Positions 1 through 31,174 of a stretch of DNA of 31,174 nucleotides are shown here, piece by piece (within the stretch, counting starts at the first letter, position 1; every line of letters begins with the position of its first letter). Where the stretch lies: IMG/VR virus record IMGVR_UViG_3300049255_000589, positions 1 to 31,174 of that record. One strand, written 5' to 3'. The stretch is from a virus. The position numbers were made by a program, and so were the translations under genes. The notes below the pieces were generated by a model. It did no database searches, was not told where the DNA came from, and saw only the letters and a program-made list of their open reading frames with translations.

Positions 1-255
1 TTAGGTGTTCGGGTTCGTGTCCGGCTCCATGCCGTTCAGGACCTTGGAGGACTTCTCCCGGCTTCCGGTGAAAACCGTTTCGTCGTTCGGCATCACGATG
101 CAGCCTGCAAGGAAATCGCTGTTATCGATGGCCTCCTGGGCGGCGGCTTCCGTGGGATATTGCTTGGCACCATCAAGCGTTGACCACGTATATGCCCCGG
201 CGAAGAAGGCCGGAGGATTACCTTTACCCATATCTTTGGACACGAGGAATGACAT
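1..255 (-). CDS. Small hypothetical protein, 84 aa
   Basis: Not recognised. The frame is complete, with a TAA stop at bases 1-3. The ATG at 255 follows a strong Shine-Dalgarno box (AAGGAG, 5 nt spacer), so the start is well supported. The protein is soluble-looking, has one Cys near the middle and an unstructured Asn/Thr-rich C-terminus, and shows no signal peptide or membrane segment. It lies 14 nt after the 39-aa lipoprotein gene and so is probably the last visible gene of the late operon. No function is claimed. Confidence 0.7.
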   Translation of the reverse strand: MSFLVSKDMGKGNPPAFFAGAYTWSTLDGAKQYPTEAAAQEAIDNSDFLAGCIVMPNDETVFTGSREKSSKVLNGMEPDTNPNT

Positions 256-269
256 AACAACTCCTTGAA

Positions 270-389
270 TTATTTGCTGGAATCAACTTGGAACTCGTAC
301 ATCGCCAGCGCCCGGTCGAGATCGTCGTGGATTGCGTCCCTGCAGCCCACGAGGACCAGCAGAAGAAGCACGGCCGGGGCGATTCTCAT
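270..389 (-). CDS. Very small lipoprotein, 39 aa
   Basis: This is a short frame with ATG at 387-389 and TAA at 270-272. Its start overlaps the stop of the holin-like gene as ATGA, which suggests translational coupling. Residues 1-16 form a lipoprotein signal: a short basic start, a Leu/Val-rich core and a lipobox LVGC with Cys16. The mature peptide would be only 24 residues, acidic and helical-looking. Because it sits directly behind a holin-like gene, an outer-membrane lysis role (o-spanin-like) is possible. It lacks the Pro-rich stretch usual in Rz1 proteins and no partner i-spanin is seen, so that role is inference. Confidence 0.65.
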   Translation of the reverse strand: MRIAPAVLLLLVLVGCRDAIHDDLDRALAMYEFQVDSSK

Positions 390-577
390 TTGCGCCTCTT
401 TTCCCTCGGACGCCGGCCAGCAAGCTTATAGAGGACAGGAAGCATGAGCAGCATGAAGACGGAGGCGGCCAGCGTCACCGGACTGAAATCGCCGTCCCGC
501 ATGACGGCCTCTCCGCCAGCGATGATCAGGATGATAAGAACGGACCCGGAGACTAGGGCGTTGAACCAGGTCAACAT
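386..577 (-). CDS. Holin-like small membrane protein, 63 aa
   Basis: The ATG at 577 follows AAGGAG with a 7 nt spacer. The protein has two predicted membrane segments (about residues 8-24 and 34-51) joined by a short charged loop (RDGD), and it ends in a strongly basic tail (GRRPREKRRK). Small size, a hairpin of two membrane helices and a basic C-terminus are the general features of class II holins. It sits between the last fibre gene and a small lipoprotein gene, a reasonable place for lysis genes. No specific family was recognised; another small inner-membrane protein is the alternative. Confidence 0.6.
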   Translation of the reverse strand: MLTWFNALVSGSVLIILIIAGGEAVMRDGDFSPVTLAASVFMLLMLPVLYKLAGRRPREKRRK

Positions 578-604
578 CCGATTTCTCCTTTAACTCTGAA
601 GGAT

Positions 605-2464
605 TTACTGGGCGCCAAGCAGGGTTTTAATACCCTGCGCCAGACGCGCCGCTAGATAGGAGTGGCCGTTGCCGGTCGGATGGCTCGCCACCAATGCGCT
701 GATGAGGACATCGTTCTTGTCCGTAGTGGGACTCGCCACCGTGCCGCTGCCGAATATCCATGCATTGCCTCCGCTGCCCGCCGACCACGGGTTGATGAAG
801 GGCACATTGCCATTTATGGGAGTAAGATACGCGGCTGCAGCTTGAATGGCTGAAGTATATTCCAGATCAAATGTGCCGATGACGCCCGTGTCCGCAGACG
901 TTGAAACCGAAACGGGGCCGCTGAATATGGCAATGGCTGTCGGGAAATTCTTCACAATGGCCTGCGCTGCCGCGGTGGCGTTCGTCTGTACCTGAGAAGC
1001 GGAATACGAAATATCGTTGAGTGACCCCTGCACGTACAGCACGAAGGGTAGCGCATTGCCGCTGCCGTCCTTCGGCACATTCGGCGCGACCTCGCCTGGA
1101 TAGTTGGTGACGGATGAGGTGAAGCCCGTACCACTCATGCCGGACGTGTTTATCGTGAGCGTCGCGCCGGGCATATTATGCAGAATCACGCGGATCGGAC
1201 GCGCCGGGAAATCGCTGTCAGCCACTACGGCATTATTGGAGGGAACATTAGACAGCGCATTGATGGCCGTCTGGACCGCCGAGGAAAGCGTGGCGGGCGT
1301 GCTCGACCAAGTGATATTTCCAGTAGTCTGCGTGCTGCCACCATACGTCACAGAAACCGTAAACGTACCCGAGGGATTGGTGCCGTTCGTCGTATTCAGG
1401 TTGATGTTGAACGCCTCGTTCGGCGGCGCGATGCGATCGAGGAAATTAAGATTGTTATTCGTGGCCACCCAGCCGCTCCCGCCCGCGCCGCACTGCACTT
1501 CCTGAAATCCGCATAGCCGGGCAAGCTGCGTGGACATATAGGGGTTGTTCATCGGCGCGCCGGTATTAGCGATAAGCGAGTCGCCTACGATAACCATGCG
1601 CAGCGATCCGGTTGGCGGCGCAGGCCATACGGTATCGTTCGGGCCGATGTTGACGCCGTAGAACGCACCGGTGACGATGGTAATCTTGCGCGTCGCCACA
1701 CTGCCGAAATTGAGGTTGAAAAGGTCGAATTCGCCGCTATTGGCGTTCGTGCTCAGGCCCGTGGAAGAATCCACGACGCGGTACACGGACGTGTTATCGG
1801 GCTGAGTGCTCCAGTTGCTCGCAACCGTCGCAACTTTGGTTGAGCCGACATACCCGGTGATTTGTTTCGTCTGACCAGCCCCGGTGCCGCTCAGGATAGT
1901 GACGTAGCACGTATTGTAGATCCCGTTCGTGGCGCTCGCGCCAGAAGACAAAGTAATCGTGTTAGCCCCGCCTGCCTGCGCCGTGCCCGCCTGTTCATAA
2001 GCTGACCATGTATCAAGGTACTGATCATCAACATAAACGGTGGTGTACTGGCCCACGCAGAAGGCGATGATATCGAGCTGGCTGCCGGAATGGTAGAACT
2101 CCACCGTAAGATTCGGCAAGGAATAATAGCCGGTGTTATAGGCGAGATTTTCCAGCACATTCGCTTGCACGACGGCGGGCGAACGTGGCCCGAGGTTGGC
2201 TCCTCCATATGTCCCGAAGATGGGATTGGGGACGGTGGTGCCTGTGATGACTCCATTAATAGTCTGCGCGCCCGAAATGCTTGATCCGGAAGTCGGATTA
2301 CTGACGTTGCCGCTGTACGTCACCGCAGGCAGCGTGCTTTTGGTGATTGGGGGCTGGACGGTCGAGAGCGAGCTCGTGAGCGACAGATTGGCAAGCGTTG
2401 TGCCCCCCGTGCCGCCCTGGGCGATTGATGCGACCGAGCCGTCGAGTGGATTGGTCTGTGTCAT
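605..2464 (-). CDS. Tail fibre with SGNH/GDSL-type hydrolase domain, 619 aa
   Basis: This is a probable receptor-binding fibre that carries an esterase or deacetylase acting on host surface glycans. The N-terminus has the fibre motif AQGGTGGTT (residues 15-23). A hydrolase domain begins with VIVGDSL (291-297; candidate nucleophile Ser296). It continues with a block-III-like QGSLND (479-484) and ends with a possible catalytic His in the stretch SHPTGNGH (His595 or His601). A Thr/Ser-rich beta-type insert of about 100 residues (roughly 355-455) separates the first two blocks. The ATG begins 1 nt after the stop of the upstream beta-helix fibre gene. Unlike that gene it has no signal peptide. The hydrolase call rests on motifs; the substrate is unknown. 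Confidence 0.75.
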   Translation of the reverse strand: MTQTNPLDGSVASIAQGGTGGTTLANLSLTSSLSTVQPPITKSTLPAVTYSGNVSNPTSGSSISGAQTINGVITGTTVPNPIFGTYGGANLGPRSPAVVQANVLENLAYNTGYYSLPNLTVEFYHSGSQLDIIAFCVGQYTTVYVDDQYLDTWSAYEQAGTAQAGGANTITLSSGASATNGIYNTCYVTILSGTGAGQTKQITGYVGSTKVATVASNWSTQPDNTSVYRVVDSSTGLSTNANSGEFDLFNLNFGSVATRKITIVTGAFYGVNIGPNDTVWPAPPTGSLRMVIVGDSLIANTGAPMNNPYMSTQLARLCGFQEVQCGAGGSGWVATNNNLNFLDRIAPPNEAFNINLNTTNGTNPSGTFTVSVTYGGSTQTTGNITWSSTPATLSSAVQTAINALSNVPSNNAVVADSDFPARPIRVILHNMPGATLTINTSGMSGTGFTSSVTNYPGEVAPNVPKDGSGNALPFVLYVQGSLNDISYSASQVQTNATAAAQAIVKNFPTAIAIFSGPVSVSTSADTGVIGTFDLEYTSAIQAAAAYLTPINGNVPFINPWSAGSGGNAWIFGSGTVASPTTDKNDVLISALVASHPTGNGHSYLAARLAQGIKTLLGAQ

Positions 2465-2465
2465 G

Positions 2466-4682
2466 TTAATTCACCGTCCATGAGCCCGTTATGTGATTTA
2501 CGTACCATTCGCTCGAGTTGAGCGCCTTGACGCAAAGCATCTCTCCCTGCGTCCCGTTGGAGGTAAAGTTTCCGCTGGCTGCGGTGACCGAGGTTCCGTT
2601 TCTGATGGTGTGTCCTGAATCCGCTGCGATGACTAAGGGATAGGCTGCATCGGCGACGAAACAACTGTTATGGCCGGCGGATGCCGTGGGAAGGGTGAAA
2701 GTGACGCTCCCCGTCGCGCCGGTATTGGTAAACAAAGTTCCGTCGTCGGATGCCTGTACCGCATAGGCTGAAGTCTTGACCGCGATAAGGGGACCGGGCA
2801 GGCGGGTGTTCTGGCCGCTGGCAACCAGGGGGGTGATCGAGCACGTTTCCGTGGAATTGTTGATGAACCCGGAAGAGAACAGGGCGCTTTGCCAGTTGCC
2901 CCCGACAATGCCAATGGGGGATATATCCGCCGTACCGAGGCACTCGATGCCGTACTTGGGAGCGACGAACCCCCCAAGCGTGCTTATCTGTGCGCCGTTT
3001 ATGCTTACCCCCGGATGCGACCCGGAAGAGGTATCGAATACGAATTCCGATTCCGCGCCCAAGACGCCGGCCTGCCCATCGCTACCAAGCTGGCCGCCGT
3101 TGATGGAATCGTTCGCATAATTGCCATCGAACCAGCCCGCAGGGCCATTATTGCCTTCAAACTGCGTCGTGATGTTCCAGCCAGGCCCATTGACCTCGAA
3201 GGCCGGTACCGCCGTCTTGCATACACCGGACATCCCGCCGTAACCGTTTTCTTCTGCCCGGTTGATGTCGATGATCACATTGGCCGTGCCGACATTGGCG
3301 CCAACGATTACCCCGCAGGCATTACCCGCGGCTTCGCCCCCGCGCCAGAAAGTATCCGTCAGGTTTCCGTTCGCGGCAAGGGCTGATTCCGCTACCGTTA
3401 CGTTATAGGCCCGGACGCCCATGTAATTGGAACAAGTGTTCCCGGAGCCCGTGTACGGGGTTGGGAAGCTGCTTCCCGAGCCGGAGGTATTAAGACCACA
3501 ACCCCAGGCGGTTCCTGTGCCTGAGAATCCCACGTTGAATAGATAGTGACGCGGTATCTGCCCCGAGCCCGTGTAATTGAAGGAATTGCAGAGGTCGGTG
3601 ATGCCGTTCTGTCCGCCATCACCGCCGAAGTTAATGTTTGCTTCCGTCGTGTCTACATAGCCGTTGTCGTTCAGGAAGCAATGGTTGGCGGTGGTGAAAT
3701 AACCAGAGTTGACATAAAGCTCTACGGCACTATTCGGGTTGTTCCCGTCATACATGAGGTTCTGCGGGTCGGCGAATATCGTTTCCCCGTGGCAGGCTTT
3801 GTTTACCTGTGACTGGAAGTTGTATTTGCCGGAAGTGTACTTGATTCTTTTCCATCCCCCGGTGCACGCATCCGTCTGGGCAAGCCTTAACGCCGGGGAA
3901 TTGTCCACGCTTCCGTTATTCGGAATGGCTCCGTACCACAGCGGATCGGAATAGCCAAAAAACGCCCCGCAGGTTGTAGGCATGAGGCTGCATACCGCTG
4001 CCGTAAAGGTATTCACGATCGAGACGTAATTCGATTTGATCCTCAGATTCGAGCCGTTCGACTCGAAGCTCAGCGCCTGCCCGTTCTGGTTAAGGGTGAT
4101 CGAGGCCGATCCGTCTATCGTTCCCGATGCCGGATTCAGCGTTATGGGATAGGTAGCAGCGTTGAGGCCGCCGTCCTTGATGGTGTACGTCTTTCCCGGA
4201 ACCGGATTCGACGGACCCGTTACCGCGCAGGAGCCCGACGCCTGGTTGATTTCAACAATCTGATCCGCTGCGGTCATGTTGACCGGGCAGGACGTCACTA
4301 CCCGCTGCGCTGGGTACATGTCGGTGATCACCCCGGCGGTGACGAACTGCCCCACCTGCGCGCCCGCAGAATGCCCGGTTGCCGTAGTTCCCTCATAGCC
4401 GCGCGTCACGGTATAGGTGTTTCCGGAAATGGCCGTGACGAGGTCTATCTCCGGCGTTGATCCCACCGAGTCCTGTATGGTTATCCTGAACGGTGCGCTG
4501 GTCGGGAAATTTGCGGTCGAGACCACCGTCAGGCTCGTATCGGTGCTCCCAATGGTTGCCGCCAATGTTGTGAGCCCGAAATTGGAGAACTGCTCCGCCC
4601 ACACGGCACTCAGGCTGAAGGCCAGCACAACGAGGGCCAGCAACGCGACCCCGAGGCCGTTGGAAGACGCGATCTTCCTCAT
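2466..4682 (-). CDS. Signal-peptide-bearing beta-helix tail fibre/spike, 738 aa
   Basis: The chosen ATG at 4682 gives a clear Sec signal peptide: basic MRK, a hydrophobic core from about residue 9 to 26, and a VWA cleavage site at 27-29. The open frame continues further upstream, but only as antisense-like Arg/Gly-rich sequence over the Gly-rich gene, so the upstream starts are rejected. After the signal come a fibre N-terminal domain (about 31-120, with TVTRGYEGTTATGHSAG), a beta module (about 125-215), and a pectate-lyase-like beta-helix entry (WYGAIPNNGSVDNSPAL near 249). A second copy of the beta module sits at the C-terminus. The protein has about 16 Cys, unusually many for a cytoplasmic virion protein. 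The domains indicate a spike or adhesin; the export signal makes its place of assembly uncertain. Confidence 0.75.
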   Translation of the reverse strand: MRKIASSNGLGVALLALVVLAFSLSAVWAEQFSNFGLTTLAATIGSTDTSLTVVSTANFPTSAPFRITIQDSVGSTPEIDLVTAISGNTYTVTRGYEGTTATGHSAGAQVGQFVTAGVITDMYPAQRVVTSCPVNMTAADQIVEINQASGSCAVTGPSNPVPGKTYTIKDGGLNAATYPITLNPASGTIDGSASITLNQNGQALSFESNGSNLRIKSNYVSIVNTFTAAVCSLMPTTCGAFFGYSDPLWYGAIPNNGSVDNSPALRLAQTDACTGGWKRIKYTSGKYNFQSQVNKACHGETIFADPQNLMYDGNNPNSAVELYVNSGYFTTANHCFLNDNGYVDTTEANINFGGDGGQNGITDLCNSFNYTGSGQIPRHYLFNVGFSGTGTAWGCGLNTSGSGSSFPTPYTGSGNTCSNYMGVRAYNVTVAESALAANGNLTDTFWRGGEAAGNACGVIVGANVGTANVIIDINRAEENGYGGMSGVCKTAVPAFEVNGPGWNITTQFEGNNGPAGWFDGNYANDSINGGQLGSDGQAGVLGAESEFVFDTSSGSHPGVSINGAQISTLGGFVAPKYGIECLGTADISPIGIVGGNWQSALFSSGFINNSTETCSITPLVASGQNTRLPGPLIAVKTSAYAVQASDDGTLFTNTGATGSVTFTLPTASAGHNSCFVADAAYPLVIAADSGHTIRNGTSVTAASGNFTSNGTQGEMLCVKALNSSEWYVNHITGSWTVN

Positions 4683-4720
4683 ACGTCCAATCCCTTGAAA
4701 AACTGTTGTTTGTAGAAGGC

Positions 4721-5986
4721 TTATTCCTGCCACGTCAGGGTGAGATAGCCGGTAGATCCGACGCCCCCGGCTGCGCCTGCGCCGCCCTGAGAGCCCGTCG
4801 ATGCTTTCAATCCTCCGCCGCCGCCACCAGGTCCCCCCGAGCCGCCGCATCCCGCGCACGCCGCGTTGACCGTTACCCCGGAGTTGCCGTTCGCTCCCGA
4901 TGCTCCGCCAGCGCCACCTGCGGTCGCCGCCTGCGCGTTGGCATCGCCAGCCATAATTCCTGCCGCGCCACCTCCACCACCACCGCCTCCGGTGCCGCCG
5001 GCCGTTCCTCCGGAAGCGCCGGTAGTATAAGAACCAAAGGGCGAGAATACATACTGAGTGTTCCCGTTTCCCCCGGCAGTATTGGCCGCTCCCCCAGCTC
5101 CACCTGTCGGGTTTGACTGAAAGACGCTGATTCCGGGATATCCCGCCGCGCCGCCGGTGGATAGGCTTCCCGGATTTCCATTCGCCCCGGCCGTGCCTCC
5201 AATGAACGTAATTAAGGAGCCGAAGCTGGTATTGCCACCAGCCCCGCCTACCGTTCCGTAACCACCGGTAGAACCGCTGGCATTGGCAGCCGCAGGAATA
5301 CCGCCCGCTCCGGCCGTTCCGCCAGCGCCGATGGTGATGGTATATCCAGTTCCCGGAGTGACGGTTGCCGGATAACAAGTAGTGCTTACGCTCCCGCCAT
5401 TACCACCAGCTCCTCCTCCAGCTGCGCCTGCGGCAGTCGAACCGCCGCCGCCAGCTCCACCGCCGGAACCTCCTCCGGAGCCGCCGCGCCCGCAGGCTAC
5501 GACCTGTGTCACTCCCGCGGGGGCAGTCCAGGTGTAGGTTCCGCTCGATGTCCAGCTTGCCTTTGCGAAATTCGACGCGGCGGAGACTTTGTTCCAGTTC
5601 GTCCCGTCAGCCTGTAATTTGTAGTTCCCCCAGTTAGCAGAGAGAACGAGCGAAGCGGCGATGCCCTCTATCTTTTCGCTCGCATGCTGCTGGAGCGTGA
5701 CGGCATTGGTGCCGAAGTTCCCCTTGGCGTCCTTGATCTGCAGCGTGTAATACTGCGTCGGGTCGGGAAGCACCAGCGTCACGGCTCCGCCGGTCGTGTC
5801 CACTAAAAGAAGCTTGTCGGACGGCTGTATAGAGTATGGGGAGGCCGCAAAGTTTACGGAAGTGATCTGGCCCGAGGGAACGCTATAGCTTCCGGCGGTA
5901 CTGCCGCCCGTTTCAACCGTCGCCTGCGCTGGAGGCGCCAGCAGAAGGAGGGCAACCGAGGCCGCCGATATGAGCTTTCTGAACAT
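4721..5986 (-). CDS. Signal-peptide-bearing glycine-rich fibre/adhesin, 421 aa
   Basis: The start at 5986 overlaps the stop of the preceding gene (TGATG), and it places an ideal Sec signal peptide at residues 1-22 (MFRK, a Leu/Ala core, PPAQA cleavage site). Longer upstream starts give unrelated sequence. Residues 50-134 form the fibre beta module also seen in the next gene (IQPSDKLLLVDTTGGAVTL, then DGTNWNKV). From about 145 a WTAPAGVTQVVACG entry leads into a very long Gly-rich domain ending in STGYLTLTW. This is the arrangement of Gly-rich phage adhesin domains, which stack as polyglycine helices in some T4-like adhesins. There are four Cys after the signal. The role in host binding is inferred from the architecture. 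Confidence 0.75.
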   Translation of the reverse strand: MFRKLISAASVALLLLAPPAQATVETGGSTAGSYSVPSGQITSVNFAASPYSIQPSDKLLLVDTTGGAVTLVLPDPTQYYTLQIKDAKGNFGTNAVTLQQHASEKIEGIAASLVLSANWGNYKLQADGTNWNKVSAASNFAKASWTSSGTYTWTAPAGVTQVVACGRGGSGGGSGGGAGGGGSTAAGAAGGGAGGNGGSVSTTCYPATVTPGTGYTITIGAGGTAGAGGIPAAANASGSTGGYGTVGGAGGNTSFGSLITFIGGTAGANGNPGSLSTGGAAGYPGISVFQSNPTGGAGGAANTAGGNGNTQYVFSPFGSYTTGASGGTAGGTGGGGGGGGAAGIMAGDANAQAATAGGAGGASGANGNSGVTVNAACAGCGGSGGPGGGGGGLKASTGSQGGAGAAGGVGSTGYLTLTWQE

Positions 5987-6366
5987 CAGTTGCCCTCGCC
6001 GGCGGTGAACGTTACTGTCGAATTCCCGGATGCGGTAATCGCGGCACACGTTGTCGAGCCCGAGCCCTTGTGATAAACACCACATAACGTCGGCTGAAGC
6101 GGGGTGGACCCGCAACCCGCCCCCGGAACGCAAGCCTGCACGGCGCTGTTACCGCACTGCCAGTAAATCATCGTGGATCCGATATCGCAGACCTTGACGT
6201 CCGGAGCGGCAATTGCAGAGGTAAGTGTGAAGCTCGTGGCCGAGCTGCTGGTGGTCGCCGAGACGGCGAGGGGTGTCTCCATTGGAGTGAAATTATCCGC
6301 CCCCCATGCGTGCGCAGCCAGGAGAGCGCAGGCCACAAAGGCAAGCGCGCGATGAATCATCTTCAT
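5986..6366 (-). CDS. Exported cysteine-rich small protein, 126 aa
   Basis: Residues 1-23 form a Sec-type signal peptide (MKMIHR, then an Ala/Leu core, then AWGA near the cleavage site). The mature part (about 103 residues) begins FTPMETPLAV and ends ASGNSTVTFTAGEGN, which resembles small phage beta-sandwich structural proteins. It contains six Cys (60, 71, 79, 85, 95, 107), an even number consistent with disulphides in the periplasm. Its stop overlaps the start of the Gly-rich fibre gene, so the two are probably translated together. No function is assigned; it may be a small virion or surface protein working with the two exported fibres downstream. Confidence 0.7.
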   Translation of the reverse strand: MKMIHRALAFVACALLAAHAWGADNFTPMETPLAVSATTSSSATSFTLTSAIAAPDVKVCDIGSTMIYWQCGNSAVQACVPGAGCGSTPLQPTLCGVYHKGSGSTTCAAITASGNSTVTFTAGEGN

Positions 6367-6373
6367 GTTTCCT

Positions 6374-6799
6374 CTAATCGATGTTGTGGGTTGCAGGTTC
6401 AGGAGCCAATGAGGCCACGGCGGAGGCGATCAGATCTTCTGTAAACGGGTTCTGGCCGTTCTCATGCCACACGATCGCGCTTACGAGCGCGGAAAGGGTC
6501 GGAGCGTCCGGCGTCAATACCTGGTCGGAATCGAAGCCTGTGCGATCCGAAACGTCATCAATGTAAGCGTCGGCGTCATTCTCGCTGGCCGGTGCCCACT
6601 TCGCGATGATGTCGTTAATGGTGTTGAGATTATAATCCTCAAAGTAGGTGAGAAGGATTCGGGCGATAACCCGAAGCCCATGCTCCGGAGTGTCGAATGT
6701 CTCGAAATCGGGATCCCGCGAGGGCGTCACTTTCCCCAGCCAATGAGCGGACGAAATGCGAACATTACCGGGATTGTTCAGCGATAAGCCTCGCGACAT
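6374..6799 (-). CDS. Lysozyme-like RGL-NNPGNVR protein (putative peptidoglycan hydrolase), 141 aa
   Basis: The N-terminus (SRGLSLNNPGNVR, residues 2-14) and the later APASENDADAYID stretch match a common phage family annotated as a structural or lysozyme-like protein, in which RG-NNPGN and a Pro-Glu-Asn-Asp segment are conserved. A cell-wall-degrading role, in lysis or entry, is the usual interpretation. No signal peptide is present, so export for lysis would need a holin; the 119-aa and 63-aa membrane proteins nearby are candidates. It lies directly between the coiled-coil membrane protein and the exported fibre cassette. Family membership is fairly clear; catalytic activity is inferred. Confidence 0.65.
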   Translation of the reverse strand: MSRGLSLNNPGNVRISSAHWLGKVTPSRDPDFETFDTPEHGLRVIARILLTYFEDYNLNTINDIIAKWAPASENDADAYIDDVSDRTGFDSDQVLTPDAPTLSALVSAIVWHENGQNPFTEDLIASAVASLAPEPATHNID

Positions 6800-6822
6800 A
6801 GCAATCCCTTGTGTTTATCCGG

Positions 6823-7182
6823 TTATTTGTATTTGAATGCTAAGATCGTCGCGATAACCCCAGCGAGCGAGATCACCGTACTGATAAATCCGGCCCGCCA
6901 TGCCGCCACGGCCTTTGTGGTTTTTAACTCCGTATCGTGCTCCTGAAGCTTTTTGCCATGCGCATCCCGCTCTTTCGAGCATTCGTCCTCGTATTTCTTG
7001 CGCTCCTGTATCTCAGTGTTCTGCGTCGTCTTGATGATCGCCAGTTCCTTGATCGTTTCGGTGTAATGCTGGGTCCGCTCCTGGGCGGTCTTCTCGTTCC
7101 AGCCGTTTTGAGCCGCAAGGGTTGTCTGGATTGCGCTCAGCGTCGTTTCTATGCTCGAAAGCCTTTCTATTACTTCCGCCAT
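6823..7182 (-). CDS. Coiled-coil protein with C-terminal membrane anchor, 119 aa
   Basis: The frame is open up to a GTG at 7296, and an ATG also occurs at 7224. The ATG at 7182 is preferred because GGAG precedes it with a 7 nt spacer. Residues 4-90 are charged and heptad-like, consistent with a long coiled coil, and residues 94-116 form a single membrane segment (FISTVISLAGVIATILAF) with a short basic tail. This layout resembles XhlA-type lysis helper proteins, and the next gene downstream is a lysozyme-like protein. It could also be an accessory spanin-like or anti-holin protein. The function is inferred from topology and position. Confidence 0.65.
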   Translation of the reverse strand: MAEVIERLSSIETTLSAIQTTLAAQNGWNEKTAQERTQHYTETIKELAIIKTTQNTEIQERKKYEDECSKERDAHGKKLQEHDTELKTTKAVAAWRAGFISTVISLAGVIATILAFKYK

Positions 7183-7331
7183 TTCATCGCTCCGTATGTC
7201 GATAAGCGTGAGTTTCTTTTGCATATAAGCTTCACTTGCCGCTCCCAAGGTTTCCCGTTTGTATTTGGGCAAATTCAACCAGCAACCGGCGACCACTTAA
7301 CCCAGCATCGATAGCTTATTTTGCGTCCTGA
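7183..7331 (-). other. Gap upstream of the lysis gene pair
   Basis: About 150 nt separate the baseplate fibre gene from the preferred start of the coiled-coil membrane protein. In-frame alternative starts lie inside it (ATG at 7224, GTG at 7296). A weak promoter-like pair (TTGCTG, 16 nt, TACAAA) occurs on the minus strand but is too degenerate to call. No clear terminator hairpin is seen. Confidence 0.35.
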
Positions 7332-9017
7332 CTATATCCTCACGGTCCCCACCAGGGCGCCGCTTGAATAGGTTGCCGTGCCCGCGCTGGTACTGCCCAG
7401 AAGGACCGCGGTATGCAGCCCTTCCGACAGGAATGACTCGTAAAAGGCACTTAATCCGGCCGATTGGTTCGCCGCCGCGGAATACATCTGGCCGCTGACC
7501 GCAACCGCAGTGGTAGAGTCTATTCCAATCGAAACACCGCAGCTATTACCCATCGCGGAGTTGGCGGCGATGGCGTTCGCAATGACATGCACATCTTCAT
7601 CTCCCCACGTCAGGAAGGCGGCATTAGCCGCCGTCAGCAGCGCGACAAAGGCAGATGAAGTGGTCGTCTGCCCCGAAAGCGGAGACGGGCTGCCGATCGG
7701 CACAAGCCTGCGGTTGAAATAGCTCGCGGTATAGCGCTGCCCGACCGTGTCGGCGAACGCCGGGCCGGTATTTATATACGCCATGCCTACCAGCGTGCGC
7801 GAACTATCGCTGGATTTCACCTCTACGCCGGTAGCGCCGTTGGTTGTGTGGCCGGTCGTGGAGGCTTCCAAAGTCATGGAGGAGCCATTCATGTAGGCGT
7901 AGATGTAATAGAGCGTCGACGGCGTAAGTCCGGTCGGGGCAAGCGTAATGCCCCCTGAAGGAATCGGCTGCGATACTCCATTGATAATCAGCTTGTTGCC
8001 GTTGAACTGATTCAGGGCAAGATTGGAGCCCGAAACCGTGAGTCGGCACTGGCCATGTCCCGAACCAGCCACCAGGCCCTGCAACTGGAAATGCGATCCG
8101 TCGCACATGAACGTATAAAGGCCGTTTGCCTGCAGCGCCCCGGCGGGAAGAGGGTTACCCGATTGATCGTACAGCGCGACATTGCCAAGGCCGTTCACAT
8201 TCATCACCGCGGCATTCGTGGTCGTCGTATTGGCGACTTTCACCTTCACCACCTGACCGGCCTGATAAGAAGAAATCGCCGGGGTGAGCGCGACGGTTAT
8301 CGTATTGGCTGCGCCGCTGGTATCCTGCGCATAGACCGGCGCCCCGCTCTGGATGTCCGCGATTATGCCCGTCAGCTTCGGGCTGACGAAGGGCGCGGTG
8401 GATAGTTGCTGGATATTGCCGCTCGTGATAGTCGTCGCGCCGTTTGCGACGGTGATGGCCCATAACCCGGTGAATCCCGCGTCCGGCGAAGGCGTGGTTT
8501 GGGTGCCTGTCGTCGCGGCGACGCCCGCCTTGATCTGAATCTGGCATACGCCCTGGCGCACGGTGTTTTGAGAAACGCCGGTATTATTCGGTCCGTTATA
8601 AGCGACGGCAGGATTGGATGCGTTGTAATAAGGCAACACTGTCGAGCCGCCGTCAACATCCTCGTAGGCCGCCTCCACCAGGTACACAATCGACTGACCC
8701 GACGTGGCGGGCGCGGGACAACTCAGGTTCGCGGTATTGATCGCGAGGCCTTGCTTCATGATCTGGTGGGTCGTGTCCGGCGCGAGACTGCCGTAAGCAG
8801 AGCCGTCGACATTCTCCACGGCGTAAATGGCCCCAGGACCAACATTCACGGTCATGCCCGCCGGGGACGTAGGCGTACAGGACAGACCGTCAACCCATGT
8901 GCCGCTGCCCAGCACCGCCTGGATGAGGTAGCCAAGGCCGAACATGACATTCTTGTTCTGGCTCAGCTGATCCACGTCCTGCGGGATGGCTCCCACGTAA
9001 ACAATTTGCCTGTCCAA
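7332..9017 (-). CDS. Baseplate-associated tail fibre, 561 aa
   Basis: The start codon is TTG (9015-9017), supported by AAGGAG 6 nt upstream. The N-terminus DRQIVYVGAIPQDVD followed by NVMFGLGYLIQAVLG is typical of fibre proteins attached to P2-like baseplates. The middle is Thr/Ala/Gly-rich beta structure with repeated NTITVALT-like and LTPSTLYYIYAY segments, and the C-terminus ends ALVGTVRI. It follows the gpI-like gene, the usual position of the first tail fibre gene in P2-like baseplate operons. It has no signal peptide, unlike the fibre genes further downstream, and probably is the fibre that docks on the baseplate. Confidence 0.75.
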   Translation of the reverse strand: MDRQIVYVGAIPQDVDQLSQNKNVMFGLGYLIQAVLGSGTWVDGLSCTPTSPAGMTVNVGPGAIYAVENVDGSAYGSLAPDTTHQIMKQGLAINTANLSCPAPATSGQSIVYLVEAAYEDVDGGSTVLPYYNASNPAVAYNGPNNTGVSQNTVRQGVCQIQIKAGVAATTGTQTTPSPDAGFTGLWAITVANGATTITSGNIQQLSTAPFVSPKLTGIIADIQSGAPVYAQDTSGAANTITVALTPAISSYQAGQVVKVKVANTTTTNAAVMNVNGLGNVALYDQSGNPLPAGALQANGLYTFMCDGSHFQLQGLVAGSGHGQCRLTVSGSNLALNQFNGNKLIINGVSQPIPSGGITLAPTGLTPSTLYYIYAYMNGSSMTLEASTTGHTTNGATGVEVKSSDSSRTLVGMAYINTGPAFADTVGQRYTASYFNRRLVPIGSPSPLSGQTTTSSAFVALLTAANAAFLTWGDEDVHVIANAIAANSAMGNSCGVSIGIDSTTAVAVSGQMYSAAANQSAGLSAFYESFLSEGLHTAVLLGSTSAGTATYSSGALVGTVRI

Positions 9018-9032
9018 TTGAAACTCCTTGAT

Positions 9033-9698
9033 TTAATTCGATAACCTTGTCCAGATCGTCGTGCCCGCCGCTTTGACGGAATCAATGCAGCTGTAAATAT
9101 CCGCATCGGTGACGCTTCCAACGATCTGCGTGAGGCTGGTATATTCCGCCTGGCTTGGCGTGTTATAGGCCCCGGTCGAGACTCCATATCCGGCGATGTT
9201 CGGAATGCCCGATCCAGAAGGGCGGTAGGCAATGACGAAGGCCTGCGCGCGAAGCTGTAAGGAACCGTAGGCACCGGCCACGCCGTAGCCCATGGTGTTC
9301 GTATTGTAGGCTCCCGTATCGGCGGGCCGGGCAGGCTCGAATATCACCGGAGTCCGTCCGGTAAGGAGCTGCAGGGCCTTTATCATGCCGGGGCGCGTTA
9401 CTCGCTCCAGAAACAATTCGGCTTGAATCCTCGTTCTGAAGGCCGTGTCGCTTTCCTGCGGCTTGCGCGGAAGCGTGGTCCCGAAGAAGTCGAACGAGAT
9501 GAGATCGAGGAACCCGTCCGTCGCCGTGGCGATGCGCGTCTGCAGCGCGGCATAGGAAATCAGCCCATAGACGAAAGCGAGAGCCCAGCCTATGCCATTC
9601 AGGACACCATTGAGAATCGGCGTCTTATCGGCAAACCAGCCATTGGGCAGCAGCGCTTTGATACGGCAAACCATATCATTCTGGTCGCCGACGGCCAT
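9033..9698 (-). CDS. Baseplate wedge protein, gpI-like position, 221 aa
   Basis: The ATG at 9698 follows AAGGAG with a 7 nt spacer. The sequence has the features of a phage tail family with a hydrophobic start (LLPNGWF), LQTRIATATDGFLDLISFDFFG, then FRTRIQAEL and LLTGRTPVIFEPARPADTGAY. It sits directly after the gpJ-like gene, where gpI or Mu gp48-type baseplate proteins are encoded, and before the tail fibre. The probable role is linking the wedge to the fibre at the baseplate edge. A Tyr/Gly-rich middle (NTMGYGVAGAYG, then IAGYGVSTGAYN) is a mild internal repeat. Confidence 0.75.
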   Translation of the reverse strand: MAVGDQNDMVCRIKALLPNGWFADKTPILNGVLNGIGWALAFVYGLISYAALQTRIATATDGFLDLISFDFFGTTLPRKPQESDTAFRTRIQAELFLERVTRPGMIKALQLLTGRTPVIFEPARPADTGAYNTNTMGYGVAGAYGSLQLRAQAFVIAYRPSGSGIPNIAGYGVSTGAYNTPSQAEYTSLTQIVGSVTDADIYSCIDSVKAAGTTIWTRLSN

Positions 9699-9710
9699 GC
9701 CGAAAACTCC

Positions 9711-10835
9711 TTAACTTACGGTTACAGTTCCGGCCTTTATCACCTCTTGATTCGTCGCGGTCAGGTCCGATGTGCCGCTATTGAGCAACACCGCGGAAAC
9801 GTTGATCACTCCTGGAACCGAATATGCTATCGCCGCGAGCTGCGTATAGGGAAGGTTCGTGCCCAGCACCAGGCCATTGATGAAATTTGTAAGCGCCGTT
9901 CCGACTGCCCCGACCACGTTCGCATGTGTCAGGCCTGCGGCGGAGGTGATGGTCATCGAGACATTCGCTGTAACGACCACCGGCGCGAAAACCGCATAGC
10001 GAATCCCCAGCGCACGCACGGCCTCTATAGCGCTTCCCACCTGGGCGAGGAGTCCAGAGGGCGGGCTGCCGGTTCCGTTATCCACCACGAGATAGAAGAA
10101 CCCGTCGTCGGTGTTGCTGTTGTAGTCCTGATCCTCGGTGATGGTGTACGTCAGCCCCTGCTGGATGCTCGTTATCGCGTAGCCGATGGCGGCTTTCGTC
10201 GCCTCCGACAGCGAAGCGAGGTACAGCACGAACCGCGCCCTCAGGGCTGCATCCGTTTCAGCGTCTATGCCGTTCGTGAAGGCCGCCGCATTCGTGACCG
10301 TGTCGACGCCGGGAATCGGCGTCGTAATGACGGTAATAGTGGCCGCCTGCACGTTTCCCCCGCTCCCGGCGACCGTGTCTTGCACCGGAACCGTGACGCT
10401 TGCCGTATTCGCCGGCAGAACATAACCACCAAGCCCGGCGTTATAAGCGGAGTTCGTCGTGTCCAGAGTAACGGCGAACGTCTGCGTCCCGTCTGCGCTC
10501 TGCACCGTAGCGCCTATGGGCACCACCGCCTGCTGAGTCGATGTAAACCTCGCGAACGTAACATTTCCCGTCGAGGCGACCGCCGCCAGCCGGGTGACGC
10601 CATAATCCGCCATGAAGCTGTCGAGATCGCTTCCCACACTGGTCGAAGCGCGCGTCACCGTCAGAAGCTGCAGGATGATGGCCTGCAACCAGAGGACGAC
10701 GCCGGCGGTTGCTTCCGCGATGGCGCGCAGCACCGAACCGACCGTGAAGTCCAGAAGCGCCGAGGCAGCCCCCTGCACCGCCGTGGCGACGTTACTCACC
10801 AGCTGGGAGAAGGTATACGTCGTAAGCGTTGCCAT
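9711..10835 (-). CDS. Baseplate wedge protein, gpJ/gp47-like, 374 aa
   Basis: This matches the Baseplate_J family. An N-terminal helical part is followed by GSVLRAIAEATA and DLDSFMADYGVTRLAAVASTG. A beta part follows (VPIGATVQSADGTQTFAV), then GIDAETDAALRARFVLYLAS, and a C-terminal part with LPYTQLAAIAYSVPGVINVS. These blocks and the 374-aa length fit the family. The start codon overlaps the stop of the gpW-like gene (TGATG). In contractile phages this protein joins the wedges around the hub and holds the fibre network. The large plus-strand frame across this gene is a shadow. Confidence 0.88.
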   Translation of the reverse strand: MATLTTYTFSQLVSNVATAVQGAASALLDFTVGSVLRAIAEATAGVVLWLQAIILQLLTVTRASTSVGSDLDSFMADYGVTRLAAVASTGNVTFARFTSTQQAVVPIGATVQSADGTQTFAVTLDTTNSAYNAGLGGYVLPANTASVTVPVQDTVAGSGGNVQAATITVITTPIPGVDTVTNAAAFTNGIDAETDAALRARFVLYLASLSEATKAAIGYAITSIQQGLTYTITEDQDYNSNTDDGFFYLVVDNGTGSPPSGLLAQVGSAIEAVRALGIRYAVFAPVVVTANVSMTITSAAGLTHANVVGAVGTALTNFINGLVLGTNLPYTQLAAIAYSVPGVINVSAVLLNSGTSDLTATNQEVIKAGTVTVS

Positions 10836-11200
10836 CAGGGAGTCACCTGGAAGCTGAGGGTTGTAGGGGTGTTCGATCCGACTTCCACGTAGCTGATCTG
10901 CGTATCAAATCCGTTCGCGATTGGATTCACCACGATCTGAGGTGCAGGATTCTGGGAGACGCTTTGTTCCTGGTACATCTGCGACGTGATAAGGCTGTCC
11001 ATCTCGGGCTCGTTGAGCGTCCCGCCGATCCGGCCAGGAAGTCCGGCGCCGTAACCCGGCTGCCAAATATAATCGCCCTGGTTCGTGAGCAGCCTGCGAA
11101 GCACGCGCTGGTTGCTCTCCAGAAGACCGTCGGCCACAAGTAGATCTCCGGTAGCGCCCAACTGCAGATCGCCGCCAAAATAGTGCCCGGCATCCGCCAT
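10835..11200 (-). CDS. Baseplate protein, gpW/gp25-like, 121 aa
   Basis: This is a small protein of the gp25/GPW family, which starts the sheath at the baseplate. The central sequence NQRVLRRLLTNQGDYIWQPGYGAGLP is the hallmark (kept here as residues about 30-56), followed by a helical segment and a short beta C-terminus. It lies between the spike gene (stop 5 nt upstream) and the gpJ-like gene (overlapping stop and start), as in P2 where V, W, J and I are adjacent. Confidence 0.8.
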   Translation of the reverse strand: MADAGHYFGGDLQLGATGDLLVADGLLESNQRVLRRLLTNQGDYIWQPGYGAGLPGRIGGTLNEPEMDSLITSQMYQEQSVSQNPAPQIVVNPIANGFDTQISYVEVGSNTPTTLSFQVTP

Positions 11201-11204
11201 TGAA

Positions 11205-11840
11205 TTACCCTGCTGAGACTACGCTCGTTAACTGACTGCTGCCCAGCGTGGATGTGGGCGGCCCGGAATTACCGCTTCCTCCCTGCACGTTCGAATGCAC
11301 GTGATTATTGAATAGAGTCTCGAAAGCATCCGTCACCAGCTTGTGCAGCGTCTCTCCCGAGCTTCCGAGATTGATCGCGGGAGCCGTCACGTTGACCTCC
11401 GCAGTCGCCGTGATGTTTATCGTCGGGCCTGTAACGTCTACCTCGACATTGCCGTTTATCGTCGCCTTTCCGTTGTTCGTGAACTTTATCAGCGACCCGG
11501 AACTGTGAATAAGCCAGAACTCGCCCGATGGCGCGGCAAGCGGCTGCGCAACATTGCCGAAGAAGCGGAGGGAGATATAGGCGGCATTCTTGCCGCCCTC
11601 CTGAAAATGCACGTCGACTTCATCGCCGGGGCTCGGCGGGCAGAACATTCCCCAGCCGTTGCCCACCCATGGGGTGCCGATTGGAAGAAATCCCGTCTCG
11701 AAGCCTTCCGGCTGGATGATGACCTTCGCGGCATAATGCGCGGGATCATAGGCGCTCACCACGCCCCTGCGGGGCAATGATTTCGTCGCCGCCGCCCGCT
11801 GGCCCTCGCCGCGCATGACGTTCATTATTCTGTGCATCAT
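11205..11840 (-). CDS. Baseplate central spike, gpV-like, 211 aa
   Basis: An N-terminal OB-fold-type domain (about residues 20-100, with FLPIGTPWVGNGWGMFCPP and GDEVDVHFQEGG) is followed by a beta-helix stretch of short Thr/Val/Ile/Asn repeats (about 120-160). Near the end is NNHVHSN with an HxH pair (His180 and His182). In P2 gpV and related spikes such an HxH motif binds an iron ion at the needle tip; here an extra 29 residues follow it. It overlaps the D-like hub gene by ATGA. The likely role is piercing the outer membrane. Confidence 0.85.
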   Translation of the reverse strand: MMHRIMNVMRGEGQRAAATKSLPRRGVVSAYDPAHYAAKVIIQPEGFETGFLPIGTPWVGNGWGMFCPPSPGDEVDVHFQEGGKNAAYISLRFFGNVAQPLAAPSGEFWLIHSSGSLIKFTNNGKATINGNVEVDVTGPTINITATAEVNVTAPAINLGSSGETLHKLVTDAFETLFNNHVHSNVQGGSGNSGPPTSTLGSSQLTSVVSAG

Positions 11841-12961
11841 CCCAGGACGACCGTGCTTTGAGTGCTGTGATTCTTCGCGCGCAGCTCCATCGTGTATCCC
11901 GCTTCAAAGGAAATGTGCCGAGTCACGGTATCGGGATAGTAATTCTGGTCCCAGGCGGTTCCGGTGCCGATCAACTGGACCTGTGCCCGCGTGGTCAGGA
12001 GGTTATCTCCCGGAAGCCGCGCCGTAAGCACGCGCTCATGCCTCGTGATATCCTCAGCCGTCGATTTTGCGAGCTGCAGCGCCTGATCGCGCGTGAGATT
12101 CGGGACCACATAGCTGTAGGTCTGGCTTATCCCGCCCGAACGCTGGCTCTTGAAGGCCTGCGATACATGGTAGGTGACGACGAACGATTTCTGTTGCTTC
12201 TGGTTCCACGTCTTGATCTTGACAATGACGTCCTTCGCAAGGGTCTGCGACCGGCTTACCTTGATGTCGATTCCATTGGAGCTCAGATTACCCGCGCCCG
12301 GCGGGGGAGCGATGAGCTTATAGGGCGTGGCGTTCGCCACCGGCGACGGCTGGAAGTACAGCGTCTGCCCACTCACCCACACATCGAAGCCTTCCTGCTT
12401 TGCAAGATAGACAAGCAGGTCCCATTCCGTCTGCTCCTGCGTGAGCATGACGTTGTCGATGTCGTAATACGTCCCTGCGAGCGCAGTCGTATTCTGCACC
12501 TGGGAATTGAGTCCGTGGCGAAGGGCGAGGGTCTGCGCGATCTGGTAGCTTTTCTGGTTCTGGAACTTTTCAGCGGTCTTCGCGTCGATGAGCGGAGCAG
12601 ACAGGTCCCTGCCGGTAAACGTTACCCTCCGCTGGACGGCATCGTATTCGACATCGTCGATCTGCCCGAGAATGAGCTGTGTCGTATTGCCGATACTGCC
12701 CGTCGCGTCCGCGAATCCCACGGATATTCCCAGCTGATCTCCTGCGGAGAGTGCCCAGTATGCGGGGCCGTATTGAGTTGGCAGTCCGTTGCTCGCCGCC
12801 ACCGCCCGGAAGGTGTCCGCCGTGAAATGACTCGCGTTCGTCACCTCCGCTTCGAGGAAGCCGGTAACGGGTACGCCGTTCAGGCTTACGATAAGCCTGG
12901 GTTGCCTGACCGTCCCCGCAGGGATGCGCGCATTGTTAAGGCTAGTCGCCAATAACCCCAT
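11837..12961 (-). CDS. Tail hub protein, gpD-like (late control D family), 374 aa
   Basis: The length and order fit the Phage_GPD/gp27-like hub family: RQPRLIVSLNGVPVTGF at the start, FTGRDLSAPLIDAKT in the middle, SYQIAQTLALRHGL, and TEWDLLVYLAKQEGFDVWVSG. The C-terminal half has ITRHERVLTARLPGD and AGYTMELRAKN. The hub connects the tube to the spike made by the next gene, whose start overlaps this stop. It follows the LysM-containing X-like gene, the same X-D linkage found in many P2-like prophages. The plus-strand frame of similar length is antisense. Confidence 0.82.
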   Translation of the reverse strand: MGLLATSLNNARIPAGTVRQPRLIVSLNGVPVTGFLEAEVTNASHFTADTFRAVAASNGLPTQYGPAYWALSAGDQLGISVGFADATGSIGNTTQLILGQIDDVEYDAVQRRVTFTGRDLSAPLIDAKTAEKFQNQKSYQIAQTLALRHGLNSQVQNTTALAGTYYDIDNVMLTQEQTEWDLLVYLAKQEGFDVWVSGQTLYFQPSPVANATPYKLIAPPPGAGNLSSNGIDIKVSRSQTLAKDVIVKIKTWNQKQQKSFVVTYHVSQAFKSQRSGGISQTYSYVVPNLTRDQALQLAKSTAEDITRHERVLTARLPGDNLLTTRAQVQLIGTGTAWDQNYYPDTVTRHISFEAGYTMELRAKNHSTQSTVVLG

Positions 12962-12979
12962 AAAACTGTTGCCCGAATG

Positions 12980-13180
12980 TTAGGAACTGCTGCTATTCGG
13001 GACAAAAATGCCGCCCCCCTGGCTTGGGTCGACCGACGGAATCTGAAGCGTGTTAATTCCCGTCAGCATGGGGTCGATCAGGTTATTCTGTTGCGCGATG
13101 CGGTTCCATTGAGTTGCGTCATTCAGGTATTGGAGCGCCAGCGAGAATAGATTTCCTCCAGCGACGGTAACGGTATGCAT
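12980..13180 (-). CDS. Tail protein X-like LysM protein, 66 aa
   Basis: Residues 3-48 form a LysM-like fold: TVAGGNLFSLALQYLNDATQWNRIA, then NNLIDPMLTGINTLQIPS (split here only for length). Such short LysM proteins are P2 gpX-like tail components near the hub. The Ser-rich tail is probably flexible. Its start codon overlaps the stop of the preceding 46-aa frame (TGATG), so the two are probably translated in series. Confidence 0.8.
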   Translation of the reverse strand: MHTVTVAGGNLFSLALQYLNDATQWNRIAQQNNLIDPMLTGINTLQIPSVDPSQGGGIFVPNSSSS

Positions 13181-13320
13181 CAGCCGCCTCTTTTATATTC
13201 GTCAATGAAGAATGCGCGCTGTTCCGCCTCCGCATGCGGCTTAAACCTAACGATCCTGTAATACCAATATCGGCGCACCCGCCAGCGATGCACCTTATTG
13301 ATGGCTCTGTGAATTGACAT
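13180..13320 (-). CDS. Small basic aromatic protein, 46 aa, coupled on both sides
   Basis: This frame runs from the ATG at 13318-13320 to the TGA at 13180-13182. Its start overlaps the stop of the U-like tail gene and its stop overlaps the start of the LysM gene, both as TGATG. Such double coupling strongly suggests that it is translated. The peptide is rich in Arg, Trp and Tyr in the first half (HRWRVRRYWYYRIVRF) and acidic toward the end. No signal or membrane helix is clear. Possible roles are a tail assembly helper or a small tail component; the family was not recognised. Confidence 0.65.
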   Translation of the reverse strand: MSIHRAINKVHRWRVRRYWYYRIVRFKPHAEAEQRAFFIDEYKRGG

Positions 13321-14114
13321 CAGTGCCCCGCATTGGATGTGTTCGTGCTCATCCGGCTCAAGGTGCTGGACAGTTGGTAGAGATTATTGAGATTCCCGAA
13401 GCCGCTTGCCGCTCCGCTCAAGGAACTTGCCATCGTTGCGGGAGATCCGCCCGCGACCACCGGCGTTGTATTGATTCCCGTCGTCGTGCTCGTGATGCCC
13501 GCCTGAGTCGCGCTTTGCGCGCCGGAGATGGAGGACTGCAGGCTGCTGAGAAGAGGCCCTTCCGAGGCCGCCGTGACCCCGGCTATGGCGTTGGTGGTAT
13601 TCGGCACGCCCGCCTGGTAATTGCTCGCCGCCGTCGCTACCCCCGTCACCGCCGAATTGATGGCGCTGTTCGGGATCACGGACGACAAACCCAGCGCGTT
13701 CACTACGTCGCTCGCCAGCGCCTCAACGAAGCCCACCGCCAGCGACGCCAGCGCCTGGGTTTCATCGAGCACCACCGCGCACGCAATTTTATACGGGATT
13801 TCAAGGCCCCCATATTCGAAGTCGGCCTCGAACTTCGAGATTATCACCTGATAGCGATGCAGGCTGTAAGTCAACAATTGCTGCTGGCCCTGCCGGCGCA
13901 TGAAATCAAGCAGCAGTGCGCGCGTTTCCGCGTTTGATCCCCGGAATCGCCCGGACCAGCGGATCTCCCCGTCGTCCGGCCCCATCGCGTCGATGGTACG
14001 GTTGCCGCCGGGCATCTTGTGCACGGCAAGCATCTGATCGCCGCCGGAGTTTATCGTCTCCGGAATCCCGAAGTCCTGGAAGACCACGCCACCAAGGGTA
14101 AGAGTGACCGCCAT
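13320..14114 (-). CDS. Tail protein, P2 gpU-like / DNA-circularisation-type, 264 aa
   Basis: The ATG at 14114 is chosen because it lies 4 nt after the tape measure stop and gives MAVTLTLGGVVFQDFGIPE, the usual N-terminus of this tail family. The upstream ATG at 14171 lies inside the tape measure gene. Conserved-looking blocks are GGDQMLAVHKMPGGNRTID, DDGEIRWSGRFRG and a Tyr-rich segment around FEADFEYGGLEIPYKIAC. The C-terminal half is Ala/Ser/Thr-rich and low in complexity. Gene order (tape measure, this gene, X, D) fits a gpU-like protein joining tape measure, tube end and hub. Confidence 0.7.
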   Translation of the reverse strand: MAVTLTLGGVVFQDFGIPETINSGGDQMLAVHKMPGGNRTIDAMGPDDGEIRWSGRFRGSNAETRALLLDFMRRQGQQQLLTYSLHRYQVIISKFEADFEYGGLEIPYKIACAVVLDETQALASLAVGFVEALASDVVNALGLSSVIPNSAINSAVTGVATAASNYQAGVPNTTNAIAGVTAASEGPLLSSLQSSISGAQSATQAGITSTTTGINTTPVVAGGSPATMASSLSGAASGFGNLNNLYQLSSTLSRMSTNTSNAGH

Positions 14115-14118
14115 GGGA

Positions 14119-15912
14119 CTACGGACCGATATAGGGGTTATAGGAAGGCGGAATGAAGGACTGACGGCCATCGAATGCCGCCCCGGAACTCGCAGGGCCG
14201 CTCATGGCGTTCTCCTGATGATATGTCACACCTTTGGCTACTGCGCGGCCATCCATGGTCAGCGTCGAATTGACCTGCACCATCTTTCCGGAGCCGCTTG
14301 GTGCGTATCCGATGGAATTTTGGTTTGCCTGCCAGTTGTTCCCACTGGTGACGTTATAGAGCCAGTCACCGATTCCCGGAGCTTTCTTATCTATCCACCC
14401 GGCGATTTCCCGGTGGTAAAGCACCGGAATCAGGGCCGCGAGTGCGAGAACTACCGCCGTCAGGCCGCTCGCGATACCCGCAAGGGGGAGCGTGCCCATC
14501 CCGGCCAAAGCAACTCTGAAAGGTCCAAGTCCGATGCCGATCAATTTCAAGGCAGCTCCCGCGATCATCAGTGTCCCGCCGATGGCCGCCAGGGACGAAA
14601 GCGCGGTAAAAGTAAGCGTCAGTGCCGCTGTTATTGTCTGATGCCGCGCCATGAACTGCCCCAGGGCATTGAACGCCGTGGTAAGTCCGCGCAGTGCCGG
14701 AAGAATAACCGGGATTACCGTCATGCCGACAGCCGTCTTCAGGTTTTCCCACTGCGACGAAAGAGCCTCGAAGGCCATCTTCGGATCATTGCGGATCAGC
14801 TGGTCATAAGAGGACAGGCCGCTCGCCTGTCCGATCAGCTTCTGGTCACGCTCGAACTTCCATCCCTGCAGCGCCATCTGGCTCATGATGAAGCCCGCGG
14901 TGCGGTTCGGGAAAAGATATTGGAGCGCCTGGCGCTGCTTCGCTTCGTCCGCATATCCATGGGTCTTTAAGGCAGGAAGCAATACTTTCTGCGTCCAAGC
15001 ATAAGGGTTTGATTGGAATAGCTCGGAATCGCTTATACCGCCGGGCGCAACGCCTTTGGCGCTTCCGACCTTGTCATAGATGATTTTTGAAGGATCGAGT
15101 AGACCAAGCCTCTGCCAGACCTTGAGTGATTTCTGCGGTATGGTTCCGCCGACCACCGCCGCGTAGGCAGACATCAGCGCATTACCGGGCCCGCCGGCGC
15201 CGCCCGTACCTCCGGACGATTTCATTTCCTGGATCAGTGTCGGCAGGATTCCGTAAGTAAAACGATCGTCCCAGCCGATTGTTGCCGCGCGCCCGTACTT
15301 AAACGTGGAAAGGAAATCCTGCGCCCCGACCTTCCCTCCCGAGGCGATGATCGCCTTCGTCATCAGGTCTGCCGCTGTATCGAACTGGCCTACGTCCTTC
15401 ACCGCGCCCTTCATTTCGAGGGCCTTCGCCACGGTATAGGCTTCATCGTGCGCGCCCGAGCCGCGTACCGTCTGCAGGATGGACTGCAGCCTCTGCACCG
15501 TGGGCATGTGTTCCATGGCCTTCTGCGTGTCGCCAAAGACCATCCGCAATTCGCGAATCGCAGCCACATTCTGGGTGGCCGTCGTCGTCATCACCGTGCC
15601 GGTTGCTTCCCAGGCAGCCGTCGTCGCCTGCGCGATTTCGAGCTGCGACATGCCCGCCGCCTTGGCAAGCTCGAGTTGGTGCACGTATTCCTCGGCTGGC
15701 TTCACGGCCCTGGCAATCATGCCCAGCCCAAGAAAACCAGCGCCGCCGAGGATTGCCCCCGTCATGCCGAGCAGCTTTATTTCTTTCAGGGTGCCCTGCA
15801 GCGTCTTCGCCTGCGCGTTCACCTTGATGAAATCGCGCGCGATGAACCCGAGAACGCCGCTTACCTGGTTCTGAAGCGCAAGCGTTACACCTACCTTGTA
15901 CGCTTCGAACAT
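14119..15912 (-). CDS. Tail tape measure protein, 597 aa
   Basis: The length, the helical content and the position downstream of the chaperones identify the tape measure. Hydrophobic segments occur near residues 48-70 and again at about 420-500, the latter probably for membrane passage at DNA entry. Residues 75-350 are helical with Gly-rich turns. The C-terminal part is Ser/Asn/Gly-rich. If the usual rule of roughly 1.5 angstrom per residue holds, the tail would be about 90 nm long. The 3' end is followed 4 nt later by the U-like gene. Confidence 0.85.
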   Translation of the reverse strand: MFEAYKVGVTLALQNQVSGVLGFIARDFIKVNAQAKTLQGTLKEIKLLGMTGAILGGAGFLGLGMIARAVKPAEEYVHQLELAKAAGMSQLEIAQATTAAWEATGTVMTTTATQNVAAIRELRMVFGDTQKAMEHMPTVQRLQSILQTVRGSGAHDEAYTVAKALEMKGAVKDVGQFDTAADLMTKAIIASGGKVGAQDFLSTFKYGRAATIGWDDRFTYGILPTLIQEMKSSGGTGGAGGPGNALMSAYAAVVGGTIPQKSLKVWQRLGLLDPSKIIYDKVGSAKGVAPGGISDSELFQSNPYAWTQKVLLPALKTHGYADEAKQRQALQYLFPNRTAGFIMSQMALQGWKFERDQKLIGQASGLSSYDQLIRNDPKMAFEALSSQWENLKTAVGMTVIPVILPALRGLTTAFNALGQFMARHQTITAALTLTFTALSSLAAIGGTLMIAGAALKLIGIGLGPFRVALAGMGTLPLAGIASGLTAVVLALAALIPVLYHREIAGWIDKKAPGIGDWLYNVTSGNNWQANQNSIGYAPSGSGKMVQVNSTLTMDGRAVAKGVTYHQENAMSGPASSGAAFDGRQSFIPPSYNPYIGP

Positions 15913-16428
15913 TTATTCCTCTATGGCTATACCGCCTTGAACTATTCCGTTTCCAACCAGAGAGGCGAAGGCGTGCTGGCCAATCAGCGCTCCCACAAGG
16001 GCACCGCCTACGATTTCCTTTATTTCCGGCAGCTTTTCGGCCATTGCCCCGCCGAGGAACGACCGCGGCGGTATGTGCTCGGTTCCCGCCTCCTGATAAA
16101 GCGCAATATCACTGTCAGAGCCAACCTGGCCTTCCATTCCACTTACGGCAATCGCCGTTCCTATGCTGTCCCGCGTATCTCCCCTGCGAAGCAGCGGTTC
16201 ATCTTCGGGATATCCCTGGCGCTCGCGATCGGCTTTCGTCGAATCGGCAAGCTCTTTCCATGCCACGAACGGGCCGGCCTGTTCCTGATACTCACCGAAT
16301 TTCTCTTTAGCGCGTTTTTCGACTATCTTGAGGCACTTGCTCAGCGCCTTCTTCGCGGCGAGATCTTCAGCGATGGCGACAGCCGTCAGATGCTCGACGA
16401 AAGACTCGATATTGCCGAATTCCTTCAT
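15913..16428 (-). CDS. Tail completion / head-tail joining protein (gp10-like), 171 aa
   Basis: The ATG at 16428 is chosen because GGGAG precedes it and it overlaps the stop of the frameshifted chaperone extension as ATGA; the ATG at 16458 is less likely. The sequence is helical at the start (residues about 1-50), then has LLRRGDTRDSIGTAIAV and DIALYQEAGTEHIPPRSFLGGA, which resembles HK97 gp10-like or phage virion morphogenesis proteins in which a Gly-Thr-x-x-(I/M)-P-Pro-R-(S/P)-F motif is conserved. It is probably used in tail completion. Its location between chaperone and tape measure is slightly unusual for this class. Confidence 0.65.
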   Translation of the reverse strand: MKEFGNIESFVEHLTAVAIAEDLAAKKALSKCLKIVEKRAKEKFGEYQEQAGPFVAWKELADSTKADRERQGYPEDEPLLRRGDTRDSIGTAIAVSGMEGQVGSDSDIALYQEAGTEHIPPRSFLGGAMAEKLPEIKEIVGGALVGALIGQHAFASLVGNGIVQGGIAIEE

Positions 16429-16598
16429 TCGCGGGTCTCCCACCGCAGGGCATTCCAATTAAATTTCCGACCATCGAGTTCTCCGAAGATGATGGAATAT
16501 GCGGCTACGTCCTCTTCCGGAAGACTGAAGGCAACGTCGTAAGGCACCCCGTTCTTCACCAGCCAGAGCCGGTCCTTCAGGCCGGGGTGCCGTCCCCG
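16425..16598 (-). CDS. Frameshift extension of the tail assembly chaperone (E'-like), 57 aa
   Basis: This is the -1 frame downstream of the slippery site in the chaperone gene. It is open for 57 codons after the slip and ends in TGA at 16425-16427, overlapping the next start by ATGA. Its sequence is protein-like: KDRLWLVKNGVPYDVAFSLP, then EEDVAAYSIIFGELDG and KFNWNALRWETRE. It has no convincing start of its own. Read as a fusion with the first 127 residues of the chaperone it gives a 184-aa product, as in P2 E+E' and lambda G-T. The longer fusion is expected to bind the tape measure. Confidence 0.75.
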   Translation of the reverse strand, partial: RGRHPGLKDRLWLVKNGVPYDVAFSLPEEDVAAYSIIFGELDGRKFNWNALRWETRE

Positions 16599-16978
16599 TT
16601 TTTTATCTTTTCCTTCAGGTTCTCGGAGTCGCCCCCGAAGTATTTTCCAATCCCCTCGATAACGGCAACAAAGCCCTCCTGGCCGGCCCACTGGATGAGC
16701 GCCTCGATTTTGAGCTTCGTGCGCGGTATGTCTACCGCGGCTCCGTCTATTTCCGCCAGATAGAGCAGCGGGTTCAGCATGCTCATATAGGTCGTATTCG
16801 CGGCCAGCTCAGGGCCCGCGGCTTCAATGATCCGGAACTCTTCAAGGAAGGCCGGTTTGCGCAATCCCAGCTTCCGGCCCCTGGAGTCCGTAACATAAAC
16901 CAACTGGTTCGCCGCTTCCACCGCGGCTTCGGAGGGCGTCCCCCCCACCGTGTTCCTGATGATTACTTTCGCAGCCAT
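16577..16978 (-). CDS. Tail assembly chaperone, short form, 133 aa
   Basis: It lies between the tube and the tape measure, the fixed place of tail assembly chaperones. The sequence has an N-terminal beta portion (KVIIRNTVGG) and a helical C-terminal half ending in a Lys-rich stretch (ENLKEKIKNGDGTPA). That Lys-rich stretch contains the slippery codons AAA AAC. The product would be a cytoplasmic assembly factor absent from the mature virion. The short form would be made in excess over the frameshifted long form. Confidence 0.75.
   Translation of the reverse strand: MAAKVIIRNTVGGTPSEAAVEAANQLVYVTDSRGRKLGLRKPAFLEEFRIIEAAGPELAANTTYMSMLNPLLYLAEIDGAAVDIPRTKLKIEALIQWAGQEGFVAVIEGIGKYFGGDSENLKEKIKNGDGTPA
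16598..16604 (-). promoter_or_regulatory. -1 programmed frameshift site (A AAA AAC)
   Basis: In the chaperone frame the codons ATA AAA AAC contain the canonical heptamer A AAA AAC in the correct phase for -1 slippage. Immediately downstream are GGGG and CCCC stretches (minus-strand GGGGACGGCACCCC) able to form a short hairpin that may stimulate slippage. The -1 frame continues for 57 codons. Confidence 0.75.
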
Positions 16979-16986
16979 AGGACCTC

Positions 16987-17418
16987 CTAACTCACGGCCT
17001 GTTTACGCGAGGCTCTCGCCACCAGCGTAATAGGGACGAAAGAATCACCCTTCCAGGAACCGGCGTCCTCGTAATTGAGGCTTACGCCCGTATATTGATA
17101 GCTGCTCACGGAGCCGCTCACTTCCTGGATCGTCTCGGAAATCGTACCGCCGGTGATGTTTGTCCCAGCGAAGTACGAAGCTTCCAGCGCGACGAAGAAA
17201 TTGTCCACCGTCGGATCCTGGCGGTCGAGCTTCATCGTAATCTCCCAACCGTCGGGGATGGCCGCGAACTGAGGCGTGCCGTCCATTCCCTTGTGCGTGA
17301 GCTTCGTGAACATCGGCTTGACGGTGTAATCTGTGACGCCGTTCAGCGTGATGTTGCCGCTGGGACCGACCACCTTGAAGGTCAGGTCCTTACCTATCGA
17401 AAAACTATTTACCGGCAT
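16987..17418 (-). CDS. Tail tube protein, 143 aa
   Basis: It follows the sheath gene directly. The protein is all-beta-looking with NGVTDYTVKPMFTKLTHKGM, then DGWEITMKLDRQDPTVDNFF and SVSSYQYTGVSLNYEDAG, and ends with VPITLVARASRKQAVS. The size and pattern fit a contractile-tail tube monomer that forms hexameric rings inside the sheath. The next gene, on the other side of 8 nt, is the assembly chaperone. The assignment rests mainly on order and fold pattern. Confidence 0.75.
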   Translation of the reverse strand: MPVNSFSIGKDLTFKVVGPSGNITLNGVTDYTVKPMFTKLTHKGMDGTPQFAAIPDGWEITMKLDRQDPTVDNFFVALEASYFAGTNITGGTISETIQEVSGSVSSYQYTGVSLNYEDAGSWKGDSFVPITLVARASRKQAVS

Positions 17419-17434
17419 GAGAAAAACTCCCTAT

Positions 17435-18964
17435 TTACTGCTGCGGCGTTGTGGACTGGCGGGTAATCTGCACCGATTGTCCGCCCTCCAAATCCACTAA
17501 AAATATTTCGTTGATCGCGAGATACTGGACCTTCACCTTCGCCTGCTGAATGCCAAGCGCGGTCATCGTCTGAGGATTGTTCGATGCGTTCAGCGTCACC
17601 TGCCAGGGGATCGTGCCTTGGGTGTTCCCGATCATTTCTTCGTCGTACATATTGAAGAAGAAGCTATCGAGGGTCGCCTTGGCCTCCGCGAACTCATCGA
17701 CGGTCATGGTTTCACCGATATAGATGCCCATGCCCGCGTTGATGGTCTGCGAGATGTAGTTGGTCATGCGCGTGTAATTGTCGCCATGAATCACGGGATT
17801 GCTCGAACTGTTGTGGCCGATGCGCGCGCCGAAGTAATTTCCGCCGGGGACCGGGTTCGTGATGACGTCAATTCCCGCCTGCGCCAGCGCCTGGAGATCC
17901 GCGCTGCTGTATTTCTGGTTGGCGTAGCTCTTCTGCGTCCCGACGATGCCCTGCATCTGTTTATTGAGGCTGGACTGCTCGGGAGAAAGGTTGGCGAGAA
18001 TGCCCGCCGAAAACCCTTGAGGTGAAATCAAACGCAGGACGTTGTTCACGTTGTCGTTGATGTAAATCCAATCCCCGAACAAGAGCTTGGCTGCGTAGCT
18101 GTCTATACCCGCCGTGGCTTTCGTCGTGGTGGCGTTGGAAATCGTATCTCCCGCCGGGCCGGTCATGATCATGTACAGGCCCTCGGAAAGGCCGAAGGCG
18201 ACCTGGCTCGTCCATTGCGTCGAGTCGTCGGCATCCGCAAGAACGCCGATGCTGGCTCCCGTGGTGCGAAGCGCGTACATGCCCTTCCTGGGTATCGTGT
18301 CCTGCCCGACCAGCACCGACGCCGTGATAGTCGTCGCACCGTCCGTGCCGCCGCTCAGGGTAACAGAACTGCTCGATGCCGCCGTCACACCGACATTATT
18401 GAAGCTCTCGGGCACCAGGCCGGGGAGGGATATCGTGATAAGCGAGGAAGCCGCCGCCGAGCCCGGCCCGACCGTGGCTACCAGACTATTGCCCAGGGAA
18501 CCCGTATATATCGCCGTGAGCGTCAGCGTCGTCGAGCTCGCGGTCGCAACGACCAGCCTGGACGGGCCTCGGAGACCGCTGATGCCGTTATTGATGGCAT
18601 TCGCCAGGGCCGTGGCCAGGGCGGAATTCGCACAAGTGATCGTCCCGCTCGCCGCCGTGTCGGTTCCGTCCGTTACACGCACAAGGCGGAAGTTGGCCGC
18701 GCCCTGCAGCGCCGCCGCGGCGACCATGGTGCCAAGATCGTACTTCCGGGGCTGCATCGGACCGAATTTCTGCGTGGTGTCGGGAACTCCGCTCGCGATC
18801 GTCGGGCTATTGACCGGGCCCCAGGTGGCCGTGCCGACGATACCGAGGATGTTCGTCGGAACGCCGTTCAGAATCGTGGTCGAGGGCGGCTCGATGATCG
18901 TATAGAGGTCCGGGACCAACAATGCCGTCGGGTTAATGCTGTTGCTTTGGACAATCTGCCCCAT
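17435..18964 (-). CDS. Contractile tail sheath protein, 509 aa
   Basis: The N-terminus is sheath-like: a hydrophobic start and TNILGIVGTATWGPVNSP, which matches the conserved sheath pattern GxxGxaxxGP followed by a NxP-type turn. The middle carries Thr/Ser-rich beta domains (an insertion domain from about residue 100 to 230). The C-terminus has MTNYISQTINAGMGIYIGE, DEFAEAKATLDSFFFNMY and QYLAINEIFLVDLEGG, the usual sheath handshake region. The presence of a sheath fixes the phage as a myovirus. Confidence 0.88.
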   Translation of the reverse strand: MGQIVQSNSINPTALLVPDLYTIIEPPSTTILNGVPTNILGIVGTATWGPVNSPTIASGVPDTTQKFGPMQPRKYDLGTMVAAAALQGAANFRLVRVTDGTDTAASGTITCANSALATALANAINNGISGLRGPSRLVVATASSTTLTLTAIYTGSLGNSLVATVGPGSAAASSLITISLPGLVPESFNNVGVTAASSSSVTLSGGTDGATTITASVLVGQDTIPRKGMYALRTTGASIGVLADADDSTQWTSQVAFGLSEGLYMIMTGPAGDTISNATTTKATAGIDSYAAKLLFGDWIYINDNVNNVLRLISPQGFSAGILANLSPEQSSLNKQMQGIVGTQKSYANQKYSSADLQALAQAGIDVITNPVPGGNYFGARIGHNSSSNPVIHGDNYTRMTNYISQTINAGMGIYIGETMTVDEFAEAKATLDSFFFNMYDEEMIGNTQGTIPWQVTLNASNNPQTMTALGIQQAKVKVQYLAINEIFLVDLEGGQSVQITRQSTTPQQ

Positions 18965-18993
18965 ATCGATTCCTGATTGCTAAGGGTTTTTGA

Positions 18994-19152
18994 TTACTGC
19001 TTCTCGGGAACGTCGAGATCCTTGTGATCCGACTGGAGTACATGATGGGCCTGTTCTCCGGCCAGCACCTTCTCGATTTCGGAAGGGTCGGTTATGCGGT
19101 CGCCTTTGCTGTGACCGCCGAATGGATTCATCACCACCAGCACCTTGGCCAT
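18994..19152 (-). CDS. Small conserved-looking protein before the sheath, 52 aa
   Basis: The frame is 52 codons plus TAA at 18994-18996, with the ATG at 19152 preceded by a consensus AGGAGG and an 8 nt spacer, one of the strongest ribosome binding sites in the window. The sequence begins MAKVLVVMNPFGGHSKGDRI and continues with DPSEIEKVLAGEQAHHV. A short gene in this place, before the sheath, is common in Mu-like and related myoviruses (Mu gp38-type). The function is unknown; it may help sheath assembly or tail completion. Confidence 0.75.
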   Translation of the reverse strand: MAKVLVVMNPFGGHSKGDRITDPSEIEKVLAGEQAHHVLQSDHKDLDVPEKQ

Positions 19153-19167
19153 GACTTGTACCTCCTG

Positions 19168-20196
19168 TTAAATGGAAAAAGCCTTTATCGCGGGCGCGCT
19201 CGGATCGAGGCCGCCGCTCAAGCTGAATATCTGCGCCACAATCTGCGCCGCCGTGCCGCTCTGCGTCGTGCCGTACTCGACCGAATAGAACAGGTCCCTC
19301 CGGTACAAACCCTCCCGCTCCACGCGGTCGCTCACCAGCGTCCGCTCATAAAGCAACCTTCCGGCGGTGCCGTCGGGGAGCGTCAGGAAATCGGTGTTCG
19401 CCAGCACGAGATCGCACGGTGGAACGATTGCATCGCGCAGCGCCGGTGTCGGGCACCAGAACGTGATCTGGAATCCCCGCTTCTGTCGTTTCACTTCCTG
19501 CACAATCGGAACGACCGCGCCGACTCTTGCGGCAAGATGCACCGACGGCGTCGGAAAGTATGCGGCCATGCTCGACTCGATGACCCCGCCGAACCGCTTG
19601 CGCCAGAATCCCGAAAGCCCAAGATTCATCGAGCGGAACGGCCAGTACCCGGCCATGCTCGCGAGTATTGCTCCCCCGAACCGCCTTGACAGCGGACCGG
19701 ACTCCGAAAGCTCCATCGGGCTGTTCTGCGGTATCGCATCGTCGATGGAAATCACCGCGCCTTCGCTGGTGGCGGGCGTATTCACGTTGATTAAAGCCGC
19801 AAGACCCGTGGCTATCGAAACAACCGTGTCGCTTACCTGCACCGGATAGACATACGCCGTGCCGTTCACTATCGCCGCCGCGTTCAATGGCGAGCTTGGC
19901 GTCCCGGCAACCGTTATGGTGTTGCCTTCAACGATAAGCTCGAGCTGAGGAGTGGCGAAAGGCAGTGTGTACCACTTCTTCGGATAGCGGGTCGTGCGCT
20001 GCTCGTTATCCTGCGGGAAGACGGAGATGTTTATCTTTCCGGCGGCCAGATCCTTGTCGAGATTCGCCGGGATGGGCCAGCCGCGATATATCTTGCAAGG
20101 CGCTCCGACAATCGAAGGATTGCCCGTGCCGTTCGGATAGATGGTTTGCGTGAGCGTGGCCGCGAGGACATTCTCGATGTCGCTTACGTCAGCCAT
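19168..20196 (-). CDS. Putative tail terminator / tail completion protein, 342 aa
   Basis: The ATG at 20196 (MADVSDIENVLAATLTQTIYPNG) is preferred over 20238, which lies inside the preceding small gene. Typical phage blocks are KIYRGWPIPANLDKDLAAG, FPQDNEQRTTRYPKKW, KRQKRGFQITFWCPTPALRD and DFLTLPDGTAGRLLYE. The family's name is not certain; the position before the sheath suggests tail completion or joining to the head. Residues 161-218 consist of two 29-residue tandem repeats (MELSESG... and MNLGLSG...), which interrupt an otherwise normal segment. Confidence 0.6.
   Translation of the reverse strand: MADVSDIENVLAATLTQTIYPNGTGNPSIVGAPCKIYRGWPIPANLDKDLAAGKINISVFPQDNEQRTTRYPKKWYTLPFATPQLELIVEGNTITVAGTPSSPLNAAAIVNGTAYVYPVQVSDTVVSIATGLAALINVNTPATSEGAVISIDDAIPQNSPMELSESGPLSRRFGGAILASMAGYWPFRSMNLGLSGFWRKRFGGVIESSMAAYFPTPSVHLAARVGAVVPIVQEVKRQKRGFQITFWCPTPALRDAIVPPCDLVLANTDFLTLPDGTAGRLLYERTLVSDRVEREGLYRRDLFYSVEYGTTQSGTAAQIVAQIFSLSGGLDPSAPAIKAFSI
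19543..19716 (-). repeat. Two tandem 87-bp units within the tail completion gene
   Basis: Unit 1 covers 19716-19630 and unit 2 covers 19629-19543. The encoded 29-residue units align without gaps and share about half their residues, including S-G, RFGG, a following I, SMA, Y, P and S at the same positions. The DNA is less conserved than the protein, so this is an old duplication. Confidence 0.7.
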
Positions 20197-20390
20197 AAGA
20201 GAACAACAATCGCTAAGAGTATGCAACTCGCAAAACAAAGCGCACGGCTCGCATCTTCTTTATCCCGTGCGGCATTCACTTCCCGGCAATAAGCGGAAAC
20301 TTCACAATTGCGTTCGCTATATCGTCCATTGCTCTGAATCGGGTCAAGAATGTCAGGATATAAATCGAAGAAACCCTGATCGAAGGCCAT
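20184..20390 (-). CDS. Small membrane-anchored protein, 68 aa
   Basis: The ATG at 20390 is 2 nt after the preceding stop, and the stop overlaps the next start region by 13 nt, so it fits the operon. The soluble N-terminal 48 residues start MAFDQGFFDLYPD and have two Cys. Residues 50-67 form a single membrane segment (LCFASCILLAIVVLLWL). A membrane protein in the head-tail joining cluster is unexpected. No function was recognised; it might be unrelated to the virion, such as an exclusion or lysis-timing protein. Confidence 0.55.
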   Translation of the reverse strand: MAFDQGFFDLYPDILDPIQSNGRYSERNCEVSAYCREVNAARDKEDASRALCFASCILLAIVVLLWLT

Positions 20391-20392
20391 GG

Positions 20393-20734
20393 CTAAGTCT
20401 CCATAATCTGCGCGATGCAGCTTGTTACCATCGGGTTCCAGTAAGCCGATATCACCTGATAGACGTTCCCGAGATCGTCGGTGATGAAATCACGGTCCTG
20501 AACCAGGCCGTTCGCGGCCTTGAAGATAATGCGCCAGAGACTTTCGCGTGCGGCGTCAGCAGGAAGCTGCGCCTTGGGAGAGGTGCCTCCCTTTTCCGCC
20601 TGTATATGCGCCGCAATGCCCGTTGCGATGGCCGTTTGGTTCGCGGCGGAAATACCGCTGTAAGGCTGGTCGCCCACGGCATTATCAGCGTTTTCACGGG
20701 AGATTGAAATCACGCGGGGGTAGAGGAAGCTCAT
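20393..20734 (-). CDS. Putative head closure / head-tail joining protein, 113 aa
   Basis: The sequence starts SFLYPRVISISREN and has a C-terminal beta part FITDDLGNVYQVISAYWNP, with a helical middle. This pattern (an SFLYPR-type start and an RDxITDDLG turn) is seen in small head-tail joining proteins of myoviruses. It follows the larger adaptor gene and precedes the 68-aa membrane protein. The role as stopper or closure ring is inferred from size and order. Confidence 0.55.
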   Translation of the reverse strand: MSFLYPRVISISRENADNAVGDQPYSGISAANQTAIATGIAAHIQAEKGGTSPKAQLPADAARESLWRIIFKAANGLVQDRDFITDDLGNVYQVISAYWNPMVTSCIAQIMET

Positions 20735-20746
20735 TTTCTTCCCTTT

Positions 20747-21655
20747 CTACGCCAGCAGCCGCGCGCGGTAAGGCTCCAGCAGCGCTTTCGTGTCATCATC
20801 AAGACTTTCCGCGCTGAAGCGCTGCAACATCGCATCGCCAGCCTTCTGAGTCTTGATATTCCCCGTAAGGGGATTGTCGATCATACCCCGGACGATGTTG
20901 GCGCATGCCTGTTTGATATCCACCGGCAGGTTCGCCTGGCTCCATCCCGCGACATACCTGAGCCGCACGTCCGAGTAATAAGCGAGGAGGAGGCCAGCTG
21001 GCACCCACATCTCGCCGGTATTCATGTTGATGTCGATATCGCCTACATTGAACGGAACCCACAAGGGAGGGCCGCCGAAGCCCTGAACGACAGGCAGCAG
21101 CGTCGGGATGAATTCGATACCTGCCGCTTGATCGCCGCGCCGCTGGAACCCATATCGCCCGAAACCCGCGATGACGCGCGCTACCGGAGTGCGAGAGGTC
21201 CGAGTAATCGGGCGCTTCGCCGGAAGGGCCTTCTCATCCATGATGGTGAGCCCGAAATCCACCGTCACATTCGCGCCGTGATTGAACTGCACGGACTGAA
21301 GCGTCAGCGTGCTACCGCTCGTTGATAGCACCGCGCAGGCCTCAGCGAGGCCGGAATTCGCGCGATCCAGTATCACGACTTCGCCGACCGTCTGAAACCC
21401 GAACTGTGCGTTCGGTATCGTGACCTGAACGTTGCTTCCGGAGGTTATGCCGCCGGCGACGGTATAAGACATCGTCGGGTTTGGCGTGGACATCCAGGCG
21501 GGCATGCCGTTCGCATCCGGGGACCAGATCAAGCCCTCGGGCCGTTTTAAGTAGGCATTTATCGTCACCGTCGCCGAATTCACCTGCGCGGCCGTGCCGT
21601 CGCTCACCCCATAGGTGGCGTAGTCACCGGATTGAAGATACGGGGTAGCCCCCAT
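20747..21655 (-). CDS. Putative head-tail connector/adaptor, 302 aa
   Basis: The C-terminal third resembles gp6-like connector subunits: LLAYYSDVRLRYVAGWSQAN, then LPVDIKQACANIVRGMIDN and a helical tail ending PYRARLLA. The N-terminal 150 residues are beta-rich (SGSNVQVTIPNAQFGFQTVG, then LTLQSVQFNHGANVTVDFG), an addition to the usual small connector. The ATG lies 2 nt after the stop of the decoration-like gene. It probably forms the ring beneath the portal. Confidence 0.6.
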   Translation of the reverse strand: MGATPYLQSGDYATYGVSDGTAAQVNSATVTINAYLKRPEGLIWSPDANGMPAWMSTPNPTMSYTVAGGITSGSNVQVTIPNAQFGFQTVGEVVILDRANSGLAEACAVLSTSGSTLTLQSVQFNHGANVTVDFGLTIMDEKALPAKRPITRTSRTPVARVIAGFGRYGFQRRGDQAAGIEFIPTLLPVVQGFGGPPLWVPFNVGDIDINMNTGEMWVPAGLLLAYYSDVRLRYVAGWSQANLPVDIKQACANIVRGMIDNPLTGNIKTQKAGDAMLQRFSAESLDDDTKALLEPYRARLLA

Positions 21656-21657
21656 GG

Positions 21658-22056
21658 CTAGTTTGCCTGTTGAAGGATCGCGACATTGGAAAGCGTTGCG
21701 GTCGATCCGCCGGTATTCGTGATGGTCACCTTATATGAGGAGAAGGGCTGGCCATCGGTGATGTTCACCACGCCGGGGGTATTCGCGCTCAGCGCGCTGG
21801 TGACCGGCGCGCCCTGAGCCACAAGACCGCCATCATCGAGATACCGTTGCACCTGGATCTGGCCGTTCTGGGTCGAGGTCGCACCCACTGCAAGCGCCTT
21901 GTACCCCTCCGCGAAAAGCAGATTCGACGTGATGCTTCCGGACGCGGCGATGGTCGATGCGAGCCCGTGCACGCCCGTCGGGACGGGCTGCTGCACTACC
22001 GGGCCGATGGCGACGTCAAGGCCCGGCTGCTCGCCATAATTGGTGCTTTTGGGCAT
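21658..22056 (-). CDS. Decoration-like structural protein, 132 aa
   Basis: The ATG at 22056 (MPKSTNYGEQPG) lies 1 nt after the previous stop; the earlier ATG at 22098 would overlap that gene and is rejected. The protein has an extended N-terminus followed by a beta-sandwich-like body rich in Thr, Ser, Gly and Val, ending NTGGSTATLSNVAILQQAN. Short proteins with this composition near the capsid gene often decorate the head. No family was recognised with certainty. Confidence 0.5.
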   Translation of the reverse strand: MPKSTNYGEQPGLDVAIGPVVQQPVPTGVHGLASTIAASGSITSNLLFAEGYKALAVGATSTQNGQIQVQRYLDDGGLVAQGAPVTSALSANTPGVVNITDGQPFSSYKVTITNTGGSTATLSNVAILQQAN

Positions 22057-22057
22057 T

Positions 22058-22297
22058 TTAAGCGGCCCCGGGGATGATGAGCCTGGTTTTCTTCGCAAGG
22101 CCGCGCTCGATCATATAGCGGCCTACCGTATCGTCGACTTCAGCCCTTCCGGCCTTGAACACGACCGTAAAACTGATCGGCTCATTTTTATCGTTGAACC
22201 AGTCGGACGGCTTCTCCCCCTTGATCTCGGGATCGGCTCCGGGGCAAAGATACATCGTGTGGGTGGCTTTTTTCTTATTCGGTGCGTAAACGAACAT
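22058..22297 (-). CDS. Small head-region protein, 79 aa
   Basis: The ATG at 22297 has GGAG with a 7 nt spacer, placed just beyond the terminator hairpin behind the capsid gene. The sequence has FVYAPNKKKATHTMYLCPGA and ISFTVVFKAGRAEVDDTVG followed by RYMIERGLAKKTRLIIP. The last part is like a short structural protein of the head-to-tail region. The function is not recognised. It can be translated only from readthrough transcripts or from an unseen promoter downstream of the hairpin. Confidence 0.6.
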   Translation of the reverse strand: MFVYAPNKKKATHTMYLCPGADPEIKGEKPSDWFNDKNEPISFTVVFKAGRAEVDDTVGRYMIERGLAKKTRLIIPGAA

Positions 22298-22309
22298 GGC
22301 GAGTCTCCA

Positions 22310-22341
22310 ATAAAAAGGCCGCCCCGGAATTGGAGCGGCCT
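22310..22341 (-). terminator. Rho-independent terminator after the capsid gene
   Basis: On the minus strand AGGCCGC is followed by a short loop region and GCGGCCT, a perfect 7-bp inverted repeat (22316-22322 and 22335-22341), and then by a run of T residues (22310-22316). It lies 40 nt beyond the capsid gene stop and 13 nt before the next start. It probably reduces transcription into the downstream genes so that capsid is made in excess. Confidence 0.75.
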
Positions 22342-22380
22342 GATAATCCTCTGCAGCGTCTCTCGCGCTGATTGTATTTC

Positions 22381-23382
22381 CTACGGACGAATTACCGTAA
22401 ACGTTGAGTGGGCATAGCTCGCACCCTTCGCGAGTATCGCGTCGAAGAGAATTCCAATGAACTTCTTCTGAAGGTCGCTCACCAGGCCAAGCTGATACAG
22501 CTGCGGGATGCCGCCGTTGCGCTTGCCGCCGTCGATGTACGGACGTTCGACAAGTTTTTCAGTGAGAATCGCCCCGAAATAGTTCTGGTAACCGGACGGT
22601 GCCGCAGCATAGCCGTAGGAGCTGCTCGCAGTGACAGGCAGGAAGGGATCGGGGAAGATCGGAAGCTCGCCCGCCTGAGTGGAAAGCGCCTTCACCTTGA
22701 CGCCGCCCACGACTTCCACCTGGTTCATCGTGATCTGCTGCGCCTTGGCTTCCCGGTCGATATAGTCGGCCAGGATGGGATTCACCCATATCGCGGAGGG
22801 ACGCACGACATAGCTCGTGCTTGCCACCATCTTCGCGATCTGGGCCTTGATTCCGTCGATGATGGACGCGCCGACCGCAATCGTGGCCTGCTGCGTGATC
22901 TGGTTCAGGAGGCCGTAATACTGCGTCGACGTCGGGCTGCTGTAGGACGTGTCTGCGCCCTGCCAGATATTCTGGCAGCGCACCACCTGGATACCGTTGA
23001 TGATATCCTCGATATCCTTCGCCTCCACGTAGCTGAACTGGCCCTGCTGCTGCGTGACCTGCGTATCGAACAGCCCGAAGTTCGTGCCGTTTACAAGCGC
23101 CTTGATATACAGCACGTCTTCCTGGCGGGTCGGGCCTCCGGCGCTGTAGCTGATGGTACGGGGGTCGGTGGCCTGCGCCTGCGCGATCGCCGTCTCTTCA
23201 AACCAGCGGTGCGGATGGCCCGTCGCAGGCTCCGCCCTTACACGGTCGATGATGGGAGACGAACGTCGGACGAGATCGAAAATCTCGGTCTCGTACATAT
23301 TGACTTCGATGGCGCCATTGCCAAGGTAGTCGGCTGCAGCGCCCATGGACGCAAACTGAGCGCCGATTTCAGGATTGATCAT
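22381..23382 (-). CDS. Major capsid protein, 333 aa
   Basis: Length, order and sequence fit a HK97-fold coat protein. The N-terminal part is MINPEIGAQFASMGAAADYL, then EIFDLVRRSSPIIDRVRAE, with a later FFETAI-like strand region (residues about 60-105). The body includes VVRPSAIWVNPILADYIDRE and a C-terminal GLVSDLQKKFIGILFDAIL. It lies after a protease-scaffold gene and is followed by a strong terminator, which fits a highly expressed coat. I place it near the SU10-type coat group only tentatively. Confidence 0.82.
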   Translation of the reverse strand: MINPEIGAQFASMGAAADYLGNGAIEVNMYETEIFDLVRRSSPIIDRVRAEPATGHPHRWFEETAIAQAQATDPRTISYSAGGPTRQEDVLYIKALVNGTNFGLFDTQVTQQQGQFSYVEAKDIEDIINGIQVVRCQNIWQGADTSYSSPTSTQYYGLLNQITQQATIAVGASIIDGIKAQIAKMVASTSYVVRPSAIWVNPILADYIDREAKAQQITMNQVEVVGGVKVKALSTQAGELPIFPDPFLPVTASSSYGYAAAPSGYQNYFGAILTEKLVERPYIDGGKRNGGIPQLYQLGLVSDLQKKFIGILFDAILAKGASYAHSTFTVIRP

Positions 23383-23419
23383 TTAATGCTCCGTCAAAAA
23401 TGTGTGAATGGGGAAAGGG

Positions 23420-24109
23420 TTAGGCGGCTGTTTCAAGAAGCCCGGCGTTGCGCAACTGGCCCTTGAATTCCATGCGGGCCCTCAAGTCCATGCTGGGGCA
23501 GCCATCGAGAGCCTTATCGACGGCGCCGATGTTGAGCTTCGCGTCGCCCTGCGGAGCAGAGAGACCGGCCCGCGCAAGAAGCGCATTGATCTGAGGCGAG
23601 AGAGTCTTGCGCCCAGGGTCCTGGCTGTTATTCGCGGACTTGGCCTGCAGGTCCTTGATCTGCGTCGTGAGAGAAGAGACCTTGTCCTTCAGCTCACTGA
23701 TTTCCTTTTCCTTGGCGGGGTCCGCGGCGGGCGCGCTATTGTTCGCGCCGGTCTGCGTCTCGGAAGAGGCGTGGAAGCCGTCAAACCCAGGCCACATATC
23801 CGCGATCTTACCCATCGAGGCGGCTGCGCGAAGATGATCCGCCATCGCGCGGCAGGCGCGCACATGACCCAGCCGGGCATGTCCGCCGACGCCGTCCTTT
23901 TCCATCGCGGCGGCGCAGCTCTCCAGCGCGGTCGCATGCGGCTCCACCTTCGCCATATGCTCCTTGCCCGCCTGAAGCTGCTTCATCGTCTCTTCCTGAG
24001 ACGTCTTCTGGGACGCCTCGATGCTGTCGATGCGGGTATTGAGTTCGGTTTTCGTATCATCGAGCTTCTTGCCGAGTCCCTCGATGGCCTCCATGATCTC
24101 CTTGGTCAT
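23420..24109 (-). CDS. Nested scaffold protein from an internal start, 229 aa
   Basis: Within the protease gene an in-frame ATG at 24107-24109 (residue 185; MTKEIMEAIEGLGKKL) is preceded by GAGGAGA with a 5-6 nt spacer, as good as any start here. The product would contain only the scaffold half: a coiled coil (about residues 190-245 of the long form), an Ala/Asp-rich linker, a second coiled coil (about 330-355) and a C-terminal domain that may bind the coat. This resembles lambda C/Nu3, where an internal start makes excess scaffold. Confidence 0.6.
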   Translation of the reverse strand: MTKEIMEAIEGLGKKLDDTKTELNTRIDSIEASQKTSQEETMKQLQAGKEHMAKVEPHATALESCAAAMEKDGVGGHARLGHVRACRAMADHLRAAASMGKIADMWPGFDGFHASSETQTGANNSAPAADPAKEKEISELKDKVSSLTTQIKDLQAKSANNSQDPGRKTLSPQINALLARAGLSAPQGDAKLNIGAVDKALDGCPSMDLRARMEFKGQLRNAGLLETAA

Positions 24110-24661
24110 AATCTTCTCCTCGGCCGAAGCGGCCAGTGATGTTGATGTGTAGGCGGCCTTGTTCTTGTAAAGAATCGCGGCCCCGGTGAATGTGCAGCCC
24201 GTGATAACCATCGGATCTGCGTTGACGTCCTTCACGAAAATGTTCTTGATCTCCCAAGAGAAACCAAGTTCATCCCGCTTGGACTGGATGTGGCGGACCT
24301 CGTTGGGGAAGTCCGCGGCATACAGGAATCCTTCGATGTGAATGGCGTTGCCCTCTATCGTGGCCGCCGTGATCGTGCCCACCTTGGACTTCACATCATG
24401 GTCCGAAAGGTTGGCTTTCATGTCGATCGGCATGCCCAGAAGCGTCGGCAGGGCTTTGGTCGCCGCCGCTCGCGTCAGTATCACCCGCTTGCCGCCGCTT
24501 CCGCCCGGAGGGGCGTCGGAGGGCTCGTCGATACGGGTGAGCACGCCCTTGAACGGATGCTTGTTCGGATGACCAGGCGTATCCGGGATATTCAGGGCCA
24601 TCGCCTGAAGCGTTACCGTGGCGTCGAGATGGATCTCCGTCTCTTGGGTTTCCGGATCCAT
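23420..24661 (-). CDS. Capsid maturation protease fused to scaffold, 413 aa
   Basis: The N-terminal 180 residues are beta-rich and protease-like, with HPFKGVLTRID, DMKANLSDHDVKSKVGT and ELGFSWEIKN; Asp87-His88 and Ser135 are candidate catalytic residues, but the family assignment is by pattern only. From residue 185 the sequence becomes helical and charged, with coiled coils typical of a scaffold, ending in a Leu/Ala-rich helical domain (GLLETAA). A protease-scaffold fusion directly before the coat gene is usual. An internal start produces a scaffold-only form. Cleavage sites are not identifiable here. Confidence 0.7.
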   Translation of the reverse strand: MDPETQETEIHLDATVTLQAMALNIPDTPGHPNKHPFKGVLTRIDEPSDAPPGGSGGKRVILTRAAATKALPTLLGMPIDMKANLSDHDVKSKVGTITAATIEGNAIHIEGFLYAADFPNEVRHIQSKRDELGFSWEIKNIFVKDVNADPMVITGCTFTGAAILYKNKAAYTSTSLAASAEEKIMTKEIMEAIEGLGKKLDDTKTELNTRIDSIEASQKTSQEETMKQLQAGKEHMAKVEPHATALESCAAAMEKDGVGGHARLGHVRACRAMADHLRAAASMGKIADMWPGFDGFHASSETQTGANNSAPAADPAKEKEISELKDKVSSLTTQIKDLQAKSANNSQDPGRKTLSPQINALLARAGLSAPQGDAKLNIGAVDKALDGCPSMDLRARMEFKGQLRNAGLLETAA

Positions 24662-24670
24662 CGCGCGGGC

Positions 24671-25042
24671 CTACAGTATGTCGAGCAGCTTCTGCAGGCC
24701 GGGCTTCAGGTCAGAACCCTCTGCCGCCTTGATGGCCTCGGGCAACGCCAGTTTCAACGCTCCCGTGAGCATTTCGACCTTATGCAGCGGATAATGCACC
24801 TCTCGCGGACCAGCCTGAACTTTTCTCACGGCCTTTTCGAGGCGCACATGCAGGTTCACCTGCGCGGGGGATGCGCCTTTCTCTTCCTCCGCTGTTTCAG
24901 TTAGATTGGCAGATTCCTCGGGTGTCCCTGCGCTCGCGCCGCCATCATTCGCTTCGTCTTGAGCGCCATTTTCCAGCTCATCTGCGCCCGTTTCATCAAC
25001 GAATTCATCCTGCGCGGGGGATGCGCCTTTCCGTTTTGCCAT
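24671..25042 (-). CDS. Acidic head-region protein with repeated KGASPAQ, 123 aa
   Basis: The first 60 residues are Glu/Asp/Ala-rich and probably disordered, and they contain the heptapeptide KGASPAQ twice (residues 5-11 and 55-61). The remaining half is a compact helical segment (LEKAVRKVQAGPREVHYPLH, then ALKLALPEAIKAAEG). It lies 9 nt upstream of the protease gene. No family was recognised; possible roles are a scaffold helper or a minor head protein. Confidence 0.6.
   Translation of the reverse strand: MAKRKGASPAQDEFVDETGADELENGAQDEANDGGASAGTPEESANLTETAEEEKGASPAQVNLHVRLEKAVRKVQAGPREVHYPLHKVEMLTGALKLALPEAIKAAEGSDLKPGLQKLLDIL
24859..25031 (-). repeat. Direct repeat of 23 bp encoding KGASPAQ
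   Basis: The sequence is identical at 24859-24881 and 25009-25031, 150 bp apart in the same reading frame. Identity at the DNA level suggests a recent copy or recombination between short repeats. Confidence 0.75.
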
Positions 25043-25069
25043 AGTCAGAGCCTTTCAGTTGATTTGAAA

Positions 25070-26110
25070 TTAGCCGAATACCGCCACGTCGAACGTGCCG
25101 GCAGAAAGCGTATTCCCCGAAGCGGGCGGCGTCAGTTCGACGGTAAAGCCGCTCGTAAACTTCGTGACCGGCGGCACGTTGGCAAACGCCGGCATGCCCG
25201 GCTGCACCAGAGCTCCATAGGTCGGCGGCAAGCCGAAATTATTCACCGCCGTATAGATGGGATTGCCGTTGCCACCGAGCGTGGGAGCCGCAATAGAGGC
25301 ACCCGTGCCGCTCGCGGTGTCCGTCACCGTCAGGCCGGTCGGAGCTACGGTATAGCTGCCGCTGTTGGTAATCTGTGCCGTTCCAAGGCCGAATACGGGA
25401 TTGAACGTCGCGCCGGTGCCGCTGCCGGACGTGCTGGCCTGCGCCGCGCCATTGCCGGGAGCGGCAGTATAGCCGCCCGCCGTCGAAACCGTCACGGCGT
25501 TGACACCCCAGACCGCGCTCTTGAAGGTCGCCCCGGAGCCGGAGCCAGACGTGGAACCCTGCGTGAAGGTCGAAGCCTCGGCAGTGTAAACACCGGCGTT
25601 CGTGATGTTGAAGCCCGTTATCGCCCCGCTATTCACGCTCGTTACCGTCACCACGGCATTCGTGGTTTCAGTCCCGCCCGAAAGCGTGACCGTATCTCCC
25701 ACGGCGTAACCGCTTCCACCGGCGTTTATGGCCAGCCCCACGAGCTGGGCCTTGCTCACCGTCAGCACGCTCGCCACGCCATTCACGGGCGACAGCGCCT
25801 GCAGCGTACCGCCGGCAAGGGTGATCGTATCGTTGATGGCGTAACCGCTACCCGGCGCAACAGGAGTCGCCGACACGCATTTCAGCGAGGTCGGAACTGC
25901 CGTCAATCCACTCCCCGTTCCGCCCGTCGGCGCGATGGATACCGTCTTGATATTCGAGAAGCCGGTTCCCGCCGTGATAGCCCCGAGGGCGGTTATGGCA
26001 ACGGCGGAGGCTACGGAGGCAACGCCGCACAGCAATCCGAATAAGAGGCGATCCTGCCTGTTAAGCTGGCTGCCATTCATCGCCTCAACGGTATGTAGGT
26101 CCAGACCCAT
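25070..26110 (-). CDS. Repeat-rich structural protein with Gly-Tyr motifs, 346 aa
   Basis: The ATG at 26110 lies 2 nt after the portal stop with AGGA upstream; an internal ATG at residue 11 is an alternative. Residues 22-48 are hydrophobic (LLFGLLCGVASVASAVAITA and following). The body has imperfect repeats of the pattern GSGYAxxDTxTLxGGT (near residues 87-101 and 130-145), and STSGSGSGATF, STSGSGTGATF and TASGTGASIAAP occur further on. This is a beta-repeat protein similar to phage fibre or decoration segments. Between portal and protease it may be a head fibre or decoration protein; the function is inferred. Confidence 0.55.
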   Translation of the reverse strand: MGLDLHTVEAMNGSQLNRQDRLLFGLLCGVASVASAVAITALGAITAGTGFSNIKTVSIAPTGGTGSGLTAVPTSLKCVSATPVAPGSGYAINDTITLAGGTLQALSPVNGVASVLTVSKAQLVGLAINAGGSGYAVGDTVTLSGGTETTNAVVTVTSVNSGAITGFNITNAGVYTAEASTFTQGSTSGSGSGATFKSAVWGVNAVTVSTAGGYTAAPGNGAAQASTSGSGTGATFNPVFGLGTAQITNSGSYTVAPTGLTVTDTASGTGASIAAPTLGGNGNPIYTAVNNFGLPPTYGALVQPGMPAFANVPPVTKFTSGFTVELTPPASGNTLSAGTFDVAVFG

Positions 26111-26112
26111 GA

Positions 26113-27447
26113 TTAGTTTCCTTTCTTCGATTTTGGTTTCGGTTTGCTCGTGCCGCTCAAATCGGCGTCATCCACTTGTTTTGCGCCGCGCGCGGCGGAG
26201 ATTGCTATCTCGACATCAGCTGCCGTCTTATCGCCCCAGATATTTTCTGAGGGCGGCTCGCCGAGCTTGTCCCGTATATCTCCGGGTGTAAACACGTTCA
26301 TGTCGTAGTAAATTTTCTTGATCTGCGCCTGCGCAAGCTCATCCTCGCGATCCAGACCGAGAAAACGGAAGCCTATCTGGCTGAATCCGAGTTTTCCCTC
26401 GATGGCATCACGGTTTATGTGGCTGGCCAGCAATGCCGCGCAGGGAACGATCGCAGCCGACCAGTCGCGATCCTCTGCCACCTCCGAGGTATTTCTGTTT
26501 ACATCGCGCTCGACGCCGAGGTTTTGGGGCGAGAGATCAAACGCCGTCGCTATCTCCGACTTCAGGAATTCCTGCCAGGCCAAATAGAGGGCTTTGTCAC
26601 CTTCGGCAGTCAGGTTAACGGCCTTCAGTTCGTTTTCCTTGGCGACACCCACGAAAGGCAATCCGCCCTGCCCCTCGACTTCGTTCCGCCACCAGGCCTT
26701 CAGCGAATCGAGCTTGCCCTGATCGCCTCCGACGATTTGCAGTATGGTGCTGGGACGCGCGTTGCTCGCGACATTCGCGGCATAATCTCCAACGCCGATC
26801 ATGCGCGAGATGCTCGTGAACGCCACTTCCAGCGCTCCGGTGCCGAACGGATGCGACGTCGTGGGGTTCGGCGTGATATAAATCAACTCGTCGGCGCGCA
26901 GGTCGATGCCGTAATTCCCTCCGACCGCGAGCCCGTAACCGGGAATCTGGTTGTATTTCGCTTCTTTCGGATCTCCCGACCATGCCGGGTAGAGCTGAAT
27001 CGAAAGACCGTCCACCGGATAGAGCCATAAGGGGCGCTCTGGATCGCCGCCCAGCTGCATCTCTATCGCGCCGGCCCCGCTTAAGATGTCCTCGATGACC
27101 CGCTCGGCCAGCGATCTCCAACTATCCCCCTGATTAGGTGAAAGCAGGCAGCGCGTCGTGATTTCGCACTGGCGCTTTATCTCGCTGTTTTCCTCGATGC
27201 CCGTCTTCGGGACTACTTCCCACGCGAGCCCCGAAATCGGATTCTTGATGGCGTTAATGGCGCGTCTCGCATAGGGAGTGCGCGCAAATGCCCTGAGGTT
27301 CCAGGGCGTCGGCTTATAAACCGGGTATTTCTTATCAATCCGCTGCCCGGCCATCACCTGCATGAGGCGCGGGTATATCTGGGTATCCCGGTGCGGCTCG
27401 TGACGCCTGCGGCCTATGCGGCTTTTGATTCGCGATAGCAGGCTCAT
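26113..27447 (-). CDS. Portal protein, 444 aa
   Basis: The position after the terminase large subunit and the sequence fit the phage portal family. Blocks include ARTPYARRAINAIKNPISGL (about 56-75), SGAGAIEMQLGGDPERPLWL, ELIYITPNPTTSHPFGTG, a helical WQEFLKSEIATAFDLSPQN, and a C-terminal helix region with LDREDELAQAQIKKIYYDMN. The last is followed by a PGDIRDKLGEPP turn and a basic tail (KPKPKSKKGN). Twelve copies would form the DNA channel at one capsid vertex and bind the packaging motor. Confidence 0.85.
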   Translation of the reverse strand: MSLLSRIKSRIGRRRHEPHRDTQIYPRLMQVMAGQRIDKKYPVYKPTPWNLRAFARTPYARRAINAIKNPISGLAWEVVPKTGIEENSEIKRQCEITTRCLLSPNQGDSWRSLAERVIEDILSGAGAIEMQLGGDPERPLWLYPVDGLSIQLYPAWSGDPKEAKYNQIPGYGLAVGGNYGIDLRADELIYITPNPTTSHPFGTGALEVAFTSISRMIGVGDYAANVASNARPSTILQIVGGDQGKLDSLKAWWRNEVEGQGGLPFVGVAKENELKAVNLTAEGDKALYLAWQEFLKSEIATAFDLSPQNLGVERDVNRNTSEVAEDRDWSAAIVPCAALLASHINRDAIEGKLGFSQIGFRFLGLDREDELAQAQIKKIYYDMNVFTPGDIRDKLGEPPSENIWGDKTAADVEIAISAARGAKQVDDADLSGTSKPKPKSKKGN

Positions 27448-27470
27448 GCCGCCGCTCTTTCCTTGGCTTG

Positions 27471-29024
27471 TTATAAAGTGGCGAAGCAGATTTCAGAGTC
27501 AGGCGGGGCGAAGCACAGCACCAAGCTGTCCGCGTAGTCCGGCGAGGGCACGCCGCGCTGCGCGAGCTGCTTCTTGCTCTCGATGATGATCTTGCCCTTG
27601 TCGTTCCTGAACCAGCGCACCATAGGGATCTGGGAAACAAGCTTGCCGTCGTCGGGAAGGAGGATCAGATCGCCATCGGGATGCGGAACGCCGTCTTCGT
27701 GGCCTTCCAGGTAAAGCACGTGTTCATGCGTGGCCTTGAAGGCATCGCGCATCGCCCACCAGATTTGAGCCTTGAGATTACCGAACCAGTCGCTTGCGAG
27801 ACGTTCGTCCTGCATGACCGCCGACGTTGCCGGGATGCCGGTGTTTACCGGCACCACCCTCAAATCGCCGGTGTTCGCGTGCATCAGGACGCTCGTAACC
27901 GTATTGCCCACGCCCACCGAGTCATAGTTGATAAGGTCGACATTGGTCTGTTGGGCGACCGCGAGCGCTTCATAGGTCGTCTGGATGTTGTCCGCCGTCT
28001 GCCATGCCTTGGGCATCGTCACAACCGGCCCGAATTTCGAGATCAGGACCGAATAGGCGCGGCCAGCTCCAACATCGAGCCCCGCGATCCCACGGCCCTG
28101 CGGCTTCCGATTCATCGCGACCGCAAGCCGTCTTGAGGATTGCACCCACTCGCCGGGAATGCAGATGCCCTCCATCGACGCCCCGTAGTCGATCTCGTAT
28201 TCCGAGGCCCAGACTACCGGATCGGTCTCCTTCTTCTTCTCTTCCGCCCACTTTTCGTCTTTTCGCGGGTCGTCGCGCCAGTGGAACCGGAAGACAGGGA
28301 TGTTTCCGCCGTGGATCTTTCGGAAGAAGAGATTCCCCATTCCGTTGGCGCTTGAGGCCCAGATCCGCGTGTCCGCATTGCCCGTAAGCGCCGCGTCCAC
28401 TCTCTCGGGCCGCTCGATGAATGCGGCTTCGTCCACCACGTAAAGGCTGGATCGTCCGCCTCGGCCCATCTGGTCGCCCGCCTCACCCGAGACGATATTT
28501 CCATTGGCCGGGTTTATCAGCCGCATGAAGTTGTCGTGGTCAGATGCCCTGAAGCCCGGAGGCAACATCCACCGTGGCAACCGATCAATCAGGAGGCGGA
28601 TCTTTCCGAAAATGCTGTCCGGGTTGCCCTTTTCGTCCACCAGGTCTTCGACGCGGCTTCCGAACGTGGTCTTGAAACCGGGACAGAATAACCAGCGATG
28701 GACTGAATAGCCGCCCGCAACCCAGGTCCAACCTATGTCGCGGGACTTTTCCACGCCGGCTTCTTTCGCCGCCGCTACGCGCTCATCCAGCCAATGCACC
28801 AGTTCCACCTGCCGGGGGAACAGATCGAAGGGCAGATAGGCAGGGAGGTTAAAAGCAATATTCTTGGGGTTGTAGGTCCAGCAGAACGTATTGAACCACC
28901 ACACCGCGTCCTTCGCCGCGCGCGCCATGATGATGGCCTGCAGTTCGGGATCGTTATTCGCCTTATCGACTATCTCCAAGCGCGCGAGGATGCTGCGCCG
29001 GATGCTTTCGGCGTCGAGCGCCAC
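27471..29024 (-). CDS. terL: Terminase large subunit, 517 aa
   Basis: The start codon is GTG at 29022-29024. An ATPase domain occupies the N-terminal half, with a Walker A-like EKSRDIGWTW (residues 92-101) and a Walker B segment SSLYVVDEAAF (192-202; Asp198-Glu199). The C-terminal nuclease domain has GLDVGAG (Asp317), VDLINYDSVGVG (Asp368) and PDYADSLVL (Asp496 and Asp499), the acidic residues expected for an RNase H-like nuclease. The protein cuts and pumps DNA into the prohead. It is separated from the small subunit gene by a plus-strand pair, an uncommon layout. Confidence 0.9.
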   Translation of the reverse strand: MALDAESIRRSILARLEIVDKANNDPELQAIIMARAAKDAVWWFNTFCWTYNPKNIAFNLPAYLPFDLFPRQVELVHWLDERVAAAKEAGVEKSRDIGWTWVAGGYSVHRWLFCPGFKTTFGSRVEDLVDEKGNPDSIFGKIRLLIDRLPRWMLPPGFRASDHDNFMRLINPANGNIVSGEAGDQMGRGGRSSLYVVDEAAFIERPERVDAALTGNADTRIWASSANGMGNLFFRKIHGGNIPVFRFHWRDDPRKDEKWAEEKKKETDPVVWASEYEIDYGASMEGICIPGEWVQSSRRLAVAMNRKPQGRGIAGLDVGAGRAYSVLISKFGPVVTMPKAWQTADNIQTTYEALAVAQQTNVDLINYDSVGVGNTVTSVLMHANTGDLRVVPVNTGIPATSAVMQDERLASDWFGNLKAQIWWAMRDAFKATHEHVLYLEGHEDGVPHPDGDLILLPDDGKLVSQIPMVRWFRNDKGKIIIESKKQLAQRGVPSPDYADSLVLCFAPPDSEICFATL

Positions 29025-29161
29025 TGTCTAAGCTCTTGAAATTGTTAATTACTGAAAAAAAACGATATATGTATGCATTTTCCTGTTGTATTTATTGCAG
29101 TACCTGCTATTGTCTGCCTAACGAGACGCAATCACGCGCTCACAACTTTAGGAGAGAGACC
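29025..29161 (+). promoter_or_regulatory. AT-rich promoter/operator region for the plus-strand pair
   Basis: This gap is AT-rich compared with its surroundings. On the plus strand a TTGTTA (29042-29047) is followed after 17-18 nt by ATATAT/TATATG, and a TTGTAT (29086-29091) is followed after 16 nt by TATTGT (29108-29113). The inverted repeat GCAG-TAC-CTGC (29097-29107) sits between the second pair and could be an operator. An AGGAGAG box precedes the ATG at 29162. Which promoter is used is uncertain. Confidence 0.45.
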
Positions 29162-29365
29162 ATGACAAACCCGGCAATGCAAATCACCATCGAAGTGCGC
29201 AATGTCTATGGAACCCCAAAGGTCTATCCCGTGTGCGACCGCGCCAAAGCTTTCGCCAAGATCGCAGGAACCAACACACTTACACATGCGGCTCTCTGCC
29301 AAATAGAGGCTCTTGGCTATCTCATCGTGCCGACCGCCAATACCGACTGGAAGAGTGCGGCGTAA
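29162..29365 (+). CDS. Small phage protein, VRNVYG family, 67 aa
   Basis: The ATG at 29162 is chosen because AGGAGAG precedes it; the longer frame upstream covers the AT-rich promoter region. The sequence ITIEVRNVYGTPKVYPVCDR, AKAFAKIAGTNTLTHAALCQ and IEALGYLIV is the pattern of a small protein found in many proteobacterial phages and prophages, usually beside a Cro-like gene. Its function is not known. It is on the strand opposite to the terminase genes on both sides and lies 2 nt before the HTH gene, forming a two-gene operon. Confidence 0.75.
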   Translation: MTNPAMQITIEVRNVYGTPKVYPVCDRAKAFAKIAGTNTLTHAALCQIEALGYLIVPTANTDWKSAA

Positions 29366-29367
29366 CA

Positions 29368-29562
29368 ATGACCCGCAAGGAACTCGAATCTATCGGCAAG
29401 GCCCTCTTCGGCCTCAAATCCAATGGCTACGGCTGGCAGGCGGAAATGGCACGGCAACTCGATACGCCGGTACGCACCATAGCCTCATGGGGCAAGGAAT
29501 ATCCCGTGCCGAATGCTGTCGCCGCGCTTCTCACCATGCTCGATAAGGAGCGCAGCGGTTAG
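29368..29562 (+). CDS. Small helix-turn-helix regulator, Cro/XRE-like, 64 aa
   Basis: The sequence MTRKELESIGKALFGLKSNG, WQAEMARQLDTPVRTIASWG and VPNAVAALLTML forms a short helical HTH protein; WQxxMAR then TPVRTIxxW is the recognition-helix region. The ATG at 29368 lies 2 nt after the stop of the 67-aa gene. Its stop overlaps the stop of the small terminase gene by 3 bases, so the two convergent genes leave no room for a terminator. It may regulate the adjacent AT-rich region or the terminase genes. Targets are inferred only. Confidence 0.75.
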   Translation: MTRKELESIGKALFGLKSNGYGWQAEMARQLDTPVRTIASWGKEYPVPNAVAALLTMLDKERSG

Positions 29563-30159
29563 CCCTTAATCTTGTCGGTGAACAGCTTCGTCAGTTCATC
29601 GAGGGATTTACTCTGCATCTCGCCGATGATGATGTTTGTCGGCCCAGCAGGAAGATCCTTGCCATCCTTTCCGGTGATTTCCTGAGTGACCTTATCGCCG
29701 TATTTCTTGGGCAGCAGTTTCGATGCGACCCACTTGCGGGCATCTACACGCAACTTGGAGCGCATCACGAATTCTGCATTGCAGACGCGCTTGCCCTCAT
29801 CCGTGAACAATTCGTCCTGAGTCGCATCATCCGATATATCGATGATTTCGCTTGCGTAAAGCTCGGCTTGAGCCTCGCGTGCGCGCGCATACATGTCCAA
29901 GAATGACATGTAGGGCTCTTTCCCTTCAGCCCCGTTCCCTCGTGCCAGCCACCCAAAAACCGTCGAGATCCGCGGCATGTTTTCGAGCTTGCAAAATAGT
30001 GACCAGGCTCTGGCCCTCCGCAAGCAACCCGCAAATCAGATCCCCGAGTTCAGGTGTGTACGCGCTCGGCCGGCCGATAGGTTTGGGCTCAGCGTTAACC
30101 ACTTCGTTCGCGTCCGCCGCTGTCTTCACAGGCTTCTTCGGCGCTTTCTTCTTACCCAT
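29559..30159 (-). CDS. terS: Terminase small subunit, frame broken near 29995
   Basis: The N-terminal part (30159 inward) reads MGKKKAPKKPVKTA, then IGRPSAYTPELGDLICGLLA and EGQSLVTI, the DNA-binding start of a terminase small subunit. Its frame ends at 29926 with non-family sequence. The remainder, in the neighbouring frame, continues ICKLENMPRISTVFGWLARG, then YMSFLDMYARAREAQAELYA and EIIDISDDATQDEL, again family-like. Removing one T from the run of four (29993-29996) joins them into a 199-aa protein. The intact product would select phage DNA and activate TerL. The break may be a sequencing or assembly error, a true mutation or a programmed +1 shift. Confidence 0.75.
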
Positions 30160-30171
30160 AAAAACTTCTGT

Positions 30172-30195
30172 GAAAAATGAAAACCCCGCACGGGG
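30172..30195 (-). terminator. Short hairpin with T-rich tail before the small terminase gene
   Basis: On the minus strand CCCCGTGCGGGG forms a 4-5 bp GC stem and is followed by TTTTCATTTTT. It lies 12 nt before the terminase start at 30159 and so may act as a terminator or attenuator for the small upstream gene. A second inverted repeat, CGGGGA and TCCCCG (30206-30211 and 30238-30243), lies next to it. The stem is short, so confidence is moderate. Confidence 0.5.
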
Positions 30196-30248
30196 CCTAT
30201 GTGGTCGGGGAGGTAGCGATCCTCACGGACGGCGGATTCCCCGGTAAA

Positions 30249-30461
30249 TCAGAGTGTGTCTTTAATCCCGTTCAGCTTCCGCCACGCCGCGCGCTGGACC
30301 TCGTAGGCCAGCTGCTTCCGCTGTGATTCCTCGCGGGTCATCGTCGTGGGGGTTATCGGCTTTGCCAAAGCGGCGTGAATGCGTTCGGCCTGGCAGGAGG
30401 CGGGCTTCAGTTCGGCCGGAACGGAGATTGATGAGGAGGAAAATGCCATGCGATTTGGCAT
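30249..30461 (-). CDS. Small hypothetical protein, 70 aa
   Basis: The frame is open from an ATG at 30461 (or at 30449, MAFSSSSISVPAEL) to TGA at 30249. The N-terminal half is Ser/Ala/Pro-rich, and the C-terminal 30 residues form a likely charged helix (MTREESQRKQLAYEVQRAAW, ending KLNGIKDTL). It lies about 35 nt downstream of a good minus-strand promoter, but neither ATG has a clear Shine-Dalgarno box. It might be translated without a leader or be a non-coding leader region. Unrecognised. Confidence 0.4.
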   Translation of the reverse strand: MPNRMAFSSSSISVPAELKPASCQAERIHAALAKPITPTTMTREESQRKQLAYEVQRAAWRKLNGIKDTL

Positions 30462-30496
30462 CGGTTTATGGCGGAGACACTAATTCAGCTTGAGAA

Positions 30497-30525
30497 CTTA
30501 TACCCTATTGACGGCCTTAATGCAA
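30497..30525 (-). promoter_or_regulatory. Candidate sigma70 promoter for the packaging genes
   Basis: On the minus strand TTGCAT (30520-30525) is followed after exactly 17 nt by TATAAG (30497-30502). Both boxes are close to consensus. The promoter would transcribe the 70-aa frame, the terminase small subunit and possibly the whole late operon. Confidence 0.6.
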
Positions 30526-30538
30526 CAACTTTTATGTC

Positions 30539-31174
30539 TTAAAAGCACTCATCGTCGTTCGCCACATCGCAGGCCGGTCCAAATATCTTCTCGTCTTGCG
30601 ACGGAGGAAACAACGGAAAGTGTCTGTCCTTCTCCGGATAAAGGCTGCTGGCTTCATCCATCACAATGCCGCTGTGCAAATCATTCGCTGCTAACACCAC
30701 ATACCGCAAAGCGAATTTGTTGTTGCCTATCTTCCGGACCAGAATGGCTTCGTTCCAATACCCATTCGATGCCGCTAGCTCTATCCTGAAAAGCACGTTG
30801 GATTTGTCCGGCACGACGACGTGCGTCAGCTCTCGATACAGCGTTTGCGCAATGTCATGATGATCTATCCTGCTCCACTCCTTAGCGAAGAGGGGCGATA
30901 GGTAGTCATCGTAGTCCTTGGGGCCCGAGATCGGCTTCGAGACTCTGACGGTAATGTGAGTGAGCGCTACATCGCTTTGCCACATCAATAGCCCCATCGA
31001 CCCCTTCTTAATCTTGTTGGGGTCGAGCGTCCATAGGTGAAAATATAACTTCCTCTTCGAAAGGGGAAGCCCTAGGTCCCAATTCCCGTAGCTGAGATCA
31101 TCACTGACGCTTATAAAAGGAAATACTTCCCCACCGGTAATTCCGGTTAGGGTCTTATAGCCAAGGTCTTTGGA
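30539..31174 (-). CDS. Unrecognised protein, C-terminal 211 residues (runs off the window)
   Basis: The frame is open from the right edge to TAA at 30539. The ATG at 30997 seems only internal, since in-frame protein-like sequence continues upstream of it to the edge (SKDLGYKTLTGITGGEVFPF, then FHLWTLDPNKIKKGSMGLLM). The protein is a mix of helical and beta segments with no membrane helix or signal in the visible part, and it ends with an acidic tail (DEKIFGPACDVANDDECF). Its base composition looks less GC-rich than the virion genes. It may be a regulatory, moron or host gene; no family was recognised. Confidence 0.7.
   Translation of the reverse strand, partial: SKDLGYKTLTGITGGEVFPFISVSDDLSYGNWDLGLPLSKRKLYFHLWTLDPNKIKKGSMGLLMWQSDVALTHITVRVSKPISGPKDYDDYLSPLFAKEWSRIDHHDIAQTLYRELTHVVVPDKSNVLFRIELAASNGYWNEAILVRKIGNNKFALRYVVLAANDLHSGIVMDEASSLYPEKDRHFPLFPPSQDEKIFGPACDVANDDECF

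Follow-up and report, generated by a model that had tools for sequence, protein, structure and literature searches.

Organization of the fibre gene locus

The window, as we call the whole 31,174-nucleotide stretch of viral DNA analyzed here, comes from a tailed phage that has relatives among the phages of acetic-acid bacteria. Three consecutive genes, P1, P2, and P3, all on its minus strand, encode proteins that open with predicted signal peptides; their coordinates and reading frames were correct in the first-pass annotation. The region is organized as follows:

9711-10835, minus strand: baseplate J-like protein; relatives annotated as baseplate J/gp47
9033-9698, minus strand: baseplate-type protein preceding FIB (phrog_26379, E 1e-91)
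7332-9017, minus strand: first tail fibre (FIB), signal-free
6823-7263, minus strand: probable holin-type membrane protein (phrog_689, E 0.0035)
6374-6799, minus strand: lysozyme-like protein of the endolysin or virion lysin type, immediately upstream of P1 (phrog_873, E 1.9e-44)
5986-6366, minus strand: P1, small Cys-rich protein, 126 aa; predicted signal peptide MKMIHRALAFVACALLAAHAWG, cleavage before A
4721-5986, minus strand: P2, Gly-rich adhesin-type fibre, 421 aa; predicted signal peptide ending in APPAQA, cleavage before TVE, then a beta-type module at the N-terminus and a Gly-rich domain at the C-terminus
2466-4682, minus strand: P3, fibre/tailspike-type protein, 738 aa, 16 Cys; predicted signal peptide ending in AVWA, cleavage before EQFSNF, then a fibre N-terminal module, a probable beta-helix middle, and a beta C-terminal module
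605-2464, minus strand: P4, SGNH/GDSL-type esterase fibre and next operon gene; no signal peptide

The N-terminal 215 aa of FIB are conserved across hundreds of relatives, and in Pantoea elements the annotated tail fibre assembly genes come after the FIB relatives. The holin-type protein is 65% identical to its homologue in another locus, L031, and P4 matched PF13472 below the cut-off of the Pfam search (E 0.01).

P1-P3 sit in a late tail/lysis operon whose genes are spaced by -1 to 38 bases, and a scan of the minus strand within 605-6366, with a promoter consensus of the E. coli type, gave neither promoter- nor terminator-like sites. The moron hallmark, i.e. a promoter and terminator of its own and separability from the late operon, is absent from P1-P3, which therefore resemble late lytic genes.

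Signal peptides and translation starts

Signal peptides were evaluated with a custom scorer that combines n-region charge, h-region hydropathy, and a weight matrix based on 26 E. coli signals. In agreement with the first-pass annotation, P1, P2, and P3 each have n-, h-, and c-regions of Sec type with an A-x-A-type cleavage site, scoring 11.7, 18.6, and 11.1, respectively. They alone carry signals among the window genes scored, the remaining 29 of which reached at most 6.6; the neighbouring fibres FIB (-10.4) and P4 (-6.2) are signal-free, as had been claimed. None of 5000 internal segments drawn at random from each of the three proteins reached the N-terminal score, and shuffled N-termini matched it in 2.1% (P1), 0% (P2), and 4% (P3) of draws. 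The P1 and P3 signals rate as weaker than the E. coli set, which scores 17-29 on a scorer trained on that very set. A Tat or lipoprotein signal was rejected, since a pattern search of P1-P3 found neither a Tat motif nor a lipobox. For P3, the scorer favoured cleavage three residues before the site proposed earlier, VWA/EQF, but the latter is supported by the L031 homologue, which has SDA/EQY. Between these two proteins the mature N-terminal domain is 73% identical and cleavage before EQ[FY]SNF is kept; their signals have diverged in sequence and kept their character.

It is extremely improbable that the starts are wrong and that translation of P1-P3 initiates past the hydrophobic stretch. Only the general risk of start misannotation speaks for this reading, and a ribosome-binding site lies ahead of each annotated start (AGAGGAAAC precedes the ATG of P1), and the alternatives are poor: the next in-frame start past the signal is residue 29 in P1, without a well-spaced ribosome site, residue 62 in P2, within a domain, and a TTG at residue 40 in P3. 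A start-codon error was rejected on these grounds.

Domain content and homologues

The first-pass annotation described the fibre domains as standard adhesin modules, which is correct as to kind: P2 matches the PHROG tail/fibre profiles phrog_863 and phrog_8859, and P3 matches phrog_6427, phrog_8469, phrog_12150, and phrog_38058. In Pfam, however, P1-P3 gave no family hit up to E 1. P2 and P3 are assigned to the tail fibres by these matches and by sharing strand and operon with baseplate J, the phrog_26379 protein, and FIB; P1 had no PHROG tail/fibre match. In cultured phages no close relatives of P1 or P2 were found, and only the N-terminal domain of P3 was matched, in phages of Streptomyces and in one phage from a metagenome. 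Among viral contigs, a direct search with P3 gave no match, and a search with an alignment of its N-terminal domain gave the L031 contig as sole match. Solved structures searched by sequence returned nothing useful for P1-P3, and AlphaFold single-sequence models were of low confidence (mean pLDDT 45 for P1 and 34 for P3).

The Gly-rich domain of P2 resembles the C-terminal domain of relatives' untagged (signal-free) first fibres, a likeness subject to composition: BLAST gave 135 bits with real and 129 bits with shuffled P2, so the E-values linking the two mostly reflect composition. The best single-domain score of a profile separates better, at 118 for P2 versus at most 71 among the top shuffles shown.

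Recurrence of signal-bearing fibres in other phages

A search of related phages for signal-bearing fibres, proposed in the first-pass annotation, was carried out with the baseplate J-like protein as the hook for locating relatives. Tagged (signal-bearing) fibre or tailspike genes were found in 11 other loci that share the conserved first fibre and are scattered on the tree; they stand after the first fibre in L024, L031, L034, L041, L044, L054, L055, L068, L073, and L128, and before it in L040. L129, with three tagged fibres in a row, and L130 add cases on other backbones, where the surrounding head or tail genes belong to different types. Tagged fibre-like ORFs made up 13 of 87 after the first fibre versus 3 of 341 upstream (Fisher p 1.5e-7, window excluded and kinship ignored). 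The counts of tagged fibres are lower bounds, since the automatic scorer misses the clear cases L041, L024a, L130, and L068. Some of the signals that it calls upstream of the fibres are false positives caused by helices in the baseplate protein.

The signal sequences of the recurrent cases are unrelated, but in nearly all of these cases the n-region is basic, the h-region is short, and a small-x-Ala cleavage site lies ahead of the fibre module. Tagged fibres have a median Cys content of 1.27%; the median is 0.39% for untagged fibres (p 1e-4) and 0.72% for first fibres (p 4e-4), kinship being ignored in both tests. Several tagged proteins carry predicted glycan-acting domains, namely a GDSL esterase domain in L024 (E 2e-14) and L129 (E 1.4e-5), esterase and LamG domains in L044, and a pectate-lyase-like domain in L068. 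The SGNH esterase module of L044 shares 37% identity with an untagged protein of Mesorhizobium phage Lo5R7ANS, gp62, in which it begins after a short Gly linker; by sequence, virion-type relatives of the tagged fibre modules are without signals.

The premise that phage tail proteins normally have no export signals is true of the first fibre: of 106 relatives, none scores as high as the signal threshold. Tagged fibres, however, are not as rare as had been supposed. Judged from genomes, they are found in twelve or more phages, related or not, and some phages thus appear to secrete fibre-type proteins, either in place of mounting them on the virion or ahead of that step. Predicted export of P1-P3 is well supported by their sequences and by this recurrence among relatives. 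No account of signal peptides on tailed-phage fibres was found in a literature search that covered few subscription journals.

Proposed role and alternatives

We tentatively favour, at somewhat less than an even chance, a reading in which P1-P3 are Sec-exported proteins that bind or modify glycans at the envelope or on debris. They would be made late, together with the tail and lysis genes, and carried into the periplasm by the host Sec pathway; signal peptidase would cut off their signals, disulphides would form in the periplasm, and lysis would release them. Acting off the virion on glycans of the envelope and of exopolysaccharide, by binding or modification, they would free or shield receptors and so keep progeny from being trapped on debris or on cells already infected. 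The Cys enrichment of tagged fibres and the glycan-acting domains of some of them speak for this reading, and precedents are the Sec-exported endolysin of phage fOg44 (PMC6116005), the MAT fibres of Bdellovibrio (PMC10769870), and Pantoea WceF (PMC7949094). The signals, their recurrence, the untagged state of the same modules elsewhere, and the late-operon setting are observed, and from them we infer actual export, disulphides, and an off-virion role. Against such a role, the mature proteins begin with fibre N-terminal modules that would fit virion docking, and P1-P3 have no recognized enzymatic domain, while the enzyme-bearing P4 is untagged.

The same modules bear on another reading, unlikely but to be taken seriously, in which exported P1-P3 are virion parts and tail particles leaving at lysis pick up periplasmic, disulphide-bonded fibres. 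The mature N-termini are virion-fibre-like, the P3 domain matching tail fibre PHROGs from near the profile N-terminus; the L044 SGNH module has its match in Lo5R7ANS gp62, the adhesin-type domain of P2 sits on relatives' untagged first fibre, and L073 (FIQGQILTAAQLN) resembles untagged L096 (MGSFIDGQILTASQLN), although this last likeness extends over no more than a short motif (BLAST E 0.6). However, no tailed-phage precedent was found in the literature searched, the proteins would dilute once the cell lyses, and the N-terminal modules may be mere inheritance from virion ancestors. We consider it rather unlikely that part of the adsorption apparatus is built outside the cytoplasm in this way, with fibres exported, oxidized in the periplasm, and mounted at or after lysis, which would make disulphide-bonded adhesins usable and delay adsorption to the producer cell.

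The first-pass annotation had offered three uses for export, which is itself supported: display on the lysogen or infected cell, loading onto particles outside the cytoplasm, and receptor blocking. Display on, or activity at, the lysogen surface has a precedent in lambda Lom (PMC12309495), Bdellovibrio MAT fibres are surface displayed (PMC10769870), and the closest relatives in culture, phages of acetic-acid bacteria, are temperate and inducible (PMC8566455). Yet lysogen display is the least supported of the three, given the late tail/lysis operon, its tight gaps, and the absence of promoter- or terminator-like sites (E. coli-type consensus) on the cluster's strand; nor was an outer-membrane anchor or translocator domain recognized in P1-P3, and we regard it as improbable. 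Still more doubtful is that the hydrophobic N-terminus is a plug or trimerization segment and that P1-P3 remain in the cytoplasm and enter the virion in the usual way. The modest P1 and P3 scores and the 2-4% of shuffled N-termini that equal them would suit this, but the three-part signal layout is kept across nearly all recurrent cases despite unrelated sequences, as is signal character between P3 and L031.

Tailed-phage particles are thought to be completed in the cytoplasm. Recurrent exported fibres and tailspikes would, if real, represent either a new assembly step outside it or a set of secreted phage lectins and esterases with which the host surface is remodelled as the cell lyses, and either reading would alter what phage genomes are taken to say about host range, superinfection, and the release of progeny. 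A signal-bearing fibre-type gene should not be assumed to encode the virion's receptor-binding protein without proof.

Comparison with known systems

Tail fibres and tailspikes of tailed phages assemble in the cytoplasm and have no signals. P1-P3 share with them, including the SGNH-esterase and Gly-rich adhesin types, the same modules, a beta-rich Gly/Ser/Thr/Asn composition, and the gene position after baseplate and first fibre genes; they differ in each opening with a Sec-type signal, and tagged fibres tend to be Cys-rich. Likened by description, the mosaic adhesive trimers (MATs) of Bdellovibrio are also phage-fibre-like proteins used outside the cytoplasm, with a signal peptide followed by a conserved beta-rich domain of ~130 aa, but they are surface-displayed products of the predator's chromosomal genes (PMC10769870), whereas P1-P3 are phage genes. 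The C-terminal S74 chaperone domain, present in 13 of 21 MAT members (PMC10769870), had no Pfam match in P1-P3; as 8 of 21 MATs also lack it, this is compatible with MAT membership, which we do not claim.

Lambda Lom is likewise a signal-bearing phage protein encoded among tail fibre genes, but it is an outer-membrane beta-barrel expressed in the lysogen and no fibre (PMC12309495), unlike fibre-type P1-P3. Pantoea stewartii WceF resembles them in joining a tailspike-type fold to an export signal; it is, however, a bacterial enzyme that acts on exopolysaccharide, is encoded in an exopolysaccharide operon, and has a Tat signal (PMC7949094), whereas those of P1-P3 are of Sec type. The endolysin Lys44 of phage fOg44, a late phage protein with a cleavable signal, is exported by Sec during development, before lysis (PMC6116005); it is a muralytic enzyme, neither adhesin nor fibre, whereas P1-P3 are fibre-type proteins.

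Signal peptides and gene setting of P1-P3

The claim of the first-pass annotation that P1, P2 and P3 carry Sec signal peptides was borne out by a simple signal-peptide scorer trained on 26 E. coli signals, which serves only as a substitute for SignalP and gave 11.7, 18.6 and 11.1, respectively, against at most 6.6 for every other predicted gene in the window. As a control, internal segments of the three proteins never attained these scores, and shuffled N-termini matched P1 in 2% of draws, P3 in 4%, and P2 never. The claim also withstood a check of downstream starts: each gene has a ribosome site at its start, the next start in P2 lies well inside the mature protein, and the alternatives in P1 and P3 are poor. 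Neither a Tat motif nor a lipobox was found in P1-P3. The best remaining score (6.6) belongs to a beta-repeat protein adjoining a portal-type gene (25070-26110, minus strand), which resembles the tagged, i.e. signal-bearing, fibre-like genes beside head genes in locus L129, but its hydrophobic stretch near the start (RLLFGLLCGVASVASAVAITALGAI) is a long one that could instead be a structural or membrane helix.

On its minus strand the 31,174-base window has a myovirus-like phage gene set (head, contractile tail, baseplate, fibre, lysis-type), including the following cluster.

Genes around P1-P3, in order of transcription
10835-9711, minus: baseplate J
9698-9033, minus: phrog_26379 protein
9017-7332, minus: FIB, first tail fibre
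7263-6823, minus: probable holin
6799-6374, minus: lysozyme-like protein
6366-5986, minus: P1, small Cys-rich protein
5986-4721, minus: P2, Gly-rich adhesin-type fibre
4682-2466, minus: P3, fibre/tailspike-type protein
2464-605, minus: P4, SGNH-type protein, followed by two small genes

P1-P4 are tightly packed directly after the lysozyme-like gene (gaps of 7, -1, 38, and 1 base), with no promoter- or terminator-like site seen on their strand from 605 to 6366, and in loci L031 and L024 the tagged genes likewise have the first fibre on one side and lysis-type genes on the other; this setting suits late lytic expression.

The closest cultured relatives, at 39-40% protein identity, are Komagataeibacter phages phiKX1 and phiKX2, which stem from a study of temperate, mitomycin-inducible phages infecting acetic-acid bacteria, every one of them a myovirus type (PMC8566455). 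Relatives carried on plasmids occur in Rhodovastum (a member of the Acetobacteraceae), Aquitalea, Pantoea, and Paraburkholderia, which makes the group's known hosts Gram-negative. A close relative (L048, 66% identity in the baseplate-type protein) sits at the end of a 161-kb contig that has been placed in a Planctomycetota MAG; either the host is unexpected or the binning is wrong.

Recurrence of tagged fibres

The FIB domain is encoded in at least 471 IMG/VR stretches, and more than 120 loci were gathered using baseplate J and FIB's N-terminal domain as hooks. Signal-bearing fibres occur in 11 of these besides the window. By threshold or by eye, tagged fibre-like genes follow FIB in L024 (three), L031 and L044 (two each), L034, L041, L054, L055, L068, L073, and L128, while one precedes it in L040. 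With the window excluded, the threshold was passed by 13 of the 87 fibre-like ORFs that follow FIB versus 3 of the 341 upstream of it (p 1.5e-7), and by none of 106 FIB proteins. A tree of 71 FIB domains was labelled with 11 tagged loci, L068, recognised later, being unlabelled; the trait requires at least eight changes on it, three forced by well-supported branches. The trait also crosses phage groups, since in L129 three consecutive tagged fibre-like proteins adjoin genes of portal and head type and in L130 a single one is flanked by tail genes.

Immediately downstream of an endolysin-type gene, L024:18422-18724 encodes an additional small Cys-containing protein whose signal peptide is strong; it may have a part in lysis or be one more phage protein that is exported. 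The gene that comes next after a tagged fibre gene in L034 (L034:9144-10544) encodes a fibre-like protein with two N-terminal hydrophobic membrane-type stretches, a possible membrane-anchored variant. L003 and L044, related phage records from a single IMG entry (2883327909) with untagged and tagged fibres, respectively, form a natural pair for experiments. The short gene L145:9261-9632, after a tail fibre, is labelled OCH-5 beta-lactamase (100% identity) in the PLSDB gene table; its 123-aa product resembles a tail fibre assembly-type protein, and the resistance call is probably spurious.

Domains of tagged proteins

Judged by similarity, the predicted signals sit on standard fibre modules. Across the first 94 residues of the mature protein, P3 is 73% identical to its homologue in L031; in both, cleavage is predicted just before EQ[FY]SNF, and the signals differ in length and sequence. 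For the esterase module of L044, identity is 37% with gp62 of Mesorhizobium phage Lo5R7ANS and 32-35% with Rhizobium and Shewanella phage proteins, all without signals. Signal and N-terminal module are conserved as a pair in L054, L055, and L128, and tagged L073 shares FI.GQILTA.QLN, a short motif only, with untagged L096. The Gly-rich domain of P2 resembles the FIB C-terminal domain in about 26 of 92 relatives, where the BLAST score is mostly composition and the link is better backed by the single-domain score of a profile.

Domain searches found GDSL esterase in tagged proteins of L024 and L129 and esterase plus LamG lectin in L044; a pectate-lyase-type region in L068 falls slightly below the Pfam cut-off. 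The middle of P3 looks, by eye only, like a beta-helix tailspike (WYGAIPNNGSVDNSPALRLAQ...YTSGKYNF). Median cysteine content is 1.27% in tagged fibres versus 0.39% in untagged ones and 0.72% in first fibres, uncorrected for kinship, and suits an oxidising compartment.

Discussion

The best reading of these sequences is that P1-P3 would be produced late and exported via Sec to the periplasm, where they would mature and become oxidised before lysis sets them free. For their function we favour, at somewhat short of even odds, a role off the virion on envelope and exopolysaccharide glycans, because tagged homologues carry glycan-acting or glycan-binding domains and because bacterial exported tailspike-fold and fibre-like proteins, namely WceF (PMC7949094) and the MAT proteins (PMC10769870), have such roles. 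Loading onto particles outside the cytoplasm, to which the resemblance of the mature N-termini to virion fibre N-termini points, comes second and is rather unlikely. Display on the lysogen, suggested in the first-pass annotation, is retained as a reading but looks improbable, as packing without a promoter- or terminator-like site of their own speaks against a free-standing conversion gene. Still less probable, and likewise ranked below extracytoplasmic loading, is a signal that does not work.

Translated searches of 50,697 phage records returned no relatives of P1 or of P2, where a low-complexity filter may hide them, and searches of open-access papers turned up no description of tailed-phage fibres with signal peptides. 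Phage proteins exported by real signals are already known among endolysins, as with Lys44 of fOg44 (PMC6116005), and in Lom (PMC12309495). The parts are familiar, and what is new is the combination of signal and fibre and its recurrence.
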